DNA of 64,000 nt. Source: Acidobacteriota bacterium (GTDB lineage: Bacteria > Acidobacteriota > Blastocatellia > Chloracidobacteriales > JADJPF01). A program made the translations under genes and the position numbers. The notes under the pieces are model-generated. The model was not told the origin of the DNA and searched no databases. It was given only the letters and a program-made list of their open reading frames with translations. Shown one piece after another: positions 1 to 64,000 of the stretch. Numbering within the stretch: position 1 is the first letter of the stretch; every line of letters begins with the position of its first letter. The stretch is taken from assembly GCA_016213785.1 (NCBI GenBank), contig JACQZQ010000100.1, positions 1-64,000 of the forward strand, written 5' to 3'.

Positions 1-2
1 CT

Positions 3-110
3 TTGATTGAACGCATGTTGCCCAAAAGCATTCATGCTGTCACTTCTAAAGGCTTTGAGCTTAAGTGCGCTCTTTTTGTCTTAGCTCTTTCTTTTAACTT
101 TTTTGCTTAG
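3..110 (+). pseudogene. C-terminal tail of a DDE transposase, IS982-like (5' part outside the window)
   Basis: Reading from base 3, an open frame enters from the left edge and ends at a TAG at 108-110. Its peptide contains SIHAVTSKGFELK followed by a hydrophobic end, which resembles the C-termini of some IS982-family DDE transposases; that family call comes from memory of the motif only. The gene is too short for the ORF track and its main part lies outside the window, so it cannot be said whether the full copy is intact. The right end of the element must lie within about 12 bases of the stop, because recognisable codons of the interrupted host gene resume near 120. I typed it as a pseudogene only because it is partial here. 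Confidence 0.5.
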
Positions 111-668
111 GTCGCAACTTGGACTAATATATTTTCTTTAGTAGTAATGGCGCATCTTAAGTTACAAGAAACCAAAGATAATATAAATGAGCGTTATAAA
201 TGGAAAAGAAACCTAATAAAGATGTTGTATCAAAGGGGATATAACAAAGAAAAAATTCTAGAACTATTTCATTTCTTAGATTGGTTAATTATTTTGCCTG
301 AAGATTTAGAACAAAAGTTAGATCAGGAATTAGAGGAATTTGAAGGAGGTAATCATATGCCTTATATTACTGGTATTGAACGTAGAGCTACTCAAAGAGG
401 CTTAGAGCAAGGTTTAGAACAAGGTCGTCAAGAAGGTCGTCAAGAAGGTCGTCAAGAAGGTCGTCAAGAAGGTCGTCAAGAAGGAGAAAAGCAAATTGTA
501 ATACGATTATTAAGAAAAAAATTAGGCGAACTAGAGCCACCATTACTAGAAAACCTAGAAACCTTGTTAATAGAGGAATTAGAAGAGCTTAGCGATGCAA
601 TACTTGACTTCCAAAGTAAAAAAGATTTGTCAGTTTGGTTAGAGAGTAGAAAAAATAAACCCATTTAG
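111..668 (+). pseudogene. Truncated Rpn/PD-(D/E)XK nuclease-family protein (C-terminal part), interrupted by an IS
   Basis: The surviving ORF (ATG at 147, 173 aa) matches the C-terminal half of the Rpn/PD-(D/E)XK transposase-like family common in cyanobacteria and other bacteria: a VVMAHLKLQET start, an ERYKWK...LI..LYQRGY segment, a charged linker and a DUF4351-like end (LLRKKLGELEPP...). Codons just before the ATG (NIFSLVV) continue the family pattern NPFAxVVxAHLKT, so the real gene extended upstream and its N-terminal nuclease core has been lost. The transposase stop at 110 is in the same frame, so host sequence resumes in phase a few codons after the element. The linker is a pure 12-bp tandem repeat encoding GRQE. 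The remnant lacks the catalytic residues and is probably non-functional, though it could still be translated from 147. Confidence 0.65.
423..482 (+). repeat. 12-bp tandem repeat, five perfect copies (ggtcgtcaagaa)
   Basis: Five identical in-frame copies of ggtcgtcaagaa encode (GRQE)5, flanked by degenerate EQGLEQ repeats. The identity at codon level points to recent slippage expansion. Unit number changes length without breaking frame. Confidence 0.9.
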
Positions 669-712
669 CTAATGGAAATAGACCTAGTATAAAGAATAAG
701 GAGATATCAATA

Positions 713-889
713 ATGGCATCATGGTCAATTGGAGCAGTACTACTATTAGTAGTAATTGGCATAGTTTTATGGATTACCTATAAAATTACTAGTTTTATTA
801 CTAGGTTAATTATTTGGGCAGTATCGTTTTTAACTTTTGCTGGGTTTGTTGCTTATCTGCTTTTTAAGTATGGCATTCTCAAATTCTAA
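713..889 (+). CDS. Small 58-aa membrane protein, two predicted TM helices
   Basis: This ORF is too short for the supplied track. ATG at 713 is preceded by AAGGAG at 698-703, a spacing of nine bases, and the frame runs to TAA at 887-889. The product is almost wholly hydrophobic: a first segment around residues 5-22 (IGAVLLLVVIGIVLWI), a short TYKITSF turn, and a second segment around 29-51. It ends in a basic tail (KYGILKF). I do not recognise a family. The strong ribosome binding site and its place 52 bases before argS suggest a real gene, perhaps co-transcribed with argS. Small double-spanning proteins of this kind are often envelope-stress or complex-associated peptides, but nothing here proves that. 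Confidence 0.6.
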   Translation: MASWSIGAVLLLVVIGIVLWITYKITSFITRLIIWAVSFLTFAGFVAYLLFKYGILKF

Positions 890-941
890 ATCTCAAAATT
901 TTTAAAATTAGGAAAACCGATATCCTAGGGAGCAAAACTTA

Positions 942-2996
942 ATGTTATTAACACTTCAACGTACAATAAAAACTCAACTTCAAGTAGCAGTTAAAAAGAT
1001 TTTTGAACTAGAGCTAGAACTAGCTGATATTACGGCAGAGTATCCACCAAAAACAGAACTAGGAGACTTAGCTTTTCCAATTGCTTTTGAAATAGCAAAA
1101 CGCTTAAAAGCTTCTACAGGAACTAAACAGAACCCACGCCAACTTGCTGATAAGTTGCGAAATGAGCTATCAACAATTAATGGTGTAAGTCGTGTAGAAA
1201 CAGCAGGAGCAGGATATATTAATTTTTTCCTAGAACGTGGCAAAGTTTTTGATAGATTATTTAAATCAGAAAAATCGCTTAAGCTTGATGATATATCTGG
1301 TGGAAAACTTATTGTTGAACATACTAGCATTAACCCTAATAAAGCTGCACATATTGGGCATTTGCGTAATGCTGTATTAGGCGACACTATTGTAAGAATG
1401 CTTCAAGCTAGTGGTGAAACAGTAGAAATACATAATTATATTGATAATACAGGTGTTCAAGTTGCTGATGTGGTTGTAGGGTTTAAGTATCTGGAAAAAA
1501 AGTCTCTTGCAGAAATAGAAGCTATAAAAGAACGTTTTGATTATTATTGTTGGGATCTTTATGCACAAGTAGGGAAATTTTATGAAGAAAATCCTGAGAA
1601 TAAAAAGTTTCGTGCTCAAACCCTCCATGAAATTGAACATAATGAAGGAGAAACTGCTTTAGTTGCTGAACATGTGTCTAACCGAATTCTTAAAACCCAT
1701 TTAGATACAATGTGGCGCTTAGGTATTGCTTATGATGTACTTCCTAGAGAGAGCGATGTTTTGCACTTAAATTTTTGGCAAACAGCTTTTGAAAAATTAA
1801 AAGAAAAAGGCGCAATTTATTTTGAAACTGAAGGTAAGAACAAAGGCTGTTGGGTAATGAGAGCAGAGGATAGGGCAGAGAATGAAAACACTGCTCAAGA
1901 TGAAACAGAGTCTCAATATGAAGCAGATAAAATTCTAGTGAGATCAAATGGTACAGTTACTTATACAGGTAAAGATATTGCTTACCACTTATGGAAGCTA
2001 GGGCAGCTAGGCTTAGATTTTGAGTATCGACCTTTTTCTACTTATCCCAATGGTAAAATTGTTTGGATTACTACTGCTAAAGAATCAGCAGAAAACCGTA
2101 AAGATTTAGGATTTGGCAATGGTGTTGCATATTTTAATGTAATTGATGTAGGGCAATCCTACCCACAAGCTTATGTAAAACTTGGGGTTAAATTATTATC
2201 TACAGATAATAGAATTGATCGTAGTGCTCATTTAGCTTATGAAAAAGTAGTATTAACACCTTCTAGTGCTAAAGAACTAGGTTATGAGCTTTCAGAAGAA
2301 GATAGTAAGCGAACTCAAGTTAGTATGTCTGGACGTAAAGGCTTAGGTGTAAAAGCTGATGATTTGATTGATAAATCTAAAGAAAAAGTTCTTGCCAAAA
2401 TAAACTCAAATCCTGATTATTCGGATGTTTCTTTAGAAGAACGCGAAGATATATCTCAAAGAATTGCGGTAAGTGGCTTAAGGTATTTTCTATTAAAATA
2501 TACCCGAAGCTCAGTAATAGCTTTTGATTTTGAAGAGGCTTTAGCTTTTCAAGGCGAAACAGGAGTTTATTTACTTTATGCAGTAGTTAGAGTTAATAGC
2601 ATGTTCCGTAATTTAACAGAAAAAGGGAAAAGCTTAAAAGTTAATTTAACAGAAAGCCAAATTAATGATTTATTTTCGCTTAAAGATGAATTAACTGGTT
2701 GGGATGGTAATTATCTTTGGGCGATTGTCTATCTTGCAAGTAGATTACAAGACACTCTACGCCTTTCTATAAACTCGCTTGAGCCAACTCACTTAGCTAA
2801 ATATGCTTACGATTTAGCAAGAAGCTTTAGCCATTTTTATGCTGTCAAAAAAGAAGGTAAATATATTTATAAAGTAATAGATGAAACAGACTCCTTACGT
2901 TATCAACTCTTAGTTGCTTTATCTGATTATGTACGTCGTCAACTTGAACAAGCATTATGGATTTTAACAGGCGTTGAGCCTGTAGAAAAAATGTAA
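942..2996 (+). CDS. argS: Arginyl-tRNA synthetase
   Basis: Class I aminoacyl-tRNA synthetase that charges tRNA-Arg in the cytosol. The N-terminal Add1-type domain (residues 1-110) is followed by the HIGH signature in AAHIGHLRNAVLGD near residue 137. The second nucleotide-binding loop appears as SMSGRKG near 460, a KMSKS variant common in ArgRS, and the C-terminal DALR anticodon-binding helical domain occupies about 560-684. At 684 aa it is longer than the usual 550-600 aa; part of the extra length seems to lie in the acidic stretch around residues 305-330 (RAENENTAQDETESQYEAD). The ATG at 942 lacks a strong Shine-Dalgarno, although TAGGGAGC lies 11 bases upstream. A 71-base gap separates it from the next gene. 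Confidence 0.95.
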   Translation: MLLTLQRTIKTQLQVAVKKIFELELELADITAEYPPKTELGDLAFPIAFEIAKRLKASTGTKQNPRQLADKLRNELSTINGVSRVETAGAGYINFFLERGKVFDRLFKSEKSLKLDDISGGKLIVEHTSINPNKAAHIGHLRNAVLGDTIVRMLQASGETVEIHNYIDNTGVQVADVVVGFKYLEKKSLAEIEAIKERFDYYCWDLYAQVGKFYEENPENKKFRAQTLHEIEHNEGETALVAEHVSNRILKTHLDTMWRLGIAYDVLPRESDVLHLNFWQTAFEKLKEKGAIYFETEGKNKGCWVMRAEDRAENENTAQDETESQYEADKILVRSNGTVTYTGKDIAYHLWKLGQLGLDFEYRPFSTYPNGKIVWITTAKESAENRKDLGFGNGVAYFNVIDVGQSYPQAYVKLGVKLLSTDNRIDRSAHLAYEKVVLTPSSAKELGYELSEEDSKRTQVSMSGRKGLGVKADDLIDKSKEKVLAKINSNPDYSDVSLEEREDISQRIAVSGLRYFLLKYTRSSVIAFDFEEALAFQGETGVYLLYAVVRVNSMFRNLTEKGKSLKVNLTESQINDLFSLKDELTGWDGNYLWAIVYLASRLQDTLRLSINSLEPTHLAKYAYDLARSFSHFYAVKKEGKYIYKVIDETDSLRYQLLVALSDYVRRQLEQALWILTGVEPVEKM

Positions 2997-3067
2997 CAGG
3001 CTAGATTATAGGTTATAGGGATAAGCTGATGTAGTTATCCCTATTATATTTATATAGGGAAAAAATA

Positions 3068-3961
3068 ATGTTTGTTATTACCAATTTAGACCAAGCGCAA
3101 AAAATAAATCTTGCTGATTTAGCTAATAGAATAGAACCTCAAAAGGTTTTAATGTGTCGGCCAACTTATTTTGAAGTTAAAGATGTAAAAAACGTTTTTA
3201 TGGAGGGTAATTTAGGAAAAGTTGACTTTGAGCTAGCTCAAAGTCAATGGCAAGAGTTAGTGAATACTTTTCAAAAGTTAGGCAAAGAAGTTTCTATTAT
3301 TGATGCTGTAGCAGATTTAGAAGATATGGTATTTGCTGCTAATCAGGCTTTACCAGGGCTAGATGAAAATAATAATCCTTATGTTTTGCTCTCTAATATG
3401 CGTCACCCTTCGCGGCGCAAGGAAGTCCCTTATTATAAAAGTTGGTTTGAAGAAAGAAATTATCGGGTTTTCACTCTAGAAGATTCTGAATTACTTTTTG
3501 AAGGTCAAGGAGACGGGATTTGGCATCCAGCAAAGAAAATGCTTTGGGGCGGTTATGGGCATCGTACTAACTTAAAAGCTTATGAGGAAATAGCTAAAAA
3601 ACTATCAGTTCCAATTATAGCTCTAGAGTTACATACTAATGAGTTTTATCATTTAGATACTTGTTTTTGTGTGCTAGATCCAAACACAGTTTTGATCTAT
3701 AGTGAGGCATTTACTACATCAGGACTGGAATTGATACACCATTTTTTCCAAAATGTTATTGAAGTAACAAGCGATGATGCTAGCCAAAACTTTGCTTGTA
3801 ATGCACATGTCCTTGATTATAAAACTGTAGTCATTCAAAAAGGGGCTGTAAGTACAGTTAATAAACTTCTTGGCAAGGGCTTTAATGTAATAGAACTTGA
3901 CACAGGTGAATTTATTAAGTCTGGTGGTAGTGTATTTTGCTTAAAAGTAATGATTTATTGA
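3068..3961 (+). CDS. DDAH-like amidinohydrolase (dimethylargininase/amidinotransferase superfamily)
   Basis: The pentein-fold signature is complete: FEGQGDGIW around residue 140 (substrate acid), a HLDTCF histidine near 195, and a C-terminal GGSVFC with the candidate nucleophile Cys291. Conserved SNMRHPSRRKE and FACNAHVL segments match bacterial relatives of N(G),N(G)-dimethylarginine dimethylaminohydrolase. Such enzymes hydrolyse the guanidinium of (methyl)arginine to citrulline and an amine, but some relatives are arginine deiminases or amidinotransferases, so the substrate is not settled. The 297-aa length is typical. It sits downstream of argS, and its TGA is separated by one base from the ATG of the following kinase, implying translational coupling. 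Confidence 0.8.
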   Translation: MFVITNLDQAQKINLADLANRIEPQKVLMCRPTYFEVKDVKNVFMEGNLGKVDFELAQSQWQELVNTFQKLGKEVSIIDAVADLEDMVFAANQALPGLDENNNPYVLLSNMRHPSRRKEVPYYKSWFEERNYRVFTLEDSELLFEGQGDGIWHPAKKMLWGGYGHRTNLKAYEEIAKKLSVPIIALELHTNEFYHLDTCFCVLDPNTVLIYSEAFTTSGLELIHHFFQNVIEVTSDDASQNFACNAHVLDYKTVVIQKGAVSTVNKLLGKGFNVIELDTGEFIKSGGSVFCLKVMIY

Positions 3962-3962
3962 T

Positions 3963-5738
3963 ATGTTACGAGCTAATGATGAAATTGGGCCTTATACTCT
4001 AGTTCGTCAATTAGGACGAGGTGCTTTTGGAGTAGTTTGGCTAGCTGAACGTCGTGGAAAACTGGCTACTACACAAGTAGCCGTAAAATTCTCTATAGAT
4101 GAAGAACCTGATATAGAAGAAATTACTAAAGAATCTCATCTGTGGGCAACCTTAGGTAAACATCCAAATATCCTACCAATAATTGAAGCTGAAATTTATG
4201 GAGAATATGTTGTTGTTGTAAGTGAGTTTGCTCCAGATGGCTCGCTAGATAGCTGGTTAAAGCGTCATGGAGGTAGTGCTCCAAGTGTTGAATCGGCCTT
4301 AAGGATGGGAGTAGGGATTTTATTAGGGTTAGAACATCTACACTCAAGAGATATAATTCATAGAGATCTTAAACCTGCAAATATTTTATTACAGGGCGAT
4401 ACTCCTAGACTTGCTGATTTTGGTTTGGCTCGTATGCTAAAAGCTACAGCTAAAACAAGTAATATTGCTGGTACTCCCACCTATATGTCTCCTGAGTCTT
4501 TTGATGGAGATAGGTCTATTCAAACCGATATTTGGGCAGTAGGTGTTATGCTCTATCAACTTTTAACTGGTTCCTTGCCTTTTGATAATATTGGTATGGC
4601 TTTAATGAAGTCTATACTTATTGATGAGCCAAAACCATTACCAGACAATATTCCTATTACAACTAGAGAAATTGTTTCTAAAGCACTACAAAAAGACCCT
4701 GTAAAGCGTTTTTCTTCTGCTCAAGAAATGAGACAAGATTTAGAAAATTGTTTGTTTCAAACTAACTCAGATACCCTAAAACAACCTATAGAGTTATATG
4801 CAGATTTACCTAATCTAAGTAGATCTGATTTTGAAGAACTAACAGCTAACACAATGACTCAGGTAGAGGATCTTAATGATGCATCTTCAGGCAAACCAAA
4901 ACTATTTTTTGAATTTGATGTTTTAGTCCTAGAACATGATGGAGCAGTAAGAAAACGCTATGTGCGTCAAAATAGGTATTTTGTCGAGGAGCTAGATCAA
5001 AAAAATTATTTAGAAATGGTTTATATTCCTAAAGGAATTTTTTTAATGGGTTCACCAGACTATGAAATAGGGCACTCTAGCGATGAAAGCCCATTACATG
5101 AAGTAAATATAGAACCTTTTTATATAAGTAAAACAACTATTACTCAAGCTCAATGGCGTGTAGTTGCATCTTGGCCTAAAGTAAAACGTAAATTGAGTTT
5201 AGACCCCTCTCATAGTAAAGGGGATAAATTTCCAGTAGAGCAAGTTTCTTGGGAAGAAGCTATGGAATTTTGTGCGCGTTTATCAGAAAAAACAGGTAGA
5301 GTTTTTAGGCTTCCTAGCGAAGCAGAGTGGGAATATGCTTGTCGTGCTGGTACAACAACTCCTTTTTCCTTAGGTGATACAATTACAACAGATTTAGTTA
5401 ATTACAATGGAAATATGCCTTATGCCCAAGGGCCAAAAGGAGTTTTTCGCCGTCATACTGTTGAAGTTGCAAACATGGTTGTAGCTAATGCTTTTGGACT
5501 CTTTGATATGCATGGTAATGTTTGGGAGTGGTGTTTAGATACTTATCAAAGTAGTTATGAAAATGCCCCTAATGATGGGAAAGAATGGCAAATAGAGTCT
5601 AGTACTGGTATGGGCTGGAAAGTATTACGGGGAGGGGCTTGGAATGTAGGGAGTGCTAATTGCCGCTCAGCATCACGCTTTAAGCTTATACCAGATATTA
5701 AACCTCACTATGTTGGGTTTCGTGTAGTTGTAATCTAA
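3963..5738 (+). CDS. Soluble Ser/Thr protein kinase fused to a SUMF1-like (FGE-sulfatase) domain
   Basis: Residues 10-265 form a Hanks-type kinase: glycine-rich loop GRGAFGVVW, catalytic HRDLKPAN near 133, DFG in ADFGLAR, and GTPTYMSPE activation segment. A linker is followed at about 350-590 by a SUMF1/FGE-like domain (GIFLMGSPDYE, FRLPSEAEWEYACRAG, DMHGNVWEWC, LRGGAWN, VGFRV). Genuine formylglycine-generating enzymes carry a close cysteine pair just after the RGGS motif; here that stretch reads GGAWNVGSANCRSA with only one Cys, so FGE catalysis is unlikely and a C-type-lectin-like binding or other role is more plausible. No TM helix is visible, so it should be cytosolic. Coupling to the DDAH-like gene suggests a shared function. 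Confidence 0.88.
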   Translation: MLRANDEIGPYTLVRQLGRGAFGVVWLAERRGKLATTQVAVKFSIDEEPDIEEITKESHLWATLGKHPNILPIIEAEIYGEYVVVVSEFAPDGSLDSWLKRHGGSAPSVESALRMGVGILLGLEHLHSRDIIHRDLKPANILLQGDTPRLADFGLARMLKATAKTSNIAGTPTYMSPESFDGDRSIQTDIWAVGVMLYQLLTGSLPFDNIGMALMKSILIDEPKPLPDNIPITTREIVSKALQKDPVKRFSSAQEMRQDLENCLFQTNSDTLKQPIELYADLPNLSRSDFEELTANTMTQVEDLNDASSGKPKLFFEFDVLVLEHDGAVRKRYVRQNRYFVEELDQKNYLEMVYIPKGIFLMGSPDYEIGHSSDESPLHEVNIEPFYISKTTITQAQWRVVASWPKVKRKLSLDPSHSKGDKFPVEQVSWEEAMEFCARLSEKTGRVFRLPSEAEWEYACRAGTTTPFSLGDTITTDLVNYNGNMPYAQGPKGVFRRHTVEVANMVVANAFGLFDMHGNVWEWCLDTYQSSYENAPNDGKEWQIESSTGMGWKVLRGGAWNVGSANCRSASRFKLIPDIKPHYVGFRVVVI

Positions 5739-5792
5739 TTTATAAAATTTATAAAATTAACTTTTTAGTATTATTGCTTAATAACATTATAA

Positions 5793-6704
5793 ATGTCAAA
5801 AAAACAAATCTACTTAGCTCTAGGACTAGGAATAATTTGTATCTCGGCTTCTGGTATTTTAGTTAAAATATTAGAAATCAGACAATTACCACTTTTAGGG
5901 GTAGCTACTTATCGAATGTTTTTTGCTGCACTTATATTGTCTTTACCTGCCCTAGCCTTAAAGAGAGAAGAAATAACAAAATTAAAACTTAAAGACATAG
6001 TTTCTTTAATTCTAGCAGGGCTTTTTTTAGCACTACATTTTGGTACTTGGACGCTTTCAGTAGCTTATATTCCTGTTGCTCGCTCAGTTTTACTTGTAAC
6101 TTGCCACCCTATTTTTACTGCACTTGCAAGTCGCTTGGTTTTTAAAGAAAAATTTTCCTTACGTAATTTAATTGCAATAATGATAGCTTTTAGCGGAATA
6201 ATTGTAATTCTTTCAGAGTCTATAGGTGATTTAGCCAGAGTAAAAAGTTCCTTAAAAGGGGATTTATTAGCTTTAAGTGGAGCTATTACTATTGTTGGTT
6301 ATATTATTCTTGGTAAAAAATTACGCTCAAAAATGGGAGTTGTAAGCTATGCAGGCTCGGTTTACACTATTTGCACAGCTTTTTTACTACCTACAGCTTT
6401 AATAGTAGGTGCTAGCCCTAGTATATTTAGCAATTCAGATTATTTAGTGTTAATAGGGTTAGCTATTATACCTACTATTGGAGGACATACAGTTTTTAAC
6501 TTGCTATTAAAGGATGTTAGCGCTACTTTAATATCTGTTGCATTTTTAGGTGAACCGTTAGGGGCTGCATTACTTGCTTGGTTAATTTTTGGAGAAATCC
6601 CTACGCTGGTTACATTTATTGGAGGTGGTTTTGTGCTTGCAGGTATTTACTTTGTTCAACTAAACCCACCATCAAAAAATATTTTGCCTAAAGAAAATAA
6701 TTAA
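5793..6704 (+). CDS. DMT-superfamily (EamA) transporter
   Basis: An inner-membrane protein of 303 aa with about ten hydrophobic helices arranged as two EamA repeats (roughly residues 5-140 and 155-292). The LALHFGTWTLSVAYIPVARSVLL stretch in the first repeat and PTIGGHTVFNLLLK followed by FLGEPLGAALLAW in the second are typical of EamA-type drug/metabolite exporters. The substrate cannot be read from sequence; family members move amino acids, nucleobases or other metabolites. It follows the kinase-SUMF1 gene by 54 bases on the same strand. The ATG has no clear ribosome binding site, but no better start is near. Confidence 0.88.
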   Translation: MSKKQIYLALGLGIICISASGILVKILEIRQLPLLGVATYRMFFAALILSLPALALKREEITKLKLKDIVSLILAGLFLALHFGTWTLSVAYIPVARSVLLVTCHPIFTALASRLVFKEKFSLRNLIAIMIAFSGIIVILSESIGDLARVKSSLKGDLLALSGAITIVGYIILGKKLRSKMGVVSYAGSVYTICTAFLLPTALIVGASPSIFSNSDYLVLIGLAIIPTIGGHTVFNLLLKDVSATLISVAFLGEPLGAALLAWLIFGEIPTLVTFIGGGFVLAGIYFVQLNPPSKNILPKENN

Positions 6705-6741
6705 GTTTGACTATAGAGAATTTTTAATTATTGTTAAGATT

Positions 6742-7689
6742 ATGGCAAACAATTTTCAAGTTAAAACAAAATCTAAATCTCTGCGTTGCGAAATTTGTCA
6801 TCAAGTAGACCAATTTGATGTAGAAACCGAAACTTGTTTGCGTTGTCAGGCACTAGTTATTTCTAACCTACTTCCTCAACAAAGTAATAATCACTTTCAG
6901 GATTGGATGGTTAATCTAGGCTCACTAAGCTCAGATATGCCTTTTCCTAGTAGAGAGCTTTTTACTATCTTAAGACAAGCCCTAGGGCTTTATTGGAAAA
7001 AGTTTTTACTCTTTTTTAGCCTTACCTTAAGCGTACTTTTCCCTTTGGCTTTTTTAACAGAAAATCTTGTCCATTATCAGCTTGGGATAAAAGACCCACT
7101 TTACTCGCTAATCATTATGTATGGTATTCCTTTTCTATTTATTCCACTTGCAGTAGGAGCAATAAACCTAGCTGTTTTTGACCATCAACGAGGCGAACAA
7201 AGTTCTTTTCTTTCTCTTTATCGTAGACTTTTAGGGCATGGGTTTAAGTTTGTTATTACTTCTGTTGTAGGACAAATTTATCAACTTGTAGGTTTTCTCT
7301 TCTGTTGGCTAGGTGTGCTTTATACTTATCCTAGTGGAGCATTTGCTTCAGAAACAGCTATAGTCGAGCAAAAATATGGAATAAGCGCCTTAAAAGCTAG
7401 TCATAAAATTGGAATGCGTATTCCTATTTTTTTATTATTCTTAGGGCTATTTAATTGGGCTATACCTAAATTTGGCTCAAATTTTATTGCTCAAACCATT
7501 GGTGATAAAGCACTCTACTATGGAATCAGTTTAAGTGACTTAACTTATATTGGTTTAACTAGTTTACAAATATTAGTCTTTCCTTTGTTTTTAATTATTA
7601 AAATGCTGATATACTTGCGCTTACGCCCTCAAGAGCAAGAAAATTCTCAACCTACAAATTCTAGTGGCTCAACATTCCGATTAAGATAA
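6742..7689 (+). CDS. Zinc-ribbon polytopic membrane protein of unknown function
   Basis: The N-terminus has a four-cysteine ribbon (CEICHQ...CLRCQ, residues 17-36), then a soluble linker and five or six hydrophobic segments (about 88-110, 120-147, 168-195, 228-245 and 265-290), ending in a basic, polar tail. I do not recognise the membrane domain; its layout recalls the loosely defined YIP1-like and DUF975-like membrane proteins. It lies 18 bases upstream of a membrane-anchored Ser/Thr kinase on the same strand, so the two are probably co-transcribed and the protein may serve or be a substrate of that kinase. Function unknown. Confidence 0.7.
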   Translation: MANNFQVKTKSKSLRCEICHQVDQFDVETETCLRCQALVISNLLPQQSNNHFQDWMVNLGSLSSDMPFPSRELFTILRQALGLYWKKFLLFFSLTLSVLFPLAFLTENLVHYQLGIKDPLYSLIIMYGIPFLFIPLAVGAINLAVFDHQRGEQSSFLSLYRRLLGHGFKFVITSVVGQIYQLVGFLFCWLGVLYTYPSGAFASETAIVEQKYGISALKASHKIGMRIPIFLLFLGLFNWAIPKFGSNFIAQTIGDKALYYGISLSDLTYIGLTSLQILVFPLFLIIKMLIYLRLRPQEQENSQPTNSSGSTFRLR

Positions 7690-7707
7690 ATTAATTACTA
7701 CATATTT

Positions 7708-9171
7708 ATGGATACAGTAAAGAAACCTGCTAAAGCTAAGAGTGATCCTTGGACAGGAAAAGTAATAGCTGAAAAATATAAGCTAGAAACTTTAATTGGT
7801 TCTGGTGGAATGGGGTCTGTTTATCTAGGAAAACACCTACAACTTGGCCGCACTGTAGCAGTTAAAGTAATGAATCCTGATATTGCTAGTGATAAAACTG
7901 CTGCTGCTCGCTTTATTCGTGAAGCTAAAGCCTCAGCTAAACTAGAACATCCAAACACTGTTACTATTCATGACTTTGGTATGATGGATAGTAATGCTGG
8001 GGCTTTTATCGTAATGGAATATATTACAGGGCAAACCTTGCGTAAGTATCTAGCTACCAATGGCCCTATAACTTTAGAAAAAGCTTTAGAATGGTTTGTT
8101 CCAATATGTGATGCTATAGAAACTGCACACCAAAAAGGCATTGTTCATCGAGATCTTAAGCCAGAAAATATTATGCTTAAAATGCTAGGAGAAGAAATAG
8201 TTATAAAAGTAGTAGATTTTGGTTTAGCTAAAATAACAACTGATAGTGGGGTTTCTATCTCGCAAAAACTAACGCAAACAGGTGAATTTATGGGTACGCC
8301 TCAATATATGGCACCAGAAGTTTATGATGGGGAAATGGCAGATAACCGTGCAGATATTTATGCTCTAGGAATTATTCTTTATGAAATGATTACAGGTAAA
8401 GTTCCTTTTTCTGGATCTGTACAAAATATTATTTCAGGACATCTTTTTAGGGAACCGCCTCCTGTTATTAATATCAATCCAAACCTACCACTAAACCTAG
8501 ACCAAGTGCTTAAGCTAGCCTTAGAAAAAAGACGTGAAAATCGTATTAGTAGCGCTCTTGAATTTGCAAAAGCTTTTAAGAGTGTAGTTGAACCTAATAA
8601 TAAGGTTAAGCTAGTAGGCGTAAATGACAGACCTAGTATAGTTAGTAGTGCTCTAAATGCTATAGATAGAGGAAATAATGCTAATACAGGAGTAAATTTA
8701 CTTGAAAATACATCACAAAATAGACTGGCTGCGCCTACTTTAGTAGATCTGTCTGATAATCTTCCAACTTTACAAGATTCTATTCCAAAAACAGCTAAAG
8801 TTGAGATACAAAATATTGATAATGCTAAAGAAAACCAAATGTCTTTCTCTAAAGAAGAAAGTGTAAGTTTAAGCAATAGCCCTATATTAAAAGAAAAATT
8901 AAAAGAAAAATTAAAAGAAAAATTAAAAGAAAAACCTTGGATAGCTTTTGTTTTAGCAGGAGTAATATTTGTTATTTTAGTTGTTGTTATTTTTGTATTT
9001 AGAGCATTTTTAGGAAAGAGTGTTTCTCCAAGTTCAACAGAGTCTATAAATAATCCCTCTAATACTTCAAGCCCAACTCCTAGTGCTAAAAAAAGCTCTA
9101 GTAAAATACTTTCTGAAACTACACCAAAAACAGAAAAAGAAGTGCGTAAAGAAATAAAAAAGAATCAATAA
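7708..9171 (+). CDS. Membrane-anchored PknB-like Ser/Thr protein kinase
   Basis: The kinase domain spans residues 24-285: GSGGMGSVYLG loop, AVKVM lysine, HRDLKPEN near 147, VDFGLAK and a GTPQYMAPE segment. A Ser/Thr/Asn-rich linker leads to an unusual juxtamembrane (LKEK)4 helix encoded by a 12-bp repeat, then one TM helix at about 411-433 (WIAFVLAGVIFVILVVVIFVF). Only some 55 low-complexity residues follow, rich in Ser, Thr, Pro and Lys. The topology places the kinase in the cytosol with a short disordered external tail and no PASTA or other sensor domain. It follows the zinc-ribbon membrane protein and converges on the next gene with an 11-base gap and no visible terminator. Confidence 0.92.
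   Translation: MDTVKKPAKAKSDPWTGKVIAEKYKLETLIGSGGMGSVYLGKHLQLGRTVAVKVMNPDIASDKTAAARFIREAKASAKLEHPNTVTIHDFGMMDSNAGAFIVMEYITGQTLRKYLATNGPITLEKALEWFVPICDAIETAHQKGIVHRDLKPENIMLKMLGEEIVIKVVDFGLAKITTDSGVSISQKLTQTGEFMGTPQYMAPEVYDGEMADNRADIYALGIILYEMITGKVPFSGSVQNIISGHLFREPPPVININPNLPLNLDQVLKLALEKRRENRISSALEFAKAFKSVVEPNNKVKLVGVNDRPSIVSSALNAIDRGNNANTGVNLLENTSQNRLAAPTLVDLSDNLPTLQDSIPKTAKVEIQNIDNAKENQMSFSKEESVSLSNSPILKEKLKEKLKEKLKEKPWIAFVLAGVIFVILVVVIFVFRAFLGKSVSPSSTESINNPSNTSSPTPSAKKSSSKILSETTPKTEKEVRKEIKKNQ
8887..8934 (+). repeat. 12-bp tandem repeat, four perfect copies (ttaaaagaaaaa)
   Basis: Four identical copies encode (LKEK)4 directly before the TM helix of the kinase at 7708. The A-rich unit is a slippage-prone track that would alter juxtamembrane helix length by four residues per unit without a frameshift. 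Confidence 0.9.
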
Positions 9172-9182
9172 GTTAGAATTAA

Positions 9183-11498
9183 TTATTTTCTTTTAAGTTG
9201 ATAAAGTCTAGTTTGTGGGTCATGTGGGTGATTTTTACCTGTACGGCCAAAACTAAGAACATCCATAGGACAACTAACTACACAAGCAGAACAGCGTACA
9301 CATTGAATATCATTCATAGGACGACCCTGACCTGCATAACCCATTACATCTATTCCCATATGACAAACCTTAGTGCAAATATTACAATTAATACATTTAT
9401 CTTTATCAGCAAAGATCCTATAGCTAGAGAATTTTGTATAAATATTCATTAATGCTGCAAGAGGACAACCATAGCGACACCAAATCCTACCAGAATAGAA
9501 AAAATATGTTCCTAACCCAATTGTTCCAGCAAATCCTATATCTATAAATAATGTATACCATTTATATAGATTCTCACTAATTTGCTCTAAACTAATACCA
9601 AAAAAAGTTATAGTTCCATAAGAAAACCAATGCCCTAAAATCCAAATAAAAGTTATTAAAAAAATACTAAATAATATTATTTGGCTAAGGTTTTCCCATT
9701 TTTTAGCAGTAGCTCCATGCGGAGCAAGTGTCCGATAACTATCGCCAAGAGTTTCTGCTAACCCTCCACAAGAGCAAATCCAGCCACAATAAGCACCTTT
9801 ACCAAAATAATAAATTAAAATTGGGATAATAATAAAAGTTTGTACTATGCTAACCACTAACCAAAACATTATTGGTTGATTAGTAAATAAATTATAGATA
9901 AAAAGAGGGTAAGCCAAAATAAAACCGTAAACTCTCCAATAAGAACCATTAGGAAAAGCATTTTGTTCTAACCACTGAGGTAGGAGTTTATGCTCAAGCG
10001 TCCAAGGCAAAAAATATTGAGGTAATAAAAAGAGCAAAAATACTTGAAAGAAAATTAATGAAAAAGTTTGTTTTGTAATATAAGAATTATTTTTATTAAT
10101 AATTCGCTTAATACCAAAAACTACTATTGTTAAACTATAAAGAAAACTATACCAAAAATCAGCAGTCTTATTTAATAAAAGAAAATGCTCTTTACCACTA
10201 ACATACCATAAAGAAAATAGAGAAATTCCTAGAGTCGTTATTATTAAAAGGCTTGGGGCAATTAAATGTTTTATACTAATCTTTTTATTTACAGCTAAAT
10301 ATCCAATAAAAGCCAGTAATATACTAATAAGAATAGTTAAACTTGGAGCAACCAATTCAGATAATTGTCCTGATTGTTGTAAAAGAGAAGTTCCTGTTAA
10401 ATGTTTACCAAAATAAACTAGGGTAAAAATAAAAACAGATAAACAATAGAAAAAAAATCTAATTAATGTCCAGCTATTTTCTATTTTAATGCCAATTTTT
10501 TCCAAAAATTCATAGGGAAGTTCTGCCCCTATCATCTTAAAAACTAAATCATTAGGTAACTTTATTTCTTCCTTTCCAAGCTTTAGAATTACTGTTTTAT
10601 TCTGTATTTCCTTAACTTGTGAATTAAAAATTACTTTAATTTTGTTTTCTTTTATATGTTGGTTGATTTTTATGGAATTAGCACTTTTAAGACGAAAAAA
10701 TTTTTCTTGACGATAAGATAAAGTAACCTTGTTTGTATCAGCTAAGGCTAAAGCGCTTTCTACTGCTGAATCTCCGCCTCCTATCACTAGAATATTTTGA
10801 TTTTTATAGTCTTGAGGATTGTAAAATTTACTACTTACTTTAGAGAGATTTTCACCTTTAATATTTAGCTTGCGAGAGTTAGCAGACTGACCTATTGCTA
10901 GGACTACATTGCTAGCAAAAAGACTAGGGTGATTTTCTGTAAAAATTTCAAAAATTCCATTACTATTTTTCTTTATATCCTCTACTTTCATTCCTTCAGA
11001 AATTAGTAGTTTTTCATCTTCTAAAACTTTATACCAGGAATTTAATGTATCTTCTTTAGTTGCTAAAGTAACAGGTAGTTTACTTGGTGAAGTAAGGCTT
11101 GTAGGTTCAGCAAAAATCATTTTTCCGCTAGGGAAATTGGCTATTGTATTTGCAACTCGGCTAGCTTCTAAAACTATATATTTAAGATTTTGTTTTTTGG
11201 CTTCTAATGCAGCAGAAAGTCCTGCTGCGCCTGCTCCAATGATTACTACATCATAAATATTACTACTTTCATCGGGTTTTTCTTGAAAAGGTTTTATCTC
11301 TTTAGTGATTTTGTTGATTACATCATAGCCTTGCTTAGTTGCAAATTTTAGTAAAGGTAAGCCAGTAATATCTCCAATTAAATAAAGGTTAGGAATTTCT
11401 GATTCATCAGTATTTTTAAGTATAGGGTAATGTAGTACATCTCCAACAGGATTATCCTTTTGTAGCCAGTCAAAATAACGCTTAAAGAGACTAAACAT
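9183..11498 (-). CDS. FAD-dependent reductase fused to a NapH/CcoG-like polyferredoxin membrane protein
   Basis: A 771-aa composite redox protein. After an N-terminal stretch (NLYLIGDITGLPLLKFA) that resembles the C-terminal FAD-contacting end of thioredoxin-reductase-like enzymes, a flavin domain begins with GAGAAGLSAA at 88-97 and an NAD(P)-site GGGDSAVESA near 240. From about 345 there are some ten hydrophobic segments. The second half carries CGWICSCGG and WCRYGCPLAA, as in NapH/NosR/CcoG-type proteins, then two 4Fe-4S motifs near the C-terminus (CINCNICTKVCHMG and CVRCSACVVSCP). The layout implies electrons passing from NAD(P)H through flavin and Fe-S centres across or along the inner membrane. 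It lies directly downstream of the anti-sigma gene (10-base gap), probably in the sigma operon. The acceptor is unknown. Confidence 0.85.
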   Translation of the reverse strand: MFSLFKRYFDWLQKDNPVGDVLHYPILKNTDESEIPNLYLIGDITGLPLLKFATKQGYDVINKITKEIKPFQEKPDESSNIYDVVIIGAGAAGLSAALEAKKQNLKYIVLEASRVANTIANFPSGKMIFAEPTSLTSPSKLPVTLATKEDTLNSWYKVLEDEKLLISEGMKVEDIKKNSNGIFEIFTENHPSLFASNVVLAIGQSANSRKLNIKGENLSKVSSKFYNPQDYKNQNILVIGGGDSAVESALALADTNKVTLSYRQEKFFRLKSANSIKINQHIKENKIKVIFNSQVKEIQNKTVILKLGKEEIKLPNDLVFKMIGAELPYEFLEKIGIKIENSWTLIRFFFYCLSVFIFTLVYFGKHLTGTSLLQQSGQLSELVAPSLTILISILLAFIGYLAVNKKISIKHLIAPSLLIITTLGISLFSLWYVSGKEHFLLLNKTADFWYSFLYSLTIVVFGIKRIINKNNSYITKQTFSLIFFQVFLLFLLPQYFLPWTLEHKLLPQWLEQNAFPNGSYWRVYGFILAYPLFIYNLFTNQPIMFWLVVSIVQTFIIIPILIYYFGKGAYCGWICSCGGLAETLGDSYRTLAPHGATAKKWENLSQIILFSIFLITFIWILGHWFSYGTITFFGISLEQISENLYKWYTLFIDIGFAGTIGLGTYFFYSGRIWCRYGCPLAALMNIYTKFSSYRIFADKDKCINCNICTKVCHMGIDVMGYAGQGRPMNDIQCVRCSACVVSCPMDVLSFGRTGKNHPHDPQTRLYQLKRK

Positions 11499-11508
11499 AA
11501 ATTAAATT

Positions 11509-12426
11509 TTAGTGAAAAAGCTTAGATTCTTCTGTATTAGATAGCGAATTTATAGCTAATTCAGAGGTAATAGCATTGATTTCTTCTTTAGTCAAATCTC
11601 CTGCTACAATCCATAAATTATTCTTTTGTGTACTGATAGCAGCTATTTGTAAATTAGATTCTTGGTGAAGATATAACTCATTTGGAGTAATGGTTTTAAA
11701 CTTTTCTTGGAATTTATTTACTGCTTCTTGTGAACCATAATAAAGAGAGATTTGTTTATCTCCTTTGCTATACATCATATGTAAGAAGGGTGCTTTATAA
11801 ACTTTACAAGGATGAAGATCAGAAAAATGTACTCCTAAGGTATCTAACTTAGGTAAGTTAATATTGTTTGCTTGCAAGAGTCTCTCTTTTGGGTAGCCTT
11901 TATGCCAACCAATATTTGATATTTCAATAGCACTACAAAATTGATGATTTCGTGCTACTCCACTTAATAAAGGGCCTGTGGAAGTAGCATAATAAGTAAT
12001 AGTAAAGAGACTTAAGCATATAATTGCAACTGATGCTGCAAGAGAAAGAAATATTTTTTTGCTTAAAGCAGACCATTTAGGACGAAGATTTAGTTTAACA
12101 ATGTTATTTTGTGAGGTTTTTATTGAGTTATCATTTGAAGAAGCTAAGACTAAATTTTCTGTAGCCTTTATCTTTGAGGTAATTTCATCTTTAACTAAAC
12201 TATTAATTTTATTTGAACGCGCCACTAAAGATAGATCAGTTTTATCTGCTTCTCTAATAACGGTTTTAACTAGGTTAGAAACATTTGTAAGTGCTTTTAG
12301 CTCTTTTTCACAACTAAGGCATTTTTCTAGATGATTAGCTACAGTAAGAGTGGTAGTTGTATCTAATTCATTTTCTAGATAAGCAGATAGTAATTCATTA
12401 ATTTGATGGCAGTTAAGCAGATTCAT
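11509..12426 (-). CDS. Zinc-finger anti-sigma factor, single TM helix
   Basis: The N-terminus has the zf-HC2/ZAS pattern of anti-sigma factors: CHQINELLSAYLE followed by HLEKCLSCEKEL, giving the H-x3-C-x2-C motif at about 32-39. One TM segment (LSLAASVAIICLSLFTITYYA) lies near 125-147, leaving a 155-aa periplasmic domain with two cysteines (FCSAIEIS, HPCKVYK) that might sense redox state or bind metal. It is encoded 39 bases downstream of the ECF sigma factor, the usual arrangement for a sigma/anti-sigma pair, and directly upstream of the redox fusion protein. The pairing suggests that the redox gene belongs to the regulated output, which is inference. Confidence 0.85.
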   Translation of the reverse strand: MNLLNCHQINELLSAYLENELDTTTTLTVANHLEKCLSCEKELKALTNVSNLVKTVIREADKTDLSLVARSNKINSLVKDEITSKIKATENLVLASSNDNSIKTSQNNIVKLNLRPKWSALSKKIFLSLAASVAIICLSLFTITYYATSTGPLLSGVARNHQFCSAIEISNIGWHKGYPKERLLQANNINLPKLDTLGVHFSDLHPCKVYKAPFLHMMYSKGDKQISLYYGSQEAVNKFQEKFKTITPNELYLHQESNLQIAAISTQKNNLWIVAGDLTKEEINAITSELAINSLSNTEESKLFH

Positions 12427-12465
12427 AAATTTTCCTTATTATTTTAATTTTATGCTTTTTGTATG

Positions 12466-13035
12466 CTATGCTGTTGCAATATTTTCATTATCTTCATTAT
12501 CTTCATTATCAGGACAAAGTAGTTTTTTCATCATTTGACGAGCACGATGTAGTCGTGACATCACTGTTCCCATAGGAACATTTAACATTATTGCTGCTTC
12601 TTTATAGGAAAACTCTTCTATTAAAACTAGAAAAATAATATCTCGATATTCTGTTGGTAAGCGATTAAGTGCTACTAAAGCGCCATGCTCATCCATTTCT
12701 AGTTTTGGCTCAAACTTTAATACATTTGCCATATTAGGTTCATCAACTGAAATATGTTCAGCTGTGTTTGATAAAGATTCTCTACGACGGTGAATTAAGT
12801 TAATCATTATTCGAAAAAGCCAAGCACGGCAGTTGCTTCCTAATTCAAAAGTGTGCCAATATTTCCAAGCTCTTAGTAAAGTCTCTTGTACTATATCGTC
12901 GGCTTCTGAAGAATTTGTACACATTCTAGTTGCTGTTCTTAGCAATATTTGAGTATGTATCAAAGCTAGGTTTTCAAAATTCTCAAGCTGGTCTTCTGTT
13001 GAAAGTAAAGCTAAATTATTATTGTCATTTGCCAT
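12466..13035 (-). CDS. ECF-family RNA polymerase sigma factor
   Basis: A 189-aa sigma-70-family ECF factor. Region 2 includes EADDIVQETLLRAWKYW and CRAWLFRIMINLI; region 4 includes LPTEYRDIIFLVLIEEFSYKEAA and the recognition-helix segment VPMGTVMSRLHRARQMM. The length is typical. The C-terminus has a (DNE)3 tract encoded by a 9-bp tandem repeat. It is the first gene of a minus-strand unit with the anti-sigma factor and the FAD/Fe-S protein. It probably autoregulates, but I could not identify a convincing GGAAC-type -35 upstream; an imperfect inverted repeat at 13157-13186 is a possible site. Confidence 0.93.
   Translation of the reverse strand: MANDNNNLALLSTEDQLENFENLALIHTQILLRTATRMCTNSSEADDIVQETLLRAWKYWHTFELGSNCRAWLFRIMINLIHRRRESLSNTAEHISVDEPNMANVLKFEPKLEMDEHGALVALNRLPTEYRDIIFLVLIEEFSYKEAAIMLNVPMGTVMSRLHRARQMMKKLLCPDNEDNEDNENIATA
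12484..12510 (-). repeat. 9-bp tandem repeat, three copies, encoding DNE units
   Basis: Three perfect copies of ttcattatc (plus-strand reading) near the 3' end of the sigma gene encode DNEDNEDNE in its acidic tail. The change is in frame and outside region 4. Confidence 0.8.
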
Positions 13036-13156
13036 AAGTGATTTGTTATTAAAAGTTAAAAATTACTAGTAACCAAGAATTTAACCTACTTTTTTCTAAA
13101 AGTAAGAAGCTATGGTTTAGTGATAAGTGATTTATTATATTAAAGAGCCTTTTGGG

Positions 13157-13186
13157 AAACTTTATTCCAATTAATGGAAAAAGTTT
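13157..13186. promoter_or_regulatory. Imperfect inverted repeat upstream of the ECF sigma gene
   Basis: AAACTTTATTCCA and TGGAAAAAGTTT form arms of 12-13 bases with one bulge around a five-base AT-rich loop. It sits about 120 bases before the sigma start and about the same before the duplicated-domain gene, in the divergent intergenic region. It lacks a T-tract, so an operator is more plausible than a terminator, but this is only a structural observation. Confidence 0.35.
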
Positions 13187-13301
13187 TTCGCCTAATTGGT
13201 AAGTTTTGAGTTATTATTGCTCTTTAATTCAGCTTTCATTCATAAAATATTCATTACTTTTTATTTTCTAAATAACTTCATAAGCAGGAGACTTTTTTTT
13301 A

Positions 13302-14894
13302 ATGGTGAGAAAAGCAAAAGAATCTAAAATAGCAGAAGAATATACTAAAAAACTAGAATCTATAGGTTGGTTTGATGGTTTTCCTAAAGAAACCCTAGAA
13401 GCAACTCATCAAAATATTGAAAAAGATAAAAAAAGAAGACCAGATTTTTGCTTACATGGTCTATTAATAAGTCTAGAATCTGCAACTTATGAAGGTGTTT
13501 ATAGAGAAATCACTTTAGCCTTAGCAAAAAGTTCTTATGGGCTTTTTAAGCCTGCTTCTATTGCAGAAAAATGGGCAGAATTACCAGAAGGAACTTACGT
13601 CGAAATCTCTATTATTATAGGTGGAAAAGAATATGCTCATGAATGGATAGCAAAAGATAGCTATATAGATGAAAATTTTGACTATTTGGTTAGAGAAATA
13701 ATTGAAAGAGTTGACCCAAAATTAACCTTAGGAACCATTTGGTTAGGAGGTCAACAGGTACTCTATCTTGTTTGTAATAAAGCAGCTTACTTAAATGGTA
13801 TTAAACAGGGGCTTTTTTTATCTAGCTATAAGGACTTAAATTTTTCAGATGAAACAGTTAGCAATTTAATAAGTAGATTTCGTGATAAAAAGTCTTCCTT
13901 GCGACTACAAGCTGCAACATTATTAAAGATGTGGTTTGAACTTGGTTGGTTTGATTTTGAGGCTGCAAAGCTTCTTCAAGCTGCTACTAAAGATAGAGAT
14001 GCAACAATTAAAAAGCTAGCTAGCGAATTTGTTGAAAAATATGGTAAAGAGTTAGAAAATTCTGAAAAACAACAAACTACCTTATCAAAGAAACTTGTAA
14101 GATTTAATATCCAAAATGGCTACACCCGTACTAAAGACCAAAGCTTATTAGAAAACCGCATACGTGCTTCTAGAGAATACTTAAAGAAATTAGATGAAAT
14201 AGGCTGGTTTGAAGGCTTACCAAAAACGCTTCGTGATGTTACAGAAGATGAAATAGCCGATGATGATTATAACCGACCAGATTTGTGTTTACCTGGAGTT
14301 TATCAGTATTTAGATTGCGTTGAAACTGTAGGTGTACATAAAGCTTTAATTGAGAGTTTATGTGAACAGTCACATAAACTCTTTGTACCTACAAGTGTAG
14401 AAGAAAAATGGACAAAATCACGACAAATAACATTAACAATAAAAACTGATAATAGGAAATATACTAGTAGCTGGAAACAAGCAGATCAGTTTTTAGATGG
14501 TAATTTTGAAAACTTATTACGTAAAGCTATAGAAGATAGTGACCCAAAATTAACTTTAGGCACTATTTTACCAGGAGATGATTCAAGATTTTATTTAATT
14601 TGTAGCAAGTCTGCTTATGAAAGAGCTTTGGAAAAAGGCTTGTTTTTAAGCGTCTCTGATGGAGAATTAACACTTACAGAAGAGGGAGTAAATAACTTAA
14701 AAGAAATTTTTAGTAACACTTCATCTGCCCTACGTTTATTTGCTGCTGAACTACTAGCTATTTGGCTTCAAATTGGTAATTACAAAGATAGCTATTTAGA
14801 TATTTTCCGTAATGCTATTACAGACCCAGATGAAATTATAAGAAAAACGGCTAAAAAACTTATAACTAGATTTGGAAAGGTTTACACGCTTTAG
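13302..14894 (+). CDS. Unrecognised protein made of two tandem copies of one ~245-aa domain
   Basis: I do not recognise this 530-aa protein. Its two halves clearly align: EYTKKLESIGWFDGFPKE pairs with EYLKKLDEIGWFEGLPKT, RRPDFCLHG with NRPDLCLPG, SIAEKWAEL with SVEEKWTKS, and DPKLTLGTI occurs in both. Each unit ends in a helical stretch (SSLRLQAATLLKMW and SALRLFAAELLAIW) with a HEAT-like D-P/R-D turn. Copy one covers about 14-250 and copy two about 282-528, joined by a 30-aa basic linker. There is no signal peptide or TM, so it is cytosolic. The next gene, 50 bases on, encodes an AlbA_2-type protein, which may be a partner. Divergence between copies indicates an old duplication. Confidence 0.75.
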   Translation: MVRKAKESKIAEEYTKKLESIGWFDGFPKETLEATHQNIEKDKKRRPDFCLHGLLISLESATYEGVYREITLALAKSSYGLFKPASIAEKWAELPEGTYVEISIIIGGKEYAHEWIAKDSYIDENFDYLVREIIERVDPKLTLGTIWLGGQQVLYLVCNKAAYLNGIKQGLFLSSYKDLNFSDETVSNLISRFRDKKSSLRLQAATLLKMWFELGWFDFEAAKLLQAATKDRDATIKKLASEFVEKYGKELENSEKQQTTLSKKLVRFNIQNGYTRTKDQSLLENRIRASREYLKKLDEIGWFEGLPKTLRDVTEDEIADDDYNRPDLCLPGVYQYLDCVETVGVHKALIESLCEQSHKLFVPTSVEEKWTKSRQITLTIKTDNRKYTSSWKQADQFLDGNFENLLRKAIEDSDPKLTLGTILPGDDSRFYLICSKSAYERALEKGLFLSVSDGELTLTEEGVNNLKEIFSNTSSALRLFAAELLAIWLQIGNYKDSYLDIFRNAITDPDEIIRKTAKKLITRFGKVYTL

Positions 14895-14967
14895 AATTTA
14901 TATTAAAAAATAAAATTAAGACTCTATTATAAAAACAGACAATTTGTTTTTGTCTCACTTTGTTTTC

Positions 14968-16257
14968 ATGAAACAAAAAAAATTTAAACCTTCACGTTCC
15001 CGTAATAAACCTGGCTCAGAACGCTCTTTTTATGAGAAGCTTTTTAACGAAGATTATCCTAGGTTAGAGCACTTAGATTTACTTAATTTAATTCGAGGAG
15101 GAGAAGACTCTTATCTTGAATTAAAAGTTAGGCTTACCAACAATGAGAAAATAATTTCAGAAATTGTTGCACTTGCTAACTCTGGTGGAGGGGCAATTAT
15201 TTTTGGTGTTAATGATAATCGTTATATTGAAGGATTAGATGACCCAGAAGAAGTTGAAGATGAATTAAAGCAAATTTGCCGCACACAAATAACCCCGCCT
15301 GTCTGGCCTTATATTGACAAAGTTGCTTTTGATAATGGGAAACGCATTATTGTTTTAGATATAGATGAACGCCGTGCTCCTCATTATGCTTTTGACCACC
15401 GCTACTATGTTCGTGAAGGCTCTTCTATTCACGAAGCTAATGCAGAAGAAGTAACAAAACTCTTTACTCGACTTAAACCTAATAGCTATGAGTCTATCCC
15501 TTTATTTAATACTACCATTGAGAATATAGACGAAGCTTTTGTTTGGTCTTATATTCGTGAATTACAAGGGGAACTTTTTAATAAAAATGGTAACTACCCT
15601 ACAGGGCAAGTATTAAAGGATATGCAACTAGGTATGGATTATGCAGATAATATAATTCCAACGGTTGCTGGGATGCTGCTTTTTGGGAACACCAACCAAA
15701 TAGGAAAACTTTTTTCCCGTAGTTCAATAGAACTAAAACGTATTTCGGGGGATAGTTTAACCTCTCCAATAGTAGAAAAAGCTTTATTTAATGGGAATTT
15801 AGCTACTCTTTTTGAAAGAGCACAAAATTTTATTGGTCGGTATGTAGACCTATGGGATAGTATTAATATTCGTAAAACTAAACCTGCTACTGAACCTGTA
15901 GCAGCACGGGCTAATTATAATAAGCCTGTAATTGTAGAAGCATTAACTAATGCTTTAGTCCATAGAGATTATTGTGTTCGTGAACAACCTATAAAGATTA
16001 ATATTTATGATAATCGTATAGAAATTATTAATCCTTGTATTAGTAAAATGCTTTCACGTAAAGGTCTAGAGGCATATGGAGCGGTATTTACAAATAACCC
16101 TAAGTTAAAAGCTGTATTTAAGTCTTCTGCATATGGTTTAAAAACAGTTTTAGGTGGGATTCCAGGTCTTAGACAGCTAGCCTATCGTAGCAGTGGACGC
16201 GAACCAAAAATAAACATTATTCAAGAAGAGTTTCGGATAGAAGTTTTTGGATGTTAG
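14968..16257 (+). CDS. AlbA_2/Schlafen-like putative DNA-binding protein with a C-terminal HATPase-like domain
   Basis: The AlbA_2 domain at about 45-150 shows the family pattern E(D/S)xxLELK...IxxEIVALANSGGGAIIFGVND, then YYVREGSS. The C-terminal region has EALTNALVHRDYC and IYDNRIEIINPC, the HATPase_c_4-type motif of the same family. Proteins of this class occur as transcriptional regulators, in Schlafen-like nuclease contexts and in defence islands. The track starts at a TTG (14944), but I prefer the ATG at 14968 because the preceding codons (FLSHFVF) do not fit a cytosolic basic N-terminus (MKQKKFKPSRSRNK) and no ribosome binding site supports the TTG. A usual C-terminal winged helix is not evident. 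It follows the duplicated-domain gene. Confidence 0.8.
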   Translation: MKQKKFKPSRSRNKPGSERSFYEKLFNEDYPRLEHLDLLNLIRGGEDSYLELKVRLTNNEKIISEIVALANSGGGAIIFGVNDNRYIEGLDDPEEVEDELKQICRTQITPPVWPYIDKVAFDNGKRIIVLDIDERRAPHYAFDHRYYVREGSSIHEANAEEVTKLFTRLKPNSYESIPLFNTTIENIDEAFVWSYIRELQGELFNKNGNYPTGQVLKDMQLGMDYADNIIPTVAGMLLFGNTNQIGKLFSRSSIELKRISGDSLTSPIVEKALFNGNLATLFERAQNFIGRYVDLWDSINIRKTKPATEPVAARANYNKPVIVEALTNALVHRDYCVREQPIKINIYDNRIEIINPCISKMLSRKGLEAYGAVFTNNPKLKAVFKSSAYGLKTVLGGIPGLRQLAYRSSGREPKINIIQEEFRIEVFGC

Positions 16258-16259
16258 TT

Positions 16260-16279
16260 CCCAGCCCCTTAAGGCTGGG
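16260..16279. other. GC-rich hairpin between convergent genes
   Basis: CCCAGCC and GGCTGGG form a seven-base stem around CCTTAA, three bases after the AlbA_2-type gene stop. There is no T-run on either exit side (the plus-strand tail is AAAAATAA), so it is a weak or factor-dependent terminator at best. Confidence 0.45.
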
Positions 16280-16296
16280 AAAAATAAGTTATTAAG

Positions 16297-17586
16297 CTAA
16301 GCTACTTCTGATGTAGGTAATAAGCCTTTAATGTCTCTTACTGTACGTTGAACTACTTCTTCATCAGCAATTGCCATCATAATAAACTCATAACCATTAT
16401 GAATACATATTAGGCCATTAGAAAAAAGCCAAACTGTTTCAAGTACAGGGTTTCCCCCTAAAATAATATCTATAGGAAATCCTACAATGCGATCTGGAGA
16501 AAAGATTTCTGCCCAAATTGCCAAACCTGCTGCTAGGTTAAATGCTCCTAATAGTGGCGCTCCAACATATTTAGCAGCTGATCGTTGAAATTCTACTCTT
16601 TGACGCTCGGCTTGGCTTAAATGACCTGATTTTACTAGGTTTTCTTGTTCTTTTAAGTATTCAAGATATTTTTCTGAAAGCTTACGACTTCCATAAGCAA
16701 GGAGAGCAGAACGGAAAAACCAATGTCCTTTTGTACCTAAGATTATTACATTAAATTTAGGAAACTGACTTCCTAACCCTACACCAAGTACTAAAGAAAA
16801 ACTGGCTACAGCAGCTTTACCTGGATTTTCTTTTGCCCAAATAATTGCAGTATTAACTGTATCAAGTACTGAACCTGCTGCACGATTAGCTGATTGTGCA
16901 AAACTATAAGTATCACTGGCTTGTTTATAATAATCTTTAGCCTTTTCACCATAGTCTTTAGCTTTTTCCCAAGCTTTTTCGCTATAGTCTTTAGCAGTTT
17001 CTTTTGCTTTATCTCCCCAATCACCAGCAAATTCGCTAGCTTTATCACCAAGATCATCTGCTACTTCTCGTAATTTATCACCATAGTCTTTTACTTTTTC
17101 TTTAGCTTTATCACCAAGCTCGCTAGCTATTTCGCTAGCTTTTTCTGTTAAATCGCTAGCCATTTCATTAGCCTTTTCAGCCTTATCTTTAACGCTTTGA
17201 CCAGCTACTTCTGTCCCAGTTTTAACAGCTTGACCAGCTACTTCTATTCCAGATTTAACTGCTTCTTGAGCTTTCTCTGTGGTAGTACGTAGGGTTTCTT
17301 CAGCTTTTTCTTTAGCTTGTTTTACATTGTCTTTAATATATTCAGTGATCTTATTTCCTTGATCTAATTTTTCAAATTCTTGTTGGGCAGCTTGGGCGCT
17401 ATTTGAAACAGCATCGTAGCTAGCACGAGCAACATCTTCAACACTCTCAACACCATTACGCATAGCATCAGTTGCAACTTTTAAGCCTTCATCTAAACGA
17501 TCTTTGATCTTATATTTTTCTTCTAACTCTTTAGCTTTTTCTTGTGCTTTACGTCGCCATTCATCAAACTTATCTGTATAACCCAT
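16297..17586 (-). CDS. LEA/apolipoprotein-like amphipathic repeat protein with C-terminal membrane segments
   Basis: I place the start at the ATG preceded by TAGGAGGC (protein MGYTDKFDEW..., 429 aa), 11 codons inside the track ORF. Residues 10-230 are an 11-mer-type amphipathic helix array rich in Ala, Lys, Glu and Asp (units such as DKAKEKVKDYGDK and EKAKDYGEKAK), as in group 3 LEA proteins and apolipoprotein-like proteins. The last 190 residues contain hydrophobic stretches (AAVASFSLVLGVGLG, YVGAPLLGAFNLAAGLAIWAEI, VLETVWLFSNGLICIH) that suggest membrane association. Such helices commonly bind lipid surfaces or protect against desiccation. No catalytic motif is present. Monocistronic by position. 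Confidence 0.75.
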   Translation of the reverse strand: MGYTDKFDEWRRKAQEKAKELEEKYKIKDRLDEGLKVATDAMRNGVESVEDVARASYDAVSNSAQAAQQEFEKLDQGNKITEYIKDNVKQAKEKAEETLRTTTEKAQEAVKSGIEVAGQAVKTGTEVAGQSVKDKAEKANEMASDLTEKASEIASELGDKAKEKVKDYGDKLREVADDLGDKASEFAGDWGDKAKETAKDYSEKAWEKAKDYGEKAKDYYKQASDTYSFAQSANRAAGSVLDTVNTAIIWAKENPGKAAVASFSLVLGVGLGSQFPKFNVIILGTKGHWFFRSALLAYGSRKLSEKYLEYLKEQENLVKSGHLSQAERQRVEFQRSAAKYVGAPLLGAFNLAAGLAIWAEIFSPDRIVGFPIDIILGGNPVLETVWLFSNGLICIHNGYEFIMMAIADEEVVQRTVRDIKGLLPTSEVA

Positions 17587-18283
17587 TTTATTGCCTCCTA
17601 GGGCTTGCACAATAAGCAAGCTCTTAATTTTATTAAAAATATAGGTTTTTTTTCCTTATTCAGCTAGTAGATTTAACGATTATTATATATGGGTAAGTTT
17701 TCAGAAACTAGCACTCTTTAGGTAACTCTTTTAATAACTCTTTTAATAACTCTTTGACAAAGGATGCTTCTAAAACTCATTAAGAGAAAAGGCTTGAAAC
17801 TAGGCTTTAGCGTATGATATATATTCTCCTAAAATAAAGCATAAATATAACCCTATTCTTTAAGATTATAGGGAAGTAGCCACCTAAAAAAGCTTTGAAA
17901 TAACAAGAAATACTGTTAAAGTAGCAAACAATATAAAGATGTAGTTTTCTGTTCTAAAAATGCTAAGCAAGTTATAAACTTCTGACTTTTAATCTTTCTA
18001 TAATTTGCATTTATAATTTCTTAAGCTTTGGGTTTTAAGGTTTTGCTCAATGTAATGGTTATTGTTAAGTTTGCTTGTCTTTATACTTAAACAACTAAAC
18101 TACACATCTAACCTAAATATAATTCAAGTAATTTAAATTAATTAAGCAAAATATTTTAATTAAATATAGAACTTTTAGCTTGAAAAGCTAACCCAAAATA
18201 TTAAAAATTAATGTTTCCCATAAATTTCTATAATAATTGAGCTAAGAAACACTTTGCCATTTCAATCTTGAGGTTAAAATAGA
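17587..18283. other. Intergenic region between divergent genes
   Basis: About 700 bases of AT-rich sequence between the LEA-like gene and mglB. It holds a short tandem repeat (17723-17755) and must contain the promoters of both genes, but I see no promoter close to consensus, no tRNA and no ORF above 20 codons. A regulatory RNA cannot be excluded. Confidence 0.5.
17723..17755 (+). repeat. 12-bp direct repeat (taactcttttaa), nearly three copies
   Basis: Two perfect copies and a third truncated one lie head to tail in the non-coding region upstream of mglB. The 12-base period is not helically phased, so slippage is the simplest explanation. Confidence 0.75.
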
Positions 18284-18778
18284 ATGTCCAATTCTGTGGT
18301 AATGTATGAGGCTGAATATCAACAAATTAAGACCGTAATAGCAAAACTTTGTGATGATGCTAATGCTAAAATGGTCTTCCTCGTAGATAAAAATGGGCAA
18401 CAGATAGCTTCTCATGGTGAGATAGGCAATATTGACACAACCTCTTTAGCCTCTTTAACAGCAGGTAATGTTGCTGCTACAGATGGTTTAGCTCGATTAA
18501 TCGGAGAAAAAGAATTCCCTGTTCTTTCTCATGAAGGCGAGAAAGATAATATTCATATCTCTATTGTTGCCCAAAGGGTGATTTTAGTGGTAATCTTTGA
18601 TGAGCGTTCCAGTTTGGGGTTGGTGCGATTGCGTGTCAAAAGAGCTTCTAATGAGTTAACAGACGTATTTGAGTCTATTGTACGCAAAGTAGAACAACAT
18701 AAAGAGCAGGGTGTAGAGCTAGATTCGCCTTTTGCTGAAATTACGGATGAAGATATTGATAATCTTTTTCGTGAATAA
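18284..18778 (+). CDS. mglB: Roadblock/LC7 domain protein, MglB-type GTPase regulator
   Basis: A 164-aa Roadblock/LC7 protein: LCDDANAKMVFLVDKNGQQIASHG, a Thr/Ala-rich helix (LASLTAGNVAATDGLARLIG) and a hydrophobic strand (RVILVVIFDERSSLGLVRLRV). In Myxococcus and Thermus the MglB dimer is the GAP of the Ras-like GTPase MglA and sets cell polarity. The next gene, 65 bases downstream, is mglA, supporting this role over that of a generic Roadblock protein. GAGGT lies about 11 bases before the first ATG; a second in-frame ATG is at 18302. The C-terminal tail is acidic. Confidence 0.88.
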   Translation: MSNSVVMYEAEYQQIKTVIAKLCDDANAKMVFLVDKNGQQIASHGEIGNIDTTSLASLTAGNVAATDGLARLIGEKEFPVLSHEGEKDNIHISIVAQRVILVVIFDERSSLGLVRLRVKRASNELTDVFESIVRKVEQHKEQGVELDSPFAEITDEDIDNLFRE

Positions 18779-18843
18779 CTAAAGCGATTCTACAACATAT
18801 AAAAATAAACCATAAACTAATCTTTAAGTAAGGGTCTCTAAAC

Positions 18844-19434
18844 TTGACATTCATAAACTACGCTTCTCGGGAAATTAACTGTAAAATCGTTTACTATGGC
18901 CCTGGCCTTGGTGGTAAAACCACTAATTTGCAGTATATCTATGATACTACTGCACCACAGGCTAAAGGCAAATTAATCAGTCTTGCAACTGAAACTGACC
19001 GTACTTTGTTTTTTGACTTTTTGCCCTTGGAACTAGGTACAGTACGTGGTTTCAAAACACGTTTCCACCTCTACACTGTTCCTGGTCAAGTCTTCTACGA
19101 TGCTTCTCGTAAGTTAATCCTAAAAGGGGTTGATGGGGTCGTCTTTGTAGCTGATAGTCAAACAGAGCGTATGGATGCTAACATTGAATCACTTTGGAAC
19201 TTAGAAAATAATCTTAAGGCTCAAGGTTATGATTTAATGAAAATTCCTTATGTGCTACAACTTAATAAAAGAGATCTTCCTAACATAATCTCTATGGATG
19301 AGCTAAAACGCGAGCTAATGCGTAAAGGCGAGCCAGTATTTGAAGCTGTAGCCTATAAAGGAGTTGGTGTCTTTGATACCTTAAAAGCAGTAGCTAAACA
19401 AGTGTTGGTTGAGTTAAAGAAAGGTAGCGGTTAA
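18844..19434 (+). CDS. mglA: Ras-like GTPase MglA
   Basis: A 196-aa small GTPase. P-loop GPGLGGKTTNL is the MglA-type version with Gly after the second Gly; switch II region is TVPGQVFYDASR; the base-specificity motif is NKRDLPN. MglA cycles between GTP-bound, pole-localised and GDP-bound forms and controls motility-machine polarity. The start codon is TTG (MTFINYASREINCKIVYYG); no ATG or GTG occurs nearby and the N-terminus from this codon matches the family, so the TTG is well supported. AAGGG lies about 10 bases upstream. No motility genes are visible in the window, so the effector is unknown. Confidence 0.93.
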   Translation: MTFINYASREINCKIVYYGPGLGGKTTNLQYIYDTTAPQAKGKLISLATETDRTLFFDFLPLELGTVRGFKTRFHLYTVPGQVFYDASRKLILKGVDGVVFVADSQTERMDANIESLWNLENNLKAQGYDLMKIPYVLQLNKRDLPNIISMDELKRELMRKGEPVFEAVAYKGVGVFDTLKAVAKQVLVELKKGSG

Positions 19435-19796
19435 GGTAAGCGCACTTTAGTCTTAAGAGAAAGCATACTACATTGTAAAATTTCTTCTAGGCTTTTTACC
19501 TAAGGGCTATTTCGTTCGGCTCTTGGCTGCTTATTTCTATGACCTTTCTTTATAAACAACATTTAATTTTAAGAAATTGATCTTACCTTTTTAATAAAAT
19601 CTCCTTCTAAATTCTCCTTTAGTTAATAAAACTTAAAATTAAAAACTCAAACTAATTCTTCATATTTTCTTTAAAAATCAATAATTTAGATTACTTTTAA
19701 CCAGTTTAAGTCGTCAGTTAAACCCTCTTATGTTATCTTTCTAGTTTTTAGTTAGTTTTAGTAATAAAACATATTTATTAATTTTAGGAGGGAAAA
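19435..19796. other. Intergenic region upstream of purH
   Basis: A 362-base AT-rich gap. I looked for a purine-riboswitch or PurR-type palindrome and recognised neither. It ends in a strong ribosome binding site (TAGGAGGG) that fixes the TTG start of purH. Nothing else supportable. Confidence 0.45.
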
Positions 19797-21386
19797 TTGA
19801 AAAAAATAACCAGAGCCTTATTAAGTGTTTCTAATAAATCTGGAATTATTGAACTTGCACAAGGCTTAGCAGATCTAGGTATAGAAATAATATCTACAGG
19901 AGGAACAGCAAAAATACTTAAAAATCATAACGTAAAAGTAATAGATGTTTCAGAAGTAACAGGTTTTCCAGAAATCCTAGATGGACGTGTAAAAACCCTA
20001 CATCCAAAAGTCCATGGTGGAATACTCGCTAAGCGTGATGACTTAGAACATCAAACAACTATTAAAGACCAGTCTATTAGTTATATAGATTTAGTTGTAG
20101 TAAATTTATATCCTTTTTCTGAGACTATCTCTAAAGAAGGTGTTTCTTTTGATGAAGCAATTGAAAATATTGATATTGGTGGCCCTACAATGATACGTGC
20201 TGCTGCAAAAAATCATCAGGATGTAGTAGTTGTTGTTGATACAAAAGACTACCAAAAAATCTTAACCGAATTAAAAGAAAATAATGCTCAAATAAGCCAA
20301 AAAACTAAACAACGTCTTGCAACAAAAGCTTTTGCTCACACTGCAACTTATGATTTAGCCATAGCAAATTACCTTACTCAACTTACTGATGAGAAAAACG
20401 ATATTTTTACTGGCTCTGTAACAGACCAAATGCCTAAGCATTTAGTCTTAAGCCTATCTCAAAGACAATCACTGCGTTATGGCGAAAACCCTCATCAAAT
20501 GGCAGCACTTTATGCTGATTCCCTTTCTTTAGAAACAGGCGTTGCTACAGCTAATCAACTTCAAGGCAAAGAGCTTTCTTATAATAATTTTCTAGATCTT
20601 GATGCTGCCTGGACTTTAGTCAGTGAGTTTTCTGAGATAAGTTGTGTAATTATTAAACATACTAACCCCTGTGGTGTAGCTTTTGGTAGAACTCCTAAAG
20701 AAGCTTTTGAGCTTGCTAAAGCAACTGATCCTTTATCTGCTTTTGGTGGAATAATTGCTTTTAATGTTGCTGTTGATAAAGAAACTGCTTTAGCTATGTC
20801 AGATTTATTTGTTGAAGCAATAATAGCTCCTGATTTTCTTGAAGAAGCAAAAGAAGTTTTTACAGCAAAAAAGAACCTTCGCTTGCTAAGAAAATCTACT
20901 AGTGTAAATCCTAAAGAAAAAATAGCTAATTTATTAGAAATAAAGCATATTTCTGGAGGTTATTTATTACAAACAAAAGATACTTTTCAAGTGCTAAGAG
21001 AAAATACTAAAGTTGTAACTAAGCTTCAACCTACAGAAGAACAATGGGCAGCACTCGACTTTGCATGGAAAATCTGTAAACATGTTAAATCAAACGCTAT
21101 TGTATATGCTCGTCAAGGTCAGTTAGTTGGGGTTGGTGCTGGACAAATGAGCCGTATTGACTCTGTACGCTTTGGAGCGACAAAAGCGCAACTTTCTTTA
21201 AATGAGTGCGTAATGGCAAGTGATGCTTTCTTCCCATTTAGAGATAGCATTGATCAAGCCAAAAAATATGGGATCAACGCAATAATTCAACCTGGAGGCT
21301 CTATTCGTGATACAGAAGTAATTGCTGCAGCTGATGAGCTAGGTTTAGCGATGGTCTTTACTGAGATTAGACATTTTAAGCATTAA
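19797..21386 (+). CDS. purH: Bifunctional AICAR formyltransferase/IMP cyclohydrolase
   Basis: Catalyses the last two steps of de novo IMP synthesis: formylation of AICAR with 10-formyl-THF and ring closure to IMP. The N-terminal MGS-like cyclohydrolase domain (residues 1-190) shows ALLSVSNKSGI, STGGTAK and VTGFPEILDGRVKTLHPKVHGG; the transformylase domain has LRYGENPHQ, ELSYNNFLDLDAAW and the catalytic-site motif IKHTNPCG. The 529-aa length is standard. The start is TTG, eight bases after a perfect TAGGAGGG. Only 17 bases separate it from the M48 peptidase gene, so they are probably co-transcribed. purN is present 13 kb away. Confidence 0.96.
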   Translation: MKKITRALLSVSNKSGIIELAQGLADLGIEIISTGGTAKILKNHNVKVIDVSEVTGFPEILDGRVKTLHPKVHGGILAKRDDLEHQTTIKDQSISYIDLVVVNLYPFSETISKEGVSFDEAIENIDIGGPTMIRAAAKNHQDVVVVVDTKDYQKILTELKENNAQISQKTKQRLATKAFAHTATYDLAIANYLTQLTDEKNDIFTGSVTDQMPKHLVLSLSQRQSLRYGENPHQMAALYADSLSLETGVATANQLQGKELSYNNFLDLDAAWTLVSEFSEISCVIIKHTNPCGVAFGRTPKEAFELAKATDPLSAFGGIIAFNVAVDKETALAMSDLFVEAIIAPDFLEEAKEVFTAKKNLRLLRKSTSVNPKEKIANLLEIKHISGGYLLQTKDTFQVLRENTKVVTKLQPTEEQWAALDFAWKICKHVKSNAIVYARQGQLVGVGAGQMSRIDSVRFGATKAQLSLNECVMASDAFFPFRDSIDQAKKYGINAIIQPGGSIRDTEVIAAADELGLAMVFTEIRHFKH

Positions 21387-21403
21387 GAAAGGATATTCTC
21401 ATA

Positions 21404-22393
21404 ATGAGTGAGCCTAATGATGATTTACCAATTATTGAACCGGAAGAAAGCGATAAAATGCGTTGCCGATTTTGTGGACGGCTTAATAAAATAAAAACGC
21501 ATAGTACTAATGCTAGTATTCGTTGTGGACGCTGTAGACTTCCACTAAGTGAAGATCCACATAAAAAATGGACAAACCTAGATCCACATAGTTATATCCA
21601 CCCTCTTGACTCTCAAGCCTTAAGCGCCCTAAAAAAAATACCTGGTATTGATACTATATTAAAAAAACTTCTAGAAATATTTCATGAAAGTTCTGCTAGG
21701 GTTCTATTTACAGGTAATGCAGTAAGGGTTAGTGAAAAGCAATGCCCTGATCTAGATGCTAAACTAGATGTAGTTTGCGCTACTTTAGGTATTGAAAAAC
21801 CAGAGCTTTATGTTTCTGTGACTGCAAACGGTGGACTAGGCTTTAATGCTTTTACAGGTGGAGTAGAAAAACCCTTTATTGTTATTTACTCTTCTCTTCT
21901 AGAACGCCTAGATGATATGGAAGTCCTTGCAGTGCTTGCACATGAAGCGGGTCATATTCATGCTCAACACCTTCTTTATAAAGTAGCTGCCGATCTTTTG
22001 TTTTTCCTTAGCGATATAATCTTAAGAGGATCACCCTTTGCTCCTTTAGCTGAAATCCTTTCTTTACCAGTAAAAGTTGCACTAGTAACTTGGAGACAAA
22101 AAGCAGAGCTAAGCTGTGATAGGGCAGCACTCTTAGTTACTCAAAATGAAAGAGTTGTTGCAAGCACTATGATGAAATTAGCAGGCGGCACATTAGCCTC
22201 AAAACTAGACCTAGATGAATTTATTGCCCAAGCTAAAGATTTTGATAAAAAAGCAGCAGAAGATTTTTTACATAAATTCTGGACTACTTTAATTGCAGGC
22301 TCTATGAGTCATCCTTTTCCTGTTTGGCGTGTCTCAGAAATTATTGAATGGGCTGAAAAAGAAGATGGTTATAAACGCCTAATTAATGGCTAA
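21404..22393 (+). CDS. M48-family zinc metallopeptidase with N-terminal zinc ribbon
   Basis: A 329-aa protein with two zinc sites. The N-terminus carries a CRFCGR...CGRCRL ribbon (residues 21-45). The peptidase core has HEAGHIHAQH, the HExxH motif at about 180-184, and a downstream AELSCDRAALL glutamate that would complete the zinc site, as in the M48 (Ste24/HtpX-like) family. A hydrophobic stretch near 190-225 (LLYKVAADLLFFLSDIIL) could be membrane-embedded, but there is no signal peptide. A soluble or peripheral cytosolic protease is the likeliest reading. It follows purH closely and ends at a strong bidirectional terminator. Confidence 0.88.
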   Translation: MSEPNDDLPIIEPEESDKMRCRFCGRLNKIKTHSTNASIRCGRCRLPLSEDPHKKWTNLDPHSYIHPLDSQALSALKKIPGIDTILKKLLEIFHESSARVLFTGNAVRVSEKQCPDLDAKLDVVCATLGIEKPELYVSVTANGGLGFNAFTGGVEKPFIVIYSSLLERLDDMEVLAVLAHEAGHIHAQHLLYKVAADLLFFLSDIILRGSPFAPLAEILSLPVKVALVTWRQKAELSCDRAALLVTQNERVVASTMMKLAGGTLASKLDLDEFIAQAKDFDKKAAEDFLHKFWTTLIAGSMSHPFPVWRVSEIIEWAEKEDGYKRLING

Positions 22394-22426
22394 CCCCATT
22401 AATTAATCAAAGCTTAAGGCTTAAAA

Positions 22427-22466
22427 TATAAAGCCGTAGGAAAAGTTAATTTCTTACGGCTTTATA
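22427..22466. terminator. Bidirectional intrinsic terminator between the M48 gene and the Fur-family gene
   Basis: A 17-base arm (TATAAAGCCGTAGGAAA) pairs with TTTCTTACGGCTTTATA around a six-base loop with a single G-U pair. Both ends provide U-rich exits, fitting the convergent genes on either side. Confidence 0.85.
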
Positions 22467-22485
22467 CTGTGTGTTGTTAATTAAT

Positions 22486-22872
22486 CTAGTTATTTACTTC
22501 TTGACAGCTTTCACATAAACCAGAAATCTTTAAAGAAATCTCTTCCACCTTAAAACCTTTTGGTAGTGAAAAATTATTAGTTGTTGGAATAGCTATATCC
22601 ATTAAATCTAATACCTTATGGCAAACTCTACAAAATAAATGGTCATGCCTTGAAAGCCTTGCATCATACCTAATAGCCTCTTCACCAAAAGAAACCTGCT
22701 TTATTAATCCGCTTTCAGAGAGATATTTAAGAGAATTATATACAGTAGCAAAACTTAATCGCGGTGATTTTTGTACTGCGCGATCAAAGACTTGGCGTGC
22801 AGTAGGGTGATCCATACTTTCTTTTACTACTTCAAAAACTGTTTTGCGATGAGAAGTAAGTTGGTTTTTCAT
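22486..22872 (-). CDS. Fur-family transcriptional repressor, PerR-like
   Basis: A 128-aa metal-dependent repressor. The winged helix spans residues 8-75 (HPTARQVFDRA, SFATVYNSLKYLSESGLI). The C-terminal metal and dimer domain has RHDHLFCRVCHKV and GLCESC, giving the two CxxC pairs that hold structural zinc in PerR and Fur. The box in front of its own start is PerR-like (TTAGAAT-A-GTTCTAA), so peroxide sensing is more likely than iron sensing, though Zur or Fur is not excluded. It is transcribed alone, between two hairpin terminators. The next protein gene upstream is in the same direction but has its own terminator. Confidence 0.85.
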   Translation of the reverse strand: MKNQLTSHRKTVFEVVKESMDHPTARQVFDRAVQKSPRLSFATVYNSLKYLSESGLIKQVSFGEEAIRYDARLSRHDHLFCRVCHKVLDLMDIAIPTTNNFSLPKGFKVEEISLKISGLCESCQEVNN

Positions 22873-22881
22873 ATTTTTATA

Positions 22882-22896
22882 TTAGAATAGTTCTAA
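22882..22896 (-). promoter_or_regulatory. PerR/Fur-type operator in front of the Fur-family gene
   Basis: TTAGAATAGTTCTAA is a 7-1-7 inverted repeat with one non-matching pair, close in form to the PerR box TTATAATNATTATAA. It begins ten bases before the ATG of the Fur-family gene, where a bound repressor would block initiation. Autoregulation is inferred. Confidence 0.6.
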
Positions 22897-22930
22897 AATT
22901 TAAGTCAAGCAAAGTTTTAACTACTCCAAT

Positions 22931-22978
22931 AAAGAAAATCCTAAAATTGTTTTAAATAATTTTTAGGATCTTTTCTTT
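22931..22978 (-). terminator. Intrinsic terminator of the coiled-coil secreted protein gene
   Basis: AAAGAAAATCCTAAAA pairs with TTTTAGGA-TC-TTTTCTTT (two-base bulge), loop of 13. It lies 15 bases after the stop of the minus-strand gene at 22993, and its minus-strand exit is T-rich. Confidence 0.7.
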
Positions 22979-22992
22979 ATTAGTTTAGCTAG

Positions 22993-23883
22993 TTATTTTA
23001 TTGATACTCCACTACTTCTAGCTTCTCTTTGTAATTGTTCTAAAGAAGTAGTTGATTTTTCATATTCTTCTTGGGCTTTCTTTAACTCAGCTTGTGCTTG
23101 ATCAATAGCTTTTTTAGTTTCAGGGTCTGTATAGTAAGAGTTTCCTACGCGGGTGGCTTTACTAGAGCGACCTTGATAAGCACGTTGTTGAGCTTCATTA
23201 AGACGATTTTGGTAAAGTTGGATTTTACTTTCTGCTGTTTGTTGTTTTTCACTTAAATCTTTATAGTTTTTAGTATAATAGGTTGGATTGGGGCTACCAT
23301 CTTTATTGGTTTTAGGAATATCTTCTAGTTTGGGTTTATAACCTTGGCCTTCGCCCTCTTTTTTAAATTGCTCGGAAGCACTTTTAGCTTCAGCATATTT
23401 ACTATTAAGAGTTCCTAAATTTTGCTCAGCATCCTTTATTTGTTGAGAAAGAGTATCAAACTCTTTTGGATCAAGATTGCCAGAACGAAGCCTGTTGCGT
23501 AGTTGTTGAATAGACAATTCAGCTTGGGTTTTTTGTTGATCTAATTCTTTTTGTTTTTGATCTAATTCAGTATTTTTCTTTTGCCATTCTTGGTCTTTTT
23601 TAGCTTTTTCTTCTTTAGCTTTTTCTTCATCCTTCTTTGTTTTATCGTCTTTTTTTACTTTGTCATCTTTACTATCTTTACTATCTTTACTATCTTTATC
23701 ATCTGATTTGCTTTTATCATCTTTTTTTTCTGCTTCTTTTTCTGCTTCTTTCTCTTTTTCTGTTTTAGAATCTGCCCGAATGCCAGAAGGAAAATCATCA
23801 TTGGTAATGGTCTTAGGTTTTTGTGCAAGTGTAGGCATACTTAAGCTTAAAATAAGTCCGAATGTTAAAAGAATATAACGCAT
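22993..23883 (-). CDS. Secreted Lys/Glu/Asp-rich coiled-coil protein
   Basis: The protein begins with a clear Sec signal peptide (MRYILLTFGLILSLSMPTLAQ, cleavage near 21). Residues 40-95 are a low-complexity charged tract (KEAEKKDDKSKSDDKDSKD), and 90-295 are predicted long coiled coil with Gln-rich heptads (LDQKQKELDQQKTQAELS). There is no recognisable domain. AAGGAGG lies about eight bases before the ATG. It would act in the periplasm, perhaps as a structural or scaffold element; no partner is visible in the neighbourhood. The short ORF on the opposite strand in the charged tract is a shadow of the repeat. Confidence 0.75.
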   Translation of the reverse strand: MRYILLTFGLILSLSMPTLAQKPKTITNDDFPSGIRADSKTEKEKEAEKEAEKKDDKSKSDDKDSKDSKDSKDDKVKKDDKTKKDEEKAKEEKAKKDQEWQKKNTELDQKQKELDQQKTQAELSIQQLRNRLRSGNLDPKEFDTLSQQIKDAEQNLGTLNSKYAEAKSASEQFKKEGEGQGYKPKLEDIPKTNKDGSPNPTYYTKNYKDLSEKQQTAESKIQLYQNRLNEAQQRAYQGRSSKATRVGNSYYTDPETKKAIDQAQAELKKAQEEYEKSTTSLEQLQREARSSGVSIK

Positions 23884-24172
23884 AAATACCTCCTTAAATA
23901 CAGCTTTTTAATTTAATTTTTAATTATGCTAATGATAGTACTAAATTAAGCCATCTTTTGCAAGTCTTGGACTTAATAGAAATTAGAGAAAGAAAATAAG
24001 GTTAAAAATAAAAAATATTTTATAGATATCTAGGTAATTGTCTTAGTAGGTTTTTTTATTAAATATTTTAGTTTTTAACGCCTAAATTAAATTGGACAAT
24101 AATTTGTTTCTATAAAGATATTATTATGTTATAAAAATGACCTACCTAATAATTACATAAAAGGAAATGTCT

Positions 24173-26431
24173 ATGGCTGTTGGTAAAAGTATTACCCGCA
24201 CAGAAGGACGGGATAAAGTAACTGGTAAAGCAAAATATATTGACGATTATACCTGTCCTGATATGTGGTATGGAAAAACTCTTCGCTCTGAAATTGCTCA
24301 TGGTAGAATTATTTCTATTAATTTTTCAGATAGCTTTGATTGGTCACAAGTTGTAGTAGTTGACTATAAGGATATACCAGTAAAAAACCTTGTAGCTTTA
24401 ATCTTTGATGATCAACCCCTATTGGCTGAATCTGTAGTTAAACACGTAGGAGAGCCAATTATTTTAATTGCTGCTCCTAGTAAAGAATTAGCAGAAAGAG
24501 CTATTAAAAATATTGAAATTACCTATGAAGCATTTCCAGCAGCATTAAGCATAGAAGAAAGTTTGTCTGTAAAAGCAAAAATTTTTGGCGATGATAATAT
24601 TTTTAAGCACTATACCATTACTAGAGGTAGTGTAGCAGATGCTTTTCAATCAGCCGAAATAGTTGTTGAAGGTAGTTATTTTGTAGGTCATCAAGAACAA
24701 CTCTATATTGAAACTAATGGAGTTATTGCTACTACTAAAAAAGACGGTAGTATAATAATTCAAGGTTCAATGCAATGTCCTTATTATATTCATCGAGCTA
24801 TTAAAGAAATTTTTGGTTTATCTGATGAACAAGTTGTTGTAATTCAGACTGTTACAGGTGGTGGTTTTGGTGGTAAAGAGGATTTTCCTTCTGTTGTTGC
24901 AGGGCATGCTGCTTTACTATCGCGTAAATGCGGCCATCCTGTAAAAATAGTTTATGAAAGAGGTGAAGACTTTGCTGCTTCTACTAAACGCCATCCTGCT
25001 CTTATTAAACACCGTACAGGCTTAACTCGTGATGGTCAACTCTTAGCAACAGAAGTAGATATTACTTTTGACGGAGGTGCTTATTGTACTTTAAGTCCTG
25101 TAGTTCTCTCACGTGGTGTTATCCATGCAATTGGGCCATATAAATGCCCTAATGTAAAAATTAATGGTAGTGTAGTTGCGACTAATACTCCTCCTAATGG
25201 CGCTTTTAGAGGTTTTGGTGTCCCTCAAGCTTGTTTTGCAGGTGAAATGCATATGGAAAAAATAGCTAAAACTCTAGGCATCTCTTCTGTAGAGCTACGT
25301 CGTAAGAATATGTTAAGGGAAGGTGATATAACTTCTACAGGGCAAAAATTACTTTATAGCGTTGGGACACAAGAAGTTTTAGACACTGTTATTGAAAGGT
25401 CAGATTATTTAAGTAGAGTAGAAGAATATAAAAATCCATCTGATAATAAATGTAGGGGAATAGGATTATCATTTTTCTATCATGGAGGTGGTTTTACAGG
25501 TAGCGGAGAGGAAAAAATTAAAGGTAAAGCCGCAGTAGAACTAGACACACATGGACAAGTAAAAATCCTTACAGCTTCTACAGAAATCGGGCAGGGCACA
25601 AAAACAATCTTTCGTCAAATTGTTGCAGAAGAGCTAGGAATTTCTCTAGACTCTGTAATTTTCGGAGATACTGACACTTCAAAAGTTCCTGATAGTGGGC
25701 CTACAGTGGCTTCTCGTACTTGTATGGTGGTTGGTAAGGTTATACAAATGGCAGCAGCTAATCTAAAAAATGAAATAAAAAAACTAGTTGCTCAAAAAGT
25801 AAATTGTGATATCTCTCAGGTAGAAATTGCAAATGGACAAATTTCTTGTCCAGATGTTGAAAAACTAAGTTTTACTCAAACTGCTATAGAATGTGTAAAA
25901 GAGCATGGCGAAATTAAAACAATGGCTCAATATAGTAGTCCTCCTGGAATTAAATGGGATGAAATTAATTATACAGGTGATGCTTATCCAGTATTTTCTT
26001 ATGGTGCTGATGTTGTTGAAGTAGAAGTAGATATGGACACTTATGAGGTAAAAATTACTAAAGTTATTACTGCCTCAGACATTGGTAAAGCAATTAATCC
26101 TGCTATGGCTGAAGGTCAAATTGAAGGGGGAATGGTTCAAGCTTTAGGTTATGGTTTATGTGAAGAGGTAGTTTGGCGAGATGGAAAAATTCTTAATAAC
26201 CGATTTACTAACTATATTATTCCTACTGCACTTGATATTCCTGAGATGGAGACTATTTTAGTAGAAAAACCTTACCCATATGGCCCATATGGAGCAAAAG
26301 GTTTAGGTGAATTGCCTATGGATGGAGGCGCACCTGCTTTGGTTGCTGCTATTGCAAATGCAACAGGCGCTTTTATAACAGAGATTCCTGCTACACCAGA
26401 AAGAATCCTTGCTGCTTTAGAAGCAAAATAA
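24173..26431 (+). CDS. Xanthine-dehydrogenase-family molybdopterin-binding large subunit
   Basis: The 752-aa molybdenum-cofactor subunit of a xanthine oxidase-family hydroxylase (aldehyde, xanthine, nicotinate or CO-type). Motifs include GRDKVTGKAKYIDDY at the start, QCPYYIHRAI, TGGGFGGKED in the cofactor pocket, GAFRGFGVPQ, EIGQGTKT and the C-terminal GAKGLGELPMDGGAPA bearing the catalytic glutamate. AAGG precedes the second ATG (24173) by about eight bases but is too close to the first, so I prefer MAVGKS... as the start. It is followed by the 2Fe-2S and FAD subunits. The CO-dehydrogenase AYxCSFR loop is absent, so xanthine or aldehyde-type chemistry is more likely. Confidence 0.9.
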   Translation: MAVGKSITRTEGRDKVTGKAKYIDDYTCPDMWYGKTLRSEIAHGRIISINFSDSFDWSQVVVVDYKDIPVKNLVALIFDDQPLLAESVVKHVGEPIILIAAPSKELAERAIKNIEITYEAFPAALSIEESLSVKAKIFGDDNIFKHYTITRGSVADAFQSAEIVVEGSYFVGHQEQLYIETNGVIATTKKDGSIIIQGSMQCPYYIHRAIKEIFGLSDEQVVVIQTVTGGGFGGKEDFPSVVAGHAALLSRKCGHPVKIVYERGEDFAASTKRHPALIKHRTGLTRDGQLLATEVDITFDGGAYCTLSPVVLSRGVIHAIGPYKCPNVKINGSVVATNTPPNGAFRGFGVPQACFAGEMHMEKIAKTLGISSVELRRKNMLREGDITSTGQKLLYSVGTQEVLDTVIERSDYLSRVEEYKNPSDNKCRGIGLSFFYHGGGFTGSGEEKIKGKAAVELDTHGQVKILTASTEIGQGTKTIFRQIVAEELGISLDSVIFGDTDTSKVPDSGPTVASRTCMVVGKVIQMAAANLKNEIKKLVAQKVNCDISQVEIANGQISCPDVEKLSFTQTAIECVKEHGEIKTMAQYSSPPGIKWDEINYTGDAYPVFSYGADVVEVEVDMDTYEVKITKVITASDIGKAINPAMAEGQIEGGMVQALGYGLCEEVVWRDGKILNNRFTNYIIPTALDIPEMETILVEKPYPYGPYGAKGLGELPMDGGAPALVAAIANATGAFITEIPATPERILAALEAK

Positions 26432-26476
26432 GCAAAATAAGCAAAAAGACTATAAACTAAAGGTTTGGGGAAAAAG

Positions 26477-26938
26477 ATGAGTGTGCAGCTAAATATTAAT
26501 AACAAAGATTATGTAGTAGAAGTTGCTCCAATGAAACGCTTACTAGATGTTTTGCGTGAAGATATTGGTTTAACAGGGACAAAAGAAGGTTGTGGGGAAG
26601 GGGAATGTGGTGCTTGTTCAGTTTTTATTGATGGTTCAGTTGTAAATTCTTGTTTAGTTCCAGTTTGTCAAACTAATGGTTCTAAGATAACTACGGTTGA
26701 AGGCTTGTCAAATAATGAGTTGAGCAAGTTACAACAAGCTTTTATTGATTGTAATGCTGCTCAATGTGGAATTTGTATTCCTGGAATGCTTATAGCTGCA
26801 CAAGCTTTACTTGACTTAAACCCTAATCCAAGTCGTGGAGAAATTCGCGAAGCAATTGCTGGTAATTTATGTAGATGTACTGGTTATATGAAAATAGTTG
26901 ACGCTATTGAAATTGCTGCAACAGCAAATAAGGGGTAA
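26477..26938 (+). CDS. Molybdenum hydroxylase 2Fe-2S small subunit
   Basis: A 153-aa protein with the plant-type ferredoxin cluster at GCGEGECGACSV and the helical second-cluster domain at CGICIPGMLI and NLCRCTGY. It carries electrons from the molybdenum centre to FAD. The track starts at TTG 26465, but the ATG at 26477 gives the normal N-terminus (MSVQLNINNKDY) and lies four bases after GGGGAAAA, so I use it. The TAA is followed one base later by the ATG of the FAD subunit, indicating translational coupling. Confidence 0.93.
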   Translation: MSVQLNINNKDYVVEVAPMKRLLDVLREDIGLTGTKEGCGEGECGACSVFIDGSVVNSCLVPVCQTNGSKITTVEGLSNNELSKLQQAFIDCNAAQCGICIPGMLIAAQALLDLNPNPSRGEIREAIAGNLCRCTGYMKIVDAIEIAATANKG

Positions 26939-26939
26939 T

Positions 26940-27776
26940 ATGAATACAGTCTATTCTGTTAAAGAACTTAATGAAGCATATAAAATCCTTAGTCAAGAAT
27001 CTGTAAAGGTTATTGCAGGCGGTACAGATTTAATGGTGTTCTATAGTAGCGGTTTATCGCTACCTAAAAAGATTTTAGATATTTGGCAACTAAATGAATT
27101 ACGTAATATTAATGAAGAGGGTGATTATCTAAAAATAGGCTCTCTATGCACTTATACACAACTTATTAATGATGAAAGAGTTAAACATTTTGCTCCTTGT
27201 TTAGTTAGTGCTTCTAAAACTATAGGTGCAGTTCAAATTCAAAATCGTGGCACATTAGGAGGAAACATTGTTAATGGATCACCAGCAGGAGACTCTTTAC
27301 CAGTTTTAGCTGCTTTTGATGTAAAGCTAGAAATAGGTTCACTTAATGGTATTAGGCAGGTTCCATTTAATAGTTTTTACACTGGTTATAGACAAACAGT
27401 TTTAGCAGAGAATGAGCTTTTATTAGGTATTTTATTGCCTAAACAAAAGGATAGAGAAAAATCAGAGTTTTATAAAGTTGGTACACGTGCGGCTCAAGCT
27501 ATTTCTAAAGTTGTAATAGCTTTTCGAGCTATTGTAAATGCAGAAAAGAAAATAGAGTTCATCGCAATTGGATTAGGTAGTGTTGCTCCTACAGTAATTA
27601 GAGCTACAAAGACAGAAACATTGCTTAATGGTGCAGAAATAACCTTTGATTTAATTGAACAAGCTAGAGTACAACTTAGTCAAGAAATAGTACCAATAGA
27701 TGATATACGTTCTACAGAACATTATCGTAGAGTAGTAACAGGGAATTTGATTGCTAAGTTTTTGCGAGTTTTTTAA
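26940..27776 (+). CDS. Molybdenum hydroxylase FAD-binding medium subunit
   Basis: A 278-aa CoxM/XdhB-type flavoprotein. AGGTDLMVFYSSG forms the FAD pyrophosphate loop, and TIGAVQIQNRGTLGGNIVNGSPAGDSLP is the second FAD motif; a C-terminal CO_deh_flav_C-like domain follows. It passes electrons from the 2Fe-2S clusters to NAD or another acceptor. The ATG at 26940, one base after the small-subunit stop and after AAGGGG, is preferred over the track start, which overlaps the upstream gene by 41 bases. Together the three genes form an L-S-M operon. Confidence 0.92.
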   Translation: MNTVYSVKELNEAYKILSQESVKVIAGGTDLMVFYSSGLSLPKKILDIWQLNELRNINEEGDYLKIGSLCTYTQLINDERVKHFAPCLVSASKTIGAVQIQNRGTLGGNIVNGSPAGDSLPVLAAFDVKLEIGSLNGIRQVPFNSFYTGYRQTVLAENELLLGILLPKQKDREKSEFYKVGTRAAQAISKVVIAFRAIVNAEKKIEFIAIGLGSVAPTVIRATKTETLLNGAEITFDLIEQARVQLSQEIVPIDDIRSTEHYRRVVTGNLIAKFLRVF

Positions 27777-27798
27777 AGAGAGTTAAAGGAAATTTAAT

Positions 27799-28224
27799 AT
27801 GGTCATAGATTTAAAAAAATTAGATATATTAAAAGAAAAGATTATAACAGCTACAAATTTTAGAGAACCTTGGGATTATTTTTTTGATAATTTTGCTGAA
27901 AATAATCAATTTCTTGATATAGGTAAAAAAGTTAAATATCCTGAACTAGCAAAAATGCTAGAAAAAGTAAGTCAACAATTACTTGATAATCCTAGTAAGA
28001 AGGCAAGTAGTATGTTACTTGTAGAAATACCTAAACGAAATTTTTATCATGGTGGTTATTTTATTGATAATAAACTAGCTAATTTTATTTTTTTTAAAGA
28101 TATAGATAAGGGAATGATAGCTATTACTTCTTCTTTTAGAAGTAAAGAAATTTTATTTAGCCGCTTTTCTCTTTTGGCAATAAAAAGCAATACTCCTATT
28201 ATTACCCCACCTTCTTTAAATTAA
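27799..28224 (+). CDS. Hypothetical protein, 141 aa, downstream of the molybdenum hydroxylase operon
   Basis: I do not recognise this protein. It has no signal peptide or TM helix, a basic helical N-terminus (DLKKLDILKEKII), and mixed alpha/beta sequence with YFIDNKLANFIFFKDIDKGMIAITS. It follows the FAD subunit by 22 bases with AAAGGAAA before its ATG, so it is likely in the same transcript, but no maturation role (XdhC-like or MobA-like) is visible. Codon use resembles its neighbours. Confidence 0.6.
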   Translation: MVIDLKKLDILKEKIITATNFREPWDYFFDNFAENNQFLDIGKKVKYPELAKMLEKVSQQLLDNPSKKASSMLLVEIPKRNFYHGGYFIDNKLANFIFFKDIDKGMIAITSSFRSKEILFSRFSLLAIKSNTPIITPPSLN

Positions 28225-28229
28225 TTCTT

Positions 28230-28258
28230 AGAGCTTTACAAAAGTACTAAGCTTTTTT
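28230..28258 (+). terminator. Weak intrinsic terminator of the molybdenum hydroxylase unit
   Basis: AGCTT-TAC and GTA-CT-AAGCT can pair around AAAA with a two-base bulge, followed by TTTTTT. The stem is short, and it overlaps the last codons of the convergent VOC gene. Confidence 0.4.
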
Positions 28259-28628
28259 AGTCTATTTCCTGTCCAAATTGAATTAAATAACCATTACAAT
28301 CTCTAATAGCAAATTCTCTCATTCCATAACCAAAATTCTCTATAGGGTAATCAACTATAACTTTATCTTTTAACTCTTCCCAAACTTCATCCACATTATC
28401 AGGGTAAAGATATAAAGAGCCTGTCATAATGGGTTTTTCTATAGTTGAATGATAGTTTCTAAGAGAAAACATAATTTCAACTTTATCTTTATTTAACATA
28501 GCCCAACAAGGGTCTTCTTGATTTGGATATAAACCATTACAGGAAAAACCTAGTTTTTCTGTATAAAATTTTATGGTTTTAATTAAATCATTGGTTTCAA
28601 GCATTGGAGTTAGATGTTTTAAGGTCAT
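28257..28628 (-). CDS. VOC-superfamily protein (glyoxalase/bleomycin-resistance fold)
   Basis: A 123-aa protein with the beta-alpha-beta VOC pattern: LTPMLETNDLIKTIKFYTEKLGF at the N-terminus and FGYGMREFAIRDCNGYLIQFGQ at the C-terminus, where the metal-type glutamate appears replaced by Gln or nearby residues. I start at MTLKHLTPML rather than the track's 16-residue longer form, because the extension overlaps a perfect hairpin (28671-28706) and is not family-like. The function could be antibiotic binding, lyase or dioxygenase activity. Its stop faces the end of the hypothetical gene. Confidence 0.75.
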   Translation of the reverse strand: MTLKHLTPMLETNDLIKTIKFYTEKLGFSCNGLYPNQEDPCWAMLNKDKVEIMFSLRNYHSTIEKPIMTGSLYLYPDNVDEVWEELKDKVIVDYPIENFGYGMREFAIRDCNGYLIQFGQEID

Positions 28629-28670
28629 AAGATTTATTAAATTAGGGAAATTAGAGAAAGTTGAAGAGAT

Positions 28671-28706
28671 TTCCAATAACTAGAATAAAAATTCTAGTTA
28701 TTGGAA
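28671..28706. terminator. Perfect 16-bp stem, four-base loop, between two VOC genes
   Basis: TTCCAATAACTAGAAT pairs perfectly with ATTCTAGTTATTGGAA around AAAA. It lies 116 bases after the stop of the minus-strand VOC gene at 28822 and 43 bases before the next start. There is no clear T-run after the stem, so it may end transcription with help or stabilise an mRNA end. Confidence 0.5.
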
Positions 28707-28821
28707 GAAGATATATTTTATGGCTATTGTTAGATTAAGCATAAGATACTAACATAGTATTAAAATAATAAAGGTTTTAGGTTTAGCTAAAAATTTAATT
28801 TTAGCTTAAACTTAAGAATTG

Positions 28822-29325
28822 CTAAGCCTTCGCCGCACATTCGCCTTCTTTATCCTTATATTGAGCCATTGCTTCTTGGGCCGCTTTTTGAATTTCTTCT
28901 CCTGTCATATCTTTGATATGAGTACAGATTGCCCAGTGATGACCTGAAGGATCTGTAACTTGACCATAGCGATCACCCCAAAACATATCTGCAAGAGGCA
29001 TTTTAACGTTTGCACCTGCGTTAATTGCTCTTTCAAAAGATTCATCAGCGTTTTCTACATATAAAGAAAGTGTAACACTGGTATTTCCTAGTGCTAGAGG
29101 AGAGAGTGCTCCCCATTGGGGATTTTCTGCACAAAGCATTAGCATAGAGTTACCAATTTTTATTTCTGCATGCATTACTTTTCCATCAGGGGAAAACATA
29201 CTACATCCAATTTGTTCTGCTCCAAAAGCTTTTTTATAAAACTCAATTGCTTCGTTTCCATCTTTTACTACGATATGTGGTGTAAGGGTGTGAAACCCTT
29301 CTGGAATAGGTTTTACTGAAGACAT
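28822..29325 (-). CDS. VOC-superfamily protein, PhnB-like
   Basis: A 167-aa protein of the PhnB/3-demethylubiquinone-like VOC group: HTLTPHIVVKDGNEAIEFYKKAFGAEQ, MHAEIKIGNSMLMLC, and MFWGDRYGQVTDPSGHHWAICTH. The WGDRYGxxxDPxGHxW signature is typical of this family, which is often annotated glyoxalase without proof. A tail of 30 residues (MTGEEIQKAAQEAMAQYKDKEGECAAKA) is helical. AAGGAG lies about seven bases before the ATG. It is the first of two minus-strand VOC genes, separated by the perfect hairpin. Confidence 0.85.
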   Translation of the reverse strand: MSSVKPIPEGFHTLTPHIVVKDGNEAIEFYKKAFGAEQIGCSMFSPDGKVMHAEIKIGNSMLMLCAENPQWGALSPLALGNTSVTLSLYVENADESFERAINAGANVKMPLADMFWGDRYGQVTDPSGHHWAICTHIKDMTGEEIQKAAQEAMAQYKDKEGECAAKA

Positions 29326-29531
29326 AAATTCTCCTTATTATTATATTTATAAGATTTACTAAATGACTGGGATGGTGAAATATAAACAAAGATCACACTC
29401 TTTGTCAACGATTTTAGGCGAAATTTTTACGAAATATCTTATTTATTCAAACATAAACAGTTAGCATAATCTTAAAAAAGTACTTAAGAAAAATAACTTT
29501 GATCTAGAAAACCAGTTGATTTATCTTAGAA

Positions 29532-30233
29532 ATGATGGCAATAATAAAAACTATGTTAAAAACAATTATTTTTGATTTTGATGGTGTAATTGCTAATAGT
29601 GAGCCAGCACATTTTATTACTTTTCAAAAAGTTTTAGCTGAAGAAGGAATCGCTATTTCCAAAACAGATTACTTTAAAAAATACTTAGCAATGGATGATA
29701 GAGGGGCTTTTACTACAGCACTAAATGACTTTGGGATATTGAGCGATCCTGTTTATATATCAGAATTAATTTTTCGTAAATCTTGTTATTTTGAACACTA
29801 CTTAAAAGAGGAAATGTCGGTTTATTCAGATACACTTGATTTTATTGACTTTGTAAAGAATCGTTTTCCTTTAGCTATAAATTCTGGAGCATTAAGAGCA
29901 GAAATAGATGTTGTGCTATCTAGAGTTGGTTTAGAAGAAATATTTCCTTCAATTATTAGCTCTGAAAATGTTACAAAATGTAAACCAGACCCAGAAGGCT
30001 ACTTAAAAGCTCTTGCTTCTCTTAACCAAATACATATAAACCTTAAGGCAGAGCCTTTTGAATGTTTAGTTATAGAAGACTCTATAGGTGGGATAAAATC
30101 GGCTATTAGTGCTGGTATGAAGTGTATAGCAGTTACTAATACTTATCCAGCAGAGGCACTAAAAGAAGCAACTAGAGTGGTTTCTTCGTTAAATGAATTA
30201 ACAGAATCATTTTTAACAGAGATTTTTAGCTAA
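29532..30233 (+). CDS. HAD-superfamily phosphatase/phosphomutase (beta-PGM-like)
   Basis: A 233-aa HAD hydrolase. Motif I is IIFDFDGVIANSE with the nucleophile Asp; motif II is AINSGA; motif III includes KCKPDPEGYLKA; motif IV is VIEDSIGGIKSAISAGM. The four-helix cap after motif I fits subfamily IA, and the pattern is close to beta-phosphoglucomutases and sugar-phosphate phosphatases. The substrate is uncertain. Either the ATG at 29532 or MLKTIIF at 29553 could start it; neither has a clear ribosome binding site. The PBP4-type gene follows after 13 bases. Confidence 0.85.
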   Translation: MMAIIKTMLKTIIFDFDGVIANSEPAHFITFQKVLAEEGIAISKTDYFKKYLAMDDRGAFTTALNDFGILSDPVYISELIFRKSCYFEHYLKEEMSVYSDTLDFIDFVKNRFPLAINSGALRAEIDVVLSRVGLEEIFPSIISSENVTKCKPDPEGYLKALASLNQIHINLKAEPFECLVIEDSIGGIKSAISAGMKCIAVTNTYPAEALKEATRVVSSLNELTESFLTEIFS

Positions 30234-30246
30234 TATTTTCAAAACC

Positions 30247-31842
30247 ATGGTTTTACTAAAAAAACAAAAAAAATCTTTTTTAATTATTTGGTTGGTTTGC
30301 TTTGTTTTGTTGACTAATGGAAGTATTTTTGCGCAAGAGAAAAAAACAGCAGATCAAAAATTTTCTACAAAACCACAAAAAACTAAGCCTAAAAGCGCCC
30401 TTCTACATTTTCAAGAGCAAATATCTATGCTCTTAAAAGAGCCACACTTTATTACTGCTGGGGTATCAATACGTATTATAAATCAAGCAAATGGTGAGAC
30501 AATTTTTGAGAAAGACTCTGAAAAACTACTTAAACCTGCTTCTAATATGAAGCTTTATACAACAGCACTTGCTCTGGAAACCTTAGGCCCAGATTATCGC
30601 ATTCGTACTTCTGTTTATTCATCATCAAAACCTAATAGTGAAGGGATTATTAAGGGAAATATAATTCTTTATGGTCGAGGAGATCCTACTTTAGCCACTA
30701 CATTTAGAGATGAATCAAAGCCCTTTGATTTTTTAGCTAAGCAACTAGTAGATGCTGGAGTTAAAGTAATAGAAGGTGATTTACTTGCTGATGAAAGCTA
30801 TTTTCGTGGTAGTTCTTTAGGTCAGGGTTGGGAATGGTTAGACCTTCAGTGGGCTTTTGGGGCAGAAATTAGCGCTTTAACTGCCTATGATAATAAATTT
30901 GATGTAGAAATAAAACCAGGTTCAAAAGTTGGAGACCCTTGCCAAATTCTAGTTACGCCAGATATTGGAGAAGTTTCTTTAATTAATAAATTAGAGACTG
31001 TTGAGGCTAAAGCTATACGTCAAATAGGCTTAAACCGAGGCTTATCAGATAATTCGCTTTTAGCTTGGGGCAAACTTCCATTAGATGATACTGGATTTTC
31101 TACTAAAATAGCTTTTTACAAACCAGCAAAACTGGCTTCAGTTTTATTTCAACAAGCCTTAAAAAGTGCAGGAATAACTCTTAAGGGGAAAATAGTTGTT
31201 GTTGATTCATCTTTACGTTCTCCTTTACCACCAACCGAGCCAGAAAAAAATAACTTAGTAGAGCTTGCTAAAATAGAATCACCTCCATTAAGTGAAATTA
31301 TTAGAGTAACTAATAAATTTAGTCAAAACTTATATGCTGAACTACTACTACGTATAATAGGAAGGGTAAAAGGACATTCTGAAAAAGATAGCGATGAAGC
31401 TGCAATAGGTTTAATGAAGGATTTTCTTAGTAAAGCAAATATAAATTCAGTTAACTTAGGTATTTATGATGGTAGCGGGCTATCTCGTAGAGACTTACTT
31501 AATGTATCAAGCACTACAGAATTACTTCGTTATATGAGTAAGTCGCCTAACTATGAAGTTTTCCGTAATTCTTTACCTATTGCTGGTGTAGATGGTACTT
31601 TAAGGCGACGTATGAGCGATGCAACTGCAAAGCAAAACGTAAGAGCTAAAACAGGCACACTTAATAATACAAGTAGTCTTTCAGGTTATGTTACAAATAC
31701 TGAAGGAGAGACTTTTATTTTTAGTATTATGGTTGATAATTTTACTTCAGAATTTAGACAGGCTTTAAGTTTTCAAGATAAAATTTGTGAATACCTAGTA
31801 AATTTTATGTATAAAAAAATGGATGCTGCAAGCACAAAGTAA
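30247..31842 (+). CDS. dacB: D-alanyl-D-alanine carboxypeptidase/endopeptidase, PBP4 type (peptidase S13)
   Basis: A secreted 531-aa low-molecular-mass PBP that trims peptidoglycan stem peptides in the periplasm. A Sec signal (FLIIWLVCFVLLTNGSIFAQ) ends at residue 30. The catalytic SxxK is SNMK at 99-102, the SxN is SQN near 358, and the KTG box is KTGTLNN near 469; GWEWLDLQWAFGAEISAL and DGSGLSRRDLL are S13 family blocks. The length fits PBP4. The 13-base spacing from the HAD gene suggests an operon, although no functional link is known. Confidence 0.93.
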   Translation: MVLLKKQKKSFLIIWLVCFVLLTNGSIFAQEKKTADQKFSTKPQKTKPKSALLHFQEQISMLLKEPHFITAGVSIRIINQANGETIFEKDSEKLLKPASNMKLYTTALALETLGPDYRIRTSVYSSSKPNSEGIIKGNIILYGRGDPTLATTFRDESKPFDFLAKQLVDAGVKVIEGDLLADESYFRGSSLGQGWEWLDLQWAFGAEISALTAYDNKFDVEIKPGSKVGDPCQILVTPDIGEVSLINKLETVEAKAIRQIGLNRGLSDNSLLAWGKLPLDDTGFSTKIAFYKPAKLASVLFQQALKSAGITLKGKIVVVDSSLRSPLPPTEPEKNNLVELAKIESPPLSEIIRVTNKFSQNLYAELLLRIIGRVKGHSEKDSDEAAIGLMKDFLSKANINSVNLGIYDGSGLSRRDLLNVSSTTELLRYMSKSPNYEVFRNSLPIAGVDGTLRRRMSDATAKQNVRAKTGTLNNTSSLSGYVTNTEGETFIFSIMVDNFTSEFRQALSFQDKICEYLVNFMYKKMDAASTK

Positions 31843-32190
31843 ACTATTAAGCCAAGTGGTATTGTATTTTATATAGGCTAGAAATACTATCTTACTAAGC
31901 TCTGAAGTTATTTAGAAATGATTTTAATAGAATTTCTCTACACTTACTTGCCTAGACAGTTTTTTTTTTAATACTATAATTTAGGTCTATGTTTTTTGTA
32001 AAATATAGAAAAATTTTAGTTTTTGTTAGTAAACTCATCTGCCCCAAAATAAAAATTAGGTTTTAAGTAAAGTCGTAAATTAGAAATAATTAGCCGTTAG
32101 AAATATAAAGTATTACTTTGACTTTTGTTGGCAAAACCATTATTTTAATGATCTTGACCAAATAACATAGCGCCAGGACTTCACAAAAAA
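31843..32190. other. Intergenic region upstream of the kinase/FHA gene
   Basis: A 348-base AT-rich gap without an ORF or RNA signature. It includes a candidate promoter (TTGACT, 17 bases, TATTTT at 32118-32146) for the kinase gene. Otherwise I see nothing. Confidence 0.45.
32118..32146 (+). promoter_or_regulatory. Candidate sigma-70 promoter of the kinase/FHA gene
   Basis: TTGACT and TATTTT are separated by 17 bases and end 44 bases before the ATG at 32191. Match is five of six and four of six; placement is right, but chance hits are common in AT-rich DNA. Confidence 0.35.
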
Positions 32191-34239
32191 ATGACAAATA
32201 TAAAAGACTTACAGCTTGAAGCAGGCTCACTATTAATAGACCGCTACCTGATAGTTAAACGTATTGGTGGTGGAGGCATGGGAAGTGTTTATTTAGCCCG
32301 TGATAAACGTTTGGCAGATTCATCAAGGGCTGTAAAAGAGATGATTGGAATGCATGCAGATGAGAACCAACGCAAAAAAGCAATAGATGATTTTGAACGA
32401 GAATCACAACTCCTAGCTAGTTTAGATCACCCTGCTATTCCTACTATTTATGATTATTTTATTTCCGAAGGCCGTTATTATTTGGTTATGAGGTATATCA
32501 ATGGAGGAGATTTAGCACAAAAATTAAAAGCTGCTGGCGGAATATTAGATGAAAAGACTGTTACAGAATGGGGAATACAGATTGCAGATGTTTTACATTA
32601 TCTTCATTCTCAAAACCCTCAAATTATTTATCGTGATATGAAGCCTGCTAACATCATGCTTGATGAGAGAGAGAAAGTTGTACTAGTAGATTTTGGTATT
32701 GCTCGTTTTGTTTCTGCGCCAGCACAAAGAGTTACAGCAATAGGAACAATGGGCTATGCACCACCAGAACTTTTTGCAGGTAAAGTTGAACCTCGTTCAG
32801 ATATTTATTCTTTAGGCGCAACTATGTTTCATCTACTAACTGGTAGAGATCCTCAAGATAATCCCTTACTAATGTTTGATTTTAATCGTAACCCTAGACC
32901 TAAACAAATAAACCCTAAAATAAGTGATGGGATGGATAAAATCTTAGCTAAATCTGTTGAACATAAGCCTGCTAACCGCTTTAGTTCAGCAGGAGAAATG
33001 CGAGATGTTCTAGAACAGCATTTAAGACAAATAACAGGTGATTTTCGTCCTGTTGTGCAAGTACCTGTTATTGAAGCACAAGGAAGTGTTAATTTCTGCG
33101 GTCAGTGCGGTAGTAAGGTTACTGTGGGAAATGCTTTTTGTCAAAATTGTGGTGCTCCACAAAAGCCTGATGTTCTTCCTCCAGTAGTTGCAAGCTTGGT
33201 TTATGTAGATGCTGAGAGTCAACAAATTTCCTTTGTACTTGGTAAAGAAACAAGTTTGGTTGGTCGCTTAGATAATAATAGAGGTATTTATCCTGATATA
33301 GATCTTTCGCCTTTTGATAAAGATGGTAAAATTTCTCGTCGTCATGCAATTATTCATCGTTCTGGTGATAAAGTCTCTATTGAAGATTTAGGAAGTACCA
33401 ATGGTACTTACATTAACCGAGGTGAACGACTACAACCAAAGAAAACCTACCTATTAAATTCAGGTGATGAAATCTGTTTGGGAGAAACTTTTGTTAAATT
33501 TTTTATAGGAACTGTACCAAGTTCATTACTGCCACCAGCACCTCTTAAGGGTATTAATCCCCAAAGTTCTTCTCTATCTGGTGCAAATAAACCTAGTACA
33601 TCTCCTTCCATAAATAAAAGTACTTTACCTGATGCCGTTAAAGCATCTTTTGTAGGGGCAAATGTAATGTCACCACCCCCACCTCCACCTCCAGCTAATT
33701 TTCAACCTAAAGTACGCACAGGGGTGTCTGCTGCTAAACAAGTATCAGCTTCTAAAGGTGCTGCTTCAGAAGCCATACCTGTTCAAACTATAGAGCCTTC
33801 AGATAATCAAATTCCTAATAGCGAAGAGGAAAGAGATGTTAATGGTAAATATATCTTAAAGTATTTTAGTAACATAAAATTTTCTAAAGAAGTAAAGCTA
33901 GGTGAAACTATAGCTTTAGAAGTGGGGCTAATTCATTCTTCTGATCAATATGGAAATAATGTAGAAAAGCCTAATTTTTATGATGGTGAAATTCCATTAG
34001 CTTTTCCAGATATGAATGCTTCTACTAGTTTAGCTATGGAAATTTATATTGCTGCCCCAGGTTTTGAGGTTGAACCAGATATTTTTGCTAGATTTAATGT
34101 TGGATTAAAACGATCTGCTAATGCAAAACCTTTTCAACTCAAAGCAGTTCAACTTGGTTCAACTGTAGTAACTGTAGATTTTTATCAAGATACAGACTAC
34201 TTAACTAGTGTTTCTATTGAAACTACAGTTGTAGCCTAG
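32191..34239 (+). CDS. Ser/Thr kinase with zinc ribbon, FHA domain and C-terminal extension
   Basis: A soluble 682-aa signalling protein. The kinase domain (about 17-275) has GGGGMGSVYLARD, YRDMKPANIM near 146 (Tyr replacing the His of HRD), VDFGIARF and a GTMGYAPPE segment. A CGQCGS...CQNCGA zinc ribbon follows near 300-320. The FHA domain at about 345-432 has GR, SRRHA and GSTNGTYIN, the phosphothreonine-binding core. A proline-rich linker (SPPPPPPPANF near 493) leads to a 130-aa C-terminal domain (PNFYDGEIPLAFPD, AAPGFEVEPD) that I do not recognise but that looks like an all-beta ligand domain. It may scaffold phospho-substrates to itself. Confidence 0.9.
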   Translation: MTNIKDLQLEAGSLLIDRYLIVKRIGGGGMGSVYLARDKRLADSSRAVKEMIGMHADENQRKKAIDDFERESQLLASLDHPAIPTIYDYFISEGRYYLVMRYINGGDLAQKLKAAGGILDEKTVTEWGIQIADVLHYLHSQNPQIIYRDMKPANIMLDEREKVVLVDFGIARFVSAPAQRVTAIGTMGYAPPELFAGKVEPRSDIYSLGATMFHLLTGRDPQDNPLLMFDFNRNPRPKQINPKISDGMDKILAKSVEHKPANRFSSAGEMRDVLEQHLRQITGDFRPVVQVPVIEAQGSVNFCGQCGSKVTVGNAFCQNCGAPQKPDVLPPVVASLVYVDAESQQISFVLGKETSLVGRLDNNRGIYPDIDLSPFDKDGKISRRHAIIHRSGDKVSIEDLGSTNGTYINRGERLQPKKTYLLNSGDEICLGETFVKFFIGTVPSSLLPPAPLKGINPQSSSLSGANKPSTSPSINKSTLPDAVKASFVGANVMSPPPPPPPANFQPKVRTGVSAAKQVSASKGAASEAIPVQTIEPSDNQIPNSEEERDVNGKYILKYFSNIKFSKEVKLGETIALEVGLIHSSDQYGNNVEKPNFYDGEIPLAFPDMNASTSLAMEIYIAAPGFEVEPDIFARFNVGLKRSANAKPFQLKAVQLGSTVVTVDFYQDTDYLTSVSIETTVVA

Positions 34240-34300
34240 CCTGACTATTGTTATTCGCCCCTCAGGGCTATAAAATGTTTAGTTTGTTTACTTAAGCGTT

Positions 34301-34330
34301 AGAATAAAGAAATTAAGAATAAAGAAATTA
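34301..34330 (+). repeat. 15-bp direct repeat, two copies (agaataaagaaatta)
   Basis: Two perfect adjacent copies in the non-coding gap between the kinase/FHA gene and purN. No function is apparent. Confidence 0.8.
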
Positions 34331-34373
34331 AGAAACCAAATACTTTCTAAATATTTCAAAAATATCTAACTAC

Positions 34374-34988
34374 TTAAATTTTAATACCTAATACACGCCG
34401 CCCAGCTATGTGCCATTTTCTATCTAAAATAAATTGTATTGCCTTAGCATAAAGCTTATGTTCTTCTACTAGAATTCTATCAGCTAGGCTTTGTATAGTG
34501 TCTTCGTCATGTATTGGAACAACTGCTTGAGCAATAATGGCTCCGCTATCGCAACCCTCATCAACAAAATGAACAGTACAGCCTGAATATTTTGCTCCAT
34601 ATTCTAACGCTTTTTCTTGAACCTCTAAACCAGGAAAGGCTGGTAGGAGCGATGGGTGAATATTTAAAATTTGTTGAGGGAATGTTTGAACAAATTCAGG
34701 TGAAAGTAGTCGCATATAGCCTGCTAAACATATTAAAGCAGGATTATGCCATTTAAGTTCTGCTATTAAAATTTTTTCATGTTCTTGTTTAGAAAGTCCT
34801 CGACTAGGAATAACCACTGTAGTGTAACCACGAGCTTTAGCAAGCTCAACCCCTTTAGCATCCGAACGATTACTAATAATAACTGCAATTTCAGCATTTA
34901 AGCGTCCTGATTCAATAGCATCCATTAGTGCTAACATATTTGAACCACGACCAGAGATTAAGATAGCAATTTTACGATTTCCTAACAT
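34374..34988 (-). CDS. purN: Phosphoribosylglycinamide formyltransferase
   Basis: The folate-dependent GAR transformylase of purine synthesis, 204 aa. Motifs: ISGRGSNMLAL for phosphate binding, AGYMRLLSPEF, NIHPSLLPAFPG with the catalytic Asn-His, and HFVDEGCDSGAIIAQ with the catalytic Asp. A GTP/ATP-dependent PurT-type enzyme is not involved. It converges on the kinase/FHA gene and lies 52 bases downstream of the amidase stop-to-start region on the same strand, so co-transcription with the amidase is possible. Confidence 0.95.
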   Translation of the reverse strand: MLGNRKIAILISGRGSNMLALMDAIESGRLNAEIAVIISNRSDAKGVELAKARGYTTVVIPSRGLSKQEHEKILIAELKWHNPALICLAGYMRLLSPEFVQTFPQQILNIHPSLLPAFPGLEVQEKALEYGAKYSGCTVHFVDEGCDSGAIIAQAVVPIHDEDTIQSLADRILVEEHKLYAKAIQFILDRKWHIAGRRVLGIKI

Positions 34989-35039
34989 TTATATATCATC
35001 CAATCAGTTTGATAAAAATCATCATTAAAATTCTTAGAA

Positions 35040-36497
35040 TCACTCATATAGTTTAGGTTTTTGAAAGCCTTCTGTAAGGCTTTCAATTAATTCTGCAATT
35101 TCTAGTAATCGCCAATCTTGCCAACGTTTGCTATGAATTTGTATTCCTATGGGCAAGCCTTCTTGTGAAAAAGCTATTGGGATAACCGCAATAGGATTAG
35201 CTAAAAGTGTTGTTGGGCAGTTAAAAGGAGAAAAAATATCTGAGTATGGTATTTTTTGATTTTCTACCTCTACTGCTGCCCCAGTTTTACAATGCTTAAA
35301 TGCTGGTCTTGCTGCTACAGGAGTTAACCATACATCATATTTAGAAAAAAATTCATTGGCTGAGCCAATTAAAATATCTCGTTTTTCTAAAGCAAACATT
35401 AAATCTCTACTAGAACTATCAATTCCTTTAATTAGGGCATTTAAGAATTTAGTTTTGGGAAACTGACTCTTTAGCAAAAGCTTAGGTAGTAGTTTAGGTA
35501 TAAAATTTGGTAGAGCAGCGCGAAAATCATTTGCGCCACAAATAATTCCCCAAATTTCTTGCATATAATCTACATCAAAATCCTTTGGTTGGGTTTCTTC
35601 AATTATACAACCAGCATTACTTAGCTTTGCTAAAAGCTTTTCAAAGGCTTTTTTAGTATCTTGACAAATAGCAATATTGCCTAGAGTTTTACTGTAGGCA
35701 ACTTTTAAGTTTTTTAGGGTATTTACAGTAGGGCTATTTTTTAGCTCCACAGGTGCAATAGTCCAGTTTTTATCATCTGCCCCCCAAAGTAGAGGATAGA
35801 CTAACTTAAGGTCTTGAATTTTACGCGCCATCGGCCCACAAGTTACCATATAACGACCAACTTTTGGATCATTTGGTATCATAAAATGACCAAAGTCTGA
35901 TAAAGCATGTTCAGTAGGTCGAATAGTTGTAATTCCGCAAAAATGTGCAGGTACACGTAAAGAGCCAGCAATATCGCTACCTAAGCAAAGAGGGGTAAAT
36001 CCTGCTGCAAGTGCAGCCGCAGAGCCTCCAGAACTGCCTCCAACAATATGTGCTAAATTATAAGGGTTATTTGCACGGCCAAAAAGGGAGCCATTAACTT
36101 GCCAATCGAATGAAAAATATGGAAGATTAGTTTTACCTAATAAGATTGCTCCTGCTTGTTTAAGTCTTGCTACTAGAGTTGAATCAGAGTCAGGGATGTT
36201 ATTTTTATGTAGAGGATTACCAAAACTAGAGCGTAAACCTTTAGTAGCATAAGAGTCTTTTACTGTAAAAGGTACTCCATGAAGTGGCCCCCAAATTTCT
36301 CCTTTTGATAAGGCTTGATCTGCTTCTTTAGCTCTTTTTATTGCACCTTCTTCATCTAAAAGAATTATTGCATTTATTTTAGAGTTGTACTTAGCAATGT
36401 GTTTAAGGTGAATGTCTAGTACTTCCATTGCAGACATTTTTTTTTCAGAAATTAGGCGGGCAATTTCAAGCACAGAGAAATAAATTAAATCGTCCAT
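35040..36497 (-). CDS. Amidase-signature family hydrolase
   Basis: A 485-aa amidase with the Ser-cisSer-Lys triad: VKDSYATKG (Lys near 80), VGGSSGGSAAALAAG (cis-Ser near 150) and GSDIAGSLRVPAHF (nucleophile Ser near 175). Similar length and domain order to GatA and to fatty-acid-amide hydrolases. It is not obviously GatA, as no gatC or gatB is adjacent and the C-terminus (GLPIGIQIHSKRWQDWRLLEIAE) matches generic amidases. The substrate could be any linear amide. A cytosolic location is implied by the lack of a signal peptide. Confidence 0.88.
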   Translation of the reverse strand: MDDLIYFSVLEIARLISEKKMSAMEVLDIHLKHIAKYNSKINAIILLDEEGAIKRAKEADQALSKGEIWGPLHGVPFTVKDSYATKGLRSSFGNPLHKNNIPDSDSTLVARLKQAGAILLGKTNLPYFSFDWQVNGSLFGRANNPYNLAHIVGGSSGGSAAALAAGFTPLCLGSDIAGSLRVPAHFCGITTIRPTEHALSDFGHFMIPNDPKVGRYMVTCGPMARKIQDLKLVYPLLWGADDKNWTIAPVELKNSPTVNTLKNLKVAYSKTLGNIAICQDTKKAFEKLLAKLSNAGCIIEETQPKDFDVDYMQEIWGIICGANDFRAALPNFIPKLLPKLLLKSQFPKTKFLNALIKGIDSSSRDLMFALEKRDILIGSANEFFSKYDVWLTPVAARPAFKHCKTGAAVEVENQKIPYSDIFSPFNCPTTLLANPIAVIPIAFSQEGLPIGIQIHSKRWQDWRLLEIAELIESLTEGFQKPKLYE

Positions 36498-37086
36498 ATA
36501 ACATTTTTCCTTAGAATAGGTTCTTTACTAAATGTTAATAAATAGTCTTTCAAACTTGCCCAAACCAGTAATAGAGGCTGAGGAAGAGCAAAATTATAAC
36601 AAAGATTGATATTAAAAGCATTTATGCAATCTTGAAATCTCTTAAGATTTTTTAAGATTTTTTAAGATTTCCTAAAAATGCTTTTCTGATAAAACAGAAG
36701 GCTATTAGCTCAAGATTTTCCTTGGTTTTTTCCTAAGTAGGAAGTATTTTGTTAAAGGATTTAGGTATAGTTTTAGAAAGTAGTTGATTTAATAATTAAG
36801 TAAATTATAATTCTTACCTACACTGAAAATATGAAAACCAAATAATTAATTAATAATCTTTTTCTTATAAACTTATTACTCATAAAAAGTTTATAGGAAA
36901 TTCAATAAATATTTTTAAGCCATAATAAATTATATAAAGTACTAACTAAACAGTACTAAATCTTGTCCCACCAATCATTGTAAAGATTATTTACTAACCT
37001 TTACAAAGCAAACATAAATTTGCTCAAAAGGAGGATGGAGGTTTTTCCAAAATAATCTGAGGAAATCCCACCAAATAATTAACCTC
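36498..37086. other. Intergenic region between the amidase and the sensor kinase
   Basis: A 589-base divergent gap, very AT-rich. It holds a 10-bp phased repeat (36641-36670) and a strong Shine-Dalgarno-like AAAGGAGG at 37027-37034 that precedes no in-frame ATG, GTG or TTG for the kinase, whose ATG is 53 bases on. Promoters for both genes must lie here, but I cannot place them. Confidence 0.45.
36641..36670. repeat. 10-bp direct repeat, three copies (tttaagattt)
   Basis: Three head-to-tail copies (the first with c instead of t) at an exact 10-base period, close to one helical turn. This phased pattern can mean a binding array for a dimeric regulator or an intrinsically bent stretch; sequence alone does not decide. 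Confidence 0.7.
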
Positions 37087-39408
37087 ATGATAGAAAATGA
37101 TTTTGTTTCTTCTCAAAAACTAACACCAGATCCTTTATTAAATTTAATATTAAAAGGTACTTACAAAATTGAGGAAAAAATAGGGCAAGGTGCTACTGGA
37201 TCGATCTACCGAGCTACTCAATTAGAAACTAGTCATAATGTTGCAGTTAAAATACTTCGTGCAACAGATATTTCTCTACAAGCCAAAGCACGGTTTTTTA
37301 GGGAAGCTAAAGCTCTTAGTAAGCTAGATCATCCAAATATAATTAGCCTTTTTGATTATGGTGTTACAGAAACAGATATTTGTTTTATGGTGATGGAATA
37401 TGCTGTTGGTCTTACAATAGATCAAATTGTTCCTAAAGAAAGTGGATTACCGGTCAAAGTTATCTTAAACATTATGGAAAAACTTTGTTCAGGAATTGAA
37501 GCTGCCCATAAACAAAAAATAATCCATAGAGATCTTAAACCTTCTAATGTACTTATTACTAATACTACATCTAAAACACAAGATGTTAAGATTTTAGATT
37601 TTGGTATTGCTAAAAGTTTAGAGGGTTTTATTGATGAAAATCCACGTTTAACAAAAGAAGGTGTAGTTTTAGGCACACCTAGCTATGTTTCACCAGAACA
37701 AATTGATCAACTAAAAGATATTGACTGTAGAGCAGATATATATGCTTTAGGAGCAATTCTTTACTATATGTTTACTGGAGGTGATCCTTATGTAGGAAAA
37801 ACATCAGAAATAATTAATAAACAAATTAGAGAACCAATTACTAATAAATCTGCTAGGTTTAAGACCATAGAGGGTCAGGTTTTTAGCCCCATACTATCTA
37901 AAGCTATGAGTATTAAGAGAGAAAACCGCTACCAAACAGTAGAAGAGCTTTTTAACGATCTCTCACAAGGTTGTTTGCAAGCAGGTCTTTTGAAAGATTC
38001 TAAAGCAGACCCATCAAAAAAACCTAAACCAACCCAACCACTTGATATAAATAGCCTTTTACTTGCTGAGGATGGTTTTTCTAATACTAATCCATTAACA
38101 AATGACTTAAAACAAGAGGAGGCCCAGAATATGTCTTTTACAAGAAAAAATAGATTTGTTTCAGTTGGTATTCTTTTAACAATATTACTAGCCTTTGCAA
38201 TATCTATTCTACTGTATTTAAACAGAACCACTCCTCCTGATGCTCTTTCTAACAATAACCTACCATCCCAATCATCTTCATCAAATGGTGGTCAACAAGG
38301 AGTAACAGATACAGAAATCCTAATGGGTATGAGTGCAGCTTTTTCTGGATCAGCTAAAGAACTGGGCAGGCAAATGAAATTAGGTATAGACACTTATTTT
38401 AATGAAATAAATTCTGGTGGCGGAATCAATGGCAGAAAAATAAACCTAATAAGCTTAGATGATGGTTATGAGCCTGATCGAGCTTTACAATCAGTCAAAG
38501 AGTTGGTAGAGAATAGAAAAGTATTTGGAATAATTGGAAATGTTGGAACACCAACCGCAGAAATTACCGTCCCTTATTGTTTAGAAAAAAAGACTTTATT
38601 TTTTGGTGCTTTTACTGGTGCAAGCTTATTACGTAAAGACCCTCCTGATAAATATGTATTTAACTATCGCGCTAGTTATGCAGAAGAAACAGCCTATATT
38701 GTTGAATATTTAGTAGATATCAAGAAATTGCGCCCATCAGAAATTGCAGTATTTGCCCAAAATGATAGCTATGGAGATGCTGGGTTTTCAGGAGTGGTTA
38801 AAGCCATGCAAAAATATAAATACAGTAAGTCTCAAATATTAAGGGTTGGTTATAATCGAAATACCTTAGATATAGAAGAAGCCGTAAATACTGTATCAAA
38901 AAATAGATCTAAGTTAAAAGCAGTTGTAATGGTTTGTACTTATAAAGTAGGAGCTAAGTTTATTCAACAGTTAAAAGACCAAGGTTCAACCTTGATTTTT
39001 ACTAATGTTTCATTTGTTGGTAGTAATGCTTTATCAGAAGAATTAATGAGTTTAGGCCCAAAATATGCTAATGGAGTAATAGTTACACAAGTAGTTCCAC
39101 ATTATGAGTCAAATGCTGCCACAATAATAAAATATCGAGAGCAATTAAAAAAATATTTCCCAAATGAAGAACCAGGATTTGTTTCTTTAGAAGGATATTT
39201 AGCAGCAAGAATTTTCTGTGATGCAATAAGTGTGACAGGGAAAAAAGTTACTACTGATAATCTTATTAGTAGCTTAGAGTCAATTCGTGATCTTGATATA
39301 GGTATTGGCAGTATAATTAATTTTGGCCCCTCTGAACATCAAGGATCTCATAAGATTTGGGCTACAGTTTTAGATGATAAAGGTAAATATAAAGATCTAG
39401 ATAATTAG
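37087..39408 (+). CDS. Transmembrane Ser/Thr kinase with an extracellular LivJ-type ligand-binding domain
   Basis: A 773-aa sensor kinase. The cytosolic kinase domain (about 23-290) has GQGATGSIYRAT, AVKIL, HRDLKPSN near 147, LDFGIAK and GTPSYVSPE. One TM helix lies at about 357-378 (VSVGILLTILLAFAISILLYL). After a Ser/Gln/Asn linker, residues 405-773 form a complete periplasmic-binding type I domain of the branched-chain amino acid receptor class: TEILMGMSAAFSGSAKELG, FNEINSGGGINGRKI, GIIGNVGTPT, AVFAQNDSYGDAGF and FVSLEGYLAARIF. The layout implies that binding of a small ligand outside controls phosphorylation inside. The gene stands alone, ending at a bidirectional terminator. Confidence 0.92.
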   Translation: MIENDFVSSQKLTPDPLLNLILKGTYKIEEKIGQGATGSIYRATQLETSHNVAVKILRATDISLQAKARFFREAKALSKLDHPNIISLFDYGVTETDICFMVMEYAVGLTIDQIVPKESGLPVKVILNIMEKLCSGIEAAHKQKIIHRDLKPSNVLITNTTSKTQDVKILDFGIAKSLEGFIDENPRLTKEGVVLGTPSYVSPEQIDQLKDIDCRADIYALGAILYYMFTGGDPYVGKTSEIINKQIREPITNKSARFKTIEGQVFSPILSKAMSIKRENRYQTVEELFNDLSQGCLQAGLLKDSKADPSKKPKPTQPLDINSLLLAEDGFSNTNPLTNDLKQEEAQNMSFTRKNRFVSVGILLTILLAFAISILLYLNRTTPPDALSNNNLPSQSSSSNGGQQGVTDTEILMGMSAAFSGSAKELGRQMKLGIDTYFNEINSGGGINGRKINLISLDDGYEPDRALQSVKELVENRKVFGIIGNVGTPTAEITVPYCLEKKTLFFGAFTGASLLRKDPPDKYVFNYRASYAEETAYIVEYLVDIKKLRPSEIAVFAQNDSYGDAGFSGVVKAMQKYKYSKSQILRVGYNRNTLDIEEAVNTVSKNRSKLKAVVMVCTYKVGAKFIQQLKDQGSTLIFTNVSFVGSNALSEELMSLGPKYANGVIVTQVVPHYESNAATIIKYREQLKKYFPNEEPGFVSLEGYLAARIFCDAISVTGKKVTTDNLISSLESIRDLDIGIGSIINFGPSEHQGSHKIWATVLDDKGKYKDLDN

Positions 39409-39429
39409 TTAAGAGCAGTCCGTTTTCCT

Positions 39430-39459
39430 CTCAAGCCCTTTTCTAGAAAAGGGCTTGAG
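39430..39459. terminator. Bidirectional intrinsic terminator between the sensor kinase and the BchI-like gene
   Basis: CTCAAGCCCTTTT pairs perfectly with AAAAGGGCTTGAG around CTAG, a 30-base palindrome 22 bases after the kinase stop and just before the end of the convergent ATPase gene. Confidence 0.8.
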
Positions 39460-39473
39460 TTAGAAATTCTTAA

Positions 39474-40949
39474 TTAATTAACTCCATCTAGATCTGACCA
39501 ATCTGCTACAAAGCGAGATTGTGAGCGTTCTACTTTAGCCGCAGAGTAAATATTATGTTCGCTTCGAGAGATTTTTTTCTGTGCATATAAACCCTCTAAG
39601 AAAAACTCACATGCAGATATTAGTAGCCCGGATTGACTAGTATTTAATGCTCGATTATTTTTAATCAAGTGAAATAAACCATTGATTGCTTTAAGTGTAA
39701 CTAAATAATCATCATCTTTTATTGTGTCAGAGCTTTGTAGTGTCCCACCTAAATTAAACCAATCTACTATTGGTGCAATAGCAGAATTATTAAAATAGCG
39801 CATAAAAGTTTGACCTACAGCACGTTTAATTAAGTCATAAGCAATACGGTCTGCTCCTAGCTGCTCACCTTCATACTCAAGTTCTAATTTTCCAGTAATC
39901 GTAGGCAATGATGCATAAATATCACTAATTCTAGGAACAATTAAACTACTACTATTAAATAGCATACGGCGTTCAGCATTACTTATAACGCTTTCTAATG
40001 TGCTAATAGGTAGCCGTTGACTTACACCTGAACGTTTATCAATTCGGCTATCTTGGCGAGCAACAAAAGCAATATGTTCAATAATTTCTAGGATATAAGG
40101 AGGGATTTCTAAAGTATTTTTAGGAAAGCGATTAATCCAAGCTTCTTGTCTAGTAATACTAATTCCATCTTCTACAGTTTTGGGGTAATGAGTATGGATT
40201 TCCGCCCCAATACGGTCTTTAAGCGGGGTAATGATTTTGCCTCGGGCAGTATAGTCTTCTGGGTTAGCAGAAAAGACCATTGCTACATCTAAAGGCAGGC
40301 GAATAGGATAGCCTTTGATTTGAATATCGCCTTCTTGCATTATATTAAAAAGTCCAACTTGGATTTTACCAGCTAAATCAGGAAGTTCATTAATAGCAAA
40401 AATCCCTCGATTTGCACGAGGTAGTAACCCATAATGAATTGTTAGCTCATCAGATAATAAATAGCCACTACGAGCTGCTTTAATCGGGTCAACATCGCCT
40501 ATTATGTCAGCAATTGTTACATCAGGAGTAGCAAGCTTTTCTACATAACGTCTATCACTAGGGATAAAATTAATAGGAGTATTATCACCTAATTCATTTA
40601 TTTGATTATGACAAGCACGACACAAAGGTGCATAAGGGTTATCATTAATCTCACAACCAGCAACTATAGGTAAATGTTCATCAAGAAGACTAGTTAAACT
40701 ACGCAAAAGACGACTTTTAGCCTGTCCTCTTAGTCCAAGTAAAATAAAGTTATGTCTAGATAAAATAGCATTAATTACTTGAGGAATAACAGAGTCTTCA
40801 TAACCCATTACACCAGGAAAAAGAGTTTCTCCATTTTTTATTTTGCGAATTAAAGTTTCTCGCATTTCTGTCTTAACCGTTCTATTACGATATTTAGCTT
40901 CACTATATTCACTAGATTTAAGTTCTTTAAGGGTAGAAGGAAGTAACAT
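39474..40949 (-). CDS. AAA+ ATPase of the Mg-chelatase I/MoxR type
   Basis: A 491-aa ATPase resembling the ChlI/BchI and MoxR group. FILLGLRGQAKSRLLRSL is the Walker A region with Ala before Lys-Ser, as in MoxR proteins. RANRGIFAINELPDL occupies the Walker B position with Asn-Glu in place of Asp-Glu. Between them, GCEINDNPYAPLCRACH carries extra cysteines, and VFSANPEDYTARGKIITPLKDRIG is sensor-1 and arginine-finger territory. It is not a chlorophyll enzyme by context: no BchD or VWA partner gene is adjacent. MoxR-type ATPases act as chaperones for metal-enzyme or surface-protein assembly. It follows ftsH after a terminator. Confidence 0.82.
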   Translation of the reverse strand: MLLPSTLKELKSSEYSEAKYRNRTVKTEMRETLIRKIKNGETLFPGVMGYEDSVIPQVINAILSRHNFILLGLRGQAKSRLLRSLTSLLDEHLPIVAGCEINDNPYAPLCRACHNQINELGDNTPINFIPSDRRYVEKLATPDVTIADIIGDVDPIKAARSGYLLSDELTIHYGLLPRANRGIFAINELPDLAGKIQVGLFNIMQEGDIQIKGYPIRLPLDVAMVFSANPEDYTARGKIITPLKDRIGAEIHTHYPKTVEDGISITRQEAWINRFPKNTLEIPPYILEIIEHIAFVARQDSRIDKRSGVSQRLPISTLESVISNAERRMLFNSSSLIVPRISDIYASLPTITGKLELEYEGEQLGADRIAYDLIKRAVGQTFMRYFNNSAIAPIVDWFNLGGTLQSSDTIKDDDYLVTLKAINGLFHLIKNNRALNTSQSGLLISACEFFLEGLYAQKKISRSEHNIYSAAKVERSQSRFVADWSDLDGVN

Positions 40950-41004
40950 TTTTGCACCTAAATAATATTTTTAATATGAAAAGTAATTTTTGGAGGTAAA
41001 TAAA

Positions 41005-41028
41005 AAGGCGACCTAAAAAGGCCGCCTT
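41005..41028 (-). terminator. Intrinsic terminator of ftsH
   Basis: On the minus strand, AAGGCGGCCT pairs with AGGTCGCCTT around TTTT with one mismatch and exits into TTTTATTTA. It lies 30 bases after the ftsH stop, and the high G+C for this genome adds support. Confidence 0.85.
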
Positions 41029-41058
41029 ATATTCTAACATAAGAAAATTTTTTATCGC

Positions 41059-42975
41059 TTAAGCAGTAGCAGGATTATCACCAGCTACTGGTAAGATAGG
41101 TCTTAAAACAGAGGGCTTTTGCTCACCTTGAGACTTATCATCTTTATTAGTAGTAGTACTTGAAGTAGAATCATCTAAAGGTAGCCCAGCAATAACTCTA
41201 CGAATTTGAATAGCATCCAAAGATTCATGCTCAAGAAGTGCTTCGGCTAAACGTACTAGGGCTTCTTTATTTTCTACAATAATTTGTTTAGCGCGGTTAA
41301 ATTGTTCAAGAATAATTCGTTTAACTTCTTGATCAATTTTAATAGCAGTCTCTTCGCTATAGTCTTGGTGTCGTGATATATCGCGGCCTAAGAAGATTTG
41401 TTCTTCTTTTTTACCAAAAGTTAGTGGCCCTAACTCAGACATTCCAAACTCGCAAACCATTTTACGTGCTAGCTCGGTTGCTCTCTCAATATCATTAGAA
41501 GCACCTGTAGTATTATGATTAAGGAATACTTCTTCAGCTATACGTCCACCCATTAAAATAGCTATTTGTCCTTCAATATATTCTCTTGTATGGGTATAGC
41601 GGTCTGCTTCAGGTAGTTGTTGAGTAAGACCTAGAGCCATTCCACGAGGAATAATTGTTACTTTATGAACTGGATCTGCATTAGGGACTTTTACTCCTAC
41701 TAAAGCATGGCCTGCTTCATGATAAGCAGTGTTGCGTTTTTCCTCGTTGCTAATAACAATTGAACGTCGTTCGCTACCCATTAAGACTTTATCTTTTGCT
41801 GCTTCAAAATCCGACATTGCTACAACTTTGCGATTATAGCGAGCTGCATTAAGAGCAGCTTCGTTAACTAAGTTTGCTAAGTCTGCACCTGTAAAACCAG
41901 GAGTTCCACGAGCAATAACAGAAACATCTACATCATCACCAAGAGGAATTTTTCTAGTATGAACAGATAGAATTCCTTCGCGGCCTTTAACGTCTGGCCG
42001 ATTAACTACTACTCGACGGTCAAAACGGCCTGGTCTAAGTAAGGCAGGGTCAAGAACATCTGGGCGGTTAGTAGAAGCTATTAAGATAACACCATCATTT
42101 GACTCAAACCCATCCATTTCAACTAGAAGTTGATTAAGGGTTTGTTCTCGTTCATCGTGACCGCCTCCAAGGCCAGCACCACGATGACGGCCTACAGCAT
42201 CAATTTCATCAATGAAAATGATACAAGGAGCATTTCTTTTACCTTGTTCAAAAAGATCCCTTACTCTAGAAGCACCAACGCCAACAAACATTTCCACAAA
42301 ATCAGAGCCAGAAATAGAAAAGAAAGGTACATTTGCCTCACCAGCAATTGCACGAGCCAATAGGGTTTTACCTGTACCTGGAGGCCCCATTAGTAAAACA
42401 CCTTTAGGGATACGTCCTCCTAGTTTTTGGAATTTTTGAGGTTCTTTAAGAAATTCAATAATTTCCTGTAACTCATCCTTAGCTTCTTCTACTCCAGCAA
42501 CATCTTTAAAAGTTACACGTTTATTTTGATTTGAAAGTAGCTTAGCGCGACTCTTACCAAAAGAAAGCGCTTTATTGCCTCCAGATTGCATCTGTCGCAT
42601 CATAAAGATCCAAAAACAAATAAAAAGCAGCAAAGGCGAGAAAGTAATTAACATTCCAAGCCAAGCCCCGCTAGAAGAGGACTTAAACTCAACTGAAATA
42701 TTTTTGTCTTGCATTTGCTTAACCAAGTCTTTTTGTAGTTCTTGATTAAACATTTCTACTTTATATCTAGCATTTTCCTTACTATATTGACCAACAATTG
42801 TTGTTTCATCAAATGTTGCGTCTTTAATTTCTCCTTTAGTAATTTTCTCAGATAGTTGTGAGAAAGAAAGTTTATCCTCTCTAACACCTGTCTTACCACT
42901 GAGAACAACATAAAGAAGGACAGCACCACCAAGAATAAATAACCATAAAAGAATCTGTCGTACTGTGGAGTTCAA
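41059..42975 (-). CDS. ftsH: ATP-dependent zinc metalloprotease FtsH
   Basis: A 638-aa membrane AAA+ protease that degrades unassembled membrane and short-lived cytosolic proteins. Two TM helices (about 8-24 and 111-129) flank a small periplasmic domain. Walker A is GPPGTGKT near 203, Walker B is [12 protein letters not shown], the second region of homology is [14 protein letters not shown], and the protease site is HEAGHALVG near 424. The start codon is TTG (protein MNSTVRQ), nine bases after GGAGGT. The tilS-ftsH order is conserved in many bacteria. A terminator follows. Confidence 0.96.
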
Positions 42976-43125
42976 AGCTTACTTACCTCCGAAAGTCACA
43001 ATTTTTAATTGCTAAGCTTATTTTACAAAAAACTTACACTAAATAGATTTAAGGCCAAAGGGTAAAGGTTGCATTAACTTCTTTACTCGCCATAGTTTTA
43101 AGAGCATTAAACAATTCCTAGTTTA

Positions 43126-44562
43126 TCACTTTGCACTTATGATTGCAAAGCGGCTAGATTTTGAGTTAGCAATAAAATCTCTTGCTATAGGTAATTTTGG
43201 AGACCAAATAATCTCATTTTTAAGTGTTATAGCTATAGGCCAAATACTACGCTCGCTTAAACTAATACGCTTTTCTATCATTAATCGTTTAATTTTTTCA
43301 GCTTTTTGATGCCCAATAGGGATATATTTATCCCCAGCTAGCCTAAATCTTACCTTTAGATTTTCTCCTACTTTATCTAGATCTATTAATGCAAACATAT
43401 TTTTATCGTATATGTGGTATATGTTAGGGTTATTTTTATTAACCTCTTGATAAGAAAGAGTAAATAGTTCTCCTTGCCACTCACTATTAAGATTAAGATC
43501 AAATAACTCAAACGTCTCTTTATTTCCAGTAGTTTTCCCAGCAAGACTACTATTAAACCTAATGATAATATAATTAAATTCACGTACTACTTCTAATTTA
43601 TTAGGTAATAAAATTTTTTTACCACTTTTTCCAGGAGTTAATAAACTATCAACAGAAAGAATATGTTTAGAAGTTAGGCGGGAGATTTTTCCAGTCAAAT
43701 TTTCAATACTATCTCTTATTTTCTGATGACAAAGGATTTGCGGCAAATTTACTAAATCTCTAACTAAAATCCGTATCTCATTATTTATAACTAGAGGCTC
43801 TAGTTTCTCTATAAAAATTTCTTGCCACTCATTTAACATATCTGTTGTATTAGAAATGGCTTCTATTGCTTTAGGATTAATTTTTAATATTTCTGGCAAA
43901 ATATCTAGGCGTATTTTATTACGTGTGAGCTTATTAGAAAAATTTGTGCTATCTATACAGGCATTTAGGTTTTTTTCTTTAAGATAACTTTCAATATCGC
44001 TTCTTAGAGTTTTAAGCAAAGGTCTGATAATAGGAATAGATTTATTGTTAGGAAAATTTTCTGATAAATTTTTCATTTTTAATATAGGTTGTATACCTGT
44101 TAAGCCTGTAATTCCTGCACCACGAATAAGACGCATTAAAAAAGTTTCTGCCTGATCATTCATATTATGGGCTGTTGCTATAGCATTTGCGCCTATCTTT
44201 ATAGCTGACCTATGTAAAAATTCATAGCGTACTTCTCTAGCTTTTGCTTCTAAATTTGTTCCTTTAGCTAAGTTTGCTACATCAATTTGATTAGTTAATA
44301 GAGGTAAATTAAGTTCTCTAGCAAAATTATACACAAAATTTTCGTCTCTTTCAGATTCTTGACCTCTTAACAAATGATTAAGATGAGCTAAATAGAGTTT
44401 AAGTTCAGGGCAAATATTAGCTTGAACTTCTTTTAATAGTGTAGTTAAAGCTACTGAGTCTGGCCCACCAGAAAGTGCAATTAACACACAATCAGATTCA
44501 TTAAACATTTTATATTTTTTTATAAACTGCCAAACTTGAGCAAAAAGGGGTATTTTTTTCAT
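43126..44562 (-). CDS. tilS: tRNA(Ile)-lysidine synthase
   Basis: A 478-aa PP-loop ATPase that modifies C34 of tRNA-Ile(CAU) to lysidine. The SGGPDSVAL PP-loop at about 31-39, the AHLNHLLRGQES stretch and TAHNMNDQAETFLMRLIRGAGITGL are TilS hallmarks; the C-terminal TilS domain includes GDKYIPIGHQKAEKIKRLMIE. It is upstream of ftsH with a 150-base gap, as in many genomes. The enzyme is essential where AUA is read by tRNA-Ile(CAU), and AUA codons are abundant in these genes. Confidence 0.94.
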   Translation of the reverse strand: MKKIPLFAQVWQFIKKYKMFNESDCVLIALSGGPDSVALTTLLKEVQANICPELKLYLAHLNHLLRGQESERDENFVYNFARELNLPLLTNQIDVANLAKGTNLEAKAREVRYEFLHRSAIKIGANAIATAHNMNDQAETFLMRLIRGAGITGLTGIQPILKMKNLSENFPNNKSIPIIRPLLKTLRSDIESYLKEKNLNACIDSTNFSNKLTRNKIRLDILPEILKINPKAIEAISNTTDMLNEWQEIFIEKLEPLVINNEIRILVRDLVNLPQILCHQKIRDSIENLTGKISRLTSKHILSVDSLLTPGKSGKKILLPNKLEVVREFNYIIIRFNSSLAGKTTGNKETFELFDLNLNSEWQGELFTLSYQEVNKNNPNIYHIYDKNMFALIDLDKVGENLKVRFRLAGDKYIPIGHQKAEKIKRLMIEKRISLSERSIWPIAITLKNEIIWSPKLPIARDFIANSKSSRFAIISAK

Positions 44563-44643
44563 AAATAAAAGTGGCTAAAATTTAGATTTTTTATATCATC
44601 GCGATTCTTATTATCAAACAGTCGGCTTTTTTAAGATCGGCAA

Positions 44644-44660
44644 ATAACATAGTATGTTAT
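44644..44660 (+). promoter_or_regulatory. Perfect 17-bp palindrome overlapping a -10-like TATAAT upstream of the HD-GYP gene
   Basis: ATAACATA-G-TATGTTAT is an exact 8-1-8 inverted repeat. TATAAT (44658-44663) overlaps its right end and lies about 95 bases before the ATG at 44758; no good -35 is at 17 bases. An activator- or repressor-controlled promoter for the HD-GYP gene is suggested. Confidence 0.5.
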
Positions 44661-44757
44661 AATAGCCCAACCTTCTATATATAGTGCTTAGTAATCTTTA
44701 TCAAGCAAAGTCTTCATTTAGTCATAATTTAGTTTCTATCGCATTAATGAGGGGCTT

Positions 44758-46416
44758 ATGGCGGAAAAACAAGATAAAAAGTGGGCAATATTAAAATTTA
44801 CTGACCCAAGTGGCGCTGCAAGGAGTTTGAGTTTATATAAGTCTGTTTTTACAATAGGTCGCCTTGGAAACAATGACTTACAACTAGATGACCCATATGT
44901 CTCACGCCACCATGCAGAAATTATTTTTGATGGAGAAAACTATTTTTTTCGCGATAAAGGAAGCACTTCAGGCAGTTTTGTAAATGGTAATAAAGCTCAA
45001 GAAGTAGCTCTTAAGTCAGGGGATAAGGTTAATTTAGGTAGACGTAATGGAATAGAGCTTAATTTTGAATGGTCTGGGCAACAACAAGTTCCTGTTAGAA
45101 CAATGGTTGAAACCCGCCCCCAAGAAGAAGAAACCCCTCATATAATGAGTGTTATTGATCATCGCCAAACACGTTATCTTAATACTTCGCTAATTCAGCA
45201 ACAAAAACATAATCCAGCAGGTACAATAGAACGCTTAAAAGCGCTTTATGAAATTACTAGCGCAATACTTTCTATTAAAACTAGAGATGAGCTAGTTAAT
45301 AAGCTTTTAGATTTGGTTTTTGAAGTCTTGCCAGCCGAACGAGGCGCAATAATACTTAAAGACGATAAAGGATTAAACCTTAAAGCTTCTAAACATCGTA
45401 AAGATAATGCTGCTCAAGTTCAGCCAAGTTTAACAATTGTTAATAGAGTGTTTAATGAAAATGTTGCAACTCTTTGTGTTGATGCTCATAGTGATAGCCG
45501 TTTTGCCTCACAAAAAAGTGTTATCTTTCAATCCATCCGTTCTGTAATGTGTGCTCCTATTAGTTCTTCTAACAATGTTTGGGGAGTTTGTTATGTTGAT
45601 AACTTAAACTCACAAAAGAATTTCGATGAAGAAGAATTAGAATTTCTACTAGCTGTTGCTCGCCAAGCAGGAATGGCTTTAGAAAATCTTCATCTATTAG
45701 ATGAGCAAAAAATTACTCTAGAAAGCTTTATTACAACACTTGCAGCTTCGATTGATGCTAGAGATGATATGACAGCAGGACATTCTGCTAGAGTAGCTAA
45801 ATACTCTAGAACTTGTGCTAAGTATATGAATTTAAGCACAGAAGAAGTTAAACTAATTTATTATGCAGGGCTTTTGCATGATTATGGAAAAATAGGTACT
45901 CGTGAAGCTATACTTTGTAAGCCAGGGAAATTAACTCCAGAAGAAATGGATCATATGCGGGAACATGCCTATGATACCCATAAAATTCTTTCTAAAATCC
46001 ATTTTACCAAAGAGTTAGAAGATATTCCTTTAATTGCCTCTAGCCATCATGAACATATGGATGGCACTGGCTACCCCTTTAAGCTTACTTCAGAAAAAAT
46101 CCCACTAGGTGGAAAAATTATTGCGGTAGCTGATTTTTTTGATGCACTTACACATAAGCGACACTATCGTGAACCAATGCCTATTGAGGATGTTATAAAG
46201 CTTATTGACGATCAAACTGGTACAAAATTTGATACTTCTGTAGTAGAAGCCTTTAAGCAATATATTTATAAAGAATATATTCCTAATCAAAAGAAAAGAG
46301 CCGAAATGGACAAACTTAAAGAGCGCCAAAATCAACGTACAGGTGCTCAAGTACAAATCAAGGTTGAAGAGGAAAAATATATTCCTCAACATGACCATCA
46401 AGTTTCTATACCTTAA
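44758..46416 (+). CDS. FHA-GAF-HD-GYP signalling protein, likely cyclic di-GMP phosphodiesterase
   Basis: A soluble 552-aa protein. FHA domain at about 27-103 (GRLGNNDLQL, SRHHAEI, GSTSGSFVNG), GAF domain at about 165-315 (LPAERGAIILKDD, SVMCAPI), and a complete HD-GYP domain from 325: HSARVAKYS, LLHDYGKIG near 374, HHEHMDGTGYP, and DFFDALTHKRHYREPM. HD-GYP enzymes hydrolyse cyclic di-GMP to GMP; the intact HD and GYP motifs argue for activity. The FHA part links it to Ser/Thr kinase output. A strong palindrome sits in its upstream region. A final 30-residue basic tail follows. Confidence 0.92.
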   Translation: MAEKQDKKWAILKFTDPSGAARSLSLYKSVFTIGRLGNNDLQLDDPYVSRHHAEIIFDGENYFFRDKGSTSGSFVNGNKAQEVALKSGDKVNLGRRNGIELNFEWSGQQQVPVRTMVETRPQEEETPHIMSVIDHRQTRYLNTSLIQQQKHNPAGTIERLKALYEITSAILSIKTRDELVNKLLDLVFEVLPAERGAIILKDDKGLNLKASKHRKDNAAQVQPSLTIVNRVFNENVATLCVDAHSDSRFASQKSVIFQSIRSVMCAPISSSNNVWGVCYVDNLNSQKNFDEEELEFLLAVARQAGMALENLHLLDEQKITLESFITTLAASIDARDDMTAGHSARVAKYSRTCAKYMNLSTEEVKLIYYAGLLHDYGKIGTREAILCKPGKLTPEEMDHMREHAYDTHKILSKIHFTKELEDIPLIASSHHEHMDGTGYPFKLTSEKIPLGGKIIAVADFFDALTHKRHYREPMPIEDVIKLIDDQTGTKFDTSVVEAFKQYIYKEYIPNQKKRAEMDKLKERQNQRTGAQVQIKVEEEKYIPQHDHQVSIP

Positions 46417-46487
46417 GTACATATCATTAAATATCCTAAAGCCTAATAAACTATGATTTAGGTTAATATAAAATTTAGTTTAGAAGC

Positions 46488-47216
46488 TTAAAAAACTATT
46501 TCAGATATAGAATTACTATCAGGAGAAAAAATAAAAAGCCGTTTATTTGCATCATTTACTTCTATTTGTGTTGGGGATTTGACTAAAAAAGGCTCTTTGG
46601 GAATTGATAAACCTATAGGTAGTTTTTCGTTAAATCGCTGATAAAGTAACAGCGGAAGTTGGCTTTTTGTAGTGTTTAACTTGAGAAATAAGTAAATCTT
46701 AGGAATAAAAATCACAGTATGATTATCTACTAAACTTAAATGTCCTATATGTGAGCTTAAAAGAGAACTAACTAAAGCTTGATGTATATTAGGATCTTCT
46801 GCCCAAAGCAAAATACCATTAGCTTGATCTGTTAACTGCATTAAACGACAACGAAATTTAACTGTTTGACTAACCCAAGGGTATTTACTTAAGTCGTCGC
46901 TAAGGTTTTGGGTAAATAATTTTTTTAATAAAGCAGAAGTATTATCTAACTTTAGGTTAGGATATTTTTTTTGTGTTACAGTAAGAAAAATCTCAAATAA
47001 ATTCTCATTTATTTGTAATGAAAGAACGCTTAGAAGTATCTTAAAGACTTTATCATCAAGAGTATCAGGGATTTCACCTCTTTCAAGTTCAAGAATAAAT
47101 TGCTCAGAAATTTCAAATAAATGGCTATATTCTGCAATAGATAACTTAAGTAAGTTACGAGCAGTTTGAAAAATTTCTGCCAAGATTTTTTCTGAGTTAT
47201 TTAACTTAGCTGTCAT
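46488..47216 (-). CDS. XRE-like helix-turn-helix protein of unknown function
   Basis: Residues 10-70 resemble an XRE-type HTH (FQTARNLLKLSIAEYSHLFEISEQFILELERGEIPDTLDD), where the E-L-E-R-G-E-I-P-D-T stretch is a common helix-4 signature. The rest, about 170 aa, holds FRCRLMQLTDQANGILLWAE and a hydrophobic IGHLSLVDNHTVIFIP stretch and is unrecognised. It could be an autoregulator or phage-like repressor, but no partner is next to it. It lies 34 bases downstream of the glycosyltransferase on the same strand, so they may share a transcript. Confidence 0.6.
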   Translation of the reverse strand: MTAKLNNSEKILAEIFQTARNLLKLSIAEYSHLFEISEQFILELERGEIPDTLDDKVFKILLSVLSLQINENLFEIFLTVTQKKYPNLKLDNTSALLKKLFTQNLSDDLSKYPWVSQTVKFRCRLMQLTDQANGILLWAEDPNIHQALVSSLLSSHIGHLSLVDNHTVIFIPKIYLFLKLNTTKSQLPLLLYQRFNEKLPIGLSIPKEPFLVKSPTQIEVNDANKRLFIFSPDSNSISEIVF

Positions 47217-47250
47217 ATTAAAAAATTGTTGTTAGAGATTTAATTTAGTT

Positions 47251-49074
47251 TTACTTGACCGCTTGATTGGAGTAAAGGTATTTTCCTCCAAGATTCATAA
47301 TTTCATAAATTTTACGTTCACCCAAGAGTTTATTTAAGGCTGGTGTAGCTTCATGAAGGGTTACAACATAGATTTTTTGTCCGCTATCCCAATATTTAAG
47401 AAATTCTCTATCATCTATAAAACGTTTAGGTGCATCAGGAAATTTAGACCCAAATTCTAGGTTAGCAGTACGATTATTAAGCATTATTACAGGCTCTTTT
47501 GTATAGAAATTTATAGATGAGCCACTTTCATACTCTCCATTTATAATTATTAAATCTCCACTTTTATAAGTTTGTTTTATTACTTTAGCAATCTCTTTAG
47601 AGGAAAGATAAGGTTCAAAAACCCACATAGCCATTTGAGCACAAATAAAAAAACTAGACATAGCTAGGGCTAAAGCTAGATTTGCAGCTAAGTCTTTTCC
47701 TTTTCTGCCTAAAAAATAACAAGCCCCTCCACCAATTAAAAAAGATAAGGCTGCTCCAATTAAAGGTGACTCTAATAAAGTAAAAGATTCTGTTCGTAAG
47801 TCAAAAATATGCCCTAACGATAGTGCGTAATACTCTGGGTTTCTTCCTAGCATTGTGGCTATATCACTATTAGGTGTTATACCTTGTATTAAATAAAGAA
47901 TTATTGCTGCAACAATTGACACTAAAATACCAAAAATAAATAAAGAAAATCTTAGCCTATTTAGCCAAAGATTTAACGAAGAATCCTTATTAGAAAGCTC
48001 TGAATTAGAAAGCGCTTTCCCAATTAATAAAGCAAATGCTGGAAGTGCTGGTAAAGTGTAATATTCTTGGCGAGTTGAAAAAGAAAAAAATAAAATAATT
48101 ATTAAAGGCCAAATTATTAATAGTAAATTGATTTCCCTAGATCTAGATTCTGAATGTTGCCTTAAAAAATTAGAAGAAAACTTATATAACGGAGCAAAAA
48201 CACTCCAAGGAAATAACCATAGAAAATGTAGAAGGTAAAAAACTACTATTGGGACTTTATCATAATCAATAGGATAGCGTTTTCCTAAATAGCGTAAGAA
48301 ATGTTCATTAACAAAATAAAACCAGAAAAACCCCTTTCCTATTTCAGGGTTAAAGTTTGTAAGCCCTGCTAATATATGCCAAGGTGCTGCAATTATTAAA
48401 AATAATAGAGTTCCTCTTATTAACCAAAACTTAGGTATTAAGTATAGGCGCTTAGTCAGTAATAAAAATAAAGCTATAATTGCTCCAGGAAAAACCATTC
48501 CAATTAAGCCTTTTGTAAGAACTGCTAGAGCCGCACTTGAATATAACCCTATTAGCCAGTTTTGTGGGTTTTCTCTCTTTTCAATTTTATCTAAAGCACG
48601 CAAAAAAGAATAAAGTGCTAGCGTAAGCCAAAGTGCTAGTATTACATCGGGTATTAGTATACGGGTAAAAAGATAGATTCCTACACAGGTTCCAGTAATT
48701 ATCCCACTATAAAGACCTGCTCTTTCACCAAATGCCCAGCGTCCAAAGCTAGCTGTAACAAGCATTAGAGCAATACTTGCTAGTGCAATAGGAATTCGCC
48801 CAACAGGATCATAAAGGCCAAAAAGCTTATAAGAAATTGCTATAAGCCAATACATAAAAGGGGCTTTTTCTAAATATCGAATTCCATTAGCATAAAGCGT
48901 AATAAAATTATTGTTAGCAACCATTTCTTGGGCTGCTTGAGCATGTACAGAATCAGCATCATCTAGAAGTGCAGGTGCCCAAAAAATACTAATAAAATAA
49001 ATAAATATTCCAAATAGAAGTATTAATGCGGTACTTTTAGATTTTTCATTTAGATCGTTAAAAAATCCTGCCAT
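47251..49074 (-). CDS. ArnT-like (GT39/GT83 family) membrane glycosyltransferase
   Basis: A 607-aa polytopic protein with about 11-12 hydrophobic helices. The N-terminal DDADSVHAQAAQEMV stretch, with its acid pair in the first external loop, and YLEKAPFMYWLIAISYKLFG and RIPIALASI match ArnT-type glycosyltransferases that use polyprenyl-phosphate-linked sugars. The C-terminal soluble part has INGEYESGSSINFYTKEP. The family adds sugars to lipid A or to proteins; the substrate is unknown here. The ATG at 49074 starts 178 bases from the divergent phosphorylase gene. Confidence 0.85.
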   Translation of the reverse strand: MAGFFNDLNEKSKSTALILLFGIFIYFISIFWAPALLDDADSVHAQAAQEMVANNNFITLYANGIRYLEKAPFMYWLIAISYKLFGLYDPVGRIPIALASIALMLVTASFGRWAFGERAGLYSGIITGTCVGIYLFTRILIPDVILALWLTLALYSFLRALDKIEKRENPQNWLIGLYSSAALAVLTKGLIGMVFPGAIIALFLLLTKRLYLIPKFWLIRGTLLFLIIAAPWHILAGLTNFNPEIGKGFFWFYFVNEHFLRYLGKRYPIDYDKVPIVVFYLLHFLWLFPWSVFAPLYKFSSNFLRQHSESRSREINLLLIIWPLIIILFFSFSTRQEYYTLPALPAFALLIGKALSNSELSNKDSSLNLWLNRLRFSLFIFGILVSIVAAIILYLIQGITPNSDIATMLGRNPEYYALSLGHIFDLRTESFTLLESPLIGAALSFLIGGGACYFLGRKGKDLAANLALALAMSSFFICAQMAMWVFEPYLSSKEIAKVIKQTYKSGDLIIINGEYESGSSINFYTKEPVIMLNNRTANLEFGSKFPDAPKRFIDDREFLKYWDSGQKIYVVTLHEATPALNKLLGERKIYEIMNLGGKYLYSNQAVK

Positions 49075-49252
49075 GTCTCTAAGTTACTTAATAGCCAAGA
49101 AGTTATCTTTTGTAATTAACTAGCAAAAGGAAAATTATAATAAAATCCTTGCAATAACAGATAGTCAATCTGGCAACACCTTTAAGTGAGAGGACATCTT
49201 AGGCTGAAAATTAATTGATTTGATAGATTAGTTTTTAGTCAAAAATTTATTT

Positions 49253-50011
49253 ATGAACATAGTGGTTTTTGCTGCTAGTGATTTGGAATATAACACTGTG
49301 AAAGAGACTTTAACTAATTGGAAAACAAATAATTATTACGAAAAAATGCTTGCTGGCGAAGGCTATTTGGGAGAAAATTTAGTGGAACTCTTTTGTACTA
49401 AAATGGGGCCAAAAAATGCTACTGAAAGCTCTTTCAAAGCTTTAGAAAAGTCTAAAGGAAAAATTGTTTTAATTATAGGTTTAGCTGGGGGCTTGTCTCT
49501 AAATTCTCATCAAAACGATCTGGTGATTTATAATGATTGTTACTTTTTAGAAGAAAACCAATCAGACCAAATAAATAAAATTAACTGTGACAAAAAACTT
49601 ACAAATTTCTTATCTAGTAGTTTGCAATCACAAAATATTAACATTCTTCAAGGTTATGGAATTACCCTCTCAAAAGTAGTTTGTCAAGCTCAAGAAAAGC
49701 TCTTACTCTCAAAAAAATATAATGCTTTAGCTGTTGATATGGAAAGCTATCAAATATTAAAAGCAGCTAAAGAAAAACAACTTCCTGCTACTGTCCTTCG
49801 TGTAATTAGTGATGATGCTAAAGGCGACTTACCTGATCTTAATGCTACTATGAATAAAAATGGAGATGTTAATAACCTGAAAGTGATTTGGCAATTTGCT
49901 AAACACCCTATTTTAGCTGCTAGGTTTTTAGTCAATTTAAATAAATCTATATCAAGGCTAAAAACTCTTTTGCCTAAAATATTAGGAGGAAATTTTCAAG
50001 AGTTATTCTAA
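49253..50011 (+). CDS. hpnG: Nucleoside-phosphorylase-family protein, HpnG-like
   Basis: A 252-aa PNP/UDP phosphorylase-superfamily protein: IVLIIGLAGGLSLNSHQNDLVIY and AVDMESYQILKAAKEKQLPATVLRVISDDA. The MES motif binds the ribose. Small proteins of this sort near hopanoid genes are annotated HpnG, which removes adenine from adenosylhopane to give ribosylhopane. The squalene cluster begins 3 kb away, after the TonB receptor, which supports but does not prove this assignment; an MTA/SAH nucleosidase or futalosine hydrolase is the alternative. Confidence 0.65.
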   Translation: MNIVVFAASDLEYNTVKETLTNWKTNNYYEKMLAGEGYLGENLVELFCTKMGPKNATESSFKALEKSKGKIVLIIGLAGGLSLNSHQNDLVIYNDCYFLEENQSDQINKINCDKKLTNFLSSSLQSQNINILQGYGITLSKVVCQAQEKLLLSKKYNALAVDMESYQILKAAKEKQLPATVLRVISDDAKGDLPDLNATMNKNGDVNNLKVIWQFAKHPILAARFLVNLNKSISRLKTLLPKILGGNFQELF

Positions 50012-50276
50012 AACTATTTACTTAAAAACATAACTAAATAATTGTAATGAAAATAGGTTAATAGGCTAAATGGAAATGACCAATTTACTTTGCTATTTAT
50101 TTGATTTTTGGTAGCATATATCCGGCACCCATTTACCTAATTATCTAAAGTAATATCTATTAAGTAGACTAAAAGTTTGTAATCAATTAATACGTGGTTT
50201 GCTAAATTGGGTTTTTGTAAAAGAAGTAGCAAGTACGTATAGGGATAAACGTTAATAGCCTAAGGTGTAATAATAT

Positions 50277-52853
50277 ATGGAAAATACTAAAACTAATAAT
50301 ACTATTCAAGCCTTTTCACTTGGACGCTGGAAAAAACTTTCTCAAGCTTTTGCAGGATTATTTTTACTTGCAACAGCTTTTCCCCTGCCTATTTTACCAA
50401 ATTCTGTTACTCCAGCTTATAGCCAACAAGTAGAAGCAGGAACCTTAACAGTAGAGGTGTTTGATTCTAAAAAGAACCCAGTAGCAGGCATAAAAATCAA
50501 AATCTATGATAATCAAGGTCAACAGGTTGCCGAAAAAGTTACAGATGAAAAAGGACAAGCACTAATCCCTAACTTAAAAGGTGTATACACCCTAGAAACT
50601 TCATCAGAAAAATATGATACCCGTATTGAGGAAAACCTTGATATTGCTAATGGTGCTAAAGCAAGCGTTTCCATTGAGTTAATAGAAAAATTAGGCGTTG
50701 TAGTAGAAGTTCAAAGCCAGTCTAGTAATATTGTTGAAAGACAAGATCAACCTGCTGGAGAACTAAAATTAAAAGACCTTAAACAAATTCCTACAATGAC
50801 TAAAGAATTTGATGGCGCTATAGGCACAATACCTAATGTTATTCGCCCACCAGATGGTAAAGTTAGCATTAAAGGTTCGCGCGAGGATCAAAGCCTTTTA
50901 CTAATTAATGGAGTTGATGGAACAGACCCTAGTACAGGAGCACCTACTAAGAATATTCCTTTAGAATCTATTAGTAGTGTTAAAGTCTATACTAACCCCT
51001 ATCTTCCTGAATATGGACGTTTTACAGGTGGAGTAATTAAAGTAGAAACTAAACGAGGTGGTGATAAGTTTAAAGCTGATTTAACAGACTTTTTTCCTGA
51101 GCCTAGATTTAGAGGTGGAAAATTATTTGGTTTTGCTAATGTCTCTCCACGTCTTCATTTAGAAGGCCCAATCCTAAAAGATAAAGCCTTTTTTGCACAA
51201 GGTTTAGAATTTGATGTGGATAAAAAACCTGTTCGAGGTCTTCCTTCACCACTAAATGAAATTAAAAGACAAGTTTTTCGTAGTTTTACACAGTTAGACT
51301 TTATATTTAATCCAAACCATACTTTTACTGTTACTCTTAATGGTTCTTTAAGAAGGCTTCAACACGTAGGTCTAGATTTCTTTAACCCTCAAAAAGTCTC
51401 ACCAAACCAAAATGGTAATGACTTAACAATAGGTGGGGTTGATCGTATTACTCTTTCAAATGGTTCACTTCTAGAAACTTTCTTTCAATATAAACGAGTC
51501 CGCTCAGAAGTTTTTGGAAAAGGCGATGAAACAATGACTTTTACACCTCTTAGACGTGAGGGAAATTATTTTCATCGTGAAGATCGGGCTACAGAACGCT
51601 ATCAACTAGCTATTACTAATACCTTTGCCCCAATAGAAGTTGGCAAAGGAAAACATAGTGTTAAGGCTGGTATAGATTTAAGCTATGTAGATAATGAAGG
51701 TAACAGTAGGAATAGTGCTGTAGATATTACTCGTCTAGATGGGACAAGAAACCAACGTATTCAATATTTTACTGTAGGCTCATTAAATACTAATAACACT
51801 CAAGCTGCGGCCTTTATTCAAGACCAATGGCTAGTAAATAAAAGATTTAGCTTTGATTATGGAGTAAGATTTGAAGCTCAAAAAGCAACAGCAGGTGTTA
51901 GTGTAATGCCTCGTTTAGCCTCGGCTTACTCTTTTGATAGTAATGGCAATACAGTTCTTCGAGGCGCTGTTGGACTATTTTATGACAAAATACCACTAAA
52001 TGTTCTATCTTTTACTAATGCTCCTAATCAAACCGTTACAGATTTTGCTACCGATGGTATTACGCCTATAGGATCACCTAAGACTTTTCTTAATCTTATC
52101 GCCCCAAGACCAAATGGTAAGCCAAATCTAGGCAATGATTTTGCTGCTCCTCGTAACCTTACTTTTAATGTTGAATTAAACCAAAAAATCACTTCCAATG
52201 CTTTGCTAAAAGTTGCTTATTTACAAAGCCGCACAGATAACGATCTTTATATTTCACCAGTTACAGAAAATGGTATTAATGCAATCAAGCTATTTAATGA
52301 TGGAAGAAATCGTTATCGTTCTTTTGAAGTTACTACTAATGTACAGTTACCAAAATTTGGTGGAGAGACTAAAAATGATATTTCATTCTCCTATATTCGT
52401 AGCCGTGCTCAAGGCGAGCTAAATGATTTTAATACTTATTTTGGTGATTTTCCTGATCCAATTATTCGCCCTAATCAGTTTGGTCGCGTCTCATCAGATG
52501 CACCTAACCGGTTTTTAACAAGAGGTACTTTTAGTCTTCCTTATAGATTTACAGTTGTACCTTTATTAGATATTCATACAGGATTTCCTTACTCTATCAG
52601 AGATGAAAAACAAAACTTTGTTGGGCAACGCAATAGCGCCCGGTTTCCACGTTTTGCTTCTTTAGATATGGCTATTAGCAAAGATATAAAGGTACGTGAC
52701 AAGTATAACGCTCAATTTACAATTAATTTGTTTAATGTTACTAGTCACTTTAACCCTAGGAATGTTAAAGCTAATATTGCTGACCCTGAGTTTGGAGTAT
52801 TTTTTGCTAACTACCGTCGTTTCTATCGTTTAGATTTTTCTTTTAGTTGGTAA
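50277..52853 (+). CDS. TonB-dependent receptor with N-terminal carboxypeptidase-regulatory-like domain
   Basis: An 858-aa outer membrane beta-barrel. After an extended N-terminal signal ending about residue 50 (LFLLATAFPLPILPNSVTPAYSQQ), a Cna-B/CarboxypepD_reg-like domain spans 53-135 (GTLTVEVFDSKKNPVAGIKIKIYD). The plug includes IPNVIRPPDGKVSIKGSREDQSLLLINGVDG and FTGGVIKVETKRGG. The barrel extends to the end, which finishes in the aromatic YRLDFSFSW signature recognised by the Bam machinery. This is the Oar-like layout of many Acidobacteriota receptors. The substrate is unknown. It precedes ispH by 137-166 bases. Confidence 0.88.
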   Translation: MENTKTNNTIQAFSLGRWKKLSQAFAGLFLLATAFPLPILPNSVTPAYSQQVEAGTLTVEVFDSKKNPVAGIKIKIYDNQGQQVAEKVTDEKGQALIPNLKGVYTLETSSEKYDTRIEENLDIANGAKASVSIELIEKLGVVVEVQSQSSNIVERQDQPAGELKLKDLKQIPTMTKEFDGAIGTIPNVIRPPDGKVSIKGSREDQSLLLINGVDGTDPSTGAPTKNIPLESISSVKVYTNPYLPEYGRFTGGVIKVETKRGGDKFKADLTDFFPEPRFRGGKLFGFANVSPRLHLEGPILKDKAFFAQGLEFDVDKKPVRGLPSPLNEIKRQVFRSFTQLDFIFNPNHTFTVTLNGSLRRLQHVGLDFFNPQKVSPNQNGNDLTIGGVDRITLSNGSLLETFFQYKRVRSEVFGKGDETMTFTPLRREGNYFHREDRATERYQLAITNTFAPIEVGKGKHSVKAGIDLSYVDNEGNSRNSAVDITRLDGTRNQRIQYFTVGSLNTNNTQAAAFIQDQWLVNKRFSFDYGVRFEAQKATAGVSVMPRLASAYSFDSNGNTVLRGAVGLFYDKIPLNVLSFTNAPNQTVTDFATDGITPIGSPKTFLNLIAPRPNGKPNLGNDFAAPRNLTFNVELNQKITSNALLKVAYLQSRTDNDLYISPVTENGINAIKLFNDGRNRYRSFEVTTNVQLPKFGGETKNDISFSYIRSRAQGELNDFNTYFGDFPDPIIRPNQFGRVSSDAPNRFLTRGTFSLPYRFTVVPLLDIHTGFPYSIRDEKQNFVGQRNSARFPRFASLDMAISKDIKVRDKYNAQFTINLFNVTSHFNPRNVKANIADPEFGVFFANYRRFYRLDFSFSW

Positions 52854-53019
52854 AGAGTAAAATTATTTATATTATTTGTTGGGTGTATTAGCCAATGGCT
52901 ATTGCACCTAGTTTTATTTTATCGTTAAAATTGCGCTTAAGTACTGCTAATAAATTTAATATTAATCAATAAAATAGGCGCTTAAAAACTTGTTTAGTGT
53001 TGTTAAGGAGGTTTTGCTG

Positions 53020-53886
53020 GTGAAAATTATCGTTGCAAAAACAGCAGGGTTTTGTTGGGGAGTTAGTCGGGCAATTGATTTAGTAATGAAGGCTGCTAAT
53101 GAAGGGCATAGTCCAATTTATACAGATGGAGCATTAATTCATAATCCCCAAGTACTAAAAGTTTTAGAGGAAAGCGAAATTCATGTGTCTTCTAACATAG
53201 ATAATGTTTCTGAAGGAACTATTGCTATTCGTGCTCATGGAATTACCCCTGAGCGACGAACCCACTTAAAAGAAAAAGGCTTAAAAATAGTTGATGCTAC
53301 TTGCCCTCACGTAGGGGGTATTCAAGGCATAGTAAAAAAACATACTCATGAAGGCTATAGTATTGTAATTGTTGGTGAAAGAGGCCATCCAGAAGTAATA
53401 GGTTTACTAGGTTTTACTCAAGGACGAGGTTATTTAATTGATGTAGATGAAGATATTGAGCGTATGCCAGAACTCCCTCCAAACAAAGTTTGTATTGTTG
53501 CTCAAAGTACTCAAAGCCGCGCAAGACTCCATGAAGTGACAGAAAAAGTTAGACAAATCTATCCTAATGCACTAATGTTTGATACTCTTTGCGATGTTAC
53601 AGCCGATCGTCAAGATGAAATTCTAGAAATGGCTAAAGAAGTTGATTTAATGATTGTAGTTGGTGGAAAAAATAGCGGTAATACCCAACGTATGGCAGAA
53701 CTTTCCCGTGAAGCAGGTGTACGTACTTTTCATATTGAAACAGAGGATGAAATTTCTGCTTCAGATGTAGAAGGAAGCCAACTTATAGGGCTTACTGCTG
53801 GAGCATCAACTCCTGATTGGATGATTAAACGCGTTTATCAAAAATTAGAAAATATTGCTCAAAATTTAATTCCTGTTACAGTCTAA
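53020..53886 (+). CDS. ispH: 4-hydroxy-3-methylbut-2-enyl diphosphate reductase
   Basis: The terminal MEP-pathway enzyme that makes IPP and DMAPP, 289 aa. The three cluster cysteines lie in AKTAGFCWGVSRAI, VDATCPHVGG and TLCDVTADRQ; GGKNSGNTQRMAEL and LTAGASTPDWM are further signatures. I start at GTG 53020 because AAGGAGGT lies eight bases before it and the N-terminus then reads MKIIVAKTAGFCWG as in the family; the track's TTG at 52990 has no binding site. It is the first gene of a run with hpnC (seven-base gap), linking isoprenoid precursor supply to squalene synthesis. Confidence 0.95.
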   Translation: MKIIVAKTAGFCWGVSRAIDLVMKAANEGHSPIYTDGALIHNPQVLKVLEESEIHVSSNIDNVSEGTIAIRAHGITPERRTHLKEKGLKIVDATCPHVGGIQGIVKKHTHEGYSIVIVGERGHPEVIGLLGFTQGRGYLIDVDEDIERMPELPPNKVCIVAQSTQSRARLHEVTEKVRQIYPNALMFDTLCDVTADRQDEILEMAKEVDLMIVVGGKNSGNTQRMAELSREAGVRTFHIETEDEISASDVEGSQLIGLTAGASTPDWMIKRVYQKLENIAQNLIPVTV

Positions 53887-53893
53887 TAGCCTA

Positions 53894-54781
53894 ATGCCAA
53901 GTGTTAAAGCTTCTGGAAAACTAGAGTCTAAACAGTGGTCAAAAGCAACAGCTTTTAACCACTGTGAAAAAATTGCTTTAGGCCATTATGAAAACTTTCC
54001 TGTAGGTTCTGTTTTAATTCCTCGCGCTCAGCGCCCTCATTTTTATAGTATTTATGCTTTTGCTCGTGGTGCTGATGATTTTGCTGATGAAGGTGATCTT
54101 TCTAGAGAAGAACGTATAAAACTGCTAAATGAATGGCGAGATATGTTAGTAGAGTGTCAAAAAAATTCCATTAACCACCCTGTTTTTATTGCCTTAGCAG
54201 AGACTATTAAAATTCATAAATTACCAGTACAACTTTTTCATGACCTAATAGATGCTTTTACTTTAGATGTAAAACGCTCTCGCCATGCTAGTTTCGCCGA
54301 TTTATTAGATTATAGCCGTTGTTCTGCTAATCCTGTTGGAAGATTGATCTTACTACTTTTTGGGTATAAAGATGAGTATTTACATCAAATGTCAGATAAA
54401 ATCTGTACTGCGCTACAATTAACAAATTTTTGGCAAGATATTTTAGTAGATCTTGCTAAAGACCGTATTTATATACCTCAAGAAGAACAAAAAAAATTTG
54501 GTTATAGTGAAATTGACTTAAGAGCTAGTCTTTATTGTGATAGTTATATTAGGATGATGACATCCTTAGCTGATCGTACTGAGTATATGTTTTTAGAGGG
54601 TAAACCATTATGTAATGTTGTAAGGGGAAGACTTGCAATAGAGCTTAAAGCTGTTTGGCTAGGCGGAACAAGCTTACTTAATGCTCTAAGAGAACAGAAA
54701 TTTAATATTTTTGATAATCGACCAACAATAAAAACACCAGAAAAAATAAAAATTCTACTTAAAACGTTTTTATCTTTCTAA
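53894..54781 (+). CDS. hpnC: Hydroxysqualene synthase HpnC
   Basis: A 295-aa squalene/phytoene synthase-family enzyme. Asp-rich motif one is RGADDFADEGD near 53-63; motif two is QLTNFWQDILVDLAKDRIYIP near 176-196. In the HpnCDE route HpnC converts presqualene diphosphate to hydroxysqualene. The order hpnC-hpnD-hpnE matches the known cluster, and LPVQLFHDLIDAFTLDV supports HpnC rather than a crtB phytoene synthase. It overlaps no gene but follows ispH by seven bases. Confidence 0.93.
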   Translation: MPSVKASGKLESKQWSKATAFNHCEKIALGHYENFPVGSVLIPRAQRPHFYSIYAFARGADDFADEGDLSREERIKLLNEWRDMLVECQKNSINHPVFIALAETIKIHKLPVQLFHDLIDAFTLDVKRSRHASFADLLDYSRCSANPVGRLILLLFGYKDEYLHQMSDKICTALQLTNFWQDILVDLAKDRIYIPQEEQKKFGYSEIDLRASLYCDSYIRMMTSLADRTEYMFLEGKPLCNVVRGRLAIELKAVWLGGTSLLNALREQKFNIFDNRPTIKTPEKIKILLKTFLSF

Positions 54782-54814
54782 GTTTTGTAATAAACCTTTC
54801 TAGTACAAGAATTT

Positions 54815-55675
54815 ATGTCTAATACGACTATTGAGCGTGCTTCACAACCAGCAGAATTAATAACACGCCAATCAAAAACTAATTTTTATTACTCTTTTTT
54901 ATTTTTGCCAAAATTAAAACGACAAGCAATAGAAACCGTCTATGCTTTTTGTCGGCTTGTAGATGATATTGTAGATGGTGACTTAAAAGTTAATGATGCT
55001 CATAGTGAGTTAAGACTCTGGAGAACAGAGATAAAAGAGTGTTTTAATGGAAACCCTACCACTAACTTAGGTAAATCTCTGCAAGAAGTGATTCAGTATT
55101 TTCCTATTAAACAACAGTATTTTCAAGACTTAATTACAGGCATGGAAATGGACTTAAACAAATGTCGCTATAATAATTTTGAAGAATTAGAAAATTATTG
55201 TTATCACGTTGCTGGTGTAATTGGTCTAATGTGCATTGAAATTTTTGGTTATAAAGAAAATAGCACCAAAGAGTATGCTATAAATCTAGGTAAAGCCCTA
55301 CAACTTGTTAATATAGCAAGAGACTTAAAAGAAGATCTAACCCGTTCTAGGGTTTATTTACCTAAGGATGAAATGTTAAGGTTTGGTTATTCTGAGCAAG
55401 ATTTATTAAGCTCTACTTATAATGATAAGTTTATAGCTTTAATGTTAAACCATTGTGATCGCGCTCAAGGTTTTTTTCAAAAAGCACAAAATAGTTTAAG
55501 CCCAAATGATCGTAAAACAATGTTTGCTGCTGAAATTATGGGAGCAATTTATCATAAAGTTTTAGATAAGATTATTGCTCAAAAATATAATGTCTTTGAT
55601 AACCGTATTAGACTAAGCAATTTAGAAAAGGCTTTTGTATCCATAGGTGCTTGGGCAAAAAGTAGATATTTTTAG
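54815..55675 (+). CDS. hpnD: Presqualene diphosphate synthase HpnD
   Basis: A 286-aa trans-isoprenyl diphosphate synthase-fold enzyme that joins two farnesyl diphosphates to presqualene diphosphate. AFCRLVDDIVDGD and LVNIARDLKEDLTRSRVYLP are its two Asp-rich sites; FYYSFLFLPKLKRQAIETVYAF is the N-terminal family block. About 33 bases separate it from hpnC. The C-terminus (QKYNVFDNRIRLS) resembles that of hpnC (EQKFNIFDNRPTIK), consistent with their paralogy. Confidence 0.93.
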   Translation: MSNTTIERASQPAELITRQSKTNFYYSFLFLPKLKRQAIETVYAFCRLVDDIVDGDLKVNDAHSELRLWRTEIKECFNGNPTTNLGKSLQEVIQYFPIKQQYFQDLITGMEMDLNKCRYNNFEELENYCYHVAGVIGLMCIEIFGYKENSTKEYAINLGKALQLVNIARDLKEDLTRSRVYLPKDEMLRFGYSEQDLLSSTYNDKFIALMLNHCDRAQGFFQKAQNSLSPNDRKTMFAAEIMGAIYHKVLDKIIAQKYNVFDNRIRLSNLEKAFVSIGAWAKSRYF

Positions 55676-55705
55676 AAAAATACTTAAGCCTTATAGGTAG
55701 TTTAA

Positions 55706-57034
55706 ATGAAAGAAGTATTAATTGTTGGTGGTGGGCTTGCTGGTTTAGCTTCAGGAGTAGCATTAGCCGAAGCTGGTTATAGAGTTCAAGTATTAGAAAG
55801 ACGCTCATTCTTAGGCGGACGAGCCTATTCTTTTATTGATAAAGCCTCTGGAGATATAGTTGATAATGGTCAACATCTAATGATGGGCTGTTATAGAGAG
55901 ACATTTAAGTTTTTTTCCAAATTAGGTACATTAGATAAATTACGTTTTCAAAACCAAGCAAGAGTTGATTTTCTAGATGAACACTTAGGACAAACTACTT
56001 TGCTTTGCCCATCTTGGCCTGCCCCTCTACATCTGCTTGGAGGGTTATTTAAGTTAAAAGGAATAGGTTTAATAGATAAATTACGTGCTCTTTTAATTGG
56101 AGGGGCACTGCAAACAAAACAAATAACAAAGAAATTTGGACATTTAACAGTAGATGAATGGTTAAATAAATGTAAGCAATCTAAAGAGATGCGAGAAAGA
56201 TTTTGGGATCCTTTTTCTATTGCCACACTTAATGAGGATCCTAAAATTGCTCCTGCTACTTTACTTGTAAGAGTCTTACAACAAGCTTTTGCTGGTACTA
56301 AAGAAGATTCTACTATGGTAACAGCTAAAGTAGGATTAAGTGAGCTTTATACAGAAGAATCTCGTAAATTTATTGAATCAAGAGGCGGGAAAGTCCTTTT
56401 TAAGTCTTCTGTAACAGGGTTTGATATTACAGATAATACTTGTCAAGGAGTAATACTTAAAACTGGTGAAACTCTTAAAGCAGATTTTTATATCAGTGCA
56501 GTCCCTTATTTTGCATTAAATCCCTTACTACCTAAAAAATTGTTTGAAACAGAATATTTTAGACAATGGAAAAACTTAAAATCATCCCCAATAATTTCTA
56601 TTTATCTTTGGTTTGATCGGCCAATTACAGAACTTGGTTTTGCAGGAATGCTTGGAACTAGGTTGCAATGGCTTTTTAATAAAGACGTATTATTTACTCG
56701 CGCTTATCATAAAGGACAATTACTTACTTTTGTAATAAGTGCTGCTTATGGGTTTACTAGTTTTTCTAAGGAAAAATTAGTTGAAATTGCATTAGAGGAT
56801 CTTAGGAAAGTAATACCTAAATCTAAAGAGGCAAAACTATTGCAATCTTTAGTAATTAAGGAGCAAAATGCTACATTTTCAGCCTCTTTACTTACTGAAT
56901 CGGTTAGGCCAGAAAATACTACGCCAATAAAGAACTTCTTTTTAGCTGGAGATTGGACAAATACAGGTCTTCCTGCAACAATTGAAGGCGCGGTTTTAAG
57001 TGGACATCGTTGTGCTCAAGAAATAATTAAATAA
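55706..57034 (+). CDS. hpnE: Hydroxysqualene dehydroxylase HpnE
   Basis: A 442-aa FAD-dependent amine-oxidase-like enzyme that reduces hydroxysqualene to squalene. The dinucleotide fold starts VLIVGGGLAGLASGVALAEAG, followed by ERRSFLGGRAYSF; the C-terminal FAD site is FFLAGDWTNTGLPATIEGAVLSG. It ends the ispH-hpnC-hpnD-hpnE run. No squalene-hopene cyclase is in the window, so the fate of the squalene (hopanoid, sterol or other) is set elsewhere. Confidence 0.92.
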   Translation: MKEVLIVGGGLAGLASGVALAEAGYRVQVLERRSFLGGRAYSFIDKASGDIVDNGQHLMMGCYRETFKFFSKLGTLDKLRFQNQARVDFLDEHLGQTTLLCPSWPAPLHLLGGLFKLKGIGLIDKLRALLIGGALQTKQITKKFGHLTVDEWLNKCKQSKEMRERFWDPFSIATLNEDPKIAPATLLVRVLQQAFAGTKEDSTMVTAKVGLSELYTEESRKFIESRGGKVLFKSSVTGFDITDNTCQGVILKTGETLKADFYISAVPYFALNPLLPKKLFETEYFRQWKNLKSSPIISIYLWFDRPITELGFAGMLGTRLQWLFNKDVLFTRAYHKGQLLTFVISAAYGFTSFSKEKLVEIALEDLRKVIPKSKEAKLLQSLVIKEQNATFSASLLTESVRPENTTPIKNFFLAGDWTNTGLPATIEGAVLSGHRCAQEIIK

Positions 57035-57144
57035 GTTTTAAGCTAGCCAGTCTATTTTTATTGGGCTATTATATAGAGTGTTTTTTTCCTACTAGCATAA
57101 GCCTTTAGTACCATTTACAAACATTATAAGAATGGGAGCTTTTA

Positions 57145-58785
57145 ATGGCAAAAAAAATTGTTTTTGAAAATGTCCCTCTAAATAAAACCATCCCAAATTT
57201 ATTAGAAATACTAGATCCTATTTCCACCGTACAATGGATTTTTATGCTAACAGATCCAAATACTCAACAATTTACTGGTAAAGCTTATGTTGAGCTATGG
57301 AGCGATACAGAAGCAGAAATAGTTGTTGATAAATGGCATAACCAACTTTGGGATGAAAATACTATAGAAGTTAAAATACTTAGTGATAGTGAGCCTTCGC
57401 CTGAAAAAGAAGAAGATAAAGATAAAATCCTTAATGCCCCTGTCAGTTATATTTATTCAGTAATTCGTTTTCAAGTTACTGCTCCACCCCAAGCTATTAT
57501 TTTTGTAGATGATTTTCCAAAAGTAGAAGTAGATGAAATGGGTAATGGTGTTGTACGCTCGCTTTTGCCTGGTAAATATAACATTAAAGTAGGTTTTGGA
57601 GACTACCTTTTAGCAGAAGAAAATATTACTGTAAATTGTGAAGAAGAAGCTCCTCGTATGAAAGTAACTATGGATTCATCTGTTACTCAAGCTATGGGGG
57701 CAGTTTCTTCAGGTTTAGAGTCTACTTATTCAACAATTGAAATGATATCTGCTAGCGGAGGGCCTGTAACTACTAATACTAGAGCCACTCCTTTAGTACC
57801 ATTAAGTAGTACTAATACTACATCTACTAAAGCAGCCACAAAAGTAGCTCCTGTTGTTAATTCTGCTCAATTTACAACATTATCTCTTAATGTAGTTGAA
57901 GAAAAAGAAGTAAAAACTATTGGTACAAAAGCTAAACCAGCTAGCAGTAAAACTTGGATAGTATTAGCTGTTTTGGTTATAACTGTTGTTGTTGCTAGTT
58001 TAATTATTAGACAAGCCATTACTAAAAATACTACTTCTACCCCCGGTGATGGAACAGATAAAGAGCCTGTGGTAAAAGAAGTCCTACCACCAACACCCCA
58101 AGGAATGGTTTATATCCCTGGAGGTAAAATCATTATAGGGCGTAATAATACAGATGATGAATACCAAAAACCTGTTCATGAAGAAGTTATTCAAAAAGGT
58201 TATTTTTTAGATAAAACAGAAGTAACAAATGAAGACTATTATCAATATGTGCAGGATACTAGGAAAAAACCTCCTAAGAATTGGGGTGGTGAAAGACCAC
58301 CTAGCGAAATTCTACAAATGCCTGTTACTACAGTAAATTGGAATGATTCTTTGGCTTATTGTCAATGGCGTGGTACACGCAAAGGTTTAGTAACACGTCT
58401 TCCAACTGAGACAGAATGGGAACATGCTGCTAGAGGAGAAAAAAATTATGTTTATCCTTGGGGTAATGATTGGCTAGAAGGATATGCTAATGCTAATAGC
58501 CCTAAAGGTAAGATTGCACCTGTTGGTTCTAACCCTAAAGATACTAGCCCTTATGGGTTAGTTGATATGGCAGGAAATGTTCGTGAATGGACAATGAATG
58601 ATTTTAGTCTCTATAGCGGAAGTAAAGGCAAAGCTGAACCAGGAACAAAAGCCGCTCGTGGAGGTGCATTTAGCGATCCAAAAGATGTTGCTACTAACAC
58701 TTTTCGTAGCTTTTTGCCTCCTAATAACGATGATTTAGATCGTACCGGCTTTAGATGTTTATGCGAATTACCAGAACAGAAATAA
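57145..58785 (+). CDS. RRM-like, PEGA-like, single-TM, SUMF1-like fusion protein
   Basis: A 546-aa fusion with an unusual order. Residues 3-80 fit an RNA-recognition-motif fold: an RNP2-like KIVFENVP strand, an RNP1-like GKAYVELW near 45-52 and a second helix (AEIVVDKWHNQLW). Residues 108-175 look like a PEGA-type beta domain (PPQAIIFVDDFPKVEVDEMG, LLPGKYNIKVGFG). A Ser/Thr-rich stretch leads to one TM helix at about 271-290 (WIVLAVLVITVVVASLII), then a SUMF1-like domain (312-546: GMVYIPGGKIIIGRN, RLPTETEWEHAARG, DMAGNVREWTM, ARGGAFSD). The FGE cysteine pair is absent. The TM puts the RRM-like part in the cytosol and the SUMF1-like part outside. It follows hpnE by 110 bases. Confidence 0.75.
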   Translation: MAKKIVFENVPLNKTIPNLLEILDPISTVQWIFMLTDPNTQQFTGKAYVELWSDTEAEIVVDKWHNQLWDENTIEVKILSDSEPSPEKEEDKDKILNAPVSYIYSVIRFQVTAPPQAIIFVDDFPKVEVDEMGNGVVRSLLPGKYNIKVGFGDYLLAEENITVNCEEEAPRMKVTMDSSVTQAMGAVSSGLESTYSTIEMISASGGPVTTNTRATPLVPLSSTNTTSTKAATKVAPVVNSAQFTTLSLNVVEEKEVKTIGTKAKPASSKTWIVLAVLVITVVVASLIIRQAITKNTTSTPGDGTDKEPVVKEVLPPTPQGMVYIPGGKIIIGRNNTDDEYQKPVHEEVIQKGYFLDKTEVTNEDYYQYVQDTRKKPPKNWGGERPPSEILQMPVTTVNWNDSLAYCQWRGTRKGLVTRLPTETEWEHAARGEKNYVYPWGNDWLEGYANANSPKGKIAPVGSNPKDTSPYGLVDMAGNVREWTMNDFSLYSGSKGKAEPGTKAARGGAFSDPKDVATNTFRSFLPPNNDDLDRTGFRCLCELPEQK

Positions 58786-58801
58786 CTATTTTATTTTCAA
58801 G

Positions 58802-58842
58802 TAGAAAGAATTAGTTAAATTACACTTAACTAATTCTTTCTA
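58802..58842. terminator. Bidirectional intrinsic terminator between the SUMF1-like fusion and the nucleotidase gene
   Basis: A 17-base perfect stem (TAGAAAGAATTAGTTAA with TTAACTAATTCTTTCTA) around a seven-base loop, between two convergent stops. Confidence 0.85.
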
Positions 58843-58874
58843 TTTTAAGTATTATTTATGTAAAGATAAATTGG

Positions 58875-59840
58875 TTATCCATTATTTACTTTAGCTGACC
58901 AGGTTTGACTAATTTGCTCACCTTCAACATTAAAAATAGCCCCTTGCCAACTTACTAGCTTTTGTTCAGAAAAAACAAAATCCACTCTTCCTACATTAAT
59001 TCCCCCAAAACCTACTTGGAAAATCAACGTTTCTTTCCCATTACCATGTTTAATTACTTCAGGTTCTTTCATAAAAGTATGAGTGTGGCCGCCAACAATA
59101 AAATCAATATCAGGAATAGTTTTAGCTATGTTTACATCAGAAGGTCTATCAGGTTCATTTTCATAGCGATAACCTAAATGAGAAAGAGCTATTACTAGAT
59201 CTACTTTATGAACATCCCTAAGCTCTTTTACAGCTTTTTTAGCAGGCTCAATTGGGTTTTCCCAGCTAACACCAATATGCTTATCTTTTGTTACTAGCCC
59301 ATCAAAGTTTATGCCTAAGCCTAAAAGACCAATTTTTATTCCTGATAAATTACGTATTACATAAGGTTTAACAAAATTTTTTAAAGGAGAATTTTCTACA
59401 TTATAGTTGACCGATACAATATCAAATTTTGCATGTTCTAATGCTTTAACTAAACTTTCTACCCCATCATCAAAGTCATGATTACCTAAAGTAATAACAT
59501 CATAACCTATTGCAGACATTGATTTTATTTCTAGCTCACCATGATAGAAATTAAAGTAGGGTGTGCCTTGAAAACTATCACCGCCATCAAGTAGTAGAGT
59601 ATTTGGATTTTCATTGCGAATCTGACGTACAAAAGTAGCACGCCGGGCTACACCTCCTAGACCTGCATTGCGAGTGCCTGGAGGAAAAGGCTCTATCTGA
59701 GAGTGGGTGTCATTAGTATGTAAAATTGTGATTTTAGTTGTGTTATTTTTAATTCCACTAACAGGATAGAAATTACTGCTACTAGCTAAAAAGGTACTAG
59801 CTAGAATAGTTTTAAGAAACTCTCTGCGTTCTATAGCCAT
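58875..59840 (-). CDS. 5'-nucleotidase/UshA-type metallophosphatase domain protein, Tat-type signal
   Basis: A 321-aa calcineurin-like phosphoesterase half of a UshA-type nucleotidase. Metal motifs: HTNDTHSQIEPF near 40, DGGDSFQGTP, TLGNHDFDDG, SHLGYR, and GGHTHTF. The N-terminus ERREFLKTILASTFLASSS is a twin-arginine-type signal (RRxFLK), so it is probably exported folded with metals. The usual C-terminal substrate-binding domain is missing here and instead forms the separate upstream gene. Likely substrates are nucleotides or related phosphoesters in the periplasm. Confidence 0.88.
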   Translation of the reverse strand: MAIERREFLKTILASTFLASSSNFYPVSGIKNNTTKITILHTNDTHSQIEPFPPGTRNAGLGGVARRATFVRQIRNENPNTLLLDGGDSFQGTPYFNFYHGELEIKSMSAIGYDVITLGNHDFDDGVESLVKALEHAKFDIVSVNYNVENSPLKNFVKPYVIRNLSGIKIGLLGLGINFDGLVTKDKHIGVSWENPIEPAKKAVKELRDVHKVDLVIALSHLGYRYENEPDRPSDVNIAKTIPDIDFIVGGHTHTFMKEPEVIKHGNGKETLIFQVGFGGINVGRVDFVFSEQKLVSWQGAIFNVEGEQISQTWSAKVNNG

Positions 59841-59886
59841 AATTATTCTATCTCCAAAGATTTCAAGTAGTATAAGCTTAGATATG

Positions 59887-60684
59887 CTATTGAGCGTTAG
59901 TTAAACTAACTCTTGGTTTACTGGGTGCTACAATAGAGCGTTTTTCTGCTTGTTCTGTCTTAATGTGGTTAATAATTGCGTCTCTAAGCAGTAGATTACA
60001 GGTTTGATATTTTTGTCCGCGTCTTAAAATAGGATATTCTCCACCACCATTATAAAGGTAATCTGTTAAAGCTAGAGTATAAGTTGCATTGATATCAATG
60101 TCTTTTTCATTGATTTTAGCACTAACTAATTTTTTATCTTGATAGGTTAGTTGTGCTCCTGCTATTGCAGCACCAAAATCTTTAATACTTGGTGCCATAC
60201 TCTCAAAAAGCTCCATTAAGTCCTTTCCTGAAAGTTCTATTACCGCAACTTGATTATCAAATGGCATTAAACGGTAAATCGTTCCTAGCGTAATCTCACC
60301 TGCTGGAATTTCTGCTCTAATTCCTCCATTATTTTGAAAAGCAAGATCAATCGATTTACCCAATGCAAGACTAGCTTGCTTACGAATTATGTCTGTCATT
60401 AGCATTCCTAAGCGGCCTGCCCCTGCTCCTTCTTTGTTAATAGTTTCAGGGGCTTGACCAATAACTGTCTCCATCTGTTTTTTTATATCTACCGAATAAG
60501 GAGCTAACATTTCAGTTAAAGCTTTATCCTCAGCAATTGAACTGTCAATTTTATGTTGATTTATTTGGGTTTGATAAGTGGTAGTGGCAGATTTAGTCGC
60601 TTGTTGTGCATAAGTAGAGAAATTAAATAAAAGAATTAAGGCTAAGGAGTAAAATAGATAAAAACTTTTCCTATTTCCAGTCAT
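59887..60684 (-). CDS. 5'-nucleotidase C-terminal-domain protein, secreted
   Basis: A 265-aa stand-alone version of the UshA 5_nucleotid_C domain: GRLGMLMTDIIRKQA, AFQNNGGIRAEIPAGEITLGTIYRLMPFDNQ and LYNGGGEYPIL, which supply the adenine-stacking and substrate loops. A Sec signal (YLFYSLALILLFNFSTYAQQ) precedes it. It is the first gene of a two-gene unit, 46 bases from the metallophosphatase half, so the enzyme seems to be a heterodimer assembled from two polypeptides using different export routes (Sec and Tat). That is inferred from the signals. Confidence 0.88.
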   Translation of the reverse strand: MTGNRKSFYLFYSLALILLFNFSTYAQQATKSATTTYQTQINQHKIDSSIAEDKALTEMLAPYSVDIKKQMETVIGQAPETINKEGAGAGRLGMLMTDIIRKQASLALGKSIDLAFQNNGGIRAEIPAGEITLGTIYRLMPFDNQVAVIELSGKDLMELFESMAPSIKDFGAAIAGAQLTYQDKKLVSAKINEKDIDINATYTLALTDYLYNGGGEYPILRRGQKYQTCNLLLRDAIINHIKTEQAEKRSIVAPSKPRVSLTNAQ

Positions 60685-60891
60685 AGTATTTCCTAAAAGA
60701 TTGTTTTTTATATTGATGTTTAAGTTAGCAAAAGTTATAGCATAAAGTTATAGGAAAGCAAAATTTTCTCTTTAGCTCTAAATTATTTGTTTTGGAGTAA
60801 ACCTAAACATTCTTGATAATTATTTTGTATTACGTAATATAGATAGGCTAATGGTTTTTAGAAGTTTATATTTTTATAGTAAGGTATTTTT

Positions 60892-61335
60892 ATGGATAAT
60901 CTAAAATTTGAAGTTAAAGACGTAAATTTTGAAAATAAAGTACGTGAAAGTTTTTCTAGACAAACAGTTATGCAAACTATAGGAGCTTGTTTAAGAAAAG
61001 TAGCACCTGGAAAGGTAGAAATAGAGCTACCTTTTCGTAGTGATTTAACACAGCAAAATGATTACTTACATGCAGGCATTATAACTACAATTGTTGATAG
61101 TGCTTGTGGTTATGCGGCATTTAGTCTTATGGAAGTAGGGGCAGATGTCTTAACTATTGAATTTAAGATAAATTTTCTTTCTCCTGCTTTAGGTGATATT
61201 TTTTTAGCTAAAGGTTTAGTCTCTAAACCAGGGAAAACTATTAGTGTTTGTACTGGTGATGTTATTGCAAAAATAGGAGATAAAGAAAAGCTAGTTGCTA
61301 CAATGCTCGCTACAATAATGACTATTCGCAAATAA
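60892..61335 (+). CDS. PaaI-family hotdog thioesterase
   Basis: A 147-aa acyl-CoA thioesterase of the PaaI/DUF4442 hotdog group. LTQQNDYLHAGIITTIVDSACGYAAFSLM is the catalytic segment with Asn-Asp and the HAG turn; VLTIEFKINFLSPALGD is the central strand. It hydrolyses small or aryl acyl-CoA esters; the substrate is not set by context. It is transcribed alone, with a hairpin after its stop. Confidence 0.85.
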   Translation: MDNLKFEVKDVNFENKVRESFSRQTVMQTIGACLRKVAPGKVEIELPFRSDLTQQNDYLHAGIITTIVDSACGYAAFSLMEVGADVLTIEFKINFLSPALGDIFLAKGLVSKPGKTISVCTGDVIAKIGDKEKLVATMLATIMTIRK

Positions 61336-61348
61336 AAATTTGGCTAAA

Positions 61349-61380
61349 TAGGCTTAAATTTTATACTACTTTTAAGCCTA
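61349..61380 (+). terminator. Hairpin after the PaaI-type gene
   Basis: TAGGCTTAAA pairs with TTTAAGCCTA, loop of 12, starting 14 bases after the stop. It lacks a clean T-run, so it is a weak terminator candidate. Confidence 0.5.
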
Positions 61381-61427
61381 TAAGCTTAAATAAGGTTTTC
61401 TTTAGATGGGTATCAATCATTTTGTCT

Positions 61428-61733
61428 TTAATAGAAATTAGTATAAAAAAATGCTCGTACTGCTTTACGCATTACTGCTACACGAGATTGACGTATAGGG
61501 TCATTTTTATAAGGTAAAGGTTTTTCAACCTCTTTAAAAGAATTAGAAGATTCTTTAAAAGGAGGTAAAAATGCTATGTTTGAGTTTTCAGTTTGACGCA
61601 TTGAGCAATGTAAGCTGCCTGATAAAGATTGTGTACGTAAATACCATTTAGCAAATACTGCAATTCGAGCGAAATCACGTAAGTTATTAGCTACAAATTC
61701 TTTATCACAAAAACGGATAGTATAAACAGTCAT
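61428..61733 (-). CDS. Hypothetical protein, 101 aa
   Basis: A small unrecognised ORF with no paralogue in the window. It has a compact N-terminus (TVYTIRFCDKEFVANNLRDFARIAVFAKWYLR) and a basic C-terminus (RQSRVAVMRKAVRAFFYTNFY), no signal and no TM. No Shine-Dalgarno is visible before the ATG. It lies alone between the thioesterase and lexA; it may be a real small gene or a chance ORF in AT-rich DNA. Confidence 0.4.
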   Translation of the reverse strand: MTVYTIRFCDKEFVANNLRDFARIAVFAKWYLRTQSLSGSLHCSMRQTENSNIAFLPPFKESSNSFKEVEKPLPYKNDPIRQSRVAVMRKAVRAFFYTNFY

Positions 61734-62115
61734 AACAAATTTTATCTCTTTATTTCTCTAAGGTTTAGTAGGAAATAAAGTAGCCTCCTTTTAGAAATTT
61801 AGAATAAAATGCCCTTTTAAGGGATTAATTAAAAAAAAACTCCTCTAACCAAGTAATTTAAAATCACTTAGCTAATAAAATAAATTTAGCTGTTATATTT
61901 GAGATTGTGTTCTCCACTAACTGAAATTTCAATTAGTGGAGGTTTTAAGAAGGTGATTTAGGATTGAAAATTTAATAACATCAACAAATGTACAGGACAT
62001 ACTTAAAAGGAAAATATAAAATTCAGCTTTGTTTGAACTTAATTTGGATAAAACACAAATTCTGTAAATTTAGTGATGTTATTCTGTTGCCGATCCTTAA
62101 TAATAAAAAAATAAT
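61734..62115. other. Intergenic region between a small hypothetical gene and lexA
   Basis: A 382-base AT-rich gap after the lexA stop. It includes a near-perfect 30-base palindrome (61912-61941), about 175 bases past lexA, and little else. No RNA gene was recognised. Confidence 0.45.
61912..61941. repeat. 30-bp inverted repeat with one mismatch
   Basis: CTCCACTAACTGAAA and TTTCAATTAGTGGAG form a stem of 15 pairs with a single mismatch and no loop. Placed downstream of lexA on the minus strand, it could end transcription or be an operator. Confidence 0.6.
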
Positions 62116-62724
62116 TTAGTTATAGCGTCTCATTACACCTATAACACGGCCTTGGACTTTTACTTGATTTGGGTTTAGCATCATAGGCTGATATTTTGAA
62201 TTTGCTGGTTGTAGTCTAACTTGACCTTTTTCATAAAAAATTTTTTTTACTGTTGCACTGTTATCATCTACTAAAGCTACAATGGTTTGACCATTTTGGG
62301 CTTGTTGGCAATGCTCAACAACAATTAAATCTCCATCAGCAATATGTTCATCTATCATTGAATCGCCTACTACACGTAAGGCATAAGTACGTGATCGACC
62401 AAGCATTTCTTTAGGTATAGAAACTAGTTCTTCTTGAGCTATAACATCTATTGGTCTACCAGCAGCAATTTTTCCTAATAATGGAATATCAATGGCTTCT
62501 GAGTTATGTTCTTCAGGTAAGAGTTGTACTAAAGCATTTCTTTTGCCTCTAACAATCATTCCTGCCGCTTCTAAGGCAACTAAGTATTTATGTACCGTTG
62601 CTGGTGAAGAAAAACCAAAATGCCTAGCTATATCCCTAATCATAGGGGAATGGCCTTCAGTTTTAACGAATTTTACTATGAAGTCATAAACTTGACGTTG
62701 TTTTTCAGATATAATCGTGCTCAT
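62116..62724 (-). CDS. lexA: SOS repressor LexA
   Basis: A LexA repressor of 202 aa when started at the ATG preceded by GGAG (MSTIISEKQRQVY...); the track's start is five residues longer. The winged helix (12-65) has IRDIARHFGFSSPATVHKYLVALE. The autocleavage site is Ala-Gly in KIAAGRPI; the catalytic dyad is Ser in VVGDSMID and Lys in SATVKKIF (127 and 165 in track numbering). RecA-stimulated self-cleavage releases SOS genes. Its promoter has a palindrome in the spacer, indicating autoregulation. No recA or other SOS gene is next to it. Confidence 0.95.
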   Translation of the reverse strand: MSTIISEKQRQVYDFIVKFVKTEGHSPMIRDIARHFGFSSPATVHKYLVALEAAGMIVRGKRNALVQLLPEEHNSEAIDIPLLGKIAAGRPIDVIAQEELVSIPKEMLGRSRTYALRVVGDSMIDEHIADGDLIVVEHCQQAQNGQTIVALVDDNSATVKKIFYEKGQVRLQPANSKYQPMMLNPNQVKVQGRVIGVMRRYN

Positions 62725-62758
62725 ATTTTTTTGCTCCATAAAAATTGGTGTTTAGCGA

Positions 62759-62787
62759 AAGATAGGCAAATATTTGCTTTTTGTCAA
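62759..62787 (-). promoter_or_regulatory. lexA promoter with an operator palindrome in the spacer
   Basis: On the minus strand TTGACA, a 17-base spacer and TATCTT form a near-consensus promoter ending about 35 bases before the lexA start. The spacer contains GCAAATATTTGC (62766-62777), a perfect 12-bp palindrome, placed to block RNA polymerase. Its form is unlike the E. coli CTGT-N8-ACAG or Gram-positive GAAC-N4-GTTC boxes. Confidence 0.7.
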
Positions 62788-63059
62788 GAGGTTTTCTGCA
62801 ATAAAACTAAAAAATAATGAAAATAGAAGAAAAGCTTAATTTATATGTTTATATCTTCTCTTGTATTTTATAGTTAACAATTAAGTAAAAGCTTAAACCT
62901 TCCTTTTATATAACCCTAAAAGAATGAAATAAATGTCATTTTGATCTCTTTCAAATAATCTAAAAGAAGATCAATAGGCGTAATTTTGGTAAATTTTGTT
63001 AGAAATGATTTAAGAAGTTTTTTATAAAATGAAAATTGTAGCCAAAATGAGACTAAATT
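62788..63059. other. Intergenic region between lexA and the beta-propeller gene
   Basis: With the lexA promoter region, this makes about 335 bases without a gene. The sequence is AT-rich, with no ORF, RNA signature or strong hairpin that I can support. Confidence 0.4.
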
Positions 63060-64000
63060 TTACTTGATCTCCAAAATTCCTATAGCCGAAGGTATACCTA
63101 CGGAATTTGTTGGAAAAGGTGAACCAAAAATAGGTGTGATTACTCCACTAGTGCTTACGTTATAAACGCTAATATCTCTTGTGCCTGCAAACCCCCCATT
63201 AGCAACAAATAGTAATGTACTTTTTTTATTCATTACCATACTAGCAGGGCCTTGACCATCAGTAGTAAAAGGCGATCCAGCAATTGCTCTTAATGAACCA
63301 TCGCTGTTACTAGAGAAAACGGAAATTGTGGAATTGTTATTATTACTTACAAAAATAAATTGACCAGTTTTTGATGAGGTAAGAGCTATAGGCTTATCTC
63401 CATCAGTAAAATAAGGTAAATTAGGCAAAGCACTTAATGAACCTGAAGTCAAATTAGCGTTAAATCCAGAAATACTATTATTACCAAGCTCTGCAACATA
63501 AAGTCTTGATGTATTAACATTTATTGACAATCCATGATTTGCAAGTCCAGGTGTTATTACATCGTTAATTAATCTTAATCGGCTACTAGAGTCAATAGAA
63601 TAAACTCCAATGCTATGACTAAACTGATGACTAGCAAAAAGTATTGTGTTATCAGTGTTTAAGATTAAGTCAATTGGGCCATTACCAGCTTGAAAAGGGG
63701 AATTAGGGGCAGGTTGTAAAATGTTATTAACTACATTAAAAGCAGAAATTGAGTCTGAATCAATATTTGCAACAAAGGCTTGAGTTGCTTGTCGATTACA
63801 AGTAACCCCTGCGGCAAAACGCCCTCCAGTAGCTACAGGGATACTTGTGCGGCTTAATGTCCCATCAGAGTTTATTTTAAAGATACTTAATGTATTATCA
63901 GAATTATTTGAAGCAAATAACACTTTGGCCTTACGGCTAATACATAAACCGCTAATACCTGTTTTTTTTCCAGCTATGCCTCCAGTAAGGAAGGGTGAGC
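63060..64000 (-). CDS. Beta-propeller protein (YncE/lactonase-like), 5' end beyond the window
   Basis: The track ORF starts at GTG 63923, but the frame stays open to the edge of the window (peptide SPFLTGGIAGKKTGISGLCIS...AKVLFASNN), so the gene continues to the right. It is made of about 45-residue blade repeats: LFASNNSDNTLSIF, AFVANIDSDSISAFNV, LFASHQFSHSIGVYSI, LYVAELGNNSISGFN and IFVSNNNNSTISVFS, with inter-blade SPF...G.GP stretches. This is the seven-bladed lactonase/YncE-type propeller, possibly cell-surface or secreted. No catalytic residues identified. Codon use resembles the neighbours. Confidence 0.82.
   Translation of the reverse strand, partial: SPFLTGGIAGKKTGISGLCISRKAKVLFASNNSDNTLSIFKINSDGTLSRTSIPVATGGRFAAGVTCNRQATQAFVANIDSDSISAFNVVNNILQPAPNSPFQAGNGPIDLILNTDNTILFASHQFSHSIGVYSIDSSSRLRLINDVITPGLANHGLSINVNTSRLYVAELGNNSISGFNANLTSGSLSALPNLPYFTDGDKPIALTSSKTGQFIFVSNNNNSTISVFSSNSDGSLRAIAGSPFTTDGQGPASMVMNKKSTLLFVANGGFAGTRDISVYNVSTSGVITPIFGSPFPTNSVGIPSAIGILEIK

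Follow-up and report, generated by a model that had tools for sequence, protein, structure and literature searches.

What stimulates bacterial Ser/Thr kinases is for the most part unknown and has been called an outstanding question (PMC6069109). Ser/Thr kinases that contain a solute-binding domain were recorded in a 2005 survey for Nostoc sp. 7120 (an ANF_receptor domain) and Streptomyces coelicolor (a Gln/Glu solute-binding protein, SBP) (PMC1262709), and a 2018 paper mentioned MSMEG_1200 together with about 260 other SBP kinases listed in InterPro (PMC6069109). The PASTA receptor kinases PknB, PrkC and Stk1 consist of an N-terminal Hanks kinase, one transmembrane (TM) helix and an external sensor. 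In the PknG-GlnX-GlnH system, an external SBP controls a Ser/Thr kinase through three separate proteins, the kinase being soluble and the SBP belonging to another family, that of the polar amino-acid binders. SBPs fused to kinases form the CDD group PBP1_STKc_like, a name that was not found in the literature searched.

Here we describe a fused kinase of 773 amino acids from an Acidobacteriota bacterium, encoded in a 64,000-nucleotide stretch of DNA that was analysed as a whole and is referred to as the window. Like the kinases of Nostoc sp. 7120 and S. coelicolor, which come from other phyla and to which it is likened by description, and like MSMEG_1200 and StpK7 of Mycobacterium and Streptomyces (PMC6069109), it carries kinase and SBP in one polypeptide, i.e. 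the architecture of the STK-SBP fusion receptors (PMC1262709); the Nostoc protein also has a branched-chain-amino-acid-type (ANF receptor) domain. This architecture is already known and the window protein is a further example, so the rarity implied in a preliminary description of the locus is not supported, fusions having been described since 2005 (PMC1262709) and numbering about 260 in InterPro by 2018 (PMC6069109). Nothing specific was found in the literature searched for the exact pair of domain names of the window protein.

The protein falls outside the StpK7 class (NF052427; 148.6 bits against a cut-off of 900, with a match over the kinase only) as well as the PASTA kinase class (NF033483; 259.7 against 450 bits, over residues 21-378 only), and no Pfam match to PASTA repeats was obtained in it. 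It shares with PknB, PrkC and Stk1 the succession of N-terminal Hanks kinase, single TM helix and external sensor, but the sensor is a Venus-flytrap domain instead of PASTA. Control of the kinase by an external SBP, as in PknG-GlnX-GlnH, is what we propose for the window protein.

Domain organization of the fused kinase

The protein is read from a single uninterrupted ORF without internal stops, whose start codon, ATG, is the first ATG, GTG or TTG downstream of the preceding stop (Table 1). From the N to the C terminus it comprises a Hanks-type Ser/Thr kinase, a disordered linker, one TM helix and a complete Peripla_BP_6 domain, and the preliminary description, which had placed kinase, single TM helix and complete Peripla_BP_6 in one ORF, is borne out by the ORF reading, Pfam and AlphaFold2.

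Inspection by eye recovered the full set of core kinase motifs, namely GQGATG (33-38), K55, E73, HRDLKPSN (147-154), DFG (171-173), SPE (202-204), D217 and R281; with its P-loop, Lys/Glu pair, HRD..N, DFG and APE-type Glu, the domain belongs to the Hanks-type (eukaryotic-like) Ser/Thr kinases. The catalytic residues are invariant in an alignment of 21 out of 21 fused proteins, and the nearest solved kinase is PknB of M. tuberculosis. A basic TRKNR motif directly precedes the TM segment, which predicts a cytoplasmic kinase and an external C-terminal SBP. The AlphaFold2 model of the full chain, computed as a monomer only from the 21 fused proteins and with an overall pTM of 0.51, has a helix at residues 357-378 and disordered flanks at about 305-357 and 380-401.

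The Peripla_BP_6 match (PF13458; cut-off 31.7 bits) covers profile positions 4-343 of 343 and the domain is therefore complete, a full-length two-lobed domain of the type-I periplasmic-binding protein class. A model of the external domain alone, built from 51 aligned sequences, reached a mean pLDDT of 96.2 and a pTM of 0.94; the Pfam search and modelling that had been proposed as a check of this region thus both returned a complete SBP with high confidence. The closest solved structure is 4kv7, a probable LIV-binding protein of Rhodopirellula baltica (TM-score 0.94, 40% identity), which belongs to the same SBP subfamily and has the motifs GNVGTPTA, FGAFTGA and SFVG in common with the window protein, but was solved as a soluble binding protein whereas the window SBP is tethered to the membrane and to a kinase. 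The structural neighbours that follow are LIV-type binding proteins for many ligand classes, among them proteins that bind aromatic acids, fatty acids or urea.

Table 1. Positions of the fused kinase, its parts and related proteins (window coordinates, except for the last row)
Feature	Position	Strand	Evidence or occurrence
Receptor-type Ser/Thr kinase with periplasmic-binding-protein sensor, 773 aa	37087..39408	+	Single ORF; Pfam; kept in relatives
Protein kinase domain, residues 26-281	37162..37929	+	Pfam Pkinase, 170.7 bits, E 5e-50
Lys55	37249-37251	+	Catalytic Lys
Catalytic loop HRDLKPSN	37525-37548	+	Kinase motif
DFG	37597-37605	+	Kinase motif
Mostly disordered, fast-diverging juxtamembrane linker, residues 300-356	37984..38154	+	Low pLDDT; alignment of three same-genus fusions
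Single transmembrane helix, residues 357-378	38155..38220	+	Hydrophobic stretch; AlphaFold2 helix
Extracytoplasmic type-I solute-binding domain (Peripla_BP_6), residues 413-767	38323..39387	+	186.4 bits, E 1.5e-54; 4kv7 match; pocket mapping
Ser642, at the LivJ Glu226 position	39010-39012	+	LivJ alignment
DUF4388 (PATAN)-TM-Peripla_BP_6 proteins	L034 (1495-3240, -), L035 (phylum set); L065, L067, L070, L071, L075, L076, L107 (named set)		Acidobacteriota and Myxococcota

We read this protein as a single-pass, ligand-gated receptor Ser/Thr kinase, with a probability of roughly three in four. The C-terminal Venus-flytrap domain would take up a small solute in its cleft, outside the inner membrane, and close, which would alter the arrangement or dimerisation of the receptor, and the movement would be transmitted via the single TM helix to the cytoplasmic kinase, which would be switched by autophosphorylation in trans and would then phosphorylate target proteins. 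Ligand binding, the direction of the switch, dimerisation and the substrates are the parts of this scheme that we infer.

Several observations concern other genes of the window. A further Ser/Thr kinase fusion, with a formylglycine-generating-enzyme (FGE-sulfatase) domain, lies at 3963-5738 (+), and at 9183-11498 (-) one 771-residue protein unites a pyridine-nucleotide-disulphide oxidoreductase, a membrane part and 4Fe-4S ferredoxin domains. Adjoining the fused kinase is an AAA-type, chelatase-like ATPase (39474-40949, -), for which Pfam gave nothing at 1e-4 and NCBIfam only weak hits to subunits of cobalto/magnesium chelatase. A 5'-nucleotidase is split into two genes in reversed order (58875-60684, -), the 5_nucleotid_C gene (59887-60684) preceding the metallophosphatase gene (58875-59840).

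Distribution of the fusion

A metagenome-assembled genome (MAG) of the same genus, labelled Blastocatellia bacterium, carries the fusion twice, with 80% (L005) and 64% (L027) identity over the whole protein and 88% and 76%, respectively, over the SBP domain. In an alignment of the three same-genus fusions, linker and TM segment have diverged while kinase and SBP are both conserved. A scan of named genomes with the SBP domain gave 480 relatives, and among the best 80 of these, which were retained, 20 are kinase fusions; they come from Blastocatellia, Thermoanaerobaculia, other Acidobacteriota, Planctomycetota and Myxococcota, and from single MAGs labelled Deltaproteobacteria, Emcibacter and 'bacterium'. 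In 58 relative genomes fusions were confined to the genus of the window, and 297 genomes of the phylum yielded three further ones (L036-L038). The distribution is patchy. No relatives were found in viral contigs and a viral origin was rejected.

The preliminary description had named two outcomes that would speak against it, a frameshift or assembly error between the domains and absence of the fusion from relatives. Both fail: the fusion recurs in the same genus (twice), in Acidobacteriota, in Planctomycetota and in Myxococcota. That an ABC-transporter SBP gene was accidentally joined to a kinase gene might be suspected of a draft genome in 132 contigs, but it is scarcely credible when the same fusion is present in two copies in an independent MAG and in at least three phyla, the frame is open throughout and a TM helix stands between the two domains; a frameshift or misassembly artefact was rejected by the same-genus MAG and the relatives in other phyla.

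The putative ligand pocket

The residues of the E. coli LIV-binding protein (LIV-BP) that form hydrogen bonds to the ligand are Ser79, Ala100, Thr102, Tyr202 and Glu226, with Glu226 acting on the ammonium group (PMC13103812). An alignment with LivJ, at 19-20% identity, places Thr488, Ala508, Thr510, Thr618 and Ser642 of the window protein at these positions. Two of the four side chains that hydrogen-bond the ligand in LIV-BP are lost, including the acidic residue holding the amino group, and the amino-group anchor of the LivJ pocket is, by this alignment, gone from the window SBP. Its carboxylate side could be retained, and another residue, e.g. the invariant Glu702, might substitute for the anchor.

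Members of Peripla_BP_6 often bind branched-chain amino acids (PMC9602780), and the SBP might accordingly bind one of these or a similar free amino acid and inform the kinase about amino-acid supply, which would be our reading with a different ligand. The threonines at the LivJ Ser79 and Thr102 positions, which contact the ligand carboxylate, are consistent with this, as is the precedent of the GlnH-GlnX-PknG pathway, which senses amino acids (PMC6069109). We nevertheless consider such a ligand unlikely. The position of Glu226, which holds the ammonium group in LIV-BP (PMC13103812), is occupied by Ser in 51 of 51 aligned sequences (Thr488 is equally invariant) and that of Tyr202 by Thr in the window protein, whereas two LivJ-type transport SBPs of the same genome retain an acidic residue, Asp, at the former and Tyr at the latter; the ligands of the structural neighbours, moreover, extend to aromatic acids, fatty acids and urea.

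Because the amino-group anchor is lost, we class the window SBP as LIV-type by fold only and not as a branched-chain amino-acid receptor. The term 'branched-chain-amino-acid-type' used in the preliminary description holds for the fold but not for the specificity, given the changes of Glu226 to Ser642 and of Tyr202 to Thr618; the set of contacts that defines the LivJ/LivK specificity class (Ser79, Thr102, Tyr202, Glu226) is not found in full. The ligand is probably something other than a free branched-chain amino acid held in the LivJ fashion, and a carboxylate without an alpha-amino group is one candidate class; the aromatic acids named in the preliminary description are candidates too.

Gene neighbourhoods

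The 18 closest free-standing, plainly secreted relatives of the SBP domain (L125-L142) were compared with low-similarity LivJ-type SBPs from the 58 relative genomes as a rough control. A gene for a chemoreceptor (MCP), histidine kinase or GGDEF protein lies nearby in 13 of the 18 loci, 12 of them identified by phmmer within about 4 kb (11 within about 350 bases) and one, L142, by a histidine-kinase-type ATPase neighbour in Pfam; no signalling neighbour was identified by phmmer or Pfam for the other five, and LivH/LivM occur near one, L127. In the control, ten SBPs adjoin LivH/M or LivG/F and one adjoins a histidine kinase, the two sets being counts and not a matched enrichment test.

No transport gene was found near the fused kinase gene of the window. 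With its SBP tethered to a kinase and without linked LivH/M/G/F, the protein does not belong with the substrate-binding proteins of ABC transporters. The same genome has a complete LIV operon elsewhere (G000:C91), with two LivJ-type SBPs, LivH, LivM, LivG and LivF. The gene neighbourhoods of the window copy and of a same-genus copy have nothing in common, their flanking genes being different, and for this reason the context suggests no kinase substrate.

The main task of the tethered SBP domain might alternatively be docking or capture, by binding another envelope protein or presenting solute to a transporter, such that this partner and not a small ligand directly regulates the kinase. Docking on receptors is an established mode of action of solute-binding proteins (PMC9602780), and the gene of one DUF4388-SBP protein, L070 (5626-9076, +), an exception to the pattern of missing transporters, lies directly upstream of LivH/M/G/F-like genes, with L127 as the free SBP near LivH/LivM. 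We regard this explanation as improbable, somewhat more so than an amino-acid ligand: LivH/M/G/F homologues were not found in the examined flanks (up to about 4 kb, some short) of the 20 fused kinase genes in named genomes, the Liv system of the genome has two SBPs of its own, and the sensor is fused to or paired with very different signalling outputs. The sensing role, as opposed to transport, had been inferred in the preliminary description and is strengthened by the genome context and by the swapping of modules described below; signal transmission and the nature of the ligand remain presumptive parts of the receptor-kinase reading.

The sensor as a shared module

In eight relatives, with 56-60% identity in the SBP, a DUF4388 (PATAN) domain and a hydrophobic segment replace the kinase before the same SBP subfamily (Table 1, where L065 is apparently the same gene as L034 and its layout was judged from the match to it). 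Members of the same SBP subfamily are secreted in alphaproteobacteria, e.g. Bradyrhizobium, where they have an N-terminal extension, and are plain secreted proteins in Gammaproteobacteria, Cloacimonadota, Nitrospirota and others. In a tree of the SBPs, those of the kinase fusions, the DUF4388 proteins and the alphaproteobacteria group together on a single, strongly supported branch (100/100) that excludes the plain secreted SBPs, and the grouping of all kinase-fused SBPs in one clade was not rejected (p=0.19). For the fused kinase domains, one clade and with it a single origin were rejected (AU p=3.5e-6, delta lnL 157); they fall into about four groups, i.e. Acidobacteriota, two in Planctomycetota, and Myxococcota; the background of the kinase tree was a small set, the genome of the window and four fusion-bearing genomes, so that 'four' is approximate, and L200, identical to the kinase of L113, was excluded from it before the AU test.

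Two histories would account for this, repeated capture of the sensor or exchange of the kinase beneath it. That a number of unrelated kinases and further signalling proteins have the domain in common suggests that it is a portable chemical sensor. We would give even odds to the broader proposal that this LIV-type subfamily is a portable, signalling-dedicated chemosensory module, which was joined independently to several Ser/Thr kinase lineages and to DUF4388 (PATAN), has chemoreceptors, histidine kinases and diguanylate cyclases as partners in trans, and probably has one conserved ligand across phyla that is not a branched-chain amino acid. No description of the DUF4388-for-kinase exchange, of the several kinase lineages or of the frequent pairing of free SBPs with signalling proteins was found in the literature searched.

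The kinome of the whole genome (G000, 6.4 Mb) is very large, with 170 Pkinase-domain matches, some of them partial, and more than 130 kinases, nearly all of unknown input. Being soluble and easily expressed, and having a fold for which binding assays are established, the candidate sensor of the window kinase makes the identification of its ligand a direct experiment, and a single answer might extend to the chemoreceptors, histidine kinases and diguanylate cyclases relying on this SBP subfamily.
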